A stretch of DNA of 64,000 nt, from assembly GCA_021732415.1 (NCBI GenBank), contig JAKFVC010000064.1:1-64000 (forward strand), written 5' to 3'. The notes under the pieces are model-generated. The model made no database searches and was not told where the DNA came from. It worked only from the letters and a program-made list of their open reading frames with translations. Shown here piece after piece: positions 1-64,000 of this stretch; position 1 is the stretch's first letter; each line of letters starts with the position of its first letter. This DNA is from Planctomycetaceae bacterium (GTDB taxonomy: Bacteria; Planctomycetota; Planctomycetia; Planctomycetales; Planctomycetaceae). The translations under genes and the position numbers were made by a program.

Positions 1-36
1 CACTTCCGGCGACAACTCTTGCTTGGATTTGGCCAT
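1..36 (-). CDS. 5' end of an unidentified gene running off the left edge
   Basis: On the minus strand an ATG at 34-36 opens a frame of twelve codons (MAKSKQELSPEV) that continues past the window edge without a stop. A purine-rich GGAAG stretch lies about 10 bases upstream of the ATG and would serve as a ribosome binding site. The fragment is too short to identify. It would be transcribed in the same direction as the lipoprotein gene upstream of it, across a 240-bp spacer that holds an inverted repeat. The call rests only on the open frame and the ribosome-binding-site-like sequence. Confidence 0.4.
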   Translation of the reverse strand, partial: MAKSKQELSPEV

Positions 37-181
37 CTCCTGACTTCCTTGTCTAAATGGCGAACACGAAAAGCTCCATTGACTTTTTATCACACTCAGT
101 GCGCCGCGCGAACCCCGTCCCGCACTCGTGCAGGTGAGCCGGGTGCCGTCAGGCCAATGGGACTCACTTCACGGTCGACTC

Positions 182-260
182 GTGAGCGGCACGGCGCTAG
201 CCGCCGGTTCTTCCAGGGAAATCGACACAAAGAACCGGTGGCTAGCGCCATTCCACTCAC
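182..260. repeat. Intergenic inverted repeat, 'GCTAGC' family (copy 1)
   Basis: Two 31-base arms (182-212 and 230-260) are complementary at about 27 of 31 positions around a 17-base loop. Each arm contains GGCGCTAGCC or a close variant next to ACCGG. The repeat begins 14 bases beyond the stop codon of the lipoprotein gene. A clearly related copy lies at 39663-39740, after dciA. A half-copy of the GAGCCGGGTGCCGT family lies just to the left, at about 133-155. Confidence 0.85.
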
Positions 261-273
261 CTGTTCTTTTCCA

Positions 274-1659
274 TTAGCGACTCACGGCCGATGCAGGCTG
301 TAACAACTCATACAGCCGCGTCGCATCGGGATGCTCGACTTGCCAGGCCTTCCACGCAGTCGCATCGTTCTTCTGCGTGAGCTCATTCAACGCCGTCCTT
401 AACTCTGCGTCACCACCTACGATGTCGAGATACTCCACAATCACTTCGCGACTGTCGAACTTCGCCTTCGGAAAATGTTTCGCTACAGCCGGCGCGTCTA
501 ACACAGCCACTTTTGCTCGCATGACGTATCCCAATGGGAATGCTTCCGACGACTGGAATTTCCAGCGTAAGGTCCGTTCTCCGGCCAGTGTGCCGTTGGT
601 CTCGATAATGATTCCCGGGACTTCCAGCCGATAATCGAACGTCTGTTCGGCTCGCAAGATCGGCCAAATATAAAGTCCTAGAATGCGTGTGCCCAAGCGG
701 TTGACCTGTTCTCCAAATTTCTCCTCAGTACCAAACTTCGTCGTAATGGCACGTTTGAATCCCTGACTGATCCGCGACGATTCATCAGACATGCCTGTCA
801 GAGTCTGCTGAATCAACTCCTCTTTCAGTGGCTGACCTTGTTTATCTTTGACCAGCATCTGCAATTTCTGTGTCAAATAGTCCTTCACCCGCCGCGAGAC
901 TTCGGCCTGATCATCCAGCGGCCGCTCCTGGGCATCAAGCAAATCGAGACCTCTGCGTTTCAGGCTCTTCGCTCCTAAAGCGAAGAGCTCTTGGTCGCCA
1001 CGTGGCGGTTTGTGCTTGCTTAACCCCAACTGTAAAACGACGTCACACAACTCCTGAAAGCAGTCCGTAACATCCACTCGTAACCATTGCTCAAGATCTT
1101 TCAACTCATAATCCGGCCCCCAGGCATCAGCACAGGCCGCTAAAGTGAGCGTGATTGCCAACTCGGCCGCTTCTGTGCGCGCCATTCGGTGATCTGAAAG
1201 AGTGATCACATCGGTCAACACTTCTTCCCAGATCCATTCCGTCACGACACCCGCATCGCGGCGTTCCAGCTTGCGAACCAGGCGACCGTCCGGCAAGCCT
1301 TTCGGGGCTTCAAACACGAGATGATCGGGCACGGCTTTGATATCCGCAAACCGGCCCTGAGCCAGCCAATAGTACTTGGACGATTTCGACTGCGGCGACC
1401 GGAAGGCATCATCCGGCAAGGGCCACAGGTCTCGCAGGGAACGACGCTGCTGATCCGGCGAGTCCAATTTCGGAACGTATCGCACCTCCTTCCAAGCCAC
1501 CTTCTGCTGGGCCTTGCTCGGCGCACGATCGGGTGGTTGATAGACGATACGGTCGAGAGACCCATCCGCGGACAGCCGAGTTTCCGCGCGAAACTGTTCC
1601 GACTCGCAGCCGACCAACCCAGCGCACAACAGGGCGACGACAGCGTGAAGAGCTCGCAT
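274..1659 (-). CDS. Predicted lipoprotein of unknown function
   Basis: The 461-residue protein begins with a short signal peptide (MRALHAVVALLCAG) ending in a lipobox-like LVGC, so the mature protein is probably lipid-anchored at Cys18. The rest is hydrophilic and rich in charged residues, with no further membrane segment and no motif I recognise. The region around residues 150-200 contains several Cys residues (AACADAW, DCFQELCDVV). It is a single gene followed directly by an inverted repeat; the upstream gamma-carbonic-anhydrase-like gene is separated by a 340-bp repeat-filled spacer. The function is unknown; a planctomycete-restricted lipoprotein is the most I can say. Confidence 0.8.
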   Translation of the reverse strand: MRALHAVVALLCAGLVGCESEQFRAETRLSADGSLDRIVYQPPDRAPSKAQQKVAWKEVRYVPKLDSPDQQRRSLRDLWPLPDDAFRSPQSKSSKYYWLAQGRFADIKAVPDHLVFEAPKGLPDGRLVRKLERRDAGVVTEWIWEEVLTDVITLSDHRMARTEAAELAITLTLAACADAWGPDYELKDLEQWLRVDVTDCFQELCDVVLQLGLSKHKPPRGDQELFALGAKSLKRRGLDLLDAQERPLDDQAEVSRRVKDYLTQKLQMLVKDKQGQPLKEELIQQTLTGMSDESSRISQGFKRAITTKFGTEEKFGEQVNRLGTRILGLYIWPILRAEQTFDYRLEVPGIIIETNGTLAGERTLRWKFQSSEAFPLGYVMRAKVAVLDAPAVAKHFPKAKFDSREVIVEYLDIVGGDAELRTALNELTQKNDATAWKAWQVEHPDATRLYELLQPASAVSR

Positions 1660-1740
1660 GGCGCGTACCTCAAGTAAGAAAAACGGGTTGGCCCTATAGA
1701 TAGGAGCCTATACGCCGTAGATTTATTCCCAGAGAAATTT

Positions 1741-2012
1741 GGACTGCGGCGATTCATCGCCGCTTTCTAATGCCGGTTGATTCACCGAATCCAGCAGTGG
1801 AATCGCCAAGTAGCGGAGGAAGACATCTTTTGGTGAGCCGGGTGCCGTAAGGCCCCGGACAATTCGTTTGGTCAATATAACAATCGGTCCGGTGCCTTAC
1901 GGCACCCGGCTCACCTGCGTGTCTTATTTGGGAGATCTGATCCGGCAACGGGACCGCAAGAATCGTCGAGGGTCGGAACTGATGAGAAAGCGGTGATGAA
2001 TCACCGCAGTCC
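1741..2012. repeat. Nested inverted repeat (one inverted repeat inside another)
   Basis: The outer arms, 1741-1767 and 1986-2012, are 27 bases each and complementary at 25 positions; each arm is itself a short palindrome around GATTCATC. Inside lies a second inverted repeat with 25-base arms at 1832-1856 and 1891-1915 (GGTGAGCCGGGTGCCGTAAG in the left arm) and a 34-base loop. The inner repeat belongs to the family also seen at 133-155 and 55939-56019. The right outer arm overlaps the last codons and stop of the gamma-carbonic-anhydrase-like gene. Confidence 0.85.
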
Positions 2013-2630
2013 ACATAGCGCATTAATATGCTCCCGTCCAAACCGCGAGAGGCAGGCCTGACCATTGGCCACATAATGCCGCCACGTGTGCTCGAGCCGC
2101 GCCCGTTGCTCCACAGTCAACTGCCGAAAGTTCTTCGCGGGGCAGCCGGCCCACAGCGTACCCGGGGGCACAATTGTCCCCTCCATCACGACCGCCCCGG
2201 CAGCAATCAAGGCCCCAGCACCAATTACGCAGCGGCTGAGCACTGTGGCCGAAATTCCAATCAACACGTCATCTTCCACGACTGACGCATGCACGATGGC
2301 TCCATGCCCCAGGGTGACTCGATTACCAAGAATACAGGGATACCCAAAGTCGACATGCAGAATCGATCCGTCCTGCACGTTGGTATCTTCGCCCACTTCG
2401 ATGTAATCGCCATCGCCGCGAACCGTGCAGTTGTACCACACCGAACTGCGGGCCTTCAGGCGGACTCGTCCCATGACGACCGCGTTCTGGGCCACCCACG
2501 CCGTCGGATCAATTTGCGGAGCACACCACAGGGCTCGCCAATCCAGACGAGCTTCGGGATCCAGACCAGCAGGAGGCTCGGGAAGTGCATCGACCAGCAA
2601 CGGCCAGTTATCGAGTTCCTGCGGGGTCAT
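2001..2630 (-). CDS. Gamma-class carbonic anhydrase-like hexapeptide-repeat protein
   Basis: The 209-residue protein is a left-handed beta-helix (hexapeptide repeat) member of the gamma-carbonic anhydrase/YrdA/PaaY group. It carries the conserved RGD, then NVQDGSILHVD and LGHGAIVHAS, which supply an Asn, a Gln and the three His residues that bind the catalytic metal in this family. Such proteins are cytoplasmic trimers that hydrate CO2 or act as acyl-transferase-like proteins; the exact substrate cannot be told from sequence. The last four residues (CGLR) and the stop codon lie in the arm of the 1741-2012 repeat. The SGNH-like gene ends 86 bases upstream on the same strand, so co-transcription is plausible. 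Confidence 0.85.
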   Translation of the reverse strand: MTPQELDNWPLLVDALPEPPAGLDPEARLDWRALWCAPQIDPTAWVAQNAVVMGRVRLKARSSVWYNCTVRGDGDYIEVGEDTNVQDGSILHVDFGYPCILGNRVTLGHGAIVHASVVEDDVLIGISATVLSRCVIGAGALIAAGAVVMEGTIVPPGTLWAGCPAKNFRQLTVEQRARLEHTWRHYVANGQACLSRFGREHINALCGLR

Positions 2631-2716
2631 CCGGCGTGTCCTTCCGATTGATGAGGTGTTTCAGCCGCGCTCAACATAAGTCCCATTCTTCAACAACACA
2701 AGCGGCATCATTACCT

Positions 2717-3994
2717 CTACCGATTGCCCGTCCCGCGCCCACCGCGAGTCGCGGTCCGGTCGTTCCGCGGCCCCGTCACAGGCGGTACCGCTCGAGGCCC
2801 ATTCACCCACGGCCCCTGCAGCTTCTTGACGATGAAACTCGCCAGCAACCGCGCCGCCAGACTGTGACCTTCGACCGAATAATTGGCCGAGTTCTGCTGA
2901 TAGAGGTCGACCGCCAGCGGCTCGGCCTGAATCGCGGGGGACAGGTCGCAACACCAGATTTGTTGCTCATCACAAAACGTCTGCACCGACTTGAACGGCG
3001 CCCGGTTGCGATAGACCACGCCGCTGCCCACTCCCACCGCCGCGCGGACTCGTTCGCCATTGCTGGCGGTCGTCGCGACTTGCCACGGAGCCGGATGAAT
3101 GCCGACCAGGAAGGTACCGCCAATCCCTTCGGCCTGATCCCGAGCAGGCAGCATCCCCTCGAGGCTTTGTTGAATATAGATCGACCAGTCAGGCGGCTGA
3201 TCCTGTAACCAGGCATATTTTCCAGTGGGACTGTCGATCTCCTTCGGCGGCGGCGGCAACACGCGACCGGCCCACACCTGACAACCCTGCTTCAACGCAA
3301 ACTGCGGTAAAAGGAAGAGGTTGATAATCTGATTGCGTTCTCGCTGCCGCGGCGGATCCAACAACGGATGCGAACAGCCCAACGGCTCGTTGCTGCCACC
3401 CATCGTCGTATAGCGGCGATAGCAATAGTCGTCCCAGACGTCGGACATGTCCCAATTGAGAATCACCAGATCCGGTTGCGACGCAATCAGCTTCTGGCGG
3501 AACTGCAGGGCACTCAGTAGCGGACAATAATCCGGCGTCCCCGCGTTGATGACTTCAATCTTCAATGCGGACCGAGTCTGCAGCAACTCCTGCATTTGCT
3601 GGCAAAACGTGTCAGCCTCGGCGACATCAACTCCGGAGGTCCGTTCATCACCGAGACAGACGATGCGATAGGTGTCTGCCGGCTTGGGTATGGCGAATTC
3701 CTCACCACGGAGTCCCTGGCTGTTGGTTCGCAGCTCGAAGTCTGAATCATGACCAACTGCCGGAACGTTGACCCGCAGCAGCGGCTTGAATTCATGATGA
3801 CAGAAGCGGGACTTGGTCAGAAACCCCTGATCGAAGAGTTCGCACCGCGTGACCTGGCCCGTGTGCGAGTCATACACCCGCAACCCGATTTCAAAGAAGC
3901 AAACCAACACCACCAGCACAATGAGTGCCGTGACAATTTGCTTAATCGACCGTAGTAACGAGCGCAACATCCTTGAGAGCCCCGGACCATCCAT
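2717..3994 (-). CDS. Membrane-anchored SGNH/GDSL hydrolase-like protein, nucleophile replaced
   Basis: An N-terminal transmembrane helix (IVTALIVLVVLVCFFEIGL) anchors a large extracytoplasmic domain. Its fold cues are those of the SGNH hydrolase superfamily: block I at CLGDERTSG, a central NAGTPDY, NWDMSD at the block III position, and SVEGHSLAA with the block V His near the C-terminus. In active members block I reads GDSxTxG; here the nucleophilic Ser is Glu, so classical esterase activity is unlikely. An ATG start at 3994 is used; a GTG two codons upstream (4000) is equally possible. The C-terminal 30 residues are Pro/Arg/Gly-rich and probably disordered. The gene lies 86 bases upstream of the gamma-carbonic-anhydrase-like gene. 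Confidence 0.75.
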   Translation of the reverse strand: MDGPGLSRMLRSLLRSIKQIVTALIVLVVLVCFFEIGLRVYDSHTGQVTRCELFDQGFLTKSRFCHHEFKPLLRVNVPAVGHDSDFELRTNSQGLRGEEFAIPKPADTYRIVCLGDERTSGVDVAEADTFCQQMQELLQTRSALKIEVINAGTPDYCPLLSALQFRQKLIASQPDLVILNWDMSDVWDDYCYRRYTTMGGSNEPLGCSHPLLDPPRQRERNQIINLFLLPQFALKQGCQVWAGRVLPPPPKEIDSPTGKYAWLQDQPPDWSIYIQQSLEGMLPARDQAEGIGGTFLVGIHPAPWQVATTASNGERVRAAVGVGSGVVYRNRAPFKSVQTFCDEQQIWCCDLSPAIQAEPLAVDLYQQNSANYSVEGHSLAARLLASFIVKKLQGPWVNGPRAVPPVTGPRNDRTATRGGRGTGNR

Positions 3995-4100
3995 GGCCAC
4001 CGTGCTGAAACCGCCGGGATTCTACGCCGTTTGTGAAATTGGGTAAATAGGACTTAAGTCATGACTACATAATCGGATGTGGCGAAGCCGCATCCCGTAG

Positions 4101-4230
4101 CCCGACTCTCTGAGTCGGGAGCAGCGAAAATGACTAATGACTAAATCCTAATGTCTAAAAGGACAAGACCACAGAGTGACCGTGATCAACAGCATCTTCT
4201 TTTTAGACATTAGTCATTAGACATTAGGAT
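4101..4230. repeat. Intergenic hairpin plus imperfect inverted repeat 3' of priA
   Basis: A perfect 8-bp hairpin CCCGACTC-TCT-GAGTCGGG occupies 4101-4119. It is followed by an imperfect inverted repeat with arms at about 4130-4160 and 4201-4230, built from shuffled copies of 'gactaatg' and 'cctaatgtctaaaa'. The right arm ends 8 bases beyond the priA stop codon. A sequence close to the first hairpin recurs in the repeat at 53698-53761. Confidence 0.7.
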
Positions 4231-4237
4231 TTCTCCC

Positions 4238-6568
4238 CTATCTGAGATTCAGCGGATCAACATCCACCACATACTCCACATCCTTCCCGTGCGGCAGATT
4301 GTCCTTAACCCCGCGCCACAGAGTCTGAATCATCTCCAAAGTGGGTGCGGAGAGCTGGAAGTGATACCGATAATGCGCCTTCAGCCGCGCCACCGGCGCC
4401 GGCGCCGGCCCCAGAATTCGCACCGGCGAGTTCATCTCCAACGCCACCTGTTTCAGATGCTCAGCCATCGCCTTAGCCGTTTGCTGCACAGTTTGTTCCA
4501 CCGGCCCGCGCAGGATCACCCGCGTCAGTTGTTGATAGGGGGGATAATTCATCTCCTGGCGCACAGCCAACTCACGCTTCGCAAACCCCGGGAAATTATG
4601 CTGAGCCGCCATCTGAATGGGCATCTCACCGGGAGACGACGACTGCACGAGGACCCGGCCTCCCTTAATACTGCGACCCGTCCGCCCCGCCACCTGAGCA
4701 ATCAAATGAAAAGTCCGCTCACTGGCCCGGAACTCGGGTTGATGCAACAGCGTGTCGGCATCAATCACTCCCACCAGCGTGACGTTCGGAAAGTCGAGCC
4801 CCTTCGCAATCATTTGCGTCCCCAGCAGGATGCGAATCTCACCCGCTCGAAAACGCTCCAGGGCGATGTCATGACTCCCCGCCCGCTGCATTGAATCGCT
4901 ATCCATTCGCAAACAGGGATAGCCGCGGAACCGGGCCTTAACCTCAGTCTCCAGTCGCTGCGTCCCCGTTCCCAAACCCTTCACGCCAGCGTGGCCACAG
5001 TGGGGACAATGCGTCACGATCTTCGAGCGATAGTCGCACGAATGGCAGATGGCCTCAGCCTGGTCCTTATGCCACGTCAGCGTGATATCACAATGCGGAC
5101 ACTTCACCCCAGCTCCACAGGCTCGGCACCACAACACGGGCGAGTAACCCCGCACATTCAAGAACAGAATGATCTGGCCTTTCGCGTCCAGAGCAACCTG
5201 CATCGCATTCCGCAGAGCCCGCCCAATCGACGCCCCCCCGTTGAGTTCCGGGTCATTCCGCACATCAACCACCATCACCGGCGGCATGGGCAAACCCTCG
5301 ACGCGGCGTGGCATGCTCACCAGTTGATCTTCGTTCTGCAAAGCTCGCCGCCACGATTCGAGCGTCGGCGTCGCCGAACCCAGGATGAGCGGAATCTGTT
5401 CCAACTCCGCCCGCTTCCGAGCTACCTCCCGAGCATGATAACGCGGAGTCGAGTCCTGCTTGAAAGTCGTCTCGTGCTCCTCATCAATGATGATCAAACC
5501 GAGATGTGGGCAAGGGGCAAACACGGCACTACGGGCTCCCACCACGACCTGCACTCGCCCCTGGGCAATCTGCTGCCAGTGCCAATGCCGCTCGGCGTCA
5601 CCCAGGTGACTGTGCAGCACGGCCACCGACGGAAACCGGCATTGAAAGCGCCGAATTGTTTGCGGAGTCAGACTGATCTCCGGCACCAGCACAATCGCCT
5701 GTCGCCCATAACTGACGACTTCGCGTATCGCCTGGATATAAACTTCCGTCTTACCGCTACCCGTCACACCATGCAGCAGTAGCGTCCGGTGTTTACCACT
5801 CCGCAAAGCCGTATGAATGATGTCGAGAGCCTTGGTCTGATCGACATTCATCTTGAGATCAGGCTGCACGGCTCCGTCATAATCCGGCAGACTGAAGTTG
5901 CCCGCCCGCACCTTGACCGATTCAATCAGCCCTTTGCCCCGCAAGGCATTCACCGGCACAGTCCCGCATTTGGCAGCCTTGGTGACCTCATCCATCGGCA
6001 CGGGCGCCGTCGCCAGGCTGAGAAAATCAAACACCGCCGCCTGTTTGTCAGTCAGCTCCAGCGCAGCCCGTTGCTCCCGCGCCGTGGCACTCAGTTGAAT
6101 CAGCGTGACCATCCGCGTCCCGGACTGCTTCTTCACTCCCGCGGGAATCACAGTCTCCAGCACCTGCCCCCAACTGCACAGGTAGTGCTCGGCAATCCAC
6201 CGCGTCAGCTCGAGCATCCGCGGAGTCAACAGCGGGAATTCATCCACAACGGCCGTCAGCATCTTCAGCTTCGACCACCGTTCGGGCCCCCAGTTCGCCG
6301 GCGGGCGACTTAACCCGACACAGTAACCGACCTGGGTCTGATTCCCCCGTCCAAGCGGCACCTGCACCCGCTGTCCGGCATGCAAGTGACCACGAACGTC
6401 ATCCGGTATACGGTACAGATACGGCTTGTCGACCGGCAGATTGAAAACAACTTCCGCGCAGATCACATCGCTTTGATCAGCGATTTCCCATGCGGGAAGA
6501 GGATCGGGAAAATCCTCCGGCTGAAATAGATTCTGCTGTTTCTCGCGAGCCACGCCGAAAACCCTCAA
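4238..6568 (-). CDS. priA: Primosomal protein N' (replication restart helicase PriA)
   Basis: PriA is the 3'-5' superfamily 2 DNA helicase that recognises stalled forks and reloads the replisome. The 776-residue product has the 3'BD-like N-terminal domain (VVFNLPVDKPYLYRIP), Walker A GVTGSGKT near residue 266, the DEEH box near residue 363, and helicase motifs LILGSATPTLES and VAGRTGRS. An eight-Cys zinc-binding insert lies near residues 480-525 (CRACGAGVKCPHC, CHSC, CPHCGHAG). Length and architecture are typical. The start MRVFGVAREKQQ is the first Met in frame; the conserved region begins about 35 residues later, so a slightly later start cannot be excluded. The gene stands alone between two repeat-bearing spacers. 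Confidence 0.96.
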   Translation of the reverse strand: MRVFGVAREKQQNLFQPEDFPDPLPAWEIADQSDVICAEVVFNLPVDKPYLYRIPDDVRGHLHAGQRVQVPLGRGNQTQVGYCVGLSRPPANWGPERWSKLKMLTAVVDEFPLLTPRMLELTRWIAEHYLCSWGQVLETVIPAGVKKQSGTRMVTLIQLSATAREQRAALELTDKQAAVFDFLSLATAPVPMDEVTKAAKCGTVPVNALRGKGLIESVKVRAGNFSLPDYDGAVQPDLKMNVDQTKALDIIHTALRSGKHRTLLLHGVTGSGKTEVYIQAIREVVSYGRQAIVLVPEISLTPQTIRRFQCRFPSVAVLHSHLGDAERHWHWQQIAQGRVQVVVGARSAVFAPCPHLGLIIIDEEHETTFKQDSTPRYHAREVARKRAELEQIPLILGSATPTLESWRRALQNEDQLVSMPRRVEGLPMPPVMVVDVRNDPELNGGASIGRALRNAMQVALDAKGQIILFLNVRGYSPVLWCRACGAGVKCPHCDITLTWHKDQAEAICHSCDYRSKIVTHCPHCGHAGVKGLGTGTQRLETEVKARFRGYPCLRMDSDSMQRAGSHDIALERFRAGEIRILLGTQMIAKGLDFPNVTLVGVIDADTLLHQPEFRASERTFHLIAQVAGRTGRSIKGGRVLVQSSSPGEMPIQMAAQHNFPGFAKRELAVRQEMNYPPYQQLTRVILRGPVEQTVQQTAKAMAEHLKQVALEMNSPVRILGPAPAPVARLKAHYRYHFQLSAPTLEMIQTLWRGVKDNLPHGKDVEYVVDVDPLNLR

Positions 6569-6685
6569 TTCGTCACCGCGACACCATCCGCAGCGAATTC
6601 AGGATTATACCCAGCACGTCCGAGGAAATCCCGTGGCCCACGCTGGCAGCGTCGGCGGCACAAGATCGATCAAGAGGGACGAGGC

Positions 6686-6767
6686 GCCACAGAATGACAC
6701 AGAAGAAACACAGAAGGGAAAGAGCTCCGCGTTCCAGTTCTGTGTTTCTTCTGTGTCATTCTGTGGC
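6686..6767. repeat. Perfect 30-bp inverted repeat, 'ACACAGAAG' family (copy 1)
   Basis: The arms at 6686-6715 and 6738-6767 are perfectly complementary over 30 bases with a 22-base loop. The arm contains CCACAGAATGACACAGAAGA. Related but diverged copies occur at 21030-21123, 36882-37051 and 43642-43726. This copy lies 66 bases beyond the stop codon of the giant surface protein gene and upstream of priA. Confidence 0.9.
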
Positions 6768-6832
6768 AAATATCTCCTTAGCAGATCAGGAATTAATCCA
6801 CGCTATGAGCCGCTTTTTGGTCGACGAGAGAC

Positions 6833-9800
6833 CTACTTCCGGTTGCGAACGAAGTTAAACAACGCACCTAGCAACGAACGCGACCCGTTCGTCCCATCAT
6901 CGTGCGGCTTGCCACCGGTGCGATGAGGATGACGTTGTCCACCATTCTCACCACCAACCGAATGCCCCGAGCCATGACGATGCTCATGAGTGGCTCCGGA
7001 GGTTCCGCCCAACGCAATCGTCGGAACGGCGGACGGGGCCGAATCGTTTGCCACACCCAGGGTATAGAACACTTCGTCGCTCACGTCATTGTCGACGGTG
7101 TCTGAAGAATCATCGCACTCAGCGTCAACATCACCTTCAGAAACGGCCGCCACGACCGGCAACCGTCGCGTTCCCACATCGATCGACTCAGCCATCAGAC
7201 CATGAGCATCATCCGTCAGAGCCACATCATCCAGCCCCAGACGGTGTCCGATTTCATGCATCAACACCGTCAGCAGATCCATCCCATCGGCCGCCACCGG
7301 GTCGGTCGCACCGAGTTCCGTGCTGGCAATCGTCAGGCCAAACTCAGCATCGTCGTACGGAGTCGAATCGACATACCAACCGTACCCTGCGGCATTCGGA
7401 TCGATAAAGATCGTCTCGTCGGTTTCACTTCCCAGGTAAGCATCCGGCAGGTCGACAATGGCGAACGTGATGCCATTCAACGCCGATTGCTGAGCCGCCG
7501 TCAGCCCCGCCTGCTGCCACCGCGCCACCGCTGCCGCAGCGATCGCATCAAGATCGGCCGCCGTCAACACAGTGGCCGTCGGATTGGCTGCTGGACCTTC
7601 TTCAGCCTGCAACGGATGCAGGAACTCCACACGCACGGCATCTGCAATCACGAAGCCATTCGACCCCAGTGCATCCAGCGTCACGGTAATAGTACCGCCG
7701 GCCGAGATCGTTCCGAACGCCGGGGCCAGATCGATCCAGTAGACATTGGCATCCTGGAACTGATTCGGCGCGACGCGTTGATTGATCTGAATCGTCGTCG
7801 GCGAGGCCACACCGGTCCCAGTCACGGTGAAGGACGCGTTGCTGGCACGATTCGATTCGGCTCGGAAGGTCACTGAAACGCGATACGTTCCCGTGGCCAA
7901 TCCCGAGAAGGTCCAACTGGCCTGCGAGTTCGAGTTCGCATTCGCGTAACGCAAATCTTGCTGATATCCGACCAATGAATCGTCATTGTTGTGCCACAAG
8001 CCCACTTCACCATACATCAAGTTCGTGCCGGCGTTATTGGCGGCTCCCGTAATCGTGTTGAAGCCGGTCCCAGCCGCCAGGTTATCAGCGATCAGTGTCG
8101 CGCCGGTCGTCACTCCACCCTTGATCGTGAAGTTAAACGGATTCTCGTCGAAGTCGTTCGTATTAAACGAAATCTGACCACTAAAGTTCCCCGCCACCAA
8201 GTGCGACAGAGTAATCGTAAACGGAGTTCCCGTCGCTCCCGGAGCAATGGTCTGCGGAGTGTAACCGCTGATGCTGAAGCCCGGCGGCGGAGTGATCGTC
8301 GCACTGCTGAGCACCAGCGGACTCAGCCCCGTGTTCTTAATCGAAATCGTCTTCGTCACATCCGCACCAACGGTCGACGTCGTGCCAAAGTCGACGACAC
8401 CGGTTCCATCGGCGATATCGTTACCCGATTCCGTCACGACGATTTCCGGCGCCGCACCGGTAACGTCCTCAATCCGCACAGCATCGGCAATGACGTAGCC
8501 CGTCGACGTGTTATTCGTCAACAAGACAGTCAAAGTTGTGCTGCTGATCGTGTATCCGCCGACAACCAGGTCTTCCCACGCGGATCCCCCGCTGGTGAAG
8601 TCATCTGGCGAATTGCGTTGATTGACGGTCGTCGTAACGGCCGCGCTGCCGCCCGCTCCGTCATCGACAGTAAACGGAGAATCGGTCGCTCGATTGATGT
8701 GCGGGAACCAGGTCGTCGAAACGCGATACGTGTGCCCGGAAACCAATCCCGTGAATGTGTACAACGCCGTCGAACTGCCAGTCCCCGGTGCAGCGAATCG
8801 CAAATCATTCGCATAACCGCGGCCAGCCACGGAATTCGGCGACCACGTGGCTGTGTTATTCGGAGTCACCGTAAAGCCCGCGACGGGCGTACTGGGCGAA
8901 CTGCCGTTGTCATCAATGATGGTGACCGCGGCACCTGGCGGATCGAGACGAGTCAATGTCAGATCGCCCGCAGTCACGTCATAGTCGACCCGGAAATAGA
9001 GACCATTGATGTAGACGTAGGTCCCATTCGCCGCATTCGCAAAGTTGCCGACGACATCGACCGACCCGTCAATAATCTTCAGCACCGAATTCGTCGCCGG
9101 GTTGAAGGTGACCGGCCGCGTGGCCGACAGAATGGCACCCGTCGAGGTAAACGTGAACGTCGCCCCGGTCACCACTTGATCGTAACTGGAACCGGCGACG
9201 GTGCCGTTCAAATCGACCGCATACACCGCATTCGTCCCGAGCACCACGTTGCCGTTGACCGTGAGGATTCCCGTCCCCAAGCCACTGGCATCCATCGCCG
9301 GGGCCAGCGTGCCACCTGTCAGGACACTGACGTCGGTGTTCATCGTACCGGCACCAGTGATAGTCTCACCGCTCCCGGCTTGAATCGAACCGCGAGTCGC
9401 CGTGTTGGCCACGAAGACATTCAGAATGCCACCGGCAATCGCCGTCACCGTTCCCAGGTCGACGAAATCCTTATCGCGAATGGTGACCGTCTTGTTATTG
9501 ATCTGGAACCGCGCCGCAAAGCTGACATCGGCATTTTGCGAATTAATCTGAATCGGCGAACCCGACAGATAGGTGTCACTCAGGAACGAGATATTGTCGT
9601 TCGTGGTGACGATATCGCCACCCACCAAATTGTTACCGGTTCCCACCTGCGAAACGGCACCGTCACTATTGATCGAACCGGCCCCCGCGACGATCGACAT
9701 TGTCCCGCTATTATTCAAGCGAATGGCCGCTGCAGCACCCGATCCCGGAGCCGACGTCGTCTGCATCCCGGCATTCAGAGTGATCATCTTCGTGGTAATG

Positions 9801-12800
9801 TCGACCCCAAAATTCGTCGCGACAGTCGGCGTCAGCACATCTCGCCGGCCATTGGTCTGCACGAAGCCGTTGAATGCCGTCTCACCATCACCAGCCTGTT
9901 GATAGATCGCATTGGCCGAGAAACCGGTACTCGCGGTCACATCATGAGCATCAACAATATTCATGACACCCAACCGACCCGCAGCACCCGAGGCACCACC
10001 CACCTGGCCAATAAACTGGATATTCCCGGTGCCGGTTTCCAATGTCAGATCGTTACCACGGTAGGCGGCCGCCGTATCACCCGAAGGATTACTTCGCAGG
10101 GTGCTGTTGAAGATCACATTCCCGCCACCAGTCGTCGCCGCCGCATTGGCCGCCAGCGGAATCCCGGTGAAGGGCGTCGTCCAGTTGGCATCGGTCGACA
10201 TGGTCGTCGGCGTGACCAGCGAGGCACCATCCAGCGTCACCCCACCCAGGAAGGTGATGTTGTCGTCCGTCGTTCGCAGCTCCACATCTGCCACCGTTAC
10301 CACACCGGTCCCGATCTGTTCGATCTTACCGCGGGAGAAAATGTTGGCGTTGATATCGAGCAGAGTCGTAACGTCAAACGTAACGAATCCCAACTCGTCA
10401 TTGGTCTCGATCGGCAGATTGGTGACCACCGTCGGAGCAGTCAGTTGCAAACTCTGCACCCAGACTCCGCTCGAGCCCGTCGCCGGGAACGTCAGGTAAG
10501 AATTGGCCACCGTCCCGACAGTCAACGTCGTCGAATTGGTGATATTCACGCTACGTTGTGAGTAGGCTTCCAGATTGCCAATCGTATTGGACGAGTGCGG
10601 CAGATAGTACGTGGGGAAGGCGGTGAAGGTCGGAGGGGGCGCCCCGTTGAACAAATCGATCAGCTCGAGCCCACCTGCATGGACTGCATTGGTCTGGGTC
10701 AGATTGCCACCCATGATCATCGTCAAATTATTCGTGACGTTCACCGCATTCGTTGTGGTGTCGGCGGTGAAATCGACAATCTGGAAGTTGACGTCATCGC
10801 GGTCCTTGAACACACCATCGCCACCCGTCAATAAGATGGCCAGATTATCGACATCGTTCCCGGCGGAACCAGCGACGGCGTTCACGTTATGCAGATCGAT
10901 TCCGGTGCCAGCTTCCAACGCCACGTTGGTCTCAGTAATCGTCCCCAGACCACCGGAACCATTCGCTCCCGTGTCAGTGATATCGGCACTCGTAATCAGG
11001 TGCAGAACTGTCTGCGTCCCCCCTCCCGCGGGAGTCAAATTGATGTTCATCGCAGTCACCGAAATCGTCCCGGCTCCCGCGGCGGTATTCACTCCACTCA
11101 ATCCATTCCGCCCGATCCGCACGACCTCGGCCTGATTGATCCGGTTTAACTCGGCATTGGTCAAAGTCAGACGCGCACCGCCCAACGTGCCACCAACATC
11201 AATCTGACGCCCCGCCGTTCGGTTGCGCAACCAGACGATCCCTGAACCGTTATTGGCGACCGTTTCCTTGGCATCGATCACCGCGGTCGCAGTATTGATG
11301 ACCATGTCTTCGGCATCGATCGTAATATTGCCCTCGGTCGTCAACGAGATCGTCCCATTGAGGGTCATCGTATCTTCGACCTGAACATTGATCGGTCCGC
11401 CAGCGTCAGCCACAATGTTACCGTCAATCTGCAGATCATTGACTGCCGACCCGAGTCCGGTAATCGTCTTGACCAGGACCGCGATCGTCGTCGCCGCAGT
11501 CACTTCAGTCGCCGCGGTCGTGTTGTCGATCTGCACACCAGCCCCTGCAGCCAGAGTAGTCGGCGCGACATACGCTGCACCACCATTGGGCGTATTGTTA
11601 ATCTGCGAACCGGCAATCACCAACGAACCGCCACCTTCGGTTCCCGTGTTCACATCGATCGACCCCTGATCGCGAATCCAGACACCGCCCACACCGTTGC
11701 CCGGTGCCAGATCAGCCGTCGTACCGGCGATGATCGTCGGCGCTGCGACACCTTCACCATCCGCATCCAGGATGAAATTGCCGTTGTTCACCGTCACCGA
11801 GCGATTAATAAAGATATCGCGATCTGGCCGGTAGGTGACCGTACCACCGGTCATGTTATGAGTGGTCACATTATCAATGACGATGTCCGGCACCGCCGCG
11901 CCACCTTCCAGGTCGATATCACCCGAACCCACGTTGGTGTTACCGGCTCCGCTGAACACCACGCCGCCGCCCAAGGTCAGGTTGCCGAACGTACCAGCAT
12001 TGGTATCGATGATCTGAGTGACCGTGAGCAGCCCCGTGAACGGCGCAACCTGGCCAGCTCGGAGGAACACATCACCGCCGGCGGGCGCCACACTGACCGG
12101 ATTCCCCACTGTGATGCCGGTCGCGGTCGTCGTGCTGCCCCCGGCAGTGACCGACGAAATTCCCACCGTCAGGGCGTCAGCATCGAAGTAGGTGATCGCG
12201 CCATTCGTCAGGTTCGCCGCAATGATGGCCACATTGTTCGTGGCGTTAGGCAGGTTGAAGACGTTCGTGTTGATCGCAGCGCCGGTCCCTCGCAGCAGCA
12301 GGTTATTGGCGAGAATGTTGGCTGCTCCAGCCTGTGTCGCGCCCGTGGTCGCGACAAGATCAAGACTGCCACCGCTACCGCCCCCACCGCCGTTACTCAG
12401 ATTAATCGTATTGTTGATCGTGATCGAACCAGTGGTCGCGACGATCCGCACATCATCGTTCGACGTCGAGATGCCCACTGTATTGACCGGGCCGATGCTG
12501 GTGGTCTGGATCGTGACGGTCCCCACAATCAACGAGCCCGCATTCACATAGGCAATCGTGTTCGCAGAATTGGCGGCCAACGTCGTGACCGAATTCGTAA
12601 CGAGCGTCAACGTGAACGGCCCCTGATCGGTCAGCGCCAGGCCGGTGGCCGTAATCGCAGCAGTCTGAGTTGTCGCCGCAGAGGCTTCCAGACGCAGGTC
12701 ACCCGCGCCCGTGTTGATCGCGTTGCTGATCGTCAGTGTGCCACCTGCGCCGTTGGTCTCCAGGTAGACGTCGTTTCCACCCGATGTAATACCCGTCGCA

Positions 12801-15800
12801 CCGGTGAAGCCGTTGGTACCACCGGCTGCTACGGCGCCCACCACCAGATCGTCTGAGTCGATGAAGTCGATCGTGCCGTTGGTCGCGTTGACGGAGATCG
12901 TGTTGACGTCACTTTGAGCGGCCGCCAGTCCGACGTTGCGCGTCGCGAGGATCCCCAGTTCATCTGCGGTGATGACACCCGCCGCATTTTGAGTAATCGA
13001 GGACACACCGTTGTCGCCCGCCACGATCCGCACATCGGCCGTACCGACAGTGATCACCTGGTTGACAACCAGATTGGTCCCGGTTCGCAAGTTGACATTG
13101 TCGTTCGTCGTGGTGATCCCGCTGGTGGCGAGGAAGTTGCCGCTCGCGGTGACGGTACTGATGGTGAGATCGTCAACGTCACGGAATTCGACGACGTCAG
13201 TCGTGTTGACGGCGAGACTGTTGACATCGTTGGCGGCGGATGTGCTGAGTGTCACCACCCCACCCGCTCGAATACCCAGCTCATCACCCACGACATTGCC
13301 GGCAGCGGCCTGAGTGACCGTGGTGGCAATGACCAGACGAATGTCGCCGGTGCCTGAATTAAGCACGTTGTTGATCGTCAGGGACCCGCCCGTTTGCAGC
13401 AGTATGTCATCGTTCGAAGTCGTGACGCCGACCGTGGTGACCGTTCCGATGATCAAATTGGTGGCATCACGATACACGATCGCGCCATCCGTCGCGGCAG
13501 CCAATGTCGTCACGTCATTCGTAGTACTCGTGCCAAGAGCAAACGCTCCCCCGCCAGGAGTTCCCGCACTGCTCAGTAACCGCAGATTAGTTGCCGTGAT
13601 GGTGCCGCCCACCGCCTGGGTCGCACCGGCATTCGCTTCCTGGTTCAAGTTGATCGTCACGGTCCCCGCCGCAGAGATCAACCCGTCCAATGTTTGCTGG
13701 CCGTCGTTGTCAGTATCGCCCACGCCCGAGTTCAAAGTCACGCTGCCCGTGTTCGACTGGACCGTCGACGTGCTGGTGCTCAAGACGATCCGATCACCGG
13801 CATTGAACGTCACATCGCCGGTGGTGGACTGCACCGTGACGCCGGCGTTGACGGTGATGTTGTCGAAGTTCGTCGTCGCGGTCTCGGTGGCATTGACCAC
13901 GATGCTGCCGACGCTGATGTCATTCACGGCAAACGTGACGGGACTGTTCGCAGTCAGCGTGGTGGTGGTGCCGCCGTTGTTGGACGTCAGCACTCCATCG
14001 ACTGAGTTGATCGTATAGCCGAGACCGCCAGTGGCTTCAGTAAACTGCACACTATTGGATGTCGTATTGTTGAACGCCAGATTCGTAACCAGGATCTCCA
14101 GCCCATTCGTCGAGTCAGTTCCTGCCGCTGCGATACCCGAGACCGAATTGACCGCCAGATTCGCGACCGTGATGTCCGGATTGGCGGCGTTATCGTCACT
14201 GATAGCGGCACCCGTGATCAACTTGAGCACTGTCCAGCCCGCCGGGGCAGTCACTGCACCCTGGAACGAAATGTTCCCCGATGCCGACGCATCATTGCGG
14301 CCAATTCTCAAGACGTTTCCGGCCGAAACATTGTCGAGCTCCGCGTCGTTCAGTTCGAGAGTATTCGCGGTTCCGGGATTCGCCCCCAGAACGATGACCT
14401 TGTTGAGGGTCGTGTTGCGCAACGTCACGATCTGATTCGATCCGGTGGCCTTGACCGTGCCACTCAGATCCATCTCGTCGGCGTTCACAATGATATCGTT
14501 CGTCGCCACATTGCCGGTCGTTTCGACATCAGCCGTCGCGTTGACCGTGAAGACGGCATTGTTGGCACTCAGCGTGATCGTGATGCCCGTCGTGGCACTC
14601 ACATCGATCGCGCTGGCCGTGTTGACCACCGTCACATCGCCCGTGTTGTTGAGCAGCGTGATGCTGCCCGACACGGTCGACATTCCAGCGACCGCATCGA
14701 CCGTGGTGACCGACACGGTCGCGTTGTTCGTAAAATTGATGTTTCCCGTCGTCGTCGAAATTGCCAGATTGTTGACCGTATTAGCGTTCGTATTCATCGA
14801 CACCGCCCCACCGGCGCTGATCGCCAGGCTGCCCTCGGTGATTGCACCCGCTCCCGTCTGGCTGACCGTGCTGCCGGCAATCAGATGCAGCGTGGTCGTG
14901 TTGAGGGTGTCGATTGCCGCCGACACAGTCAACGCCCCGGCTGACGCTCGTCCGATCTGGATGGTCCCGGCCGTCACGCGATCTAGTTCCGGGTCGCTCA
15001 GTTCGAGCGTCCCGTTCGCGGACGTTCCTGCCGAACCGACGTTGATTAATTGGCTCGCCGCATTCGGTTGGAGCAAGACCGTCTGAGCGCTCGCGGTGAT
15101 GGAGCCTTGAATGTCCAGGTCGTCGGCGGTGATCGTGACCCCCACCGTGGTCTGAACATCGGCAGAGGCGTTCAGATTGAAGACGGCGTCAACCCCCGAG
15201 ACCGTGGCGGTGAAGGTCGTCGCGCTAATGTCGTCGGGGTCTGACGTGTTCTGAACCGTGAGATTCCCCGCAGTGACAGTCAGCGTCACGGCCCCCGGAG
15301 CGGTCGCTCTCACGCCGCTGATCGTCCCGCTGGGGGTGACGACATCGGCCACATTCAAACTACTGGACTCGGTGAAGCTGATACTGCCGGTACCCGTCAC
15401 GATGGCCAGATTGGTAACGCTGTTGGCATTCGTCAGACTGACCGTTCCATTGGCACTGATCGCCAGGTTTCCGATCGTGAATGAGCCGGCACCGCTGACC
15501 CCGCCATTGGTCAACAAGTGCAATGTTCCGGGAGTCGTCGGGCTGAACGCCGCACCCACGGTGATGGCTCCGGAGGTCGCGGTACCAATCACCAGGCGAC
15601 TGGCGCTGATCAGATCGGCTTCGGCATCATCCACGCCAAAGTTACCCACGCCCCCCGCGAGACCAATCGTTCTGATCGGCGTAGAGGTCTGCAGCAGGAC
15701 GTCCGTCGTCGCCGTCACGGTTCCGGCCAGCGAGACATCCGACGCGGTAATAGTCACCGCACCCGCCGTCGCGTGGATCGTTCCCGCAGCGATGTTGGTG

Positions 15801-18800
15801 AGAATTCCAGTCGCGTCGCCATCCGTATCGCTGGAGATCGTAATCGCCGTACCTTGCAACGGAACATTGATCGTCGCCCCATCTTCCGCATTCAGTGTTA
15901 CCGTACCAGTCGCGGTGGTGCTGGTGCCACCCACGGTCAGCGTCGTCGTATTCCCAGCATTGTCCGTGGTCAACGTCAATGTCCCGGCAGTGTTGGTCCC
16001 GGTCAGATTCATGTCCGAATCTTCGGTGATGCTCACGGTCCCCGCGGATGTGAAAGTCAGCGTGCCAAAATTGGTGGTATCACCGACGGTGTCCCCGAGC
16101 GTGATCGAAGTACCGCTGAGAGTCGCAGCATTCGTCACCGTTAGGCTGGTGGTCGTCGCGTCGACGATGGCCGCCGAAGATGTCAAATTCAGAATGTTGG
16201 CCGTATTCGTTCCGGTCAGATCGGTCTGTGAATCTTCCGTAATTGCAACCGCACCAGTGCTGGTAAACGTCAGAGTTCCAAAGTTCGTCGTTTCACCACC
16301 AGCATCACCCAAGGTGATGGACGTACCGCTGAAGGTCGCGCCGTTCGTCACCGAGATATTGCCGCTATCGGTGATCGCCCCAGTGGACGTGATACTGGAA
16401 GTATTGCTGATTGTGGCCGCGGCAATATTGATGCCCCCGGTTTCGCTCAGCGTGACATCATTGGCACTGATGATCGTCACATTGCCCACAAAGTTATTGG
16501 CTGCATTATTGAGCGTGATGTCATTGGTCCCGGTTGCCGGAGTTCCGGTTTCGAGTGTCGTCGTCCCGGTAACGGAAATCGCACCGGAACCAGAAATCGC
16601 ACCACCCGCGGCAGCATTGGCGTTCGCCTGAACATCCAGAGCGCCCCCGACCGACGTCGCCCCATTCAGCGCGACGGCCCCACCAGCATCCACAGTGAAA
16701 CCGGCCTGTGTCGTCACCGACCCAAACGTGATCCCGTTGGTATCATCGATGCTGGCACTATTCGCGCTGACGATCGACACCGCCCCCTGGAAGTTGTTCG
16801 TCGCCTGCGTCAATGTGATCGTGCCCGCGGTCGTGGAAGTCAACGTCGTCAGACCGGCCACAGTGACCGCACCCGTTTGAGCAATCGTTTCGGCGGACAG
16901 CGTCAGGGCATCGGTAATCGTCATCCCAGCGGCATTCAGATTGATCACATCGGTGCCGGCGCCGCCATCAATAATCAGATCAGTCGTTCCATTCAGCGTC
17001 AACGAATTGACAGTAATCGTCTGATCATTTCCACCGAGGTTGATCGTAATGGACCCACCCGCTATCGGGATCGCAAAGTCAGTCTGTTCGAAGCTGGGAA
17101 CGGTAGTCGTCAATCGGGCAGAGGTTCCCGCAACCAGATTGGCCAGCGTAATGCTGCTATCGGTGGCTCCGGGCAGGGTGAAGACGATGTTGGTGGCCGT
17201 TCCGGTATTGGTAATCGGCTCCAGGCCCGTATAGGTGATGGTCCCGTAATTCGTCATCGCCACGCTGCCGTCATTGGCATTCAGGTAGGTATAGGTCACA
17301 TCCCCCTGGCTACCACCGGTGATGGTCAGGGCATCGACGTTGGCACCGGTACCGCCGTTGAAGATGATCCCCCCGGCGGGGATGATATCGCCACCGGACA
17401 AGTCGACATTCAACGTATCGAGCTCGTTGTTCGCCCCGTTGATGGTCAACGACCCGGTGATCGTGGAAAACGCCCGGCTGTCAATCAAGACTGCGTTATC
17501 GTAGAACTCGAGGTTGGTTCCGTTGAGCACAATCCGGAAGGCGTCGGTGCCCGCTCCACCGGTTGGAGCATCAAAGACGACCGCGCTTGCCGAGTCGTTG
17601 TCGGTAATCGTGACCGTCTGAGTACCGCTGGTCGTCACTTGCGAGCCAGCCCCGGAGACGAAATTCGAAAACCCGAAGTTAGCGGTCTCAGACCCTTCGT
17701 TTTTCAGATCTTCATTGATCCCCAGATTCACGACGCTCGTGCTGTTACTGGCCGTACCAATCGGGAACGAATATGACTGCGTTGAGAATGTGTAGTCAAC
17801 ACCTCCTCCAGTCGCCGTGCCACCCCCTACGGTGGAAACATCGAAGGACACAGCGCGGTCCAATGTCCCGGTATTCGGTGTTCCATTCGCTGTGATCGTC
17901 AACGTCACATTAAACGTGGTGGACGTGCCACCTTCCGAAATACTGGTACTCGGATTGGTAAAGGTGATCACCGCCGTGTCGTTATCAGTGATAGTGCCCA
18001 CACCAGTGCCATCACTGATGGTGGCCCGAGTCCCATCCACAGCGCCACCGTACAACGGGCTGGTCAGGTTCACGTTGAAGTTCTCGCTCCCCTCAACCTT
18101 GGTGTCATCACTGACCGTGACCGTAACCGTCGTGGTTGTGGCGGAACCGTTCCCAGTGATCGTAAACGTGCCACCAGAAATGGCGGTGAAATCGGTCCCC
18201 GACGTCGCCGTTCCGCTGGCCGTATTGATCGTACCGGTCAGATTTTGATCTGACGGGTTCGAACTCGTAACGGTAAACGTAAATGTTCCATTCTCATTAG
18301 CAGTCACATCACTGATGGAGATTGATGCCGTATCGTTGTTGTTGATGGTGCCTGTGCCAGCCAAAGTGCTTAAACCACCATTGAAAGTGACCGATCGGCC
18401 GCCTGCGCTCAGAGTTGACAAGATCAAGCTGAGTGTCTCGTCCAGTTCTACCTTATTATCATTTGTCGTATTGACGTTGATCGTTAACGGTGTCGTTGAT
18501 CCGGCTGCGAACAATGTCACATTGCTGGAAGTTATCGCCGTAAAGTCGCTGTCGCCCGTCGTCGCCGTACCGTCAGCAGTCGCCCGGTTCGCCGTCACAG
18601 CCACGTCCACCGGATTGTTGATCGTCACGCTAAATGCTAACGCGCCGCTTTCCGTCACGCTCGGACTGCTGATCGACACGACTGCCGAATCGTCGTTGTT
18701 GATCGTTCCCGTACCAGCCAGAGTGCTCAATCCGCCATTGAACGTGACTGATCGACTACCCGCGCCGAGCGTCGACAGAATCAAGCTGAGCGCCTCGTTC

Positions 18801-20221
18801 AATTCCACCTTGCCGTCCCCGGTGGTCACGACGTTGATCGTCAATGGCGTCGTCGAACCAGCCGCGAACAACGTCGTATTGCCGGAACTTATCGCCGTAT
18901 AATCGCTATCGGCAGTCGTCGCCGTCCCGTCCGCCGTCGCCCGATTCGCCGTCACCGCCACGTCGACGGGATTATTGATCGTCACGCTGAACGCTAATGT
19001 CCCTCCTTCTGTCACGCTCGGGCTACTGATAGAGACCACCGCAGAATCGTCGTTGTTAATTGTTCCCGTGCCAGTCAGGGTACTTAAGCCACCATTGAAC
19101 GTGACCGATCGACCACCCGCACTTAAGGTCGACAGAATCAAGCTGAGCGCCTCATTCAGTTCCACCTTGTTGTCCGTTGTGGTTATGACGTTGATCGTCA
19201 ATGGCGTCGTCGAATCAGCCGCGAACAATGTAACATTGCCGGAAGCGATCGCCGTATAATCGCTGTCGCCCGTTGTCGCCGTACCGTCTGACGTCGCCCG
19301 ATTCGCCGTCACCACTACGTCGACTGGATTGTTGATCGTTACGCTGAACGCCAACATGCCTCCCTCTGTCACGTTCGGGCTGCTGATCGACACGACTGCC
19401 GAATCGTCGTTGTTGATCGTTCCCGTACCCGTTAAGGTACCTCCACCACCATTGAACGTCACGGCCCGCCCGCCCGCGGCCAGAGTCGATAGGATTAGGC
19501 TCAGCGCCTCGTTCAGTTCCACCGTGCTGTCGCCCGTCGTCGCGACGTTGATCGTCAGCGGCGTCGTCGAGCCAGCCGCAAACAAAGTCACGTTGCCGGA
19601 GCCAATTCCCGTGTAGTCGCTGTCACCCGTCGTCGCAGTGCCGTCTGACGTTGCCCGATCTGCCGTCACCGCCACGTCGACGGCCTTGCTGATCGTCACG
19701 CTGAACGCCAACGTTCCGCCTTCAGTCACGTTCGGGCTGCTGATAGAGACTACTGCTGAATCGTTATCCGTGATTGTCACGTTCTGACTAGTAGTCCCAC
19801 CTAGAACGATGCCGCTGGACGGATTCGAAATCGTAAGAGTCGCAGCCTCCGTTAGCTCTACGAGATTGTCATTCAGGATTGTGAATGTAACACTTCCGGA
19901 GATAGCACCGTTGGCGATCGTGATTTGACTAGCTGACAATGAATAGTCGGAACCCGTGATGCCCGTTCCGGTAACCGCGAGATCGACCGTCTGCGCTCCA
20001 CTAACGGCCGTGTCATTGGTGGCGGTGACCGTCACCACGGTACCCGCAGCTTCAGTTCCGGTCGAAAAGTTCACAGACAAGTCGACCGCCAACAACGCCC
20101 GGTCTTCCAGCCATTCCAGCTTCTGGCTGATCTGCTTGCGGGTGCGTTTTTTGAGCCGAGTTACCGAATTGTTCCGCACGCGTCGGGTTACGAATTCGGA
20201 AAGCCAGGAGGTCAGGCGCAT
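6833..20221 (-). CDS. Giant Calx-beta / golvesin-like / metzincin surface protein (4462 aa)
   Basis: The N-terminus is basic and contains QKLEWLEDRALLA near residue 33-45, a LEPR-XLL-type motif found on large planctomycete exported proteins. About seven Calx-beta modules follow (residues ~50-885), each ending near ITDND or INNDD. Residues ~890-3700 form a very long Thr/Ala/Asn-rich region of short beta-repeats, resembling filamentous adhesins. The C-terminal part has two golvesin-like modules (~3765-3925 and ~4040-4200) around an abnormal-spindle-type/choice-of-anchor module. A metzincin-type zinc site HEIGHRLGLDD lies near residue 4323, with a following LMAES that may serve as the Met-turn. 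A His-rich tail closes the protein. Adhesion, matrix or autoprocessing roles are inference. No stop or frameshift interrupts the 13.4 kb. Confidence 0.9.
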   Translation of the reverse strand: MRLTSWLSEFVTRRVRNNSVTRLKKRTRKQISQKLEWLEDRALLAVDLSVNFSTGTEAAGTVVTVTATNDTAVSGAQTVDLAVTGTGITGSDYSLSASQITIANGAISGSVTFTILNDNLVELTEAATLTISNPSSGIVLGGTTSQNVTITDNDSAVVSISSPNVTEGGTLAFSVTISKAVDVAVTADRATSDGTATTGDSDYTGIGSGNVTLFAAGSTTPLTINVATTGDSTVELNEALSLILSTLAAGGRAVTFNGGGGTLTGTGTINNDDSAVVSISSPNVTEGGMLAFSVTINNPVDVVVTANRATSDGTATTGDSDYTAIASGNVTLFAADSTTPLTINVITTTDNKVELNEALSLILSTLSAGGRSVTFNGGLSTLTGTGTINNDDSAVVSISSPSVTEGGTLAFSVTINNPVDVAVTANRATADGTATTADSDYTAISSGNTTLFAAGSTTPLTINVVTTGDGKVELNEALSLILSTLGAGSRSVTFNGGLSTLAGTGTINNDDSAVVSISSPSVTESGALAFSVTINNPVDVAVTANRATADGTATTGDSDFTAITSSNVTLFAAGSTTPLTINVNTTNDNKVELDETLSLILSTLSAGGRSVTFNGGLSTLAGTGTINNNDTASISISDVTANENGTFTFTVTSSNPSDQNLTGTINTASGTATSGTDFTAISGGTFTITGNGSATTTTVTVTVSDDTKVEGSENFNVNLTSPLYGGAVDGTRATISDGTGVGTITDNDTAVITFTNPSTSISEGGTSTTFNVTLTITANGTPNTGTLDRAVSFDVSTVGGGTATGGGVDYTFSTQSYSFPIGTASNSTSVVNLGINEDLKNEGSETANFGFSNFVSGAGSQVTTSGTQTVTITDNDSASAVVFDAPTGGAGTDAFRIVLNGTNLEFYDNAVLIDSRAFSTITGSLTINGANNELDTLNVDLSGGDIIPAGGIIFNGGTGANVDALTITGGSQGDVTYTYLNANDGSVAMTNYGTITYTGLEPITNTGTATNIVFTLPGATDSSITLANLVAGTSARLTTTVPSFEQTDFAIPIAGGSITINLGGNDQTITVNSLTLNGTTDLIIDGGAGTDVINLNAAGMTITDALTLSAETIAQTGAVTVAGLTTLTSTTAGTITLTQATNNFQGAVSIVSANSASIDDTNGITFGSVTTQAGFTVDAGGAVALNGATSVGGALDVQANANAAAGGAISGSGAISVTGTTTLETGTPATGTNDITLNNAANNFVGNVTIISANDVTLSETGGINIAAATISNTSSITSTGAITDSGNISVTNGATFSGTSITLGDAGGETTNFGTLTFTSTGAVAITEDSQTDLTGTNTANILNLTSSAAIVDATTTSLTVTNAATLSGTSITLGDTVGDTTNFGTLTFTSAGTVSITEDSDMNLTGTNTAGTLTLTTDNAGNTTTLTVGGTSTTATGTVTLNAEDGATINVPLQGTAITISSDTDGDATGILTNIAAGTIHATAGAVTITASDVSLAGTVTATTDVLLQTSTPIRTIGLAGGVGNFGVDDAEADLISASRLVIGTATSGAITVGAAFSPTTPGTLHLLTNGGVSGAGSFTIGNLAISANGTVSLTNANSVTNLAIVTGTGSISFTESSSLNVADVVTPSGTISGVRATAPGAVTLTVTAGNLTVQNTSDPDDISATTFTATVSGVDAVFNLNASADVQTTVGVTITADDLDIQGSITASAQTVLLQPNAASQLINVGSAGTSANGTLELSDPELDRVTAGTIQIGRASAGALTVSAAIDTLNTTTLHLIAGSTVSQTGAGAITEGSLAISAGGAVSMNTNANTVNNLAISTTTGNINFTNNATVSVTTVDAVAGMSTVSGSITLLNNTGDVTVVNTASAIDVSATTGITITLSANNAVFTVNATADVETTGNVATNDIIVNADEMDLSGTVKATGSNQIVTLRNTTLNKVIVLGANPGTANTLELNDAELDNVSAGNVLRIGRNDASASGNISFQGAVTAPAGWTVLKLITGAAISDDNAANPDITVANLAVNSVSGIAAAGTDSTNGLEILVTNLAFNNTTSNSVQFTEATGGLGYTINSVDGVLTSNNGGTTTTLTANSPVTFAVNDISVGSIVVNATETATTNFDNITVNAGVTVQSTTGDVTFNAGDRIVLSTSTSTVQSNTGSVTLNSGVGDTDNDGQQTLDGLISAAGTVTINLNQEANAGATQAVGGTITATNLRLLSSAGTPGGGAFALGTSTTNDVTTLAAATDGAIVYRDATNLIIGTVTTVGVTTSNDDILLQTGGSLTINNVLNSGTGDIRLVIATTVTQAAAGNVVGDELGIRAGGVVTLSTSAANDVNSLAVNTTDVVEFRDVDDLTISTVTASGNFLATSGITTTNDNVNLRTGTNLVVNQVITVGTADVRIVAGDNGVSSITQNAAGVITADELGILATRNVGLAAAQSDVNTISVNATNGTIDFIDSDDLVVGAVAAGGTNGFTGATGITSGGNDVYLETNGAGGTLTISNAINTGAGDLRLEASAATTQTAAITATGLALTDQGPFTLTLVTNSVTTLAANSANTIAYVNAGSLIVGTVTIQTTSIGPVNTVGISTSNDDVRIVATTGSITINNTINLSNGGGGGSGGSLDLVATTGATQAGAANILANNLLLRGTGAAINTNVFNLPNATNNVAIIAANLTNGAITYFDADALTVGISSVTAGGSTTTATGITVGNPVSVAPAGGDVFLRAGQVAPFTGLLTVTQIIDTNAGTFGNLTLGGGVVFSGAGNTNVGSGDIDLEGGAAVPDIVIDNVTTHNMTGGTVTYRPDRDIFINRSVTVNNGNFILDADGEGVAAPTIIAGTTADLAPGNGVGGVWIRDQGSIDVNTGTEGGGSLVIAGSQINNTPNGGAAYVAPTTLAAGAGVQIDNTTAATEVTAATTIAVLVKTITGLGSAVNDLQIDGNIVADAGGPINVQVEDTMTLNGTISLTTEGNITIDAEDMVINTATAVIDAKETVANNGSGIVWLRNRTAGRQIDVGGTLGGARLTLTNAELNRINQAEVVRIGRNGLSGVNTAAGAGTISVTAMNINLTPAGGGTQTVLHLITSADITDTGANGSGGLGTITETNVALEAGTGIDLHNVNAVAGSAGNDVDNLAILLTGGDGVFKDRDDVNFQIVDFTADTTTNAVNVTNNLTMIMGGNLTQTNAVHAGGLELIDLFNGAPPPTFTAFPTYYLPHSSNTIGNLEAYSQRSVNITNSTTLTVGTVANSYLTFPATGSSGVWVQSLQLTAPTVVTNLPIETNDELGFVTFDVTTLLDINANIFSRGKIEQIGTGVVTVADVELRTTDDNITFLGGVTLDGASLVTPTTMSTDANWTTPFTGIPLAANAAATTGGGNVIFNSTLRSNPSGDTAAAYRGNDLTLETGTGNIQFIGQVGGASGAAGRLGVMNIVDAHDVTASTGFSANAIYQQAGDGETAFNGFVQTNGRRDVLTPTVATNFGVDITTKMITLNAGMQTTSAPGSGAAAAIRLNNSGTMSIVAGAGSINSDGAVSQVGTGNNLVGGDIVTTNDNISFLSDTYLSGSPIQINSQNADVSFAARFQINNKTVTIRDKDFVDLGTVTAIAGGILNVFVANTATRGSIQAGSGETITGAGTMNTDVSVLTGGTLAPAMDASGLGTGILTVNGNVVLGTNAVYAVDLNGTVAGSSYDQVVTGATFTFTSTGAILSATRPVTFNPATNSVLKIIDGSVDVVGNFANAANGTYVYINGLYFRVDYDVTAGDLTLTRLDPPGAAVTIIDDNGSSPSTPVAGFTVTPNNTATWSPNSVAGRGYANDLRFAAPGTGSSTALYTFTGLVSGHTYRVSTTWFPHINRATDSPFTVDDGAGGSAAVTTTVNQRNSPDDFTSGGSAWEDLVVGGYTISSTTLTVLLTNNTSTGYVIADAVRIEDVTGAAPEIVVTESGNDIADGTGVVDFGTTSTVGADVTKTISIKNTGLSPLVLSSATITPPPGFSISGYTPQTIAPGATGTPFTITLSHLVAGNFSGQISFNTNDFDENPFNFTIKGGVTTGATLIADNLAAGTGFNTITGAANNAGTNLMYGEVGLWHNNDDSLVGYQQDLRYANANSNSQASWTFSGLATGTYRVSVTFRAESNRASNASFTVTGTGVASPTTIQINQRVAPNQFQDANVYWIDLAPAFGTISAGGTITVTLDALGSNGFVIADAVRVEFLHPLQAEEGPAANPTATVLTAADLDAIAAAAVARWQQAGLTAAQQSALNGITFAIVDLPDAYLGSETDETIFIDPNAAGYGWYVDSTPYDDAEFGLTIASTELGATDPVAADGMDLLTVLMHEIGHRLGLDDVALTDDAHGLMAESIDVGTRRLPVVAAVSEGDVDAECDDSSDTVDNDVSDEVFYTLGVANDSAPSAVPTIALGGTSGATHEHRHGSGHSVGGENGGQRHPHRTGGKPHDDGTNGSRSLLGALFNFVRNRK
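17950..19780 (-). repeat. Tandem Calx-beta coding repeats (about 355-bp period)
   Basis: Within the giant gene, consecutive Calx-beta modules are coded by DNA repeats of about 355 bp. Landmarks are the stretches encoding INNDDSAVVSISSP at about 18670-18715, 19025-19070 and 19380-19428. The copies starting near 18669 and 19380 share a run of more than 40 identical bases, while the copy between them is diverged at synonymous sites. This points to duplication or gene conversion in units of two modules. Confidence 0.75.
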
Positions 20222-21029
20222 GGGATGTCGTCTCTGTCTCGCGGGTCTCGACTGAGGCTGGTCAACCAGCTGCGGCCGATTCCCTATCTTTAAGTTCTGG
20301 AATTGCTGTCTCTGCTCTGCTCAAACTTGTGGTAGATCGGTGTCTCGAACTGGACCACCCATCAACCCTGCTCAATACCATCCGTTTGTGGCGCTGGATC
20401 GATCCATCCGTTCACAGAGTCCGGTCGCCCAGTGGCCTTTTTTCAACACCTCAGTGGTGAAGAGGCCACGCACCGCCCTGTCCACACAATCGCTACCACC
20501 CATCTATTCGTTACCCGCCAGTGAGGCAGCTAAATCGTTATAAGAACGGGGTCTAACCACTCACAAGCGGAATCTTTCCGCTTTCAATCGAAGAACGTAC
20601 GCGCGCACCGTCCACTGTTTCCAATGGTTATCACCGTTGCCAAATAGGGTGACGTAAGGCAACAGCGGACGCTGCGCCCTACGACGTGATGTCTTGTAGT
20701 CTTCTCTGAAATGGATGCGGTTCCACGGCTTCCGAGCCACTTTCTGTCGCTCTCCAGCTTCCGCGATTCACTCAAATTGCAGACCGCGTGCCCAACCGCC
20801 GGAATGCTGGCTCAGCCGAGCGATTCGACCGGCGGCACCGTCTGTTCACGGCTGAATGGAAGGATTATCACGATAAAGTATTGCGGCGAGCGATCCGGCT
20901 GCCCGGGGGTCATGAGACCCTCGACTTTTTGCTGGTGATCCGGGGCCCTTCCATCCGTAGTAGTTGAGATAGGCTAGGCCTGGTGAATCAATGACCGTAC
21001 TAAACCAGGAGATCATCGATTACGAGCAT
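20222..21029. other. Long spacer upstream of the giant surface protein gene
   Basis: I see no convincing gene here; the short open frames look random. Small structures are present. A 14-base palindrome GCTGGTCAACCAGC lies near 20257-20271, just upstream of the giant gene start. An imperfect inverted repeat near 20431-20469 pairs GTGGCC...with...GGCCAC. The spacer presumably holds the promoters of the two divergent genes (giant protein leftward, GT2 rightward), but I could not identify clear -35/-10 pairs. Confidence 0.5.
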
Positions 21030-21123
21030 TTTGAACCACAGAATGCCACAGAAGAAACACAGAATCAGAAGCTGGATTCTTTTCCTATTTTCTGTGTTTC
21101 GTCTGTGGCATTCTGTGGCAAAA
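21030..21123. repeat. Intergenic inverted repeat, 'ACACAGAAG' family (copy 2)
   Basis: The arms at about 21030-21064 and 21090-21123 pair with a few mismatches. The left arm contains CCACAGAATGCCACAGAAGA and the right arm the complementary TCTGTGTTTCGTCTGTGGC. Unlike most repeats in this window it lies between two divergent genes, about 110 bp upstream of the GT2 start. Confidence 0.85.
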
Positions 21124-21233
21124 CTCTTTTCTCTTAAATCTTTGGGTTCTCCATGCTGAATCTGATCCCCTGATTCCGTGGGTAGTGGATTCATCAAACA
21201 CAAGCTAGCCCACCAGACCAAGGATTTTTCTTG

Positions 21234-22160
21234 ATGACAGAGACTCCGGAAAACGTGTCGCTTGCGACGGCACCGGTCCTGGCCCTCACCGCAGATGGTT
21301 CGCCCGTCGAGGGCATCACTCTGGTCTTGCCGGTCTACAACGAGGTGCATGGTCTGCCCGCGCTGTTGGATTCGCTGCAGGCGGCGTTGCAGGCCACCGG
21401 CGTGACGTTTGAAATCGTGGCGGTGGATGACGGTTCTACGGATGGTTCGCGAGACCTCCTGCGCAGCCGAACCGATTTACGGCTCCTGGAGCATCCCGTC
21501 AATCGCGGCTACGGAGCCGCCCTGAAAACCGGAATTCGCTACGCCCGGTACTCGGTGATTGCCATCACCGATGCCGACGGAACTTATCCTCATGAGCACC
21601 TGGCAGCCCTCATCGCACGCATAAGCCGCGCCGATATGGTGGTCGGGGCACGGGTCGGGGCCGAGGTGGAATATCCCCTGGTGAGAAGTATTCCCAAGTG
21701 GTTTCTGGTGCGGTTTGCCGAATGGATGGCTCGTCGCAAGATCCCCGATTTGAACAGCGGGCTGCGGGTGTTTCGACGCGATATTGCCGAACGCTTCCTC
21801 AAAATCCTGCCCGATGGATTCAGCTTTACGACCACGATTACCCTGGCCATGCTGACTAACGGGTATCTCGTGGAATACGAACCCATCAACTACCGAGCTC
21901 GCACGGGACACAGCAAGATCCGTCCGATCCGCGATACGCTGGGGATGCTGCAGACGATCTTCTGCACGGGGATGTACTTCGCCCCGCTACGCGTCTTCCT
22001 GCCGATCGCCGGACTATTCGGACTAGCCTTCGCCGTGACCTTTGCCCAGGACATATACTATCGCGACCTCACCGAACGCACCCTGATCCTGTTTGTGGCG
22101 GCAACGCAATTGGGCATGTTCGGCCTGTTAGCACAGATGATCGACAAGCGGAGTCCTTAG
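21234..22160 (+). CDS. Family 2 glycosyltransferase with C-terminal membrane helices
   Basis: The protein has the GT2 signature of dolichyl/polyprenyl-phosphate sugar synthases: LVLPVYNE, VDDGSTDGS and the DxD site DADGTYP, followed by NSGLRVFRRD. Two C-terminal hydrophobic helices (PIAGLFGLAFAVTFA and LFVAATQLGMFGLLA) tie it to the membrane. It probably transfers a sugar from a nucleotide donor to a lipid or glycan acceptor on the cytoplasmic face. The ATG at 21234 is preferred over the adjacent in-frame TTG; AAGGA lies upstream. It converges with the sulfotransferase gene across an inverted repeat and is the first gene of a glycan island extending to 28.7 kb. Confidence 0.9.
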   Translation: MTETPENVSLATAPVLALTADGSPVEGITLVLPVYNEVHGLPALLDSLQAALQATGVTFEIVAVDDGSTDGSRDLLRSRTDLRLLEHPVNRGYGAALKTGIRYARYSVIAITDADGTYPHEHLAALIARISRADMVVGARVGAEVEYPLVRSIPKWFLVRFAEWMARRKIPDLNSGLRVFRRDIAERFLKILPDGFSFTTTITLAMLTNGYLVEYEPINYRARTGHSKIRPIRDTLGMLQTIFCTGMYFAPLRVFLPIAGLFGLAFAVTFAQDIYYRDLTERTLILFVAATQLGMFGLLAQMIDKRSP

Positions 22161-22166
22161 TCGCAT

Positions 22167-22284
22167 CGTGGGACGGGTCTCCAGGCCCGTCCGTCAGTTC
22201 TCATTTCGCCGACACGCCCCCGTGGCGGACGCTGCTAGCGTCCGTGTCTCAAGTGGACGGACGGGCCAGGAGACCCGTCCCACG
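22167..22284. repeat. Composite inverted repeat, 'GGGACGGGTCTCC' family (copy 1)
   Basis: The outer arms, 22167-22195 and 22256-22284, contain CGTGGGACGGGTCTCCAGGC and its near-complement. Inside is a perfect hairpin GGACGCT-GCT-AGCGTCC at 22227-22243. It fills the gap between two convergent genes: it starts 7 bases after the GT2 stop and ends 4 bases before the sulfotransferase stop, so it could serve both transcripts. Sister copies lie at 26529-26656 and 54299-54505. Confidence 0.9.
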
Positions 22285-22287
22285 GTA

Positions 22288-23313
22288 TCATCCACCCCAT
22301 ATCTCGCGCCACACGCTCCGCCACGGACGACGTCGTGACCGCCCCTTAAACACACCCGCTGTAACTTCCCTCGCCCACTGCCAATGATCAGCAATCCAAG
22401 TCTGCACGAAGCCTAAACCCCCGACGGACTTCTCCAGAGGAGCATATCCGCGCTGCAACATCCGCGACCCAGCCAGTCTTTCAACGAGCTTGATCTGCCC
22501 CGGCGTTAATTCCAAACGCCATTGCTCAACACGGCCGGTGTCTACAGCGTGTAATGTATTTTGCTTCCACACTTCATCAGCACGAAACCCTCGTTCCGCT
22601 TCCGAACGTTGATGAAACTGCAACATATCTGGCTCAAACGATTCACCCAGGAAGTCGCAAATCGAGCGTAATAGGGTCTCCGGATCCGCAATCAGGTCCT
22701 CATAGCGAACAACTCGGAAACGATCAGCCGGAAGCACTCGCTCGAGCTTTCCGACCGCATCAACGACTCGACACCAGCGGCGAGTGATCCGCGTCACGCT
22801 CTTGGAACCCCAACTCGTCTCCCGCTCGGAACGCACGACCGACCGCGGGTCCCGAATCAGGCACAGGAATTTCGCCTGGGGATAAATCTGACTCAGTTCC
22901 GGCACCGCAAAAATGTGTCGCGGAGACTTTTCACCCACCCGACGTTTCCCCCGCGACTGAGCATACAAGGCCAGGCACGCCACAAACAAATCATCGTACC
23001 CCTGAGGACTGGGTGCTAATGCCCGGGTGACCTGCGACCAGTCGAGATCCAAATCACTCACGGCACAATCTGGACCATTCACATAGCGTCCGACCTGCTC
23101 CAGATTCGCGTGATCCGTCAGCGAACCCAGCGCGGAGCGCCGCGGCCAGACCTGATCGAAGTAGCCCGTCTCGGGAGGGATCGTCAGCCCGGAATGCGAT
23201 GACAACATCGCCTGCAATAGCGTCGTCCCCGATCGGTGCGGACCCACAATAAAGAACAACCCATCACGGATTGTTTGCAGCCATTGTGTACCAACATCAG
23301 AAGGGAGGGACAT
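22288..23313 (-). CDS. Sulfotransferase (PAPS-dependent, P-loop family)
   Basis: This 341-residue protein carries the 5'-phosphosulfate-binding loop GPHRSGTT (residues 24-31) and the 3'-phosphate-binding element LIRDPRSVVRSE (about 152-163) of the PAPS sulfotransferase superfamily. VRYEDLIADP and FLGESFEPDM are also usual for bacterial members. It would move a sulfuryl group from PAPS to a hydroxyl or amine acceptor, most likely a glycan given its neighbours. It is the last gene of a minus-strand operon of two GT4 enzymes, a methyltransferase and this protein. The acceptor is not predictable from sequence. Confidence 0.9.
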   Translation of the reverse strand: MSLPSDVGTQWLQTIRDGLFFIVGPHRSGTTLLQAMLSSHSGLTIPPETGYFDQVWPRRSALGSLTDHANLEQVGRYVNGPDCAVSDLDLDWSQVTRALAPSPQGYDDLFVACLALYAQSRGKRRVGEKSPRHIFAVPELSQIYPQAKFLCLIRDPRSVVRSERETSWGSKSVTRITRRWCRVVDAVGKLERVLPADRFRVVRYEDLIADPETLLRSICDFLGESFEPDMLQFHQRSEAERGFRADEVWKQNTLHAVDTGRVEQWRLELTPGQIKLVERLAGSRMLQRGYAPLEKSVGGLGFVQTWIADHWQWAREVTAGVFKGRSRRRPWRSVWREIWGG

Positions 23314-23335
23314 GTGAAGTGGCGATCTCTAATGC

Positions 23336-23438
23336 AGCCTTCACGCTCCGCGTGAAGATAGCCGAGCGCGGGGACAACCTTTTAAGGCATTCAACGTTAA
23401 CCGCGTGTTCGGCTATCTTCACGCGGAGCGTGAAGGCT
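23336..23438. repeat. Inverted repeat overlapping the 3' end of the methyltransferase gene
   Basis: The arms at 23336-23371 and 23401-23438 pair over about 36 bases (CCTTCACGCTCCGCGTGAAG in the left arm), differing by a two-base gap and one mismatch. The first part of each arm is itself palindromic (TTCACGCTCCGCGTGAA). The right arm encodes the last 13 residues of the methyltransferase, and the stop codon lies in the loop. Confidence 0.9.
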
Positions 23439-24158
23439 ACCATCTCCCAACGGCATTAACTTAAGCATTTGCTGACCGCGGGGATGTCCCCAGTCTCCGA
23501 TAAAGTCGGTCACCCAGCCGGCCTCAAAAGCACAGCGGCCGAGTTCTTCACGCGTATAAAAAAACGACTCATGATCGTGTGCTTGTACTTGATTGTTATG
23601 AACGGTCGACGTCTCAAAATACGTGGCATAGCAGACGGTGGTTTGCTGCACAACCACCCTGAGATGTTGCAGGCAACGTTCAATCTCGAGGAGTGGCAAA
23701 TGCGTCAACAATGAGTGAATCCAAATGTAATCCAGTGGCTGACCAATACCCGTCACGTCAAACTCGGCATTAATTAGAAATTGGGGGCGCTGCGACTCGC
23801 GAATTGTCGGATCGAGTTCCCGTGCCAAACCTGCTTCAACCAATTCCCGCTCTTTCTCTAATCCCCAATAATGTCCCGGACTCAAATAAGGGATAAGATG
23901 CACCCCCGCCCGCAACGACCCGCAGGCCACATCAAGTAAGTAATGCTGGGGAAGCAATCCCTTCGCGACCAGGAACTCAAACTGCAACTTGCCGATTTCT
24001 TCCCAGCGACCTCCTACATAATCCCGATGCCCCAACTGTGAGATTCCCACCGACCCCGTAGGCCGCGGATCCGGACGACCCAGCCGCAAACAACGCCGCC
24101 CCCAGCGACGGAGATGCGAGATCCATGTTGTCCAAGTGGTTGGCATTGAGGGGGGCAA
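23397..24158 (-). CDS. Class I SAM-dependent methyltransferase
   Basis: The 253-residue protein contains the SAM-binding motif I LLDVACGSLRAG near residue 75, an acidic residue closing strand beta-2 (WGLEKE), and DYIWIHSLLTHL as the motif IV/post-I region. N-terminal residues (GHRDYVGGRWEEIGKLQFEFL) resemble methyltransferases of glycan and secondary-metabolite clusters. The substrate is unknown; a sugar or glycan intermediate is plausible from position between GT4 enzymes and a sulfotransferase. The C-terminal SLHAPREDSRTRG is coded by the arm of the 23336-23438 repeat and looks like an acquired tail rather than family sequence. Confidence 0.85.
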   Translation of the reverse strand: MPPSMPTTWTTWISHLRRWGRRCLRLGRPDPRPTGSVGISQLGHRDYVGGRWEEIGKLQFEFLVAKGLLPQHYLLDVACGSLRAGVHLIPYLSPGHYWGLEKERELVEAGLARELDPTIRESQRPQFLINAEFDVTGIGQPLDYIWIHSLLTHLPLLEIERCLQHLRVVVQQTTVCYATYFETSTVHNNQVQAHDHESFFYTREELGRCAFEAGWVTDFIGDWGHPRGQQMLKLMPLGDGSLHAPREDSRTRG

Positions 24159-24186
24159 TCTGACAGCTGTATCTAAGAATGAATCT

Positions 24187-24274
24187 AGGCGAGCCGGGCG
24201 GCGTCAGCCCCCGGATTCTTCGTTCTCATCACCGTTCAATAGGAATCCGGGGGCTGACGCCACCCGGCTCGCCT
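24187..24274. repeat. Inverted repeat overlapping the 3' end of a GT4 gene
   Basis: The arms 24187-24218 and 24243-24274 match at 31 of 32 positions around a 24-base loop. The arm contains GCGAGCCGGGCGGCGTCAGC, a variant of the GAGCCGGGTGCCGT family. The right arm encodes the C-terminal tail of the GT4 protein, whose stop codon falls in the loop. Confidence 0.92.
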
Positions 24275-25380
24275 CGAACGATATGTAGATGTTGCTCATA
24301 AACTTCCAGATGCCTATCTAAAGAAACGTCAATCGCATGATGTTCAATATTATAAACTCGACCCGCCTCTCCGCGAGCTTTCCAATCGCCTGATTCCACG
24401 AACTCCCGCAACGCCGCCGCCCACTCTACCGCAGTCGCGTTGGGCGGCAGCACCCGGCCGAATTGCGTGACATAACCACCAGGATCCACTTGTGCCAAGA
24501 TCGCCGTCTCATGGACGCTCGCCTCTTGAAATGCCGTCGCTAGACCCTCCCGCTGAGCCGGATGGACCAGCACCCAGGCTCGACTAAGAATGTCGAACAT
24601 TCGCTGATTGTCAAACGGGTCCAGGAAGCCGGTGACCTCGAGATTCGAAATGCCGCGAAACAGGCTCTCTAAATGTCGCTGATAACTCGCGTCATGAGCT
24701 CGACCGACGATAATAAAATCATATTCAGGAACTAAACGAGCGATCTCAATAAACATCTCGGGACGCTTGCGCGGGTCGAGTCGCGCCACGAATGCGCACA
24801 GCGGTTTCTGTGCTTTAATAAATGGACCCACGGGGATTGGAACTGGTTTGGGCAAGACCTCGGGCAGGGCGGGTAAACGGTAATGTCGCTGAGCCTTCTC
24901 GCGCAGGCACTCCGCTTCGACATAAACACCATCCGCCGCACGCACCGTTTTCCGGACGAGGGCTCCATCCTCATAAAACCATTGAGCCGGGGCCTTCAGC
25001 CGTCGCTGCCAGGTCGCATGGCGGAACTCGGTGTACCAGTCGTCGCTGTCGCGCGGATCCATCGACGTGACGAGATGAATGCGATTGGGCATCGCCCTCC
25101 GCGTCCAGAAGCCGGCAAATGTCGGTTCCTGTAGATGATAGATATCCGCATTGATCTGCCGGTAAACCGAACTCCCCCCGAAAATCGCCGCCCACGAGAT
25201 CCCGTGAACCGTCATCCCGTCGAGTTGTTCCACCGCCCGTTGTCCCTTGCGGCGAGGAACGACAACATGGACGTCAACACCCACGTTGGCGAGTGCCCCC
25301 CCCAGGCGTCGCAGGTTCACTCCGAAGCCGCCGATCTTCCCCCACGCTGCCACCTGATTGGCCACGAAACAGACTCTCAC
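24229..25380 (-). CDS. Family 4 glycosyltransferase
   Basis: This is a GT-B fold protein: N-terminal VRVCFVANQVAAWGKIGGFG with the donor-side glycine motif, then FVARLDPRKRPEMFIEIARL, the linker-domain entry typical of GT4. HPAQREGLATAFQEAS contains the E-x7-E type site that contacts the nucleotide sugar. I place the start at GTG 25380, which overlaps the stop of the preceding GT4 gene by four bases (GTGA), because conserved sequence starts there; an upstream ATG at 25500 would add 40 unrelated residues read inside the neighbour. The final residues RGEPGGVSPRIPIER come from the 24187-24274 repeat arm. It acts in the cytoplasm on an unknown glycan acceptor. Confidence 0.88.
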   Translation of the reverse strand: MRVCFVANQVAAWGKIGGFGVNLRRLGGALANVGVDVHVVVPRRKGQRAVEQLDGMTVHGISWAAIFGGSSVYRQINADIYHLQEPTFAGFWTRRAMPNRIHLVTSMDPRDSDDWYTEFRHATWQRRLKAPAQWFYEDGALVRKTVRAADGVYVEAECLREKAQRHYRLPALPEVLPKPVPIPVGPFIKAQKPLCAFVARLDPRKRPEMFIEIARLVPEYDFIIVGRAHDASYQRHLESLFRGISNLEVTGFLDPFDNQRMFDILSRAWVLVHPAQREGLATAFQEASVHETAILAQVDPGGYVTQFGRVLPPNATAVEWAAALREFVESGDWKARGEAGRVYNIEHHAIDVSLDRHLEVYEQHLHIVRGEPGGVSPRIPIER

Positions 25381-26510
25381 GGCCCAACCTCCTGCCGGTC
25401 GAGACAGTCGCTCAAGACCTCCAAATTCCGCCGCGCAATTTGTGCGGGCTCGAATTTCTCGAGAGCTCGTTGACGCGCTGCAGCACCGAGCGTCCGGCAC
25501 AGAGCTTCGTCGTTGACCAAGAACAGGATGGCAGCCCGCAAAGCCTCAGCATCCCGTGGCGGCACCAGATACCCGCAATCACCGACCACCTCAGGATTCC
25601 CGGTGACGTTCGTCGTGATGACAGCACACGCGGCGGTCATTCCTTCCAAGATCGCGACGGGACAATTCTCGCGCTCGGACGGCAGGACGCAGATCGTTGC
25701 TTGAGCATACAACGCGGCCAATCGCGGATCTTGATTGTCGATTCTGCCATGCCAGACGATCGGCGTCTTGCTGTTGACCGCCAATTGCTGCAGAGTCGCT
25801 TGATAAGGGCCGCTGCCGACAATATCAATTTGCCAGTCGGGGAATTCCAGATCTCGAACGCCTTGTAGAAAGTATTGAAAACCTTTTCGCTCCACCAGGC
25901 GGCTGCAGAGCAGAATGCGTTTCTGTTTCGTGCCGGGCGCGAATCGTATCGTATTGACCCCGTTCGGAATCACCAGCGCCCGCACCGTCGGGGCTTGCAC
26001 CTGGATTAGTTCGAGCAAACTCGAGGAGGGACTAATCACCCAGCACGCATGCCGCACGATATGCTTCCACCACGGGCGAGCCAGGGCATGAGCCAGCTTG
26101 AGTCGTTCGCGATTATAGCCGGGGACATCCGAGCCGCGCGGCGTGATGACATAGGGCAGCTTTGTCGAACGTTGCAACCAGCGGGCAACAATCCCAGCGG
26201 GCATCACAAAGTGCGCGTGCGTGATATCGAACCGCTGGCGACGATGCAGTCCCAGGGCCACTCGCCAGGCACGGCGGGCCCAGATTAAACCTTCCGTGGG
26301 ACTGGCCATCTCCCAGCGTTTGCGGCCACACGGCTGACGGAGCACGCGAACGCCGTTGATCGTCTCCTCCGACGGCAGGCTGGCATGTCCCATGGTCAAG
26401 ACGGTCACATCGTGTCCTGCCGCGACATATTCTTCCGACAAGATCGCGCACGACGCCCCAGCACCACCACCCACCGGCGGGTATTCGTGACTGAGAACGA
26501 GGATGCGCAT
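25377..26510 (-). CDS. Family 4 glycosyltransferase, first gene of the glycan operon
   Basis: The 377-residue GT-B protein starts MRILVLSHEYPPVGGGAG, a common GT4 beginning. It continues with THAHFVMPAG, VIPNGVNTIRF and LLCSRLVERKGFQYFL, and ends with the E-x7-E region SERENCPVAILEGM. It probably adds a hexose to a lipid-linked or surface glycan. Translation appears coupled to the second GT4 gene through a GTGA overlap. The order on the minus strand is GT4-GT4-methyltransferase-sulfotransferase with short gaps, which indicates one operon; an inverted repeat lies about 20 bases upstream of the start. Confidence 0.92.
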   Translation of the reverse strand: MRILVLSHEYPPVGGGAGASCAILSEEYVAAGHDVTVLTMGHASLPSEETINGVRVLRQPCGRKRWEMASPTEGLIWARRAWRVALGLHRRQRFDITHAHFVMPAGIVARWLQRSTKLPYVITPRGSDVPGYNRERLKLAHALARPWWKHIVRHACWVISPSSSLLELIQVQAPTVRALVIPNGVNTIRFAPGTKQKRILLCSRLVERKGFQYFLQGVRDLEFPDWQIDIVGSGPYQATLQQLAVNSKTPIVWHGRIDNQDPRLAALYAQATICVLPSERENCPVAILEGMTAACAVITTNVTGNPEVVGDCGYLVPPRDAEALRAAILFLVNDEALCRTLGAAARQRALEKFEPAQIARRNLEVLSDCLDRQEVGP

Positions 26511-26528
26511 GTTGAAGTTCCGGAGTAT

Positions 26529-26656
26529 CGTGGGACGGGTCTCCAGGCCCGTCCGTCAGTTCTCCTTTCGCCGACGCAGCCAGCGTCGGCCCCGTGGCGG
26601 ACGCTGCTAGCGTCCGTGTCCCAAATGGACGGACGAGCCTGGAGACCCGTCCCACG
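26529..26656. repeat. Composite inverted repeat, 'GGGACGGGTCTCC' family (copy 2)
   Basis: The outer arms at 26529-26557 and 26628-26656 are nearly identical to the copy at 22167-22284. Inside are two hairpins in a row: one around GCCGACGCAGCCAGCGTCGG and one with GGACGCT-GCT-AGCGTCC. The whole can fold into a cloverleaf-like cruciform. The first inner hairpin is incomplete in the 22167 copy, so the interior differs by a deletion or insertion. It sits upstream of the glycan operon. Confidence 0.88.
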
Positions 26657-26962
26657 ATGCGACACCCCTCTTAGAATATCGGCCTGTCCGAGTCAGCGCA
26701 TAGCGCGTTTCTGGAATTGCCAACCAGTTCGTGCGGCACATGCAACGCAATCCGCAGTTGACGGGATGTCGTGATTCGGCATCAATTCACTGAAATCGGT
26801 CATTGCCATCACGACCGGCGAGATTCGTCGCAACGATCGATTCCAATCTTGCAGAATCTCCGAATTCGAGTTGTTGGACATTCCGTTTTGCGTTGTGATG
26901 TTGATGAGTGACGGTCGCAGAATCCATTGATCAAGTGCCCAGCCTGTAGAAAATTGCCCCCT

Positions 26963-28651
26963 GTGCTCTCCATCCTCCAGATCGATTTCGCTGCTCGAGA
27001 ATTTGCCTGGGCCGTGTGCGGCGGGCTGATCCTCGCGCTGGCGTGCAGTCGAACTGGAAGCCGAGTCTCGCGCTGGTGTCGACGGTTTTCCGAACGGCCC
27101 TGGCTGCCGGTGGTGGTCGTGGGCCTGTTGATGTTCGCGATCCAGGCCGGGGTCGCGGCACGTTACGGCTGGCCCGTGCCGGCGCTCCATGATGAATTCA
27201 GCTACTTGCTCGCCGCCGATACCTTCGCGTCTGGACGAGCCACCAATCCCACGCCTCCCGCCTGGGAGTTCTTCGAAACGTATCACGTGCTGGTCCAACC
27301 TTCGTATCAGTCAAAGTACCCGCCCGGGAACGGATTGGTTCTCGCATCCGGCCAGGTGTTGACGGGGCAGCCGATTGTGGGCGTCTGGCTGTGCCTGGCA
27401 GCCGCGACAAGTGGTCTGTTCTGGATGCTGCGCGGCTGGTTTGCCAGTCGCTGGGCGCTGCTGGGGGCAATCCTGCTGATCTGCAATTGGCCGGTCACCA
27501 AGCTGTGGGGCCAGACCTATTTCGGGGGTGCTCCCGCCTTGCTGGGAGGCGTTCTCGTGTATGGAGCGTTGGCCAGATTGCTGCGGCGACCTGACGTGGC
27601 CTCTACGATCTGCCTGGGATTGGGCCTCATCATCTGGGCGATCACTCGTCCCTATGAAGGCTTGATCGCCAGCTTCGTCCCGTTAGCGATTCTCAGTTGG
27701 AGAGCAATTACTGCCGATGCGACCGATCGGACTCGCTGGCTGATCCGCGTCGCGGTGCCGCTGGCGTGTGTCCTCGTCTGCGGCGGAGCAGGGCTTGGGT
27801 GGTACCACCAGCAAGTGACCGGCAGCCCCTGGAAATGGCCCTATCGACTGTACGAGGAAACCTACACGCGCCGGGTCAGCACACTCAGCACGCTGTTCTC
27901 CTGGACGCCCCTCGGCACGCGGGAACGCACAATTCCCTCGCTCGAATATGAATCCTCAGCCGGCCAGAAGCGCATTGCCGAGACGAAACCCGTGCTGTAC
28001 GGCCTCTGGAAGATCGGTCGACAGTGGTGGTTTCATGTTGGATTATTGGGAACGCTGCCACTCTGGCTGGGCTGCATGTCTGCCATCAGACGAGCCGTGC
28101 CGCTTCAATCCGCGCAGCCGCTCGCGTGGTCGATGATCTCGGTCACGCTGGTAGGTGTTGCCATTCTCCTGCAACGCTCGGCCGGGCTACCGCATTACGC
28201 GGCACCCATTCAGCCCTTGTTGCTGCTGTTGATCATGCAGGGTCTGCGTGACTTGCGGGTCTGGCGGATCGCCAAATGGCGCGTCGGGACTCTACTAGTG
28301 AGCTGGTTGATCTGGAGCAGCGTGCTGTTCTTCACACTACCTCTGATCACCGGAAGTAACCGCCCCAACGTCCGTCCCTGGAGCATCGAGCGCCACCGCA
28401 TCCAGCAAGAACTCCAGAGCCACCCGCGGCCTAGTCTGGTGATCGTGAAATACGGCCCTGGACATTCCATGCACGAGGAATGGGTTTACAACCAGGCCAA
28501 CATCCCCCAGGCATATGTGGTGTGGGCTCGGCAATTGGATGCCTCGCGCATGCCGGAATTGTTGGAACTTTATCCCGGGCGTGATGTCTGGATCGTTGAA
28601 CCGGACAAGAAACCGGTAAAACTCAGCAAGGCGATGGATGCCGTCCCTTAA
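26963..28651 (+). CDS. Polytopic membrane protein, GT39/ArnT-like
   Basis: The protein has roughly ten hydrophobic segments and a C-terminal soluble part of about 120 residues. After the first helices it reads PALHDEFSYLLAADTFASG, where the Asp-Glu pair sits in the first periplasmic loop as in GT39/ArnT-type transferases that use polyprenyl-phosphate sugars. YQSKYPPGNG and WGQTYFGGAPALLGG are further loop motifs of this group. I chose GTG 26963 as start; an in-frame TTG at 26927 would add 12 residues, and neither has a good ribosome binding site. It converges with the ELWxxDGT gene. Together with the GT2 (a likely lipid-linked sugar donor maker) it could glycosylate an exported target; this is inference. 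Confidence 0.8.
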   Translation: MLSILQIDFAAREFAWAVCGGLILALACSRTGSRVSRWCRRFSERPWLPVVVVGLLMFAIQAGVAARYGWPVPALHDEFSYLLAADTFASGRATNPTPPAWEFFETYHVLVQPSYQSKYPPGNGLVLASGQVLTGQPIVGVWLCLAAATSGLFWMLRGWFASRWALLGAILLICNWPVTKLWGQTYFGGAPALLGGVLVYGALARLLRRPDVASTICLGLGLIIWAITRPYEGLIASFVPLAILSWRAITADATDRTRWLIRVAVPLACVLVCGGAGLGWYHQQVTGSPWKWPYRLYEETYTRRVSTLSTLFSWTPLGTRERTIPSLEYESSAGQKRIAETKPVLYGLWKIGRQWWFHVGLLGTLPLWLGCMSAIRRAVPLQSAQPLAWSMISVTLVGVAILLQRSAGLPHYAAPIQPLLLLLIMQGLRDLRVWRIAKWRVGTLLVSWLIWSSVLFFTLPLITGSNRPNVRPWSIERHRIQQELQSHPRPSLVIVKYGPGHSMHEEWVYNQANIPQAYVVWARQLDASRMPELLELYPGRDVWIVEPDKKPVKLSKAMDAVP

Positions 28652-28728
28652 GTCCCTTCTGTCGTTTCCGTCCTTTTTGTCCCTTCAAGAATTCAAGGGA
28701 CGGAAAGGACTTAAAGGACACAAGGGAC
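28652..28728. repeat. Imperfect inverted repeat between convergent genes
   Basis: The arms 28652-28685 (GTCCCTTCTGTCGTTTCCGT at the start) and 28695-28728 pair with several mismatches around a 9-base loop. The left arm begins with the base after the upstream stop codon, and the right arm ends 15 bases before the convergent stop at 28744. Placement fits a bidirectional terminator. Confidence 0.8.
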
Positions 28729-28743
28729 ATGAACATTGTGGCC

Positions 28744-31700
28744 TTACACCAACGTCACCATCTTCGTCGCCGGCGCGGTTGTGTGGTGTGCTGAATCAGT
28801 CGCCCTGAACTGAATCGACCGTGTCCCGGCGGGCGTCTTCTTGCTCTTATTGGAATACCCAATCTGACGTACCAACTGCTGCACGGCTGCGGTCGTCGCG
28901 CTGGCATTCAAGGTAATCGTCAACGTAGAACCTTTCGTCCCGCCGGCTGACTTGCCGATGATTGTCCCGTTGTAGAGCACATTTTTGCCCTTCAACGTGA
29001 TACCACCTCCCGCTGCAACTTTCAGGAGGTCGGTCTTAATGCCGCCCTGGGAAATCGAGGCCGTGACCGAACCTCCCGCAAAATTAAGGCTCGGGGTATC
29101 GGGATCACTGACTGTGGCTCCGGCACCCGGCAGCACAGGGGCCGCACGTCGAGTGTAAGTGGCTGCCCCGGCCGGCAAGGTAATTGCTAACGGCTCGTCA
29201 ACGTTCGTCAGATTGATCATCACCGTGGCCGATTTCGACGCCACCGGGCTGCCATTATCTGTAACTTGTACCGTCAGATTGAAAGACGGCGTGGTCTCAA
29301 AGTTCAGCACGCTAGAATTCGTAACGGTGATCTGCCCGTTCGACGAATTGATGCTGAAGGCCCCTGACACAGTGCCCCCAGTAATGGCATACGTCAAGGA
29401 CTGACCAGCATCGGGATCGAAGGCCACAACCGTCCCCACCACTGATCCATCGCCAGAATTCTCGGCCAGATTGAAGCTCTGGTTGGAGATCGTCGGCGCC
29501 TGATTCGTGGGGGCCGCGGTGACAGTAATCGTGATCGTCGCTTCAGTGAATTGAGACGGACTGCCATTGTCAGTCACGCGAACTACCACCGAAAACTGTG
29601 GATTCACGTCATGATCGAGAGCCGCCGAATTGGACACGACCAGCTGGCCTGTCGTCGAATTCAATGAGAAAGCGTTAGACGTGTTTCCGCTCTGTATTTC
29701 ATACGTCAAGGTCTGCCCGGCATCGGGATCGGACGCGATGACCGTCCCCACGACGGAATTGTTCGCAGAGTTCTCGACCAGGCTGAAACCCTGGTTCGAA
29801 ATCGTGGGGGCCTGATTGGGCGGCGCTGGATTGACGGTGATTGTGATTGTCGCGTCCGTAAACAGCGGCGCACTGCCACTATCGGTCACTCGCACCACGA
29901 GCGAAAATGTCGGATTAATGTTGGGATCCAAAGCCGCAGCATTCGCCACGACGAGCTGCCCCGAGGACGCGTTCACAGAAAACGCACCCGACGTGCTCCC
30001 GCTTTGAATTTGATAGGTCAACGTCTGTCCGAAATCGGAATCCGTTGCACTCAACGTACCAACCACCGTCCCATTGGCTGCGTTCGCACCCACTGAAAGC
30101 TGAGCGTTAGAAAAACTCGGAGCATGGTTCGGCCCCGTACCAGCCACATCAGACATCAACTCGACGCCGTGTACGCCGTCATCCGCCGCGAAGACCAGTG
30201 ATGTCCCAAAGCTCGTAAAGCCACCCGGAATCGAGCCGGCGGCTCCCGGATTGAGATCCGCGACCAGTTGCGTGCCCGCCGCAGTTCCGGTGGACATCCA
30301 GGGTTCATCGCCATGAGTTCCATCATTGGCGGCGAAGTAGAGGACACCATTCACATTCGCCAACTTGGTAGGAAAACTGCTGCCGTCACCGGGCTGCACA
30401 TCGTCAACCAATTGCGTCGTTCCCGCGGTGCCACTCGACTTCCACAATTCGACACCGTGTACACTATCGTTGGCGACAAAATAAAGCAGCCCATTCACAT
30501 CGGTCAGATGTGCCGGCGATGATGATGCCGAGCCAGCGATGACATCCTTGACTAGCACGGTTCCGGCCGACAACCCGTTACTGACCCACAATTCCGCCCC
30601 ATGCGACCCGTCATCGGCCACGAAGTAGAGTTTCCCATTCGAAGCGGTCAATTCACGCGGAGCCGAACCCACGGCGCCGGCCTGAATGTCGAGGACCTGC
30701 TGGGTATTTCCCGCGGCCCCGCTGCTGATCCATAACTCAACACCGTGAGACCCATCTGTCGCGACAAAATACAGGGTGCCGTTGACATCAGTCAGTTGGG
30801 CCAGTTGAGCATCCCCCGAGGGGTTCACATCGGCCACCAGCAGCGTCCCGTTGGCTGTGCCGTCCGACTTCCAAAGCTGATCGCCGTTGGCTCGGAAATA
30901 GAGTGTTGTTCCGACAGCGACCAGGTCTGCCGGTGAGGAACTTCCGCCCCCGTCAACGATATCCGCCACCCGCACAGTACCGTCCAGCGTGCCATCGCTC
31001 GTCCACAGTTCGCGGCCGGAGGCATCGTCGGTGGCGATAAAGTACAGCGCCCCATTAAAGTTCACTAAATCCAGAGGGTCGGAACTTAAGACTCCCGGAT
31101 TGACATCTTTAACAATCACGGTACCGACTGCAGTGCCATCGGTCATCCACAGTTCGCGGCCCAGTGACCCACTATTGGCGGTGAAATAAATCGTGTCATT
31201 GATGCGCACAAAATCGGCTGGAGCCGAGCCCAGGGTTCCTGTGTTCGCATCGACAAGCAGCAGCGAACTACTCGCAATGCCCGTGCTGAACCAGATCTCA
31301 TTGCCATGACTGCCGTCATTCGCCGCGAAGACAATGCCCCCCGGAGCACTCGTGATGGCGGACGGATACGAACCGACAGTCACCGGATTCACATCCTTGA
31401 CGAGCTGCGTGCCACTGACCGTGCCATCGCTGCTCCACAGATCCAGCCCATGTGTACCGTCATCTGATGAGAACAGGACAATACTATTGAATGCCCCGAA
31501 AACGGCAGAATGGACGTCGCTGGAACTGCCTTGGACTCCGGGCCGGATATCGCGAACCAACTGCGTCCCACCGACGGTCCCATCTGACTTCCACAGTTCG
31601 CGTCCATTCGCCCCATCATCGGCCGTGAAGTAAAGCGTACTGCCGACCACCCGCAGTCCGTCGGGAGTACTGCCGGTGGCGTTGGGAAAGATGTTCTTGA

Positions 31701-32871
31701 GCATCGCCGTGCCGACCGTGGTGCCATTACTCGTCCACAGCTCGGCGCCATTCACTCCGTCGTCCGCCACAAAAAAGAGCTGGCCTTGAAAGGCCACCAA
31801 ATTCGTCTGCGACGATCCCGTGGCCCCCGATTGCACATCGGAAACCAGCATTGTTCCGCCGACACTCCCGTCGCTCTTCCACAATTCTTGTCCTGCGGCA
31901 TTCGTGGTCGCCACGAAGAACAGCGTGCTGCCGACGGCAGTCAACGAATGGGGATCGGAACTGGTCCCGCCCACGATGATATCCTTGACCAGCGCAGTGC
32001 CGGCAGCCGTACCATCGGTCTTCCAGAGCTCATCACCGGCCGCCCCATTGTCGGCAACGAAATACAACGTGGTCGCAGTCGCCGCGAGATGATCGGCGTC
32101 AAAGTGGGTGATCGCATCGGCACCCGGCTGCACTGCCTTCAACAGCGTTGTCCCGACGGTTGTGCCGTTGCTGGTCCACAACTGGGTACCGGCGGCGGCA
32201 CTTTGGCGGGCGGCGAAGATCAGACTGCCGTTGAAGCTGACAAGTTGAGTGTTCGCATCGATGGAATCTCCCGCGGGATTCAAATCGGTGATCCGCGTGG
32301 TGCCGCCAGCCGTGCCGTCACTCTTCCAGAGTTCGCGGCCGTGAGACCCATCGTCCGCCGTGAAGTACAATTTCCCATTGAAGTTGACAAGTCCACTTGG
32401 AGCGCTGCTGGAATAGGCGTCTCCTCCCTGCAAATCAGAGACGAGCTGCGTTCCACCTTCGGTCCCGTCTGACTTCCAAAGTTCGGTCCCATTGATCCCG
32501 TCGTCAGCCGTGAAAAACAGGATCCCCCCGACGTTGGTTAACTGACTGGGATAGGAGCCCGCATAGATGCCGCCGGTCGGATGAATGTCCTTGACCTGGA
32601 CCGTTCCGGCCGTCGTACCATCGGTCTTCCACAACTCGCGACCATGAACGCCGTCATCGGCCGTAAAGTACGTGAGACTGCCAATTTGCAGAAAATCTTG
32701 GGGATCGGAATCGCGGCTGATGACGTTGATATCATCGACGGGATGAATCGAGAGCAACATTCGCGGTTCGCAGCGTTCCGGCGCGCAGGAGACGGGCAGG
32801 GGGGAGATTCGACGGCAGGAACGGCGGCCGCGCAAGTTCGTCAGCCACTGTTTCCAACTAAATCCACGCAT
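28744..32871 (-). CDS. ELWxxDGT-repeat protein with cadherin-like modules (1375 aa)
   Basis: The N-terminus carries an Arg-rich stretch and CEPRMLLS, a LEPR-XLL motif of exported planctomycete proteins. Residues ~75-905 hold 17 recognisable ELWxxDGT-type repeats (ELWKTDGT, ELWKSDGT, QLWTSNGT and others, plus a degenerate VELMSD at the end) spaced about 48 residues apart, each preceded by a LYFVADDG-like strand; a beta-propeller or solenoid is likely. Three cadherin-like modules follow (~910-1230; ENSANNSVVGTV, DPDAGQ, VRVTDNGSP). A final ~145-residue domain rich in Gly, Thr and Ala completes it. Surface adhesion or matrix function is inference. The gene lies downstream of hemP on the same strand, across 275 bp. 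Confidence 0.92.
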   Translation of the reverse strand: MRGFSWKQWLTNLRGRRSCRRISPLPVSCAPERCEPRMLLSIHPVDDINVISRDSDPQDFLQIGSLTYFTADDGVHGRELWKTDGTTAGTVQVKDIHPTGGIYAGSYPSQLTNVGGILFFTADDGINGTELWKSDGTEGGTQLVSDLQGGDAYSSSAPSGLVNFNGKLYFTADDGSHGRELWKSDGTAGGTTRITDLNPAGDSIDANTQLVSFNGSLIFAARQSAAAGTQLWTSNGTTVGTTLLKAVQPGADAITHFDADHLAATATTLYFVADNGAAGDELWKTDGTAAGTALVKDIIVGGTSSDPHSLTAVGSTLFFVATTNAAGQELWKSDGSVGGTMLVSDVQSGATGSSQTNLVAFQGQLFFVADDGVNGAELWTSNGTTVGTAMLKNIFPNATGSTPDGLRVVGSTLYFTADDGANGRELWKSDGTVGGTQLVRDIRPGVQGSSSDVHSAVFGAFNSIVLFSSDDGTHGLDLWSSDGTVSGTQLVKDVNPVTVGSYPSAITSAPGGIVFAANDGSHGNEIWFSTGIASSSLLLVDANTGTLGSAPADFVRINDTIYFTANSGSLGRELWMTDGTAVGTVIVKDVNPGVLSSDPLDLVNFNGALYFIATDDASGRELWTSDGTLDGTVRVADIVDGGGSSSPADLVAVGTTLYFRANGDQLWKSDGTANGTLLVADVNPSGDAQLAQLTDVNGTLYFVATDGSHGVELWISSGAAGNTQQVLDIQAGAVGSAPRELTASNGKLYFVADDGSHGAELWVSNGLSAGTVLVKDVIAGSASSSPAHLTDVNGLLYFVANDSVHGVELWKSSGTAGTTQLVDDVQPGDGSSFPTKLANVNGVLYFAANDGTHGDEPWMSTGTAAGTQLVADLNPGAAGSIPGGFTSFGTSLVFAADDGVHGVELMSDVAGTGPNHAPSFSNAQLSVGANAANGTVVGTLSATDSDFGQTLTYQIQSGSTSGAFSVNASSGQLVVANAAALDPNINPTFSLVVRVTDSGSAPLFTDATITITVNPAPPNQAPTISNQGFSLVENSANNSVVGTVIASDPDAGQTLTYEIQSGNTSNAFSLNSTTGQLVVSNSAALDHDVNPQFSVVVRVTDNGSPSQFTEATITITVTAAPTNQAPTISNQSFNLAENSGDGSVVGTVVAFDPDAGQSLTYAITGGTVSGAFSINSSNGQITVTNSSVLNFETTPSFNLTVQVTDNGSPVASKSATVMINLTNVDEPLAITLPAGAATYTRRAAPVLPGAGATVSDPDTPSLNFAGGSVTASISQGGIKTDLLKVAAGGGITLKGKNVLYNGTIIGKSAGGTKGSTLTITLNASATTAAVQQLVRQIGYSNKSKKTPAGTRSIQFRATDSAHHTTAPATKMVTLV

Positions 32872-33146
32872 TCCAACTGCTCCGGCTCAAGACAATTACC
32901 CATCCCGAGCGTGAAGTCAGACGTGGTTCTCTCCTTAGAATCCCTGATCGACGTCGGAAACGATGCGGCGGCCAGGCTGAAAAACCAACCTCAAAACGTC
33001 GCATCTCCTGATGCTATCTGGGGTCGAAGCGCGGTCAATGTCGATTCGCGTCGGGAGGGAAGCAACTCTCCCAGAATACGCAAAACTCCGAAAGGATTTG
33101 AGGTAATGTTGCAAAATGGATTCGCCGCCGCGTGGCCCACAAAGCG

Positions 33147-33383
33147 CTATTTGTGAAGAATCAACTTCCCTTGCCGGGTCACCGAGAGGCGATAAATCTC
33201 ATCGCCATGAATGATCTGGAGCTCTCGATCACCGTGGAGCAGCGTTTCTGATCGGACTTGTCGCGGTTGTTTGATGCCACTTCCGGTGATCGGGGCCGCT
33301 GGAACGGGGACACTGGTGCCTCCCGCCGATTGTGGATTTTCTGTGCTTTTATCCGGAGTTTGAGGGGTTTCGGACGGTGTCAT
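33147..33383 (-). CDS. hemP: Hemin uptake protein HemP family
   Basis: The 78-residue protein has a disordered Pro/Ser/Thr-rich first half and a C-terminal half matching the small HemP family almost throughout: SETLLHGDRELQIIHGDEIY, then RLSVTRQGKLILHK. HemP proteins are linked with haem/iron uptake loci and are typically repressed by Fur; their biochemical role is poorly defined. The gene is divergent from the DUF4198-Kelch gene, with a candidate Fur-type operator inside its predicted promoter (33450-33510). The 5' leader would be about 90 bases. There is no TonB receptor or haem ABC transporter in the window. Confidence 0.9.
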   Translation of the reverse strand: MTPSETPQTPDKSTENPQSAGGTSVPVPAAPITGSGIKQPRQVRSETLLHGDRELQIIHGDEIYRLSVTRQGKLILHK

Positions 33384-33449
33384 GAGAACGTCTCTCCGCG
33401 TGCGAAGTCGTCGGGTACTGTGGATTCGGTCATTTTGAGTCGGTGGCGA

Positions 33450-33510
33450 TTGACATCCTGCCGTCGGCCATCTATGCTCGTACTGTAATGAGACTGAGTC
33501 TCAGTTTCAA
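33450..33510. promoter_or_regulatory. Overlapping divergent promoters sharing a Fur-like 7-1-7 palindrome
   Basis: The 15-base sequence TGAGACTGAGTCTCA at 33489-33503 is a perfect 7-1-7 inverted repeat, the architecture of Fur-family operators (TGATAAT-N-ATTATCA), matching that half-site at five of seven bases. On the minus strand, TTGAAA (33505-33510) and TACAGT (33482-33487) are separated by exactly 17 bases and the palindrome sits in that spacer, upstream of hemP. On the plus strand, TTGACA (33450-33455) and TATGCT (33473-33478) are also 17 apart, placing the palindrome just after the expected start of the DUF4198-Kelch transcript. RNA polymerase could not occupy both promoters at once, and one bound repressor could shut both. 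The promoters are predicted from sequence only. Confidence 0.7.
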
Positions 33511-33773
33511 CTCGAATGCTCGGCAGCCAGCTTATTGTCCGCATTTGGAGTGCGATGAATCTCGGATCAACCCGACGTGCGCTTCCAAATGGTCTCGGTA
33601 TAGAGCGAGCCCCCTTGTGCGTGATTCAGGTCATCCTGGCACCCTGAATCTGTCTGCGCCGGCTGGTCTCCACTTCTGCAGGAGACCGCAGCATTCCCAA
33701 AAACGCCACCACGTGGATTCACGCTGACTGAACCTGACCGCCTAACAAATCCCCATTCAGGAGACTGCTGCCC

Positions 33774-35426
33774 ATGTTGTTTCGTCCCCTTGTCGCCATG
33801 TTGCTCGCCAGCCTGATCTGGTTGGCAGCCACGCCTGCTCAAGCTCACTTCCTGTGGATCTGGCAAACGAAAACGGAGTCTGGCGCTCCGGTCGTTCAAG
33901 CCCATTTCAGTGAAGCGGCTGATGACCCCGAACCCGAGTTATTGAAGCGACTCGAAGGCCTGCAGGTCTGGCATCGTCCGTCCGCCGGCGACGTCCAGGC
34001 CCTCGAGGTCAAGCAAACTCCGGAAGCATTTGAGATTGCCCTCCCCACTAAGCTCGACCCCGAGCATCCCGGCATCATCATCACCGAGAAGAACTTCGGT
34101 GTCACGGGCCGCGGCGATGTCAAATTCCTGTTGCAGTACTACGCCAAGCTTTATCCCGGCAATATCACCGATGCCGCGAAGCTCGGGGCGTCGAAGCAAT
34201 TGCGATTGGATATCGTTCCGGTCCTCACGGGCAAGAAGCTGACTCTGAACGTCACCTGGGATGGGAAACCGGTCGCCGATTCTGAAGTCGTCGTCAAAGG
34301 CCCCGGGTTGAAGGGGGACAAGCTGAAGACCGACGCTCAGGGAGTGGTGTCGGTCGATCTGGCCGACGCAGGGCTGCTCGAAATTCGGGCGCGTCACATT
34401 GAGGCCAGGGCGGGCAAGTTGGAAGACAAGGACTACACGGAAATCCGCCACTATTGCACGGTGACCTTGCCCTGGGCCGGTGCCGACAAGACCACCGCCA
34501 GCGTGGCCGCGCCTGCCACCCCCGAATTGCCGTTGCTCCCCGAGGGACTCACCAGCTTCGGTGCTGCAGTCCACGGTGAGTGGTTGTATGTTTACGGCGG
34601 TCATCTGGCCAAGCCGCATCAGTATTCGATGGAGACCCAGTCGCCTCGTCTGCGACGCGTGAACCTCAACGCACCCACCGTGTGGGAAGACCTGGCCTCG
34701 GGCCCGCGGTTGCAGGGAGTGGCGATGGTCACGTGTGGCGATCGTCTGGTCCGCATTGGTGGATTCTCAGCGCACAACGCCGCCGGTGAAAAGCAGAACC
34801 TGTGGTCGGTCTCTGAAGTCTCGGCCTACAATCCGACCAGCAATCAATGGTCGAGTTTGCCGCCGTTGCCCGCTCCACGCTCGTCGCACGATGCCGCGGT
34901 GATTGGCAACACGATCTACGTAGCAGGTGGCTGGCAACTCCGGGGTTCTGACGGCAAACCCAGTTGGCACGACACGGCCTGGTCACTCGATCTTTCCGCA
35001 GAGAATCCTGCCTGGCAGCCGTTGGCGACGCCACCGTTTCAACGCCGCGCAGTGGCCGCGGCGGGTCTTGCTGGCAAGCTGTACGTGATCGGAGGTATGG
35101 AGAGTGATAACGGGATGACGACCGAAGTCGCCGTCTATGATCCAGCGACTCGCGTCTGGTCAGCAGGTCCGGATCTCCCCGGCAACGACAGCGAAGGATT
35201 CGGAGCCTCGGCCTTTGCCGTGGAGAACAAGCTGTGTGTCAGCACACGTAACGGTCAGTTGCTGAGCTTGCAGTCGGGCGCCGACAAGTGGGAGACATTA
35301 GGAGCTCTCAAGCACCCCCGATTCTTCCATCGCCTGTTGGCGGGTCTCCACCAGGACGTAATCGTCGTGGGCGGATCGGCCGCCGATAAGGTGAAAGAGC
35401 TAGAAGTGGTTGCCGTGACGAAGTAG
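33774..35426 (+). CDS. Exported DUF4198 - Kelch-repeat fusion protein
   Basis: A clear signal peptide (MLFRPLVAMLLASLIWLAA...PAQA) ends at an AxA site, so the mature protein would begin HFLWIWQTK, with His as residue 1. Residues ~25-245 resemble DUF4198, a periplasmic family related to Ni/Co uptake proteins, here with a carboxypeptidase-regulatory-like beta-sandwich (LTLNVTWDGKPVADSEVVVKG). Residues ~260-550 hold Kelch repeats (LYVYGGHL, LVRIGGFS, IYVAGGWQ, LYVIGGME, VIVVGGSA), which form a beta-propeller. AGGAGA nine bases upstream supports the ATG. The gene shares a putative Fur-type operator with hemP, suggesting an iron- or metal-responsive periplasmic role. The long leader (about 290 bases) contains a 7-bp hairpin GGTCTCC...GGAGACC near 33665-33688. 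Confidence 0.85.
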   Translation: MLFRPLVAMLLASLIWLAATPAQAHFLWIWQTKTESGAPVVQAHFSEAADDPEPELLKRLEGLQVWHRPSAGDVQALEVKQTPEAFEIALPTKLDPEHPGIIITEKNFGVTGRGDVKFLLQYYAKLYPGNITDAAKLGASKQLRLDIVPVLTGKKLTLNVTWDGKPVADSEVVVKGPGLKGDKLKTDAQGVVSVDLADAGLLEIRARHIEARAGKLEDKDYTEIRHYCTVTLPWAGADKTTASVAAPATPELPLLPEGLTSFGAAVHGEWLYVYGGHLAKPHQYSMETQSPRLRRVNLNAPTVWEDLASGPRLQGVAMVTCGDRLVRIGGFSAHNAAGEKQNLWSVSEVSAYNPTSNQWSSLPPLPAPRSSHDAAVIGNTIYVAGGWQLRGSDGKPSWHDTAWSLDLSAENPAWQPLATPPFQRRAVAAAGLAGKLYVIGGMESDNGMTTEVAVYDPATRVWSAGPDLPGNDSEGFGASAFAVENKLCVSTRNGQLLSLQSGADKWETLGALKHPRFFHRLLAGLHQDVIVVGGSAADKVKELEVVAVTK

Positions 35427-35439
35427 TGCTGAATGACGT

Positions 35440-35537
35440 GGGGTCGGGTCTACGATTTTTCGAAATTGGCTGTCAACGGCGTACGAACGCGCGGTTGACT
35501 CAATCAGCCAATTTCCAAAAATCGTGGCCCCGACCCC
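35440..35537. repeat. Inverted repeat 3' of the DUF4198-Kelch gene
   Basis: The 33-base arms at 35440-35472 and 35505-35537 (left arm begins GGGGTCGGGTCTACGATTTT) pair at about 29 positions around a 32-base loop. It starts 13 bases after the stop codon at 35426. No other copy is seen in the window. Confidence 0.88.
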
Positions 35538-35567
35538 TGATAGAAGGACGGAGAAGAGTTTTTTGCG

Positions 35568-35668
35568 AACACTGATCCACACTAATAAACACTAATCAAA
35601 GACTGGAATACCACCGAGAACTCAACGAAACAGTTCTTTATCAGTGGAGATTAGCGAAGATTAGTGTT
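35568..35668. repeat. Weak inverted repeat with 'acactaat' subrepeats
   Basis: The arms at about 35568-35597 and 35639-35668 are built from short repeated units (CACTAAT / ATTAGTG) and pair imperfectly, so several registers are possible. It lies between the previous repeat and the 3' end of the Gfo/Idh/MocA gene. Confidence 0.5.
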
Positions 35669-35704
35669 CCAGAATCCTTGCTTTGAAAACGCCGGGGTCG
35701 TGAT

Positions 35705-36817
35705 TTATGCCAGTGTAAACTCTGGCAAGCGGACGATTTCTCCGCCTTTCAACGCCGATTCGTGGGCCAGAATTCCCACGCAGGTCCAGTTGGCGGACTG
35801 CACGGCATTCGGCCATGGGTCGCGATTGTTCGTCAGGGCGCTCACAAATTCGTTCACTAAGTGGGGATGTGATCCGCCGTGTCCGCCACCCTGCACGAAC
35901 GACAGATGATTCGCGTCCTGGATCGAACGGGTGAATTTGCGAATGGGCTCGGGCAAGAGATGAGCGTAGTCCGGGACTTCCACCTTGGAGGGAATCTCGT
36001 GCTCAGGTTTTTTCGCCGTATGGAGCACGTGCGGTTCGCCTTCGACCAGAGTCCACTCGAAACTTTTCTTGGTACCGTAAACGTCAAAGCTCTCGCGGTA
36101 TTGCCGAGCCGTGTCGTACAGGAAACGCCAGATGTGCGCCGAGACGTCCGAGTCCTTGATCTTGATATGACAGCTTTCGACGGCGAACTTGTTGCCTGAC
36201 TTCTTCTGGATGTCTTCGCGGACCGTTCCTGAGCCAAAGCAGCTCACGTATTCCGCACGCCCATTGAGAAGTCCTAGAACTGGACTAACAACGTGCGTCG
36301 CATAGTGCATGGGAATCATGCGTTCCCAATAGTCAGGCCAGCCGTCCATGTCCTGCGGATGCGATGCGGCCAGATGCTGGATCTTGCCGAGTTCACCCTT
36401 CTCGTACAATTCCTTGATGAACAGGAATTCGCGGGAATAGACGACCGTTTCAGCCATCATGTACTTCAAGCCGGTCTGCTTAACGAGCTCGCAGATCTGG
36501 CGGCATTCCTCCACGGTCGTGGCCATCGGGACGGTACACATGACGTGCTTGCCGGCCTTCAGCGCTTCCATCGACATCCAGGCATGGTCGGGGATCGGGC
36601 TGTTGATATGCACGAAATCAACTTGCGGATCTTTCAACACTTCCGAGAACTGCGTATAGCGTTTTTCGATGCCAAAGTGGTCGCCCACTTTGTTCATCTT
36701 TTCGGTATTCCGCTGGCAGATGGCATAGACGTTGGCGTCCGGGTGGGCCTGGTAAATCGGAATAAACTCGGCCCCGAATCCGAGACCCACCATAGCAACA
36801 TTAACGGGCTTTCCCAC
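35705..36817 (-). CDS. Gfo/Idh/MocA family oxidoreductase, EKP-motif variant
   Basis: The 370-residue protein has the N-terminal NAD(P)-binding motif VAMVGLGFGAEF and a C-terminal alpha/beta dehydrogenase domain with DYWERMIPMHYATHVVSPVL. Most family members carry a catalytic Lys in an EKP motif after strand 5 (GKHVxCEKP); here the position reads GKHVMCTVPMATT, so the Lys is missing. Other family landmarks (HINSPIPDHAWMSMEALKAG, GGHGGSHPHLVNEF near the C-terminus) are intact. There is no twin-arginine or other signal peptide, so the protein is probably cytoplasmic. It could act on a sugar or inositol-like substrate; the loss of Lys makes ordinary dehydrogenase chemistry uncertain. It is a single gene between two repeat-bearing spacers. 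Confidence 0.88.
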   Translation of the reverse strand: MGKPVNVAMVGLGFGAEFIPIYQAHPDANVYAICQRNTEKMNKVGDHFGIEKRYTQFSEVLKDPQVDFVHINSPIPDHAWMSMEALKAGKHVMCTVPMATTVEECRQICELVKQTGLKYMMAETVVYSREFLFIKELYEKGELGKIQHLAASHPQDMDGWPDYWERMIPMHYATHVVSPVLGLLNGRAEYVSCFGSGTVREDIQKKSGNKFAVESCHIKIKDSDVSAHIWRFLYDTARQYRESFDVYGTKKSFEWTLVEGEPHVLHTAKKPEHEIPSKVEVPDYAHLLPEPIRKFTRSIQDANHLSFVQGGGHGGSHPHLVNEFVSALTNNRDPWPNAVQSANWTCVGILAHESALKGGEIVRLPEFTLA

Positions 36818-36881
36818 GAGACACTCCCCTTCTGCCGAGCGGCGATGACTTGATGTACTGCTCTTGTAATGAAATTCTTAT

Positions 36882-37051
36882 TAGGAGTTTTTAGCCACAG
36901 ATTAACACAGAAGAAACACAGAATGGGTCAGCCTGTCGCGACGTCTGGTGACAATGCCAGAGCAATTAATAAGTACATAATCGACTCACATCGACGATGA
37001 TCTATTCCGTGTTTCTTCTGTGTTCTTCTGTGGCCAAAAAACTCCGTCCTA
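36882..37051. repeat. Intergenic inverted repeat, 'ACACAGAAG' family (copy 3)
   Basis: The arms at about 36882-36924 and 37004-37051 pair over GGAGTTTTT, GCCACAGA and ACACAGAAGAAACACAGAAT and their complements, with gaps. The loop of nearly 80 bases is larger than in other copies. The right arm ends 18 bases beyond the gyrB stop codon. Confidence 0.8.
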
Positions 37052-37068
37052 ATGATTCATAAACGACG

Positions 37069-39627
<2,559 letters not shown>

Positions 39628-39662
39628 TCAATCCCTTCGAGCAGTGATATTCGTCGCTCTGA

Positions 39663-39740
39663 TGAGCGGAATGGCGCTAGCCACCGATGTCTTCGTTCAA
39701 TTTGCCACGGAAGAACCGGCGGCTAGCGTCGTGCCGCTCA
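39663..39740. repeat. Inverted repeat, 'GCTAGC' family (copy 2), abutting the dciA stop
   Basis: The arms 39663-39685 and 39717-39740 (left arm includes GGAATGGCGCTAGCCACCG) pair with a few mismatches. The sequence is closely related to the repeat at 182-260. The right arm ends exactly on the three bases that form the TGA stop of dciA (39738-39740). Confidence 0.85.
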
Positions 39741-40067
39741 CTTCAATTCACGTTTTTTCAGATTCGTCTGGAGCTTGAACTTCAGATGTTTCACTTTGTA
39801 TTCAGGTCGAGTTTGCTGCAGTGCGAGCAAGATGGCTGCCTTATGAAATCCATTCAATTCAGCCAGCAAGGCGGGATTGGCCACCATCACCTGCAACGTC
39901 CCGCGAGAGATCCCCGCCACTCGCGTGTGAGGAGCGACTTCCGCCCCCGCTGCCTGATCCCAATCGGCTTGTAATTGAGCATCCCCCTGGACCCGAGCAA
40001 AGCCTCGCAACGCAATCAACTCGGAGAGCGCTTTCGAGACATGCAGCGGACCGGGATCATGCGTCAT
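39738..40067 (-). CDS. dciA: DUF721/DciA family protein, probable replicative helicase loader or accessory
   Basis: This 109-residue protein has the DUF721 core: a helical N-terminus (VSKALSELIALRGF), the WDQAAGAEVAPHTRVAGISR block, then RGTLQVMVANPALLAELNGF and a basic C-terminus. The family was named DciA because it is needed for DnaB helicase operation in bacteria lacking the phage-derived DnaC/DnaI loaders. Its place between dnaN and gyrB supports a replication role. Its stop codon is embedded in an inverted-repeat arm. Confidence 0.85.
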   Translation of the reverse strand: MTHDPGPLHVSKALSELIALRGFARVQGDAQLQADWDQAAGAEVAPHTRVAGISRGTLQVMVANPALLAELNGFHKAAILLALQQTRPEYKVKHLKFKLQTNLKKRELK

Positions 40068-40112
40068 GTTGTCGGATCACTTAAATGCGAAATAGTTTAG
40101 TCCCGCTGATAT

Positions 40113-40201
40113 GGTGAGAGTGATAGAGGGTTAAGAATGTTCCAAGGAAGATCAAATCCAAGTCCTACCCCGTAACTCTCACACGCTCTTACTCTCACAC
40201 C
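40113..40201. repeat. Weak inverted repeat 3' of dnaN
   Basis: GGTGAGAGTGATAGAGGG at 40113-40130 pairs imperfectly with CTCTTACTCTCACACC at 40186-40201; ACTCTCAC also occurs at about 40175, so alternative pairings are possible. It ends 34 bases beyond the dnaN stop codon. Confidence 0.5.
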
Positions 40202-40234
40202 GATTCAACAGCACAAATGCGGTGTCAATATACA

Positions 40235-41350
40235 TCAGCCATCTCGGGACAGCGGCATGATCACATAGGTGTATCCGTCATCCGTCATCAGCACGCCGGG
40301 ATCTTCTTCCGTCGACAACTTCAAGCTGACCTGCATTTCTGGTGGCAGCACTTTCAAGAAGTCCGAAATGAATCGCGGATCAAATCGAATCAGCAATTCC
40401 GATCCGGAATAACTGATCGGCATCTCGATCTTCGAGGTCCCGATGTCCGCGGCCTGGCTGCTGAGCAACAGCACTCCATCCGAGAACTTGAAGTCGACGC
40501 CGCGGCTTTCTTCGTTCGTCACGATCTGGGCCTGTCGCACGACCGAATGGAACTGACCGGCGAGCAACTCAATCGCGACGTCATGGCTCTTGGGGATCAC
40601 GTCCTGATAGCGCGGGAAGCGACCTTCGACCAGGCGGCTGAAGATCGTCGCATTGGACGTCTTGAACAACACATCGTTCGGATGATGAATGGCGATGTGG
40701 ACCGGGTCATCGTTGTCGGGAATCGTTCGCTCGAGCAACGACATCGTCTTCGAGGGAATGACAGGCGGAGCAGAGGGCACGACGGCATTGCCCTGCTTGG
40801 CCATCGGAGCATGCATCAGCGCCAGCCGGCGACTGTCCGTCGCGACCAGGCTCAGCTTGTCGGCACCGAATTCAAACAGAATGCCACCGAGGGCATAGCG
40901 TGAACTTTCGGGATCGGTCGCGAAGATCGTCCGGCGGATCATGTCTCGCAGGGTCTTGCCGGGGATCGTGAAGTAATCCTGGTCGTCAAATGCGGCGACG
41001 GGAGGATACTCGGCGGGATCCGAAACCGGCAGGCGGAACTCACTGCGCTCACCACAGACGCGAACGGCATCCGCTTCGATGTGCAGGGTGACCCGGTCGT
41101 CACGCAACTCACGCAGAATGTCGGAAACTCGCCGATTGGGCAGCAGAGCTTCCCCTGATCCCTGGCAGATGGCTTCAGGCACATCGTACCGAATGGCGAT
41201 CTCGGAGTCGGTCCCGATGAGCGTTACCTTGCCCCCGGCCACCTGCAATTTGACGTTCTGCAGGATGGGTTTTGGGGTTCGCGTCGGAATCACGGCTCCT
41301 ACGGCCCCGAACGCGGTGGCCAATATACTGCGACTGCACTCCAACTTCAT
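40235..41350 (-). CDS. dnaN: DNA polymerase III beta subunit (sliding clamp)
   Basis: The 371-residue protein has the length and three-domain pattern of the bacterial beta clamp, which tethers polymerase III to DNA as a dimeric ring. Landmarks are MKLECSRSILATAFGAVGAV, PILQNVKLQVAGG, LVATDSRRLALM in the second domain, LVEGRFPRYQDVIP at the domain 2/3 junction, and the C-terminal VLMTDDGYTYVIMPLSRDG, close to the usual MPMR(L) clamp end. The gene precedes dciA and gyrB on the minus strand. dnaA, usually its immediate neighbour, is not beside it. Confidence 0.96.
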   Translation of the reverse strand: MKLECSRSILATAFGAVGAVIPTRTPKPILQNVKLQVAGGKVTLIGTDSEIAIRYDVPEAICQGSGEALLPNRRVSDILRELRDDRVTLHIEADAVRVCGERSEFRLPVSDPAEYPPVAAFDDQDYFTIPGKTLRDMIRRTIFATDPESSRYALGGILFEFGADKLSLVATDSRRLALMHAPMAKQGNAVVPSAPPVIPSKTMSLLERTIPDNDDPVHIAIHHPNDVLFKTSNATIFSRLVEGRFPRYQDVIPKSHDVAIELLAGQFHSVVRQAQIVTNEESRGVDFKFSDGVLLLSSQAADIGTSKIEMPISYSGSELLIRFDPRFISDFLKVLPPEMQVSLKLSTEEDPGVLMTDDGYTYVIMPLSRDG

Positions 41351-41934
41351 CTTGATTCCGCCGCCTTTCCAACGTCCCGATACTGTACAGACACGAACCG
41401 CTTGGGAACTCGTCTTTCACAGGCCCAATTCTAGCAAATTTCCGCTTCAAACGCACGGGACTCAGGCAGATTTTCCCAGGCAGTGTTCAGTGAGAATCGA
41501 TGGTTCGAAATGTCTTCGGCAAGGAGTCGGTTTCCGGACGCAAAGTTTGCTGATCGACGTTGCAATCTGTCCGTCGAGTTTCCCACACATCAGAGCCGTC
41601 TTCGTCTTCTTTCTAATTAAGATTTTAAAATTAGAAGTCGTATTAATACCGGGCGGATAAAGTGTTGTCTGGCATTCTGAGCATGGCTGTAAGTATTTGT
41701 AATTACATGAGTTATGGAGTTTATGTTTGACCTTTTGGGTGTGCAAAACCTGTTTTATGGGAGTTATCAAACCGATATCTATCGGTGATAACTGGCCGAG
41801 TTACGATCACGGCCAAATGGCGTGGTTTTGGTGTGATCAGCCTGGAAACATTTGCCAACAGGTTGTTGACGACTTATCCACAGCCGGCATCGGGGACTGT
41901 ATCGAGAATCTGACGGCAGCTGAATTGCGGTTGC
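41351..41934. other. AT-rich spacer with DnaA boxes upstream of dnaN: candidate oriC or DnaA-regulated region
   Basis: This 584-bp stretch has no credible gene. It contains a perfect DnaA box TTATCCACA at 41874-41882, an 8/9 match on the other strand (TGTGCAAAA, 41740-41748) and a 7/9 match at 41652-41660. At 41611-41650 is a 40-base segment with only 8 G/C bases, including an inverted repeat TTCTAATT...AATTAGAA (41611-41618 and 41629-41636), which could be a DNA-unwinding element. Position upstream of dnaN-dciA-gyrB fits an origin, but genes on both sides run in the same direction, so no strand switch supports it. DnaA-dependent control of dnaN is the alternative. Confidence 0.5.
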
Positions 41935-42417
41935 CTAGTTCATCGAGAAGATCCACCGATCGATACGATAGAAGACGACCCCTTGAATGAACAGGACGAT
42001 CAGCGCGAGCAGGCTCCTCACGAACCACACCATGAAGATGTCCTTGCCGGCCATCGAACGGATGACTCGATCGATGCGTTGCCCGGCGTTGATGATGGCG
42101 GACAGCACGACCCAACCCACTGCGGAGATTCTCGCACCTACGGCAGAAAAAAACCTTCGCAGAGCCAGGCCAGCGGCGACACCGGCCGGGTCAGGTGACG
42201 TTGCGGCCTGCACGGCGCGGTCTCCGCGAAGTCCGATCAGCATGCCCCAGTACAGCATGCCCATCGAGTAGAGCTGGACACCGAGCACTCGCAGAATGAC
42301 GCCAATGACGCAACACGCCTTGTACGCCAAATAACAGCCACCCACGACGATCGTGCCGAGGACCGCGATGACGAACCCGCATCCCTGAGCGTCTCGCGAA
42401 TAACGGCCCCGGCGCAT
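41935..42417 (-). CDS. Small membrane protein of unknown function
   Basis: The 160-residue protein has two hydrophobic stretches near residues 13-60 (GFVIAVLGTIVVGGCYLAY, ACCVIGVILRVLGVQLYSMG) and a C-terminal helix (FVRSLLALIVLFIQGVVFY). I recognise no family. It begins 29 bases after the J-like/MshEN-like gene on the same strand, so the two are probably co-transcribed and may work at the same membrane. The final residues YRIDRWIFSMN lie just before the candidate origin spacer. Confidence 0.75.
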   Translation of the reverse strand: MRRGRYSRDAQGCGFVIAVLGTIVVGGCYLAYKACCVIGVILRVLGVQLYSMGMLYWGMLIGLRGDRAVQAATSPDPAGVAAGLALRRFFSAVGARISAVGWVVLSAIINAGQRIDRVIRSMAGKDIFMVWFVRSLLALIVLFIQGVVFYRIDRWIFSMN

Positions 42418-42445
42418 CGTCCACCTTTGTCACGCCGAAAGCGGA

Positions 42446-43474
42446 TTACCGTTTGAAACATTTCACCCAGAGCAGATAGCCGGCAATCGGCGTGACGACC
42501 AATGTCAGACAGAACATTCCCAGCAACTTGAAGCCAGGGGGAACGACATAAGTATCCAACAGCCCGGAGGGAATTACCGTCCAGCAAAAGGCGAGAATCC
42601 CCATGGTTTGACGCTGTTTCAGCTCTTCCGGAGTCAGTTGCGTCAAGGCCTTCCTGGGTTCTTTCTTGGCCGGTGCAGACGACGATGAGGAACTCGTTCC
42701 CTTGGTCGTCTTGCCACTTTTCGTCACAGCTTCGACGGTCTCATTACGGGCACCTGGCGCATAGTACTTGGCGATGCCTTGATTGATGTTCAACGGCGTC
42801 GCCAGAACCGCGCGGACCGGGTGGTTCAGTCGCAGCCGCAGCTCTTCCTCCAGGTCGGCATCGGGAGGATGCGTGCAGGCGATCAGCAGCACATCATCAT
42901 CAACAAACAACGGCAGGATCGAATGCTGTTTCACCAGTTTCTTCGGTACCTGATCGAGGATATTGTCATCGGGAATCAGATCGGTCAGATCGATGAAGGG
43001 CAGGCCCAGCTCTTCTGCATAGGCTTGGGTGGCGATGGTCTGATCGACCAGCTTCAACTGCACGACGACGTCGCGCATGTCGAGACCCGTCTTCTGCGAA
43101 TGGTTGCGCGCTTCCTCGGCCTGCGACTGGCTGATCAGTTGCTTTTGGGTGAGGATCACTTCCAGCGGGCGGCGGCCGGTCTCTTCGACGGCCTCGACTT
43201 CACGGCCCAGGCTGATGTCGTATTCACGTTTGCGTTCGTCGTCGGTCAGGCAGAGCATGGCCTTGGCGAGTTCGTTCAGCAATTCCTGTGAACGGACCGA
43301 ATGCTTGCCGGCTGCGTATTTGCGGACGTGACCGTTGAGCTTCTTGTAATTGTTGCGGATCTTCTCGGCTTCGTCTTCGAACTGGACCAACCGCAGTAAC
43401 TGGTAATGATCCGGCGGACGATCGCCCTCAGGGATGCCGAGCCAATCCTTGTAGACGTCAATCTCGTCGGACAT
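42446..43474 (-). CDS. Membrane protein with HPD-less J-like domain and degenerate MshEN domain
   Basis: Residues ~8-90 form a DnaJ-like domain (YKDWLGIPEGDRPPDHYQLL ... LTDDERKREYD), but the HPD tripeptide is absent: the corresponding loop reads NGHVRKYAAGKH. Residues ~100-255 resemble the MshEN/GspE N-terminal domain (ILTQKQLISQSQAEEAR, AYAEELGLPFIDLTDLIP, VPKKLVKQHSILPLFV), a fold that in some proteins binds cyclic di-GMP; key Gly positions of the RLG motif are changed. A Ser-rich linker and two C-terminal transmembrane helices (MGILAFCWTVIPSGLLDTYV, GMFCLTLVVTPIAGYLLWV) follow. Start ATG 43474 is favoured by a GAGGGAG ribosome binding site; an in-frame start at 43549 adds 25 unrelated residues. 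The neighbouring Hsp70 gene suggests a chaperone-linked role. Confidence 0.82.
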   Translation of the reverse strand: MSDEIDVYKDWLGIPEGDRPPDHYQLLRLVQFEDEAEKIRNNYKKLNGHVRKYAAGKHSVRSQELLNELAKAMLCLTDDERKREYDISLGREVEAVEETGRRPLEVILTQKQLISQSQAEEARNHSQKTGLDMRDVVVQLKLVDQTIATQAYAEELGLPFIDLTDLIPDDNILDQVPKKLVKQHSILPLFVDDDVLLIACTHPPDADLEEELRLRLNHPVRAVLATPLNINQGIAKYYAPGARNETVEAVTKSGKTTKGTSSSSSSAPAKKEPRKALTQLTPEELKQRQTMGILAFCWTVIPSGLLDTYVVPPGFKLLGMFCLTLVVTPIAGYLLWVKCFKR

Positions 43475-43641
43475 GCGGACACTCCCTCGATTCCAGCACG
43501 GATTTTTGCAGATTCCGTGGCCAGACCACAGAACGTCTGGAACGGACAATCACATACAGTCACACCTTCCGTGAGTGTAACGATACTTTGGCGCCGATTC
43601 ATGCTCGCGCAAAGTCAACCGACCAGAAATGGGGCAGAGCA

Positions 43642-43726
43642 ATTAGCCACAGAAGGACACAGAAAAACACAGAAAAGTCATTTCCTGTTTTTCTTCTGTG
43701 CTTTTCTGTGTCCTTCTGTGGCTAAT
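43642..43726. repeat. Intergenic inverted repeat, 'ACACAGAAG' family (copy 4)
   Basis: The arms 43642-43677 and 43685-43726 pair over ATTAGCCACAGAAGGACACA and a following AGAAAA-rich part, with a 7-base loop. It lies 80 bases beyond the stop codon of the Hsp70 gene. Confidence 0.88.
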
Positions 43727-43806
43727 GAAATTCTTTTTATCGAACCAGATTGTCCGGGGCCTCACGGCACCAGTTCGTCAGGTTCATTTGATTTGCGATT
43801 TGCCCG

Positions 43807-45393
43807 TTACTCCACCGTGTACGACTTGGTGAGGGTCTCGAAGGCGTCTTCCACGTTGCCTTCCGTTAGACCACTGTCGCGGACAATCTGCGTGGCGGCT
43901 TCGTTGTTTCCAATCAAATCGCGTGCGGTGGCATTGATACGACCATTCGCATCGTATTTGTAGGTCAACTCCACCGGCGAACCGGCCGGCAGGTTGGGGG
44001 GCAGATTGAGGATCCGGAAATCACCAATCAGCGTGCAACCGTCGACGTCGTGGGTTTCCCCCTGCAATAGCTTCACATGCACCCGCTGCTGATTGGGTAC
44101 AGTGGTCGAGAACCGCTGGTTCACCAGGCACGGAATGGCAGTATTCCGCGGAATCATGATGTGATTCATCTTCTTCTTGCGGTCGTTGGGATCGGTGATC
44201 TCCACGCCCAGCGAGTGCGAATTGACGTCGATCGCACTGACCGAACGCAACCGGTTGATGACACTCTTGGCCATGCGGCTTTCGCCACCTGTCGCCCGCG
44301 CTTCCAGAATGGCGGCGTGAATCGCGGCACCCTGGGCGACCGCTTCTTCCGGGCTGAGTTCGCGCGACGGCGTGCGTTCGCAGACTTCGCGGAGCATCGT
44401 TTCGATGATCGGCATGTAGGTCGAACCACCCACCAGCACGACTTCGTCCAACTGGCCCGGCTTGACGTGGGCCTGTTGCATCACGAGCTCGGTGGTGTCC
44501 TTCGTCCGCTGCATCAGGTCTGACGTAATGCGTTCGAAGTCGCCGCGGGTCATCGAGATCGTCAGCGATTTTCCCTTGAAATAGACTCCGATCGGCACCT
44601 GGGCCTTCGTCGACAGCGTCCGCTTCGCCTTTTCGCATTCGTCCGTCAGGGTCAGCATGGACTCCGGTTCGGTGCGGGGATCGGCACCGCCGAACTTGCG
44701 GGCGAACTGTTCCGACACGTGATCGACCACGCGGCGCGTCCAGTCGAGACCGCCCAGCATCACGTCGCCGTCTGTCGCCAGCACGCGGAATGAGGTCGGC
44801 GTATAGCGGACCACTGTCACGTCGAACGTACCACCACCCAGGTCATAGACCATGATCGTGCGTTCGATGTCGCGGCCTTCGGACCGGCCCAACTCACCGC
44901 GCTGCCAGGCATAACACAGGGTCGCGGCAGTCGGTTCGTTGATGATGTCGATGACGTTCAGGCCAGCGATGCGGCCGGCGTCTTGAGTCGCCTTGCGGCG
45001 CACGTCATTAAAATAGTAAGGAACGGTGATGACCGCATTGGCGATCGGGCCGATCTGCTTTTCGGCGTCCTGTTTGAGCTTCTTCAAGATCAGGGCCGAA
45101 ATGAATTCCGGCGTCAGCTTCTTGTTCTGGTAGAGCTTGAACCACTCTTTGTTGCCCATCTGGCGTTTGACGGCTTCGACCACGTGATCGGGCGGTTCGA
45201 GCGAAATGCGTTCAAAAGATGGTCCGACAAGCACGTGGCCATCTTCTCCCAGCAAGACGACGGACGGCGTGATTTTCTTGCCGTCGGTGTTCAAGAGCGA
45301 AACGGGCTCACCCTTATCGTTGATTTGCGAGATCGTGGAGTAGGTCGTTCCGAGGTCGATACCGACAGTTTGTCCTGGCAGAAGCTTGATCAT
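43807..45393 (-). CDS. Hsp70/DnaK-like chaperone lacking the C-terminal lid
   Basis: The nucleotide-binding domain is intact: TVGIDLGTTYSTISQ (phosphate 1), VPYYFNDVRRKATQDAGRIA, NEPTAATLCYA, VYDLGGGTFDVTVV (phosphate 2) and VVLVGGSTYMPIIETML (adenosine). The beta-sandwich substrate domain follows (NTAIPCLVNQRFST, VHVKLLQGE, GSPVELTYKYDANGRI). The protein stops about 50 residues after that, giving 528 residues against ~640 for DnaK, so most of the helical lid is missing. The start at 45393 (MIKLLPGQTVGIDLG) fits the family; an upstream frame to 45432 adds 13 residues. The HPD-less J-like membrane gene lies 332 bases downstream. It is probably a specialised Hsp70, not the housekeeping DnaK. 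Confidence 0.92.
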   Translation of the reverse strand: MIKLLPGQTVGIDLGTTYSTISQINDKGEPVSLLNTDGKKITPSVVLLGEDGHVLVGPSFERISLEPPDHVVEAVKRQMGNKEWFKLYQNKKLTPEFISALILKKLKQDAEKQIGPIANAVITVPYYFNDVRRKATQDAGRIAGLNVIDIINEPTAATLCYAWQRGELGRSEGRDIERTIMVYDLGGGTFDVTVVRYTPTSFRVLATDGDVMLGGLDWTRRVVDHVSEQFARKFGGADPRTEPESMLTLTDECEKAKRTLSTKAQVPIGVYFKGKSLTISMTRGDFERITSDLMQRTKDTTELVMQQAHVKPGQLDEVVLVGGSTYMPIIETMLREVCERTPSRELSPEEAVAQGAAIHAAILEARATGGESRMAKSVINRLRSVSAIDVNSHSLGVEITDPNDRKKKMNHIMIPRNTAIPCLVNQRFSTTVPNQQRVHVKLLQGETHDVDGCTLIGDFRILNLPPNLPAGSPVELTYKYDANGRINATARDLIGNNEAATQIVRDSGLTEGNVEDAFETLTKSYTVE

Positions 45394-45761
45394 AAGTGCT
45401 CGAAATTCCTTGAAAACACGGGCCCCCAGCACGGGGCCTACCTCTTACTAACCAGGCCAGTCAGGCCGACAGTAATCGCTCACTCGTTTCGATCCCCTGC
45501 GCAGACCGAAAGTCTGGCCTCGTCGAAGGGACGAATTCCATCGATTATGAGCATCTCGAGGTAAAGTGGGCGATCTTTTATATTCTGATCGACAAAGGGA
45601 GGGGAATCAAGCACGACACCTCGCCGACGAAATGTACACTGTTCTAGCCCACATGGGTTGGAAAACCGAGTGGAACTGCTGGTGAGAAGGGATCCGGTGG
45701 CTGCGGAGGGGACGGATTTGAGGTGCGTCCGTGGACAGAAAGGATGCTCTTCACAGGGAAT
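45394..45761. other. Spacer upstream of the Hsp70 gene
   Basis: No credible gene. It presumably contains the Hsp70 promoter on the minus strand; a TATAAA lies near 45573-45578 but without a good -35 partner. I see no CIRCE element (TTAGCACTC-N9-GAGTGCTAA). Confidence 0.4.
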
Positions 45762-46499
45762 TCACAGCCCAAAGTCGACTTCCAGATCGCTTCTCACGAT
45801 CCGCCCATCGTGCAAAGCCGAGGCAATCAGCACTCCATCGATTCTGAGATTCTTCAACAATTGAAGATCATCCCGATTGCGAACGCCGCCTCCGGTGATC
45901 AACTCCAAGTCAGGATTCTGGGAGCGAATGGCCGCACACAGTTCCAACGTCGAGATCCCCGCAGCGATGCCCACCTGTGCGAGGTCCAGCACGATAAGGC
46001 GCTTGATACCCTGCTGAATTGCGGTCTGTGCGAACTGTAGAGGAGACATTCCCGACCAGGCACCGTCACCAATCAGCGGTCGACCGTTCTGCAGATCGAG
46101 GCTGAAGAGGATTTTTTTAGGACCGCATTGCGCGACGAGTGCCTGCAGCAGGGCGGGATTGGGAATCGATTCAAGCCCCGCAATGATCGAATGGGCACCC
46201 GTCTTGAGGACGGTTGCCGCGGTCGCCAGATCACGGATTCCGGCGTCAATGAGCAGCGAAAACCCGTCTTGCGACAGTTGTCGGTAAATCTCGAGGTTCG
46301 GCCGGTGGTGGAGGATGGCATCGAGATCTGCCACGTACAACCGGTCGAGACCAAACTGATCTCGAAAAGCCCGTGCGATCGCGAGAGGTTCGGACGACGA
46401 GCAAATCTGGCTTTCAATCGGCCGGTACGTTTCACGCCGCCCCGCGACTCCCCGCACGACGACACCATTGAGTAGGTCGAGTACGGGGAGGATTTGCAT
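45762..46499 (-). CDS. HisA/HisF-related TIM-barrel protein
   Basis: The 245-residue protein begins MQILPVLDLLNGVVVRGVAG, matching the hisA/hisF-related group found in archaea, methylotrophs and planctomycetes rather than classical HisA. It has an Asp in VLDLLNG on strand 1, LYVADLDAIL, FSLDLQNGRPL at the second catalytic Asp position, and the phosphate-binding ITGGGVRNRDD and IASALHDG near the end. In some relatives the genes occur with one-carbon (tetrahydromethanopterin) pathways, so a role outside histidine biosynthesis is possible. The gene begins 26 bases after serA on the same strand and is likely co-transcribed. An upstream in-frame start (46544) lies inside serA and is less likely. 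Confidence 0.8.
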   Translation of the reverse strand: MQILPVLDLLNGVVVRGVAGRRETYRPIESQICSSSEPLAIARAFRDQFGLDRLYVADLDAILHHRPNLEIYRQLSQDGFSLLIDAGIRDLATAATVLKTGAHSIIAGLESIPNPALLQALVAQCGPKKILFSLDLQNGRPLIGDGAWSGMSPLQFAQTAIQQGIKRLIVLDLAQVGIAAGISTLELCAAIRSQNPDLELITGGGVRNRDDLQLLKNLRIDGVLIASALHDGRIVRSDLEVDFGL

Positions 46500-46525
46500 A
46501 AAGTATTTTCCGTTGGACGGGTCCT

Positions 46526-48175
46526 CTACTTCGAAACCAACCACGGCAACGGTGCGCCAGCCTTCGGCAGCTTCACGACTTCAACTCCCGTCACTTCGGG
46601 ATGTTTCTTGATCTCTTCCAGAACTTCATTCGAAGGTTCGCTGTCGAGATTCAAAATAGCGACCGAATCGCCCCCCTGCCGTTCCTGCAAGCGCCCCAGG
46701 GCCATCGCGGCGATGTTGACTTGATGCCGCCCGCAGATCTGGCCGATGTAGCCGATCAGACCGGGGACGTCGCGGTGCCGGTAGATCAGCATCGTGCCAT
46801 CCAGGTAGGCGTCGATGGAAAATTTGCCGAGCCGTACCAACCGTAGGAATTGCTTGCCGAAAATCGTCCCCGAGGCTGTCAATTCGCCGCTGTCGGTCTG
46901 CACAATTGCCTGCACCATCGTGTGGAAATCGGACGGTTCGGTGGATGTGGTTTCGGTGATCTCGATGCCCCGTTCGCGGGCCAGCAACTCGGCGTTGACG
47001 ATGTTCACGCTCTCGTCGAGAGCCGATTCCAGCAGACCACAGGCAAACGCGTTGGTGATGAGCTTCGTCTTCTTCGAGGCCGCTTCACCACGATAGTTGA
47101 CCACCGCCGATTTGACGCCGGTCGACTTGTTTTGTTGAGCGAGCAGCAGCCCCAAACGCCGGCCCAGATCCAGATAGGCCTTCATGTCGGCCATTTCCGT
47201 ACTGGTGATCGGCGCCATGTTGACGGCGTGCCGGACTTCGTTGCGGATCAGGAAACCCGAGATGATTTCCGCGGCTTCGATCGCGACCGATTCCTGGGCT
47301 TCTTCGGTCGAAGCACCCAGGTGCGGCGTGGTCAGCAGGTTCTTGGTCTTCAGCAATCGAGAATCGGCCGGCAGCGGTTCGGTTTCGAACACGTCCAGCG
47401 CGGCTCCAGCGACATGACCAGATTCCAGCGCGTCGGCGAGGGCCGTTTCGTCGATAATCCCGCCACGAGCACAGTTAATCAGTCGGACGCCTTTGCGCAT
47501 CTTGGCGATCCGCTCGGCGCTGATCAAGCTCTTGGTTTCCGCACCGCCGGGAGTGTGTACCGTCAGGTAATCGCACAGCGGTAGCAGTTCGTCGATATCG
47601 CGATAGAGCGTAATTCCCTGCTCCGCAGCCTTCTCGATGGAGAGGAACGGATCGTAACCCACGACCTTCATTTCCAAGCCAATGGCCCGGCGAGCGACCG
47701 ATTGTCCAATGCGGCCGAGACCCACTACGGCCAGGGTTTTTCCAGCCAACTGTGTTCCGGTGAAACTCTTCTTGTCCCACTTGCCGGCCTTCATGCTGGC
47801 ATCCGCAGGAGCGATATAGCGGGACAGGGCCATCATCATGGTGACGGCGTGTTCCGCGGTGCTGGTCGTGTTGCCAGCTGGGGTGTTCATGACGACGATA
47901 CCGGCCCGGGTCGCGGCATCCAGGTCGATGTTGTCGACTCCCACGCCTGCTCGGACGATGATCTTCAGACGCGGCTGATCTTTCAGGATCTCCGGCGTCA
48001 TCTTGGTATCCGAGCGAATGATCACCCCGTCGGCTTCGCGGAGGAGTTCGCGGATTCCCGCTGCGCCCAGCTTATCGGCTTTCTCGTTGTTGACGATGAC
48101 ATTCAGACCAGGCGTGGCCTGCAGCAAATTGATACCGGCAATCGACAAGCTATCCCGACACAACACATTGAACAT
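46526..48175 (-). CDS. serA: D-3-phosphoglycerate dehydrogenase, long type
   Basis: SerA oxidises 3-phosphoglycerate to 3-phosphohydroxypyruvate, the first step of serine synthesis. The 549-residue product has the catalytic/NAD-binding part with IVRAGVGVDNIDLDAA, LAVVGLGRIGQSVARRA, and the Arg-Glu-His triad in NCARGGIIDE, DVFETEPLP and TTPHLGASTEEAQ. An intervening allosteric substrate-binding domain and a C-terminal ACT domain (YRHRDVPGLIGYIGQICGRH) follow, as in long-type enzymes regulated by serine. The start ATG 48175 (MFNVLCRDSLS) fits the family; a longer frame to 48208 is possible. Confidence 0.96.
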   Translation of the reverse strand: MFNVLCRDSLSIAGINLLQATPGLNVIVNNEKADKLGAAGIRELLREADGVIIRSDTKMTPEILKDQPRLKIIVRAGVGVDNIDLDAATRAGIVVMNTPAGNTTSTAEHAVTMMMALSRYIAPADASMKAGKWDKKSFTGTQLAGKTLAVVGLGRIGQSVARRAIGLEMKVVGYDPFLSIEKAAEQGITLYRDIDELLPLCDYLTVHTPGGAETKSLISAERIAKMRKGVRLINCARGGIIDETALADALESGHVAGAALDVFETEPLPADSRLLKTKNLLTTPHLGASTEEAQESVAIEAAEIISGFLIRNEVRHAVNMAPITSTEMADMKAYLDLGRRLGLLLAQQNKSTGVKSAVVNYRGEAASKKTKLITNAFACGLLESALDESVNIVNAELLARERGIEITETTSTEPSDFHTMVQAIVQTDSGELTASGTIFGKQFLRLVRLGKFSIDAYLDGTMLIYRHRDVPGLIGYIGQICGRHQVNIAAMALGRLQERQGGDSVAILNLDSEPSNEVLEEIKKHPEVTGVEVVKLPKAGAPLPWLVSK

Positions 48176-48540
48176 GACTGGCGTCTCACACTTCACTGGG
48201 GGCGACAACAGACGGCCCGCAACGAGGGGGCTCAGCCGGGGCCGCGGAACAATATCGGAGGGCTGATATCAGCCTAACTGAATATTTGGTAAACGATTGC
48301 GGCAAGCGATCAGATCCTGATGGGATGAGCTGCCAACTCGCGCAAATGTGGCCGGTATGGTAGGGGGAGGGAGCCCAATTCGTAAAGGGCAGGCTGGGAC
48401 ACACCAATTCAGGATGCGGTTCGCACGACATCCATCAGTCCCATAGGTCCTATCAGTCCCCATTTGTCCCATTTAAATTGCATGAGACAATGCGACTGTC
48501 GGCCGACTGGAAAGCCTGACCGAAGCTGGCGGGTGAATGC
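48176..48540. other. Spacer upstream of serA with short GTCCCAT-type repeats
   Basis: No gene is evident. Near 48430-48475 there is a cluster of short direct repeats (CAGTCCCATAGG, CAGTCCCCAT, TTGTCCCATTT). The stretch GAATATTTGGTAAACGATT near 48278-48296 is AT-rich and may belong to the serA promoter, but I could not define it. Confidence 0.4.
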
Positions 48541-48813
48541 TTAAACCCCAGACAACCAAGGGTTTAGCAGAATTCGATACCCGTGGTAGAAGGTGTCGAT
48601 CGCCTCGGAATTCATACGTGCGCTGGTCAACGGCGAATATAAGAAGGCGATGGAGTTCATGAACCACAGGGGAGCATCGAGAACTCGACATAGAGCGATC
48701 AACCACGGTGGCGACAACGCATAAGCGATGAGACCTGTCATCGAGAAGCAGAACAGGTCCGAACCGGTTAGGGCGCGCGGTTGGTGATGGTACGTAGCGA
48801 TGTGCAGCAACAT
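48541..48813 (-). CDS. Possible small membrane-associated protein
   Basis: A 90-residue frame starts MLLHIATYHHQPRALTGSDL and contains one hydrophobic segment (FSMTGLIAYALSPPWLIALC) followed by an aromatic-rich part (PLWFMNSIAFLYSP) and FYHGYRILLNPWL. The pattern resembles small planctomycete hypothetical proteins, but I cannot name a family. The same frame stays open upstream to 49179, with composition that does not look coding. Treat it as a tentative gene. Confidence 0.4.
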   Translation of the reverse strand: MLLHIATYHHQPRALTGSDLFCFSMTGLIAYALSPPWLIALCRVLDAPLWFMNSIAFLYSPLTSARMNSEAIDTFYHGYRILLNPWLSGV

Positions 48814-49210
48814 AGTCGCGGTTCCCGAGTCAATAGCTGAGCGGGGCGTACTGGATTTTACCGACTGAAATTGAGATCTAACCCACGATGCGCCGAACGG
48901 CGCGAACTTCGACGGGAGCACCACAGATGCAGATTTTCGCGGTGGCCCACAACCAATAAAACGATTTTCGCGTCTGATTGTCTCCCGCAATCTGGGGTGT
49001 TGGAGGTTGTTTTCCACATCCGACGGGGATTGGACAATTTTTAAGGATTTTGCCGGCTGGTGCAGCGGTATCGCTCTGTTCAACGCATCGTTGATGGCGA
49101 CATGTTTTGATGCGAAAACGGGGCAAAAGATCGCAAATGTGCGGTAAACCCCGCATTTTGGTGTCGAGCCAATTCGCACTTCGATGCAGAAGACTCTAAC
49201 ATCACGGTAT
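48814..49210. other. Spacer without recognisable gene
   Basis: I see no convincing coding sequence, RNA or strong repeat. A C-rich/G-rich pair CGGGGCAAAAG and GTAAACCCCGCATTTTG near 49118-49160 could fold, but weakly. Confidence 0.4.
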
Positions 49211-49329
49211 GTAGGTCAACTCGTCGTACCCGCATCTCGCCAGAGTGCGGGCCTTGCCAGTTACTCGCCCGCGTTCTGGCGAAACGCGGCTACAGATATC
49301 AATATCGCGTCAGGCACAGCCTGACCTAC
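49211..49329. repeat. Nested inverted repeat upstream of a methyltransferase gene
   Basis: The outer ends GTAGGTCA (49211-49218) and TGACCTAC (49322-49329) are complementary. Inside, arms at 49229-49251 and 49268-49290 pair around CGCCAGA/TCTGGCG, and a perfect hairpin GTCAGGC-ACA-GCCTGAC occupies 49309-49325. The layout matches the nested style of the 1741-2012 and 26529-26656 repeats. Confidence 0.75.
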
Positions 49330-49351
49330 TCCGTCGCGAAAATCATCTTGA

Positions 49352-50533
49352 ATGGGATCCGTATCCAACCCGGGCATTGACTGGAACGAATGGCAGACGT
49401 TGTGCGCCTTGCGCGACACGCCCGCCATTTTTGCCCGGCTCCAGGAGTCCTCGGGATCGGAACTTCAGGTACAGGCTCGGTTACGAAAAGAGTTTCCCGA
49501 AGCGCTGGTGCGGGGTGCTATTTCTTTGCAGGAACTGCGCCACAAGGCGCTCGCGAAGTTTGCGCTGGGCGATCAACTGTGGCTGGATCGAGTGGGCCTG
49601 GAACAATGCACCAGCGAGCTCGTCGCGGCACACAAGTCGGCTCGGTTTTCAGGTCAGGTCTGGGACTACTGCACTGGAATCGGGTCCGACGCCGCGGCAT
49701 TGGCCAAAAGTGGTTGCGATGTCGTGACCGTGGATACCGACCCCGCCTGCAGCCTGCGAGCGAAATGGAACGCCGCGATCCTCTCGCCAGAACGATCACC
49801 GCTGTATGTGACGGCCCGAGCCGAAGACCTGACCGACCGTTCGGGCTGGCTGCACGTCGATCCCGATCGCCGGGCGAGCCAGGCCACACGTGCCGTGCGG
49901 ATCGAAGACTATGTACCGGGCCTCGAACAGATGCAGAACTGGATCCGCGAGTTTGCCGGAGGAGCGATCAAGCTCAGTCCAGCGGCGAATTTCGGGGGCA
50001 AGTTCAACGACGCCGAAATCGAGTTAATTAGTGTACACGGCGAATGCAAGGAAGCGACCGTCTGGTTCGGCCGGCTGGCGGGTGAAAAGCCCTGGCGCGC
50101 CACAGCGTTGCCCTCCGGCGAGACGCTCGCAGGAGAGCCGATGGAAGCGGTTGCCGATATCCTGCCGCTGGGACGATATCTATTCGATCCCGACCCCGCG
50201 ATCGTACGTGCCGGATTGGTGGATTTGCTGGCCGAGCGGTTAGGATTGGCCCGCTTGGATGCGGCGGAAGAGTATCTCACTGGGGATTCGCTCGTGGATT
50301 CCGCGTTCGTCCGAGCCTTTGAGGTGGAGGCGGAGTTGTCGAACAATCCGAAGGACGTGCGAGCCTATTATCGAACATCACCGTTTGGTCAGTTGGAAAT
50401 CAAATGCCGGCATATTCCCGTGGAGATCGACCGGTTACGAAAGCAATTGGATCTACCAGGAAAGGAAGCGGGGGTATTGATTTTCGCGCGCGTGTCAGGG
50501 AAGGCAAGGGCGGTGGTAGCGCGACGCGTGTGA
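49352..50533 (+). CDS. SAM-dependent methyltransferase with THUMP-like C-terminal domain
   Basis: A helical N-terminal part (residues 1-105) precedes a Rossmann methyltransferase core with motif I VWDYCTGIGSDAAALAKSG, motif II VTVDTDP and motif IV HVDPDRR. The C-terminal ~90 residues (from FDPDPAIVRAGLVDLLAERL, then YYRTSPFGQLEIKCRHIPV) match the THUMP-like domain that accompanies this methyltransferase family. These features suggest an RNA substrate, but no target is established from sequence. The start is the ATG at 49352, about 22 bases after a nested inverted repeat. Confidence 0.85.
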   Translation: MGSVSNPGIDWNEWQTLCALRDTPAIFARLQESSGSELQVQARLRKEFPEALVRGAISLQELRHKALAKFALGDQLWLDRVGLEQCTSELVAAHKSARFSGQVWDYCTGIGSDAAALAKSGCDVVTVDTDPACSLRAKWNAAILSPERSPLYVTARAEDLTDRSGWLHVDPDRRASQATRAVRIEDYVPGLEQMQNWIREFAGGAIKLSPAANFGGKFNDAEIELISVHGECKEATVWFGRLAGEKPWRATALPSGETLAGEPMEAVADILPLGRYLFDPDPAIVRAGLVDLLAERLGLARLDAAEEYLTGDSLVDSAFVRAFEVEAELSNNPKDVRAYYRTSPFGQLEIKCRHIPVEIDRLRKQLDLPGKEAGVLIFARVSGKARAVVARRV

Positions 50534-50569
50534 CCGTTTCGTACGAGTGTATCGAGTCTCGAATCAAAG

Positions 50570-51327
50570 GTCTTCGCCCCGGAGGGGCCGACGTAGGTAG
50601 CCAGGGGCGGAAGCCCCTGGAAAGGCACGTTAACGTGACCATCACGCCCCGGAGGGGCCGGCGAACGAGGATTCTCTTCGGCCCCGGCAAATGCCAACTC
50701 CCTGCGGAACCACACATCTATTCCCAAATATATCGTTCATCAAATTCGATCTCATGACGAATCAGCAAATCGAGAAACTCTTCCTTAAAAGAACGCGTTC
50801 GATGATGTTTCTTTTGGTTTTGAACGTACCTAAAAACCGTTGCCTCGTTAGATTTGCTCACCGAAAATGCTCCGTAACCAATCTGCCAACCAAAAGCCTT
50901 TTGGTCCGGGAGTTCACGATGAATCCACGCGGATGAATTTGATTTCAGGTCGCGGACCAAGTCGGCTACGGATTCGGTTGGATGTTGTCCAACAAGCAAA
51001 TGAATATGGTCTCCCGTACCTCCGCCTGCCAATAGGACATGTTTGCGATTCCGGAGGACTCCGGCGATGTATTCGAATAATCTGGCTTCCCACGAAGCGT
51101 CAATGAGGGATTTGCGATCCTTGGTGCTCCAAACCAAATGAACTCGCAGGTTGCAATAGGAGCTTGACACTATGAGTCTCCGGAGTGTGATCTTTACCGA
51201 ATAGTCCCAATTCGGCAGTCGAATGTTTATCGTTCGCCGGCCCCTCCGGGGCGGGGTTGTCATTCGGTCGCATTTTCCAGGGGCTTCCGCCCCTGGCTAC
51301 CTACGTCGGCCCCTCCGGGGCGAAGAC
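50570..51327. mobile_element. REP-associated transposase element with about 98-bp inverted ends
   Basis: The ends 50570-50668 and 51230-51327 are inverted copies. Each contains two GCCCCGGAGGGGCCG palindromes and, between them, a third palindrome around CCAGGGGCGGAAGCCCCTGG. The outer ~54 bases and the inner ~25 bases of the two ends agree nearly perfectly; the ~20 bases between differ. They enclose a single-gene IS200-like transposase. The arrangement is that of a REPtron: a single-copy transposase flanked by the REP palindromes it is thought to mobilise. It lies between the convergent ends of the THUMP-like methyltransferase gene and recQ. Confidence 0.85.
50718..51170 (-). CDS. REP-associated tyrosine transposase (IS200-like Y1 transposase)
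   Basis: The 150-residue protein has the single-domain Y1/HUH fold: VSSSYCNLRVHLVWSTKDRK at the start, the metal-binding HUH motif GDHIHLLVG, and the catalytic Tyr in FRYVQNQKKHH, then FKEEFLDLLIRHEIEFDERYIW. The GTG start at 51170 matches family length; the frame extends to 51263, but that extension is read from the flanking REP palindrome. Enzymes of this type nick and rejoin single-stranded DNA through a 5'-phosphotyrosine. All catalytic residues are present, so it may be active. Confidence 0.9.
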   Translation of the reverse strand: MSSSYCNLRVHLVWSTKDRKSLIDASWEARLFEYIAGVLRNRKHVLLAGGGTGDHIHLLVGQHPTESVADLVRDLKSNSSAWIHRELPDQKAFGWQIGYGAFSVSKSNEATVFRYVQNQKKHHRTRSFKEEFLDLLIRHEIEFDERYIWE

Positions 51328-51355
51328 ATGCGGAATTCTACGTTTTCGTGTTGCT

Positions 51356-53533
51356 TCACTCGTCACTCGTCTGATTCCTCAAGCACGCCACTGCGATCCG
51401 GATTTCCTCGTAGGTCACCTCTTCGCTGAGATGGTCGAAGATCGGTTTCAGGCGCTCGACACCGACTTGGTGGGCGGCGTCGCGAATGCGGGCGAAGGTA
51501 CTGGATGCGACCCACGGGGTCGGATCGGTGATCCGTTCGGCCTCGAGGTATCCTTGCAGATACTGACCGACGGTCGCGGGTGCCCGGTTGAGTTGCGCGG
51601 CGACCTCGGCGAGGGATTCGCCTTGTCGGAATAGCTCGTAGGCGCGGTTTTGTGCGGCCGGGATACTTTTGGGTTCGGTGGACTCGACAGGCTTGGGTTT
51701 GATTATCGTCCCGGGTGCCAAGACGTCGCCTGGCAGGTTGTTGGTCGCGCAGTATTTGGCGATGCAGCCCACAAACTGTGCGCCATAGTCGGTGCTCTTT
51801 TTATCGCCGACCCCGTTCACTAAATGGAACGCAGGAATCGTCGTCGGTCGCAGGCGGGCCATGTCACGCAGCGAAGCATCACTGAAGACCATGAAGCTTT
51901 GCAAGTCACGCGCTTCGGCGATCTGCCGGCGCAGGCCACGCAATTCTTCGAAGAGCCCCCGGTCGACACCCTCCCAGGCGTTGGTTTCCGCACGGGAAAC
52001 TTTCTGCTTCTTCTTCTCGGCCGGGCGCAGCAGCTTGGGAGTGACTTCGCCTTTCAGAACGGCCCGCGCGGCGGCTGTCAGTTGCAGAACTTGATATTCC
52101 CCTTCGCGAGTGAGAAATCCCTGACCGATAAGCTGTTCAATCCAGCCGCGGATGTCCTTCTTGCCGTGATCTTCCAGCAGGCCGTAGGTGCTCAGCTTGT
52201 CGTGACCGTTTTCGAGTATCCGTTGTTCCTTCGAACCCAGCAGCACCTGGGCCGTGTAGTCAGCTCCAAACTTCTGTTGCAGTCGCACAACGCACGACAA
52301 GATCTTTTGTGAGATGATCAGTGCATCACCCACGAGGTCCAGTTCGTCGAGGCAGACGTCACAGGCTGAGCAACTTTCGCCGGGATATTCCTGGCCGAAG
52401 TATTCCACGAGATGACGATGCCGGCAGGCTGCGCCGCCACAGAATTCCTGCATCGAGCGTAGCGTGGCTTCGGCCGCAATGGCGGCTTCGCCTGTTAACT
52501 CGCTCTGCATCTTTCTCCAGAGCATGAAATCCTGCCCCGAATGGAGAATGACGCATTCGGCTTCCAGCCCGTCGCGGCCGGCGCGGCCACTTTCTTGCTG
52601 ATAAGCTTCCAATGACTTCGGCGCGCCGCAGTGGATGACGTAGCGCACGTTCGATTTATCAATGCCCATTCCGAAGGCCACCGTCGCGACGATGGTCTCG
52701 ATTTCGTCCTTCAGAAAAGCGTCCTGGTTGGCGCCGCGATCGTAGTCGGACAGACCGGCATGATAAGGGCGGCTATGGAAACCGAGCCGATTCAACGACG
52801 CCGAGAGTTCTTCGCAATCGGTGCGGCGGATGCAGTAGATGACGCCCGCTTCTCCCTTGTGCCGGTCGAGAATTTCGCGGACCTGCTTCAACTGGTCAGA
52901 CCGCGACTGAACGCGATAGACGAGGTTCGGGCGGTCAAACGAACCGACATGAAAGATGGGCCCGTCGAGATTGAGCTGGCGGGCAATGTCTTCGCGGACG
53001 GGTTCGGTGGCGGTGGCCGTGTAGGCATGGACGGCCACGCCGGGGAAATCCTCTTTGAGTTGGCCCAGCATGCGGTATTCGGGCCGAAAATCGTGACCCC
53101 AACTGCTGATGCAATGGGCTTCATCGATCGCGAAGAACGAGATTTGCTGTTGCTGCAGGAACTGCCGTGTTTGTTCGTTGCAGAGTCTCTCTGGTGCGAC
53201 ATAGAGGAGTTTCAGGTGGCCGCTACTCATGTCATCGGCGACGCGGCGGCGTTCGCCTGGCGTGAGACTGCTGTTGATGCAGGCGGCGGGGACTCCGCAT
53301 TCGGTCAGGGCATCGACCTGGTCCTTCATGAGCGAAATCAAGGGCGAAACGACAACCGCCAGGCCCGGCATTTGAACGGCGGGTGCCTGAAAGCAGAGCG
53401 ATTTGCCGCCCCCAGTGGGCAACACGACGACAGAATCGCGGCCCTCCAGGACAGCCGTCATGGCTTCCTGTTGCAGCGGGCGAAAATTGTCGTATCCCCA
53501 GTATTTTTGGAGAATTTTACGGAGCTGGTCCAC
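51356..53533 (-). CDS. recQ: ATP-dependent DNA helicase RecQ
   Basis: RecQ is a 3'-5' helicase acting in recombination and fork repair. The 725-residue protein has motif 0/I ([16 protein letters not shown] at 39-45), the DEAH box and aromatic loop [21 protein letters not shown], and motif [12 protein letters not shown]. The RQC zinc site is CxxRH...CSACDVC, followed by a winged helix, an HRDC domain ([17 protein letters not shown]) and a C-terminal helix-turn-helix ([19 protein letters not shown]). This is the long Bacteroides/planctomycete-like form with the extra HTH domain. It is divergent from the OsmC-family gene across a palindrome-rich spacer. Confidence 0.96.
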
Positions 53534-53651
53534 TCAGGAGCCTCGGAAGTTGGCGGGTGTTTTTCGATTGGATGGTCGACATGGATTTTATCCCCGTGGA
53601 GAGGCTCGCGACAACACTTGCCATTTGAATTGGGGATTTCGTGGCAGAAAC

Positions 53652-53671
53652 CGTAGGATACCTATCCTACG
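53652..53671. repeat. Short palindrome in the recQ-osmC divergent spacer
   Basis: CGTAGGATA (53652-53660) and TATCCTACG (53663-53671) form a perfect 9-bp inverted repeat with two bases between. It lies about 120 bp upstream of recQ and 110 bp upstream of the OsmC-family gene, so an operator role is possible. Confidence 0.6.
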
Positions 53672-53697
53672 ATATGTTTCATGCCCATTGATGCGTA

Positions 53698-53761
53698 GCC
53701 TGACTCTCCAGAGTCGGGCGCATCTTCATGAGCGAATTCGCCCGACTCTGGAGAGTCAGGC
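53698..53761. repeat. Perfect 23-bp inverted repeat upstream of the OsmC-family gene
   Basis: The arms 53698-53720 and 53739-53761 are perfectly complementary over 23 bases (GCCTGACTCTCCAGAGTCGG within the left arm) with an 18-base loop. Each arm is itself near-palindromic (GACTCTCCAGAGTC). It ends 21 bases before the OsmC-family start codon, so a transcript would carry a strong 5' hairpin near its ribosome binding site. Confidence 0.9.
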
Positions 53762-53782
53762 AACGGCAAAGGTTGACTCATC

Positions 53783-54292
53783 GTGAATGCTGCTGAATTA
53801 CGTGCTGTGCAGGCTCCGTTTAAGGAGCGTTATCGAAGCGATCCGGCCACGGCCTTAAAGACGCTGACGGCCGAGGGTCAGTTGGGTGTCGGGTCTCAGA
53901 CCTGCCGGTTGGAGATGCCGTGCGGCATGGTGTCTGCCGGTTTGCATCCTGCTGCGGGAGGCGACGGCAGCGGGGCTTGTTCGGCGGAGATCCTGCTGCA
54001 ATCTCTCGTCGCCTGTGCCGGGGTGACGCTGACGGCCGTCGCGACCGCGATGGAATTACCGGTGCAGGGCGGGACGATCACCGCGGAGGGGGATCTGGAT
54101 TTCCGTGGTACCCTGGGGGTGAGCAAAGAGGTTCCGGCGGGCTTCACGGCGATCCGGTTGCGGTTTCAATTGCAGTCGACGGCGACTCCTGAGCAACTGG
54201 CGACGCTGATTAAATTGACCGAACGGTATTGCGTCATCTTTCAGACGCTGCGGACTCCGCCGGCGATTACGACGGAGTTGAGTGTGGTGTAG
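53783..54292 (+). CDS. OsmC/Ohr family protein
   Basis: The 169-residue protein has the OsmC fold signature: a Cys in SLVACAGVTLTAVA, the strand/helix connection GDLDFRGTLGVSKEVPAGF, and a second Cys in LTERYCVIFQTLRTPP. In Ohr/OsmC enzymes the two Cys residues reduce organic hydroperoxides. ATG at 53783 is used; the region immediately upstream is a hairpin. It converges with ftsW, and the composite repeat at 54299 begins 7 bases after its stop. The oxidative-stress role is from the family; the specific substrate is not visible. Confidence 0.88.
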   Translation: MNAAELRAVQAPFKERYRSDPATALKTLTAEGQLGVGSQTCRLEMPCGMVSAGLHPAAGGDGSGACSAEILLQSLVACAGVTLTAVATAMELPVQGGTITAEGDLDFRGTLGVSKEVPAGFTAIRLRFQLQSTATPEQLATLIKLTERYCVIFQTLRTPPAITTELSVV

Positions 54293-54298
54293 CGAAAC

Positions 54299-54505
54299 CG
54301 TGGGACGGGTCTCCAGGCCCGTCCGTCCGGTTCTTCTGCTTTCTTCCTTCGTGACCTTTGTGGCCTTCTGTTTAAAAAAGAAATTAGAACAGAAGGCCAC
54401 AAAGGTCACGAAGGCTTAACAGTCCGATTACGCTAATTTGTTGCCGAAATCTAGACCTGTGGTCTCAAGGCGACTGGACGGACGGGCCTGGAGACCCGTC
54501 CCACG
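54299..54505. repeat. Nested inverted repeat, 'GGGACGGGTCTCC' family (copy 3)
   Basis: The outer arms 54299-54327 and 54477-54505 match the copies at 22167 and 26529. Nested inside is an unrelated, perfect 27-bp inverted repeat at 54346-54372 and 54388-54414 (left arm begins CCTTCGTGACCTTTGTGGCC). The right outer arm encodes the last ~10 residues of FtsW, whose stop lies inside the element. The inner repeat looks like a later insertion into the loop of the outer one. Confidence 0.92.
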
Positions 54506-55769
54506 ATGCGGTTGGTTCTTCCACGACCGCGGGTTTGGGCGCTTTTGGCGTGCGGCGGCGAGGTGGCTTTACCGGAGGAGCTGCCGGCGGTTCGGGTGCT
54601 GCTGGTGGGAGATTGATCGTTCGGCGGTTGATGACGAGCGAGCGACGTTCTGCGAAAATGGGTTCCGAGATCGGTCGGCGCGGGGCGCTGGACAGGCTGA
54701 CGATCACCCCCAGCGAAATCAGGCTGACTACCAGATTGCTGCCGCCGCAGCTGATCAGGGGATGCGAAATCCCTTTGGGTGGCACCAATGCTGTCACTAC
54801 GGCGATGTTCAAAGCCGCTTGGAATACGAGCTGCATTAACAACGTTGTGGCCACGGTGCGTTCGAAACTGCCTCGTTCCAGGGGCGATAACAGTCGCAGG
54901 CCGAAATGCAGCAGGCCCGCCCACAGGGCGACCACGCTGAGTGTTCCCAGCATCCCGAGTTCCTCGCCAATCACGGCGAAGACGAAGTCGGTATTGGCTT
55001 CGGGCAGGAAGCTGAGTTTCTGCCAGCCCTTTCCCAGGCCGACACCCCAGAATCCCCCTGCGCCCAACGTCGCCAGCGATTGCTGGATCTGATACGGAGC
55101 CTGGTTGAGATCGGTCCAGGTCGCGACGAAACCCGTGATTCTCTGCAACATGTAGGGTTTATTGATCACGATATAGACCACGGCCGGAATGGCAGCCGCC
55201 AGGCCTGCCAGAAAATTCCTCAGTGGCCAACCCGATAACCACAGCATGATCGCCGCACTGAAACAGAGGAATAGCGTCGTCCCCAGATCAGGTTCGAGCA
55301 ACACCAGTGGCACCATCAGCGCGGCAGGCAGGCAGAAGAGGACCGGGCCGAAGACCCAGCTTCTCAGGTAATGGCGATAGCGATCAAGCAGGGCACCCAG
55401 CAGGAGCGGCAGGGCAAGTTTGGCGAGTTCTGACGGTTGTAGCGAGATGGGTCCGAAGCGTAGCCAGCGCTGGGCCCCTTTGACTCGAGTTCCGATTCCC
55501 GGGACCAGCACAATGACCAACAGGGCGAGAGTCGCGACGAAAAGCCATGGAGCAAGGGCACGTAACGTGCGTGCGGGAGTCACCGCTGCGATGGCCGCCA
55601 CGGCTAAGCCCAAGGTGACGAACATCAAATGACGTGACAGGTGAATTTGTTCGAAGTTGGTGGGGCGCGAGGTGATGCTGGCGCTGTGGACCATCAGGAC
55701 CCCAAAGCCCAACAGCACGGCAGCCAGCGTGATAAACCAACGACGATCCTGTTCCACGGTGGATTCCAT
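54465..55769 (-). CDS. ftsW: SEDS-family peptidoglycan glycosyltransferase, FtsW type
   Basis: The protein spans the membrane about ten times and carries SEDS landmarks: QPSELAKLALPLLLGALLDR, the catalytic Asp region VLLEPDLGTTLFL, QQSLATLGAGGFWGVGLGKG, LPEANTDFVFAVIGEELG and the late SHPLISCGGSNLVVSLISLG. FtsW polymerises lipid II at the division site with a class B penicillin-binding protein; the EANTDF motif suits FtsW/SpoVE better than RodA. A Pro-rich cytoplasmic tail follows, and its end (WDGSPGPSVQSP) is read from the arm of the repeat at 54299-54505. The start ATG 55769 matches family length. No murein-ligase or fts cluster partner is next to it. Confidence 0.9.
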   Translation of the reverse strand: MESTVEQDRRWFITLAAVLLGFGVLMVHSASITSRPTNFEQIHLSRHLMFVTLGLAVAAIAAVTPARTLRALAPWLFVATLALLVIVLVPGIGTRVKGAQRWLRFGPISLQPSELAKLALPLLLGALLDRYRHYLRSWVFGPVLFCLPAALMVPLVLLEPDLGTTLFLCFSAAIMLWLSGWPLRNFLAGLAAAIPAVVYIVINKPYMLQRITGFVATWTDLNQAPYQIQQSLATLGAGGFWGVGLGKGWQKLSFLPEANTDFVFAVIGEELGMLGTLSVVALWAGLLHFGLRLLSPLERGSFERTVATTLLMQLVFQAALNIAVVTALVPPKGISHPLISCGGSNLVVSLISLGVIVSLSSAPRRPISEPIFAERRSLVINRRTINLPPAAPEPPAAPPVKPPRRRTPKAPKPAVVEEPTASWDGSPGPSVQSP

Positions 55770-55938
55770 TGAAGGAAGTACTGACAGACGGTCTGCCGAA
55801 CGTTGTTAGATCGGCGATCGGAATCGGGCGAATGCAGAAGGTCGTTGGTAGAGACTGAGATATCGCGTTGAAGTTCTTTAAGAAATCGTGTCGCAGCGGT
55901 CGCGCGGTCCATGTCGAGTCGCGCACGAGGGGATTTAT

Positions 55939-56019
55939 GCGAGCCAGGTGCTATAAAGTCCTGGACAATTCGAGATGCCGTCAAACACCCGGTCCGGTGC
56001 CTTACGGCACCCGGCTCAC
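55939..56019. repeat. Decayed inverted repeat, GAGCCGGGTGCCGT family
   Basis: The right arm GGTGCCTTACGGCACCCGGC... (55996-56019) is intact and equal to that at 1891-1915. The left arm (55939-55961, GCGAGCCAGGTGCTATAAAG) has several substitutions, so pairing is poor. The bases between (CTGGACAATTCG) also resemble the loop of the 1832-1915 copy, showing common descent of the whole element. Confidence 0.75.
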
Positions 56020-56829
56020 ATGATCGTTTGGTTTGCGGCGGTGATTTGATGACCCATGAGCTTTCGCCGATGAATGGCCATCGCACACCGCTACAGGAAC
56101 TTGAACGAATCACAGAACTCTGGCGGAGGTAATCGCCACCAACCGGTGCGGATTAGCCGGTCTACTTTTGAGGTGATATCCGCAAAGGCGGCAGCATCGT
56201 TTCGATTCTCAGAACTCGGGGATACCCACCCCCGAACTGCGCGGTACTTATCTTTGGGGGTTTGCATTCCTGCCGAATATGATTCCGACAAACCTCGTTA
56301 CGCAGGGGTGTTCCCACTTGCAGTCATTCCAACGCCAATTCACTTGGCAAGCTGAGGCGAATGCCTCGAAGAGTTGGGTTGATCTGAAAAATAGGGTTGT
56401 AGCGATTTTTTGGAATTGCGAACGGTCTTTCCGCTGGGCTATGTTGGCCGGTTGGCGGAATGGCCCACGCAGTTGCCGCAGTGATCCGTTAGGAATTGCA
56501 GTAATTGGAGTTCGGCCGAGCCTGAGATCCGTCCTCTTTCATCAATCAGTCAGCGATCACCAGTTTTTTCTGCTCCCCAATCCGATCTGGCAGGGGGGTT
56601 GGGAACGCTTCTCGGCTGTTTTACGTCCAAGCCGGGAACGGGATTGCGCAGTGATCGAATAGACAACGTGTCTAGCGTGGTTATTGTCGGACACAGTCAG
56701 TTGCAAAGACGGGCTGTCCGAGGTCGGTGCCAGGGTTGATTAGATATTGTATGTACTTGACAGCAAAAGTCTTAAGTCCAATTTTTGGCCGTTGAACAGC
56801 AGCGAAATCGCTGTCGATGGTCGATGTGT

Positions 56830-56901
56830 GTAGCGGAATCTCGTAAGAGTTCCGCCGAGTCTTGGAGACGCTCGGGCGGAACTCTTACGAGATGCCGCTA
56901 C
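56830..56901. repeat. Inverted repeat with 27-bp arms
   Basis: The arms 56830-56856 and 56875-56901 pair at 26 of 27 positions (left arm GTAGCGGAATCTCGTAAGAG...) around an 18-base loop. It lies about 240 bp upstream of the giant gene start. No other copy is seen here. Confidence 0.88.
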
Positions 56902-57010
56902 AGAGATTGACTCCAAAATTGCGGGTCGGACTTTCAAATGTCTGAGCAGTGTTCTGCAGTGCGTTTACGGTGAGTAGTTTGCAGTGAGTAAGTAGGTCGC
57001 TGACTTGGGG

Positions 57011-57112
57011 TGTTGAACTGGCCACAGGGATTTCTTCTCTGCGCCAGATCTTGCCATTCAGACTGCTCCGGTCTGAATGTCTCGCCCTGTTGGTGGCTTG
57101 GAATGTTCAACA
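57011..57112 (+). promoter_or_regulatory. Structured leader upstream of the giant metzincin gene
   Basis: A perfect 9-bp hairpin CATTCAGAC-TGCTCCG-GTCTGAATG occupies 57055-57079. It is enclosed by the complementary octamers TGTTGAAC (57011-57018) and GTTCAACA (57105-57112), the latter ending 27 bases before the ATG. In RNA this would fold into a long stem-loop just ahead of the ribosome binding site. A regulatory role is inference; no known riboswitch family is recognised. Confidence 0.45.
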
Positions 57113-57139
57113 TCTTCGAGAGAATCTGAGGTCGTCCCG

Positions 57140-60100
57140 ATGTTCATCAGACCGTGGCTGGAAGCTCTGAAGTCGCGCTGGATGCCTGGGAAACGCCGTA
57201 CACCCAAGCGGTTAATGAATGACAAACCGCTGCAATCCCAGGTGGAAACCCTCGAAGAAAAGATCGTGCTGTCGGCGTTCGACCTGGTCACGGTCATCCC
57301 GAATCAAGGGGTCTTTCTCGCGAACAACACGACGCTGAGCGAAGCGCCGCGCGAGTTGACTCTGCGGTTCAGCCCCGGCCAGACGATCGACACGACCACG
57401 CTGTCGGCGATCACGGTCACTCGCGCGGGCCTGGATGGCATCTTCGACGATCCGGCAACGCCTGCCATTGAGAGCTCGGACGACGTCTCGGTCGGCTTGG
57501 GCTACGTCGGTGCAGGGGACAATCCGAACGAAGTCATCGTTCGCTTTGCCTCCACGCTGCCCGACGATAAGTATCAGGTGCGGATCCAGGCCACGGGTGC
57601 CAATGCCCTTGGCGGGAATGTCGGCGACTCGCTGACACCTGATAATGGCAAGACCTATAAGTCATTCAATTACGAACTCGACCTGGGAGCACAGGTTGAG
57701 TCCGTCATCCCGCAGCCGGTCATTCGCGATCAGGTCTTTTCGACCACCCAGTTGAGCAATCTCACTGACGGCGATCTCGTGTTGATCAGCGCGGGGCCGT
57801 ATTCGTATCGGTTCGAGATCAATCTGCTGCCGGATGCCGTGACCAATGTTGGTAACATTCCGGTCAATATCGCGCCGGGGTCAACCGCCAGTCAGATTGC
57901 TGATGCCCTGGTGACGGCGATCAATACCAATGCTGGTACGCAGTTGACGGCCAGCGACAGCGCGAATGTGCTCACCGTCGCGGGAGCTTCTTACGAACCG
58001 GTTGTCAGCTTTAGCACGACAAAGTTTGCGGCATTCGCGAAGGCCAATTTGAATGTGGTGGGTAACGGGGCCGCGCTGGCGGACGGCGACGTGGTCCGTT
58101 TGACGCTGACCAATCCCGTCACATCGATCAATTCCGTCTTTACGTTTGAACTCAATAAGTCCCCCAGCAACAGTGTGGGTCTGGGTGCGATCCGGGTCGA
58201 TTTCGCCGCCGGTGACAGCCAGGCGACCATCGCCGGCAAGCTGGCCACAGCGATCAATTCGGTGAGCGCGAGTATCAATGCAATCGTCGTCGGAAACTCG
58301 ATTTTCGTGACTTCGGCACCTGCTCTGGGGACACCGGCGTTGTCCGTTACCACAGCGACCGCTGGTCTGCTGACGCAATCCGTAGGTGCCTTGTCGCAGA
58401 AGACCGACAAGGTCATTGTCTATTTCAACCAGGATCAGCTTAATAGTGCGATCGCTCAAGATCCGACCTACTACCGCTTGATCAATGTCGCCTCCGGTGC
58501 GGTGCTGCTGCCGCAGACGGTCACCTATCAATATAATCCTCAGAATGGCTTGAGCGCCGCGGTGTTGACGTTTGCGTCGTCACTGGCGAATTCCTCGTAC
58601 AATTTGAAGGTCGGCGTTTCGTCGGAACCGAACGGCACTTTGGTCAGTGTGGCCAATGCGGTCAAAGTCGGGACTGTATTTACTGGGCAGCCGTTTATCA
58701 CCAACGAATACCTGGGTGACGGCAGTGGAAACAGCTCGGATAACACCGACGTCGATATCTATCAATTCTCGACGGTTCTCGGCGGTACTTATACGTTGAC
58801 ACTCGACTCGAGCGCGACTCTGGATGGGGTCATCGAGTTTCTCAACTCCGGCGGAGGCGTCGTCCTCACGCAAAATGCCACTGGTACCGGTGGGACAGAA
58901 GTCATCAATACGGGTGCTCTGGGCGCGGATACGTTCTACGTCCGAGTCACCAGCAACGGCGGTACTGGTGGATACAAGCTGACGATTGCTTCCACGGAAG
59001 CGAGCAGCGCCAGTGACGATAACTCCAGCTTCTCGACAGCCACGAACCTGGGCAATCTCGGTAATGGCGGCGTGACTTTGACTTCGCAGATTGAAGCTCA
59101 GGGTGCGTTCGTGACGCTGCCGCCGCTGCCGGGTGGACCGGATGAACCGGGCCACCGCGATCTGCCGGGTGGTGCGTTCACTGGATTCTCGGCTCCGGAA
59201 GTGGGACACGGAATCGGCGGGGGTGAAACTCCTTATACGCCTGGTTCGATTCCCGAACTGACATATTCGTTCCCGTCAACTTATGGTCCGGGTTACACGA
59301 ACCAGATCACGCCCGAGCAAAAAGAAATCATTCGCCAGATCTTCCAGATCTATTCCTACTACACGGGAGTGCAGTTCCGTGAAGTTGCTGTGGGTGGCAA
59401 CGAACAGATCGTGGTGGGTGATATTCGTGTCAATGCGCCGAACTTGGACCCGGGTGCGGCCGGTGGTATTTCCGGTAGCCCGATTATCATTAACGCGATT
59501 TATTACGCGAACGACAACACTTATGGTGGTGGCTTTACGGGCACAGCCTTCCATGAAATCGGTCACAATCTGGGACTGGGGCACTCGTACGATGTGCCGA
59601 GCGTTCAGGGTGCGGGCGTCAGCGGCGAGAATGTCCTGCCGGGCGATAACGATCTGATCCACCTGCTCCGTCTCCTGCCGAACAACGCCAGCGACATCGA
59701 TCTGTACCAGTTCAACGTCACGCAGGCAGGAACTCTGTCTGCCCAGACGATCGCCCAGCGGTTGGCGGCGACCGATTTGCTGAATACGGAATTGACGCTG
59801 TACCGCCAGGAACCATCGGGTGCGAAGACGGTCATTGCCCGCAATGACGACTTCTACTCGAAGGATTCCGGGTTGGAAATTGCGCTGCAGCCAGGGACCT
59901 ACTTCATTGGTGTGACGAGTACCGGTAACGACAACTACGACCCGTCCATTTCCAACAGCGGCTTCGGCGGTACGTCCGACGGAACATATCAACTGCAGTT
60001 GGATTTCAAACCGGACACGCCCGTCACGAGCGGCTTGCGGGATACCACCGGACAGGTTCTGGATGGCGATCATGACGGTCAGACGGGTGGCGAATACAAC

Positions 60101-63100
60101 ACCTGGTTCACCGTCGCGAATACCATTTTCGTAGACAAAATGGCTCCGGCGGGCGGGACTGGAACGGTCGGTTCGCCTTATCAGACCATCAGCGCCGGTT
60201 TGGCGGCGGCCGCATCCGGCAGCATCGTGCGGATCGTCGGGAACGGTGGTGCGGACGGCAATGCCAGCACGGTCACGGACAACGTGCCGTATGCGATTGG
60301 GCGCGACTTTATTTCGAATAATCCTCTGGCAGATGGAAGCACCTTCCAGGTACCGCAGGGCGTGACTGTCATGATCGATGCGGGAGCGTTGATCAAGGTT
60401 CGTGGCCAGACGATCGACGTAGGTACGTCTTCGCAAGGCACCGACCGCAGCGGGGGTGCGTTGCAGGTGCTGGGGACTCCAGTCAATAACGTCACCTTTA
60501 CCTCGTGGCGCGATGATGCGAAGGGCAGTATTGATGACGGCACGAACGGCGCCGCCACGGGTGCGGACTGGGGCGGTATCGTGTTCCGTCAAGACTCCGA
60601 CGTCAATTCGGGGCTGTCGGGCGTCTTCTTGAATCAGGTGGATCATGCCACGCTGCAATATGGCGGCGGGCAAGTCGGTGTCGATGGCGGACCGCTGCGC
60701 GTGTACAACGTCATCGATCTCGAGACGTCACGCCCCACGATCGTCAACAACACGATCATGAACAACGCTGACGCGGCGATTTCCGCAAATCCCGACAGCT
60801 TCAAGGCCGACGACGGCCGCATCGGTCCGGACATTTACGGCAATACCGTCACTCAGAACTCGACCAACGGTTTGTTCATCCGGATTCAGACGGCCCTGGG
60901 TGCTGCCGCTGAGACGTTGAATGTGATCGCCCGGTTCGATGACACCGACATCACGCATGTCATCGCGCAGAACTTGATCATCAGCGGCGGGCCGGCTGCT
61001 GAACTGAGCAGTCCGTTGTCCGCCCGGTTGATGATCGATCCGGGAACGATTGTGAAGCTGTCGGGTGCCCGTATCGAAACAGGATTAGGAAGTTCCAACC
61101 TGATTGCTGAAGGAACTCCCGAGAATCCCATCCGCTTCACCAGCCAGCAAGACGACAAGTTTGGTGCGGGCGGAACGTTCGACTTGAAGAACGACGGGTT
61201 TGCCGCGAATGCTCAACCCACCCCCGGCAACTGGTCCGGTATCTTCCTCCAACCCACGTCGACTGCCAGCCTGGATAACGTCTCCATCACGTTTGCCGGT
61301 GGTACGTCGGAAATCGCCGGTGGTACCGACTTCTTCAATCCAATCGAGGATTGGCAGGCCAAGCTGCGCGTGTCGAACAGCACATTCGAGGACAATCTCG
61401 GTGGCCAGGCAGCGACAGGTCGCGGTGGTCGCGGAGGGAATGATGCCTCGGTGATCTACGTGCGTGGTGCGCAGCCGATCATCGTCGACAACGTCTTCCG
61501 CGACAATCTCGGCAACGTCATCAGCATCAACGCGAATTCGTTGCAAGCTGTGGTCATGCCCGACTATGGCCGCAGCACGGGCGCCATCGAACGCTATGCG
61601 TCGTTTGATGACAACTATGGCCCGCTGGTCCGATTGAACAAGTATGAGAATAACACGATCAACGGCATGAATATCCGTGCCGAAGAATTGACGATCGAAA
61701 GCGTGTGGGACGATACCGACATCGCCCACGTGCTCACCGGCACGATTACCTCGAATGAATTTCATACCTATGGCGGACTGCGGCTGCAAAGTAGCGCGAC
61801 CGGCAGCCTGGTGGTCAAACTGCAGGGTGCGGGTGCGGGGTTCTCTGCCACGGGTGATCCGCTGGAAATCGACGACCGCGTCGGTGGGACAGTGCAGATT
61901 GTGGGGCAGCCTGGGTTCCCGGTCATTCTGACTTCCTTGAAGGACGATACGGTCAGCACGGGCTTCCTGCCGAACGGCTTCCCACTGTTCGATACCAACA
62001 ATGACGGCGCGGCCACGACCGCTGCGCCTGGCGACTGGAACAGCATTAAGTTCGATCAATACAGCAACGATCGCAACGTGGCAGTCGTCAATGAAACCGA
62101 ATCGGCCCTGACCCAGGGGAATGACATCAATTCGACCGTGGGCAATCCGCAGTCGCTGGGCAACCTGGCCCCGAATGAGAACAGTGGCGATGAGAATCGA
62201 CGCCTGGGCTTTGAAGTGCATGGCTTCATCAGTCCCGATTCGCCGGGTGATGTCGACGTTTACAGCTTCACGGCGAATGCCGGGACCGAAGTCTGGATCG
62301 ATCTGGATCAGACCAGCTACGCCCTGGATTCGATGGTTGAGCTGGTGAATTCTGCCGGTGTCGTGCTGGCCAGGTCCTTGAATTCGCAATCCGAAGCGGC
62401 CGGGTTGACCTCCTTGAGCGGAACGCTGCTGAATACCGTTGATGGCGCTCCTGGTGGGCCGGGGAATAGTGATCTCAATACACTCACCAAGGATGCCACG
62501 CTGGGTGGGGACTTCTATACCAGCAATTTCATGGATGCCGGTTTCCGCGCGGTCTTGCCGGGTATCGCAGGATCGCTTAACACCTACTTCATCCGGGTGC
62601 GAAGCCAGCCAGTCGCCGGGCAGGAAGCGGCCGCAATTCCCGTTGGCGGTAACGGTCTGACCTCGGGCAAGTACGAGCTGCAGTTGCGCCTGCGTCAGCA
62701 GGACGAACAGCCTGGTTCGACAGTCCGGTATGCTGACATTCGCTACGCCACGAATGGTGTTGAGCTACAGGGTCTGCCAGCTCACTCAATCATTATGGGT
62801 GAATCCGCAGAACAAACTGGCAATAACAATTCGCCTGATGGCAGTCAGTATCTGGGACCCTTCCTGCAGACCGATCGTAATACGCTCAGCGTATCTGGCA
62901 GTCTAAGTTCCAGTACCGATGTGGATTTCTACCAGTTCACGGTGGATTACAGCCAGGTCCAGGTCATTGGCGGCGCCAGTGACGGTGGCAAGTTCTTCCC
63001 GACGATGTTCGACATCGACTGGGCCGATGGGCTGACGCGTCCCGATACGACGATCGCCGTGTACAATTCTCAGCGAACACTGATTTATATTGGTCGGGCC

Positions 63101-64000
63101 TCGGATCTGGCTGATGACCAGCCGGCGCCGGGCCAGGGCCAGGATCTGGATGATCTGTCACGGGGCAGTCTGGGTACGCTGGATCCGTCGATTGGCACGG
63201 TCAATCTACCGGCCGGCGTCGCGGGTAGCAGCGAAGCGGGCGGCGTGAATCCGAATCCGCCCCCGGCAGGTTTGACGACCTACTACGTGGCCGTGTTCTC
63301 CAACGGCAACCTGCCCACAGCCTTGACCGCGAATTTCAACGGTGCTGCCGACGCTGCAACGCAAGCGGTCCGGCTGGAGCCGATTAACTCGATCAAGCGC
63401 GTGGTCGAGGATCACATCGGTTACACGGGTTACGGTTCGCAAGGTTCAAGTGTGGACCCGGTCAACGGGCCACTCTTTACGTTGACGAGTTCCATTTCGC
63501 TGACTGCCAACATCCGGCCGTTTAGCCTGTCCGATGTCAATCTATTCGTGACGTCGCAAAGCCGCCTGAGCGTCGTGGATCCGTTCAACGGAGCGACGGA
63601 AATCTCTTATGGCCAGTACGGGCAGCAGGCCGTCCAGGACCTCGATATGCGTTCTGACGGCACTCTGTGGGCCGTGCGCTTCAATAATGGCGACTCGCGT
63701 CAGGGTGTCCTGGTGCAGTTGGATACGGGTACTGCCGGAGATGCGCAGCCGAATTTGAGTGACGGCATTGGCGATGTCGATGGCGACGGGGCAACTCAAC
63801 GCTTCCAAAGCAACAATGCGGCATCGACTGCGCTGGCCTTCCGGCGGAACGGGGTCTCCAGCTATGACATCGTCTTCTATGCCACGGCGGACAGCGACGA
63901 CTATCCGAGCAGCGCCGGAGTCGGTGGCGTTTCCAAGCTCTATCGTGGCAGTGCCGCGAATGGCAGTGCCGCCTGGGCGGCAGGCAACCTGGGTGCGACC
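57140..64000 (+). CDS. Giant LEPR-XLL metzincin / PPC / beta-helix surface protein (3' end outside the window)
   Basis: A frame from ATG 57140 stays open for 2287 codons to the window edge. GAGG about nine bases upstream supports the start. The basic N-terminus (MFIRPWLEALKSRWMPGKRR) leads to VETLEEKIVLSAF, a LEPR-XLL-like export motif. Residues ~50-540 are Ig-like/beta-sandwich modules, followed by a PPC-like domain (DVDIYQFSTVLGGTYTLTL). A metzincin zinc site HEIGHNLGLGH lies near residue 805, then further PPC-like modules (DIDLYQFNVTQAGTL) and long right-handed beta-helix repeats (~1000-1650). After ~2050 a propeller-like part begins (LRSDGTLWAVRF). It is probably a secreted or cell-surface protease/adhesin. 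No signal peptide of the classical form is evident. Confidence 0.9.
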   Translation, partial: MFIRPWLEALKSRWMPGKRRTPKRLMNDKPLQSQVETLEEKIVLSAFDLVTVIPNQGVFLANNTTLSEAPRELTLRFSPGQTIDTTTLSAITVTRAGLDGIFDDPATPAIESSDDVSVGLGYVGAGDNPNEVIVRFASTLPDDKYQVRIQATGANALGGNVGDSLTPDNGKTYKSFNYELDLGAQVESVIPQPVIRDQVFSTTQLSNLTDGDLVLISAGPYSYRFEINLLPDAVTNVGNIPVNIAPGSTASQIADALVTAINTNAGTQLTASDSANVLTVAGASYEPVVSFSTTKFAAFAKANLNVVGNGAALADGDVVRLTLTNPVTSINSVFTFELNKSPSNSVGLGAIRVDFAAGDSQATIAGKLATAINSVSASINAIVVGNSIFVTSAPALGTPALSVTTATAGLLTQSVGALSQKTDKVIVYFNQDQLNSAIAQDPTYYRLINVASGAVLLPQTVTYQYNPQNGLSAAVLTFASSLANSSYNLKVGVSSEPNGTLVSVANAVKVGTVFTGQPFITNEYLGDGSGNSSDNTDVDIYQFSTVLGGTYTLTLDSSATLDGVIEFLNSGGGVVLTQNATGTGGTEVINTGALGADTFYVRVTSNGGTGGYKLTIASTEASSASDDNSSFSTATNLGNLGNGGVTLTSQIEAQGAFVTLPPLPGGPDEPGHRDLPGGAFTGFSAPEVGHGIGGGETPYTPGSIPELTYSFPSTYGPGYTNQITPEQKEIIRQIFQIYSYYTGVQFREVAVGGNEQIVVGDIRVNAPNLDPGAAGGISGSPIIINAIYYANDNTYGGGFTGTAFHEIGHNLGLGHSYDVPSVQGAGVSGENVLPGDNDLIHLLRLLPNNASDIDLYQFNVTQAGTLSAQTIAQRLAATDLLNTELTLYRQEPSGAKTVIARNDDFYSKDSGLEIALQPGTYFIGVTSTGNDNYDPSISNSGFGGTSDGTYQLQLDFKPDTPVTSGLRDTTGQVLDGDHDGQTGGEYNTWFTVANTIFVDKMAPAGGTGTVGSPYQTISAGLAAAASGSIVRIVGNGGADGNASTVTDNVPYAIGRDFISNNPLADGSTFQVPQGVTVMIDAGALIKVRGQTIDVGTSSQGTDRSGGALQVLGTPVNNVTFTSWRDDAKGSIDDGTNGAATGADWGGIVFRQDSDVNSGLSGVFLNQVDHATLQYGGGQVGVDGGPLRVYNVIDLETSRPTIVNNTIMNNADAAISANPDSFKADDGRIGPDIYGNTVTQNSTNGLFIRIQTALGAAAETLNVIARFDDTDITHVIAQNLIISGGPAAELSSPLSARLMIDPGTIVKLSGARIETGLGSSNLIAEGTPENPIRFTSQQDDKFGAGGTFDLKNDGFAANAQPTPGNWSGIFLQPTSTASLDNVSITFAGGTSEIAGGTDFFNPIEDWQAKLRVSNSTFEDNLGGQAATGRGGRGGNDASVIYVRGAQPIIVDNVFRDNLGNVISINANSLQAVVMPDYGRSTGAIERYASFDDNYGPLVRLNKYENNTINGMNIRAEELTIESVWDDTDIAHVLTGTITSNEFHTYGGLRLQSSATGSLVVKLQGAGAGFSATGDPLEIDDRVGGTVQIVGQPGFPVILTSLKDDTVSTGFLPNGFPLFDTNNDGAATTAAPGDWNSIKFDQYSNDRNVAVVNETESALTQGNDINSTVGNPQSLGNLAPNENSGDENRRLGFEVHGFISPDSPGDVDVYSFTANAGTEVWIDLDQTSYALDSMVELVNSAGVVLARSLNSQSEAAGLTSLSGTLLNTVDGAPGGPGNSDLNTLTKDATLGGDFYTSNFMDAGFRAVLPGIAGSLNTYFIRVRSQPVAGQEAAAIPVGGNGLTSGKYELQLRLRQQDEQPGSTVRYADIRYATNGVELQGLPAHSIIMGESAEQTGNNNSPDGSQYLGPFLQTDRNTLSVSGSLSSSTDVDFYQFTVDYSQVQVIGGASDGGKFFPTMFDIDWADGLTRPDTTIAVYNSQRTLIYIGRASDLADDQPAPGQGQDLDDLSRGSLGTLDPSIGTVNLPAGVAGSSEAGGVNPNPPPAGLTTYYVAVFSNGNLPTALTANFNGAADAATQAVRLEPINSIKRVVEDHIGYTGYGSQGSSVDPVNGPLFTLTSSISLTANIRPFSLSDVNLFVTSQSRLSVVDPFNGATEISYGQYGQQAVQDLDMRSDGTLWAVRFNNGDSRQGVLVQLDTGTAGDAQPNLSDGIGDVDGDGATQRFQSNNAASTALAFRRNGVSSYDIVFYATADSDDYPSSAGVGGVSKLYRGSAANGSAAWAAGNLGAT

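What the first reader, a model, noticed from the sequence alone, without database searches (positions are those of the whole stretch)
33147..35426. Divergent hemP / DUF4198-Kelch pair controlled from one Fur-like operator
Seen: TGAGACTGAGTCTCA (33489-33503) is a perfect 7-1-7 palindrome. It sits in the 17-bp spacer of a predicted hemP promoter (TTGAAA/TACAGT) and just after the expected start of the opposite promoter (TTGACA-17-TATGCT). Known: HemP genes are usually Fur-regulated, and DUF4198 proteins relate to periplasmic metal uptake. Inference: the exported Kelch-DUF4198 protein is part of an iron/haem starvation response not usually annotated as such.
Basis: partly seen in the sequence, partly recalled or inferred. 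Interest (0 to 1): 0.8.

Follow-up and report, generated by a model that had tools for sequence, protein, structure and literature searches.

The report
Iron-starvation operon shared with hemP
In planctomycete bacteria that mostly lack the usual outer-membrane iron receptors, the little-studied gene next to hemP belongs to a conserved, probably iron-repressed operon whose messenger RNA carries repeats matching the element through which HemP proteins switch on haem and siderophore receptors in other bacteria.

Summary
The palindrome is half of a 21-bp double 7-1-7 Fur box lying between the -35 and -10 of hemP. In the window's family TGAGACTNAGTCTCA occurs 70 times in 61 genomes, its reversed control never. 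Of 40 such sites away from hemP and the Kelch gene, 37 front FeoAB, Bfd, DUF1559 or PQQ-ApbE genes, so it is very probably this family's Fur box. About 42 of 45 hemP genes and 40 of 42 DUF4198-Kelch loci carry it; 23 pairs share one box. The usual operon is box, DUF1559 pseudopilin, lipoprotein, DUF4198-Kelch, often PQQ; the window copy has lost the first two genes.

New here: leaders of these operons, but not of FeoA or Bfd, carry GCCAGC repeats (51 of 55 against 0 of 21) that can pair as a GC/CA ladder. They match the published HmuP-responsive element, track hemP across genomes (39/40 against 3/8), and are missing where hemP is lost. The own genome and 54 of 69 hemP-bearing relatives lack detectable TonB-receptor plugs. 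Best reading: Fur represses and HemP activates an iron or haem acquisition system. Regulation is computed, not measured; the transport role is inferred.

The parts
33147..33383 (-). hemP (78 aa), HemP/HmuP family
   Evidence: PF10636, 5.9e-15; shares the TRQGKLIL core with S. meliloti HmuP
33482..33510 (-). predicted hemP promoter: -35 TTGAAA 33510-33505, -10 TACAGT 33487-33482
   Evidence: register conserved over 42 hemP promoters
33489..33509 (.). Fur box, double 7-1-7; perfect palindrome 33489-33503 plus an overlapping site 33495-33509
33450..33478 (+). predicted operon promoter: -35 TTGACA 33450-33455, -10 TATGCT 33473-33478
   Evidence: conserved in congeners
33516..33623 (+). HPRE-like ladder in the mRNA leader: 5' arm GGCAGCCAGCTT 33522-33533, 3' arm GAGCGAGCCCCC 33603-33614 (one exact GCCAGC, one degenerate)
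   Evidence: the minimum-energy fold contains the ladder, but the energy is not better than shuffles (z -0.8)
33676..33695 (+). remnant of the lost DUF1559 ribosome-binding site and start codon (ATG to ATT)
   Evidence: alignment with two congeners
33774..35426 (+). DUF4198-Kelch gene (550 aa): signal peptide 33774-33845, mature N-terminal His 33846-33848, DUF4198 domain 33846-34487, Kelch propeller about 34521-35426

Best explanation
The intergenic region is a two-layer iron switch. Iron-loaded Fur binds the 21-bp box at 33489-33509; it lies inside the hemP promoter and just downstream of the operon start, so one site represses both directions. In iron starvation both are transcribed. HemP then acts on the leader of the operon through GCCAGC repeats, which can form a hairpin of GC dinucleotide pairs separated by CA/CA mismatches, the planctomycete version of the HmuP-responsive element, and raises expression. 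The operon product is an exported, probably metal-binding DUF4198-Kelch protein that normally works with a DUF1559 pseudopilin and a lipoprotein; in this genome such a pair is kept elsewhere under its own box and ladder. Together they serve capture or uptake of iron or haem at the cell surface, possibly without a TonB-dependent receptor. Shown by computation: the box, its targets, the conserved promoter register, the operon, the repeats and their tie to hemP, the lack of a detectable plug domain. Inferred: Fur binding, iron response, HemP-RNA binding, the activation sign, metal identity and the transport role.
For: Box: 70 sites in 61 genomes against 0 control; 37 of 40 fetched sites outside hemP/Kelch front FeoAB, Bfd, DUF1559 or PQQ-ApbE; own genome has FeoAB and Bfd copies. 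A Fur closest to solved Fur proteins exists. hemP and DUF4198-Kelch co-occur, odds ratio 16, P 9e-8; 23 divergent pairs share one box; one relative has DUF1559-lipoprotein-DUF4198/Kelch-ORF-hemP-FeoB in a row. Repeats: GCCAGC in 51/55 DUF1559-type leaders, 105 copies against 2.6 expected and 3 antisense, 0/21 in FeoA/Bfd leaders; fresh loci 15/15; 39/40 hemP+ against 3/8 hemP- genomes, P 2e-4; a complete hemP-less genome keeps operon and Fur box but lacks the repeats its congener keeps. The published chuR HPRE folds to the same ladder. Covariation: 24 double changes against 6.5. DUF4198 operons are Fur-regulated in Caulobacter by lacZ fusion and binding assay (PMC3751524).
Against: No expression, binding or phenotype data for any planctomycete were found. 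Fold energies of the ladders are not better than shuffles (mean z -0.4; window z -0.8), and the inner GC pairs hardly vary, so they carry no covariation. The window's 3' arm is degenerate (GCGAGC) and R1 does not find it. The published vbuA HPRE does not fold as a ladder. Three hemP-less genomes keep one repeat, though two are incomplete. Some hemP+ relatives do have plug domains (15 of 69). HemP family members differ in sign and mode between species (PMC9131926, PMC9241770). The leaders come from related genomes, so cases are not independent.
Confidence: 0.72

Rival explanations
1. The box is a Fur box and both genes respond to iron, but HemP has nothing to do with the operon; the GCCAGC repeats are bound by another factor or act on translation or mRNA stability by themselves.
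For: HemP-RNA binding is shown here by correlation only; ladder energies are unremarkable; HemP's mode of action is disputed.
Against: Repeats match the published HmuP-responsive element, track hemP and are missing from a hemP-less genome that keeps the Fur box and operon.
Confidence: 0.2
2. The palindrome is read by another FUR-family member (Zur, PerR, Mur) or another palindrome-binding repressor, and the regulon answers to a different metal or to oxidative stress.
For: FUR-family sites look alike; the genome has a second FUR-family gene on C41; the DUF4198 fold matches Zn-, Cu-, Co- and Ni-bound proteins.
Against: FeoAB, Bfd with Bfr and hemP are iron and haem genes, and they dominate the targets.
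Confidence: 0.06
3. Only hemP is regulated by the box; the Kelch gene is an unrelated neighbour.
For: In the window the operator lies downstream of the operon start, and the predicted promoters are only consensus matches.
Against: 40 of 42 DUF4198-Kelch loci have the box, including many far from hemP; in G026 both halves of a split operon keep box and repeats.
Confidence: 0.02

Closest known systems
Caulobacter crescentus CC3059-3063 and CC2193 Fur-regulated DUF4198 operons (PMC3751524, PMC12004947); PepSY-DUF2271-DUF4198-ApbE clusters (PMC8238504)
   Same: exported DUF4198 protein under Fur, linked to iron assimilation; PepSY and ApbE-like genes also appear under the planctomycete box
   Different: here DUF4198 is fused to a Kelch propeller, follows a DUF1559 pseudopilin and a lipoprotein, and pairs with hemP; no TonB receptor is found in the own genome
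HemP/HmuP/ChuP with the HmuP-responsive element (Ensifer shmR, Chromobacterium chuR and vbuA; PMC9131926)
   Same: HemP-family protein, Fur-regulated, GCCAGC direct repeats in the 5' leader of the target
   Different: the target is a DUF1559/DUF4198-Kelch operon instead of a TonB-dependent receptor; another phylum; the arms can be separated by a long inner hairpin; hemP is divergent from or unlinked to its presumed target
Canonical Fur boxes (overlapping 7-1-7)
   Same: two 15-mers at 6-base offset, operator within a promoter, Feo and Bfd targets
   Different: G/C-richer heptamer TGAGACT in place of the classical TGATAAT (the latter from my own knowledge)
ZepA exoprotein system (PMC10957091)
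   Same: an exported protein for metal capture under a FUR-family regulator, also found in PVC bacteria
   Different: zinc and Zur; no relation to the protein studied here was found

Membership tests
Fur box / Fur regulon | palindromic 7-1-7 or overlapping double site | tested here: met
Fur box / Fur regulon | same site in front of accepted iron genes of the same genomes | tested here: met
   FeoAB and Bfd/Bfr in own genome and relatives
Fur box / Fur regulon | a Fur protein encoded in the genome | tested here: met
   PF01475 91 bits on C17; best PDB matches are Fur
Fur box / Fur regulon | Fur binding and iron-dependent expression | not testable with these tools
   needs EMSA or ChIP and RNA-seq
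HemP/HmuP family | PF10636 domain with the KLILxK C-terminus | tested here: met
   motif as described in PMC9241770
HmuP-responsive element | GCCAGC-type direct repeats in the 5' leader of the target | tested here: met
   for the family; the window leader has one exact and one degenerate copy
HmuP-responsive element | located before a TonB-dependent haem or siderophore receptor gene | tested here: not met
   the leaders front DUF1559 or DUF4198-Kelch; no plug domain found in the own genome. Therefore described as HPRE-like, not filed as an HPRE
HmuP-responsive element | HemP-dependent expression | not testable with these tools
   needs genetics; only co-occurrence shown
DUF4198 metal-binding periplasmic proteins | Pfam match above cut-off and the solved DUF4198 fold | tested here: met
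   37.4 bits against 34; Z 18-20 over about 200 residues
DUF4198 metal-binding periplasmic proteins | metal binding | not testable with these tools
   an invariant His at the predicted mature N-terminus is suggestive

The most novel reading that the evidence does not exclude
Planctomycetes acquire iron or haem with a TonB-independent surface system built of DUF1559 pseudopilins, a lipoprotein and a DUF4198-Kelch protein, doubly controlled by Fur at the DNA and by HemP reading a GC/CA-ladder hairpin in the mRNA; the ladder would be the so far undescribed secondary structure of the HmuP-responsive element, conserved between Pseudomonadota and Planctomycetota while the target changed.
Probability: 0.45. 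Interest if true: 0.9.

Novelty: new variant of a known kind. Interest (0 to 1): 0.8.

Why it matters
DUF1559 proteins number dozens per planctomycete genome (74 genes in R. baltica, PMC2754498) without a settled function; a subset of them is here tied to iron. The same evidence gives planctomycetes a Fur box and a core iron regulon, suggests how bacteria without detectable TonB receptors may take up iron or haem, and proposes a foldable structure for the HmuP-responsive element, which makes HemP's disputed mode of action (on DNA or on RNA) directly testable.

Tried and rejected
Rfam has no family matching the ladder loci at gathering score. A search for another common 7-1-7 palindrome in Rhodopirellula-type loci without the box gave none; a few other loci without the box have close variants, TGAGAATGATTCTCA and TGATACTCAGTATCA. 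The covariance model R1 recovers canonical ladders only and misses divergent ones, including the window's, so repeat counts were used for the genome comparison. Plug domains are only weakly anticorrelated with hemP or the Kelch operon (P 0.06-0.07), so replacement of TonB receptors is suggested, not shown. Four plug-domain loci of relatives showed no Fur box of this type. The three rhizobial plasmid hemP loci read held no receptor gene, so the proteobacterial element was checked only with the two published sequences. Two rows of alignment A7 (L036, L037) were given wrong coordinates and are ignored. ZepA was considered and is a zinc system. Amarelle 2019, the original HPRE paper, is not held, so whether it already describes a structure could not be checked. 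Literature searches found no paper on iron regulation or HemP in planctomycetes.

Full report
Observation. The palindrome is part of a longer array: TGAGACTGAGTCTCA (33489-33503) overlaps TGAGTCTCAGTTTCA (33495-33509) at an offset of 6, the double 7-1-7 arrangement known for Fur sites (established knowledge). In two genomes of the same genus the box, both promoters and the start of the leader are conserved.

The box is very probably the family's Fur box. The window's genome (9.87 Mb) has 4 perfect TGAGACTNAGTCTCA sites. In 61 genomes of the family there are 70 (my sum) and none of the reversed control. I fetched 40 sites that are not at hemP or the Kelch gene: 15 front DUF1559 genes, 15 Bfd (mostly with Bfr beside it), 6 FeoA/FeoB, 1 a PQQ-ApbE pair, and 3 could not be classed. 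In the own genome the targets are hemP/DUF4198-Kelch, two DUF1559 loci (one with PepSY_TM), a TPR-PQQ-Kelch-PQQ operon and, with one mismatch, FeoAB and Bfd. The genome encodes a Fur whose nearest solved relatives are Fur proteins.

hemP and the operon. hemP is in 79 of 120 family genomes and the DUF4198-Kelch protein (including partial matches) in 74; they co-occur strongly (odds ratio 16, P 9e-8, not corrected for relatedness). Of 45 hemP loci fetched, 42 have the box (0-1 mismatch against TGAGAYTNARTCTCA) upstream; in two of the other three hemP lies downstream inside the operon, and the third is at a contig end (my count). Of 42 DUF4198-Kelch loci, 40 have a box upstream, and 23 are divergent from hemP with the box between (count). 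The box occupies the -35/-10 spacer of hemP. The usual operon is DUF1559 (prepilin-type N-terminus), small lipoprotein, DUF4198-Kelch, often a PQQ/BamB-like protein. Among named isolates the gene is found in Blastopirellula marina, Thalassoglobus neptunius, Lacipirellula limnantheis and several Rhodopirellula species, the last two without this form of the box. One Pirellulaceae genome has DUF1559, lipoprotein, DUF4198-Kelch, a short ORF, hemP and FeoB in a row.

What happened in the window. Compared with its congeners the window lacks DUF1559 and the lipoprotein between leader and DUF4198-Kelch; a remnant of the ribosome-binding site of the lost DUF1559 gene is visible at 33676-33695, its ATG now ATT. 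The own genome holds a DUF1559-lipoprotein pair at G000:C1:66888 with the box variant TGAGATTGAATCTCA and a ladder. Genome G026 shows the same split, with box and repeats in front of both halves.

The leader element. Leaders between box and DUF1559 start contain GCCAGC in 51 of 55 cases, 105 copies against 2.6 in shuffles and 3 on the other strand; FeoA and Bfd leaders under the same box have none in 21. In a larger set 76 of 90 leaders contain two GCNNGC arms against 16 expected, and 22 the full arrangement against 0.3. The arms can pair as GC dinucleotides separated by 2x2 CA/CA loops, closed by an outer stem that covaries (24 cells with double changes against 6.5 in shuffles, covariation score 0.124 against 0.064, both 0 of 500, on an alignment fitted to the model). 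Folding energy gives no extra support. A fresh set of 13 operons and 2 hemP-DUF1559 loci all had the box and at least two repeats. Rfam has no matching family.

Link to HemP. The HmuP-responsive element of Chromobacterium violaceum chuR, quoted in PMC9131926 as CCCGCAAGCCAGCCGACAGCCAGCCAGCG, has the same repeats and folds into the same ladder (ensemble frequency 0.83, z -2.3). In that species ChuP binds haem, did not bind the DNA tested, and is needed for full chuR and vbuA expression. In the planctomycete family at least one repeat occurs in 39 of 40 hemP+ genomes and 3 of 8 hemP- ones (P 2e-4); two of those three are incomplete assemblies. The complete hemP-less genome G072 keeps box, DUF1559, lipoprotein, DUF4198 and Kelch, but its leader has no GCCAGC, while its congener G031 has the repeats. 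Planctomycete HemP shares the TRQGKLIL core with S. meliloti HmuP.

The protein. DUF4198-Kelch proteins have a signal peptide ending right before an invariant His; that this His is the mature N-terminus is predicted. The DUF4198 domain model (pLDDT 95) matches Zcp, solved with Zn, Cu and Co, and a Ni-bound DUF4198 protein over its whole length (Z 18-20, 191-202 residues, rmsd 3.0-3.5; next unrelated rows Z 9). The other half is a Kelch propeller. A metal-related periplasmic or surface role is likely; which metal is unknown. In Caulobacter two DUF4198 genes are among the strongly Fur-repressed genes.

TonB. No plug domain was found in the own genome nor in 62 of 82 good family genomes, while the control genomes known to have it rang. 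HemP's usual target class, a TonB-dependent receptor, is therefore not detectable in 54 of 69 hemP+ genomes. A TonB-independent route is a working hypothesis, not a result.

Verdict, my estimates: Fur control of both genes about 0.9; HemP acting through the leader about 0.75; a role in iron or haem acquisition about 0.75; a TonB-independent pseudopilin-based uptake system with HemP reading an RNA ladder about 0.45.

Noticed in passing
G000:C17:74046-74744: Full-length Fur is preceded by a 101-aa Fur paralogue that holds only the DNA-binding half; possible partner or decaying copy.
   Followed up: no
L018 1321-5111 (G000:C80): A perfect Fur box fronts a TPR-PQQ-Kelch-PQQ operon; its Kelch protein is 51% identical to the window's Kelch half but has no DUF4198.
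   Followed up: partly
L271 459-6475: Pirellulaceae operon DUF1559, lipoprotein, DUF4198-Kelch, short ORF, HemP, FeoB in one row.
   Followed up: partly
L173, L177, L188, L196, L201, L204: A large family of proteins that look exported (with an ADGPxDN-like start) sits divergent from Bfd under the same Fur box in six loci; not identified.
   Followed up: no
window 28744-32871, - strand: 1375-aa protein with 17 ELWxxDGT repeats and cadherin domains.
   Followed up: no
window 35437-35540: Inverted repeat around GGGGTCGGG...CCCGACCCC after the Kelch gene, part of it scored as terminator-like.
   Followed up: no
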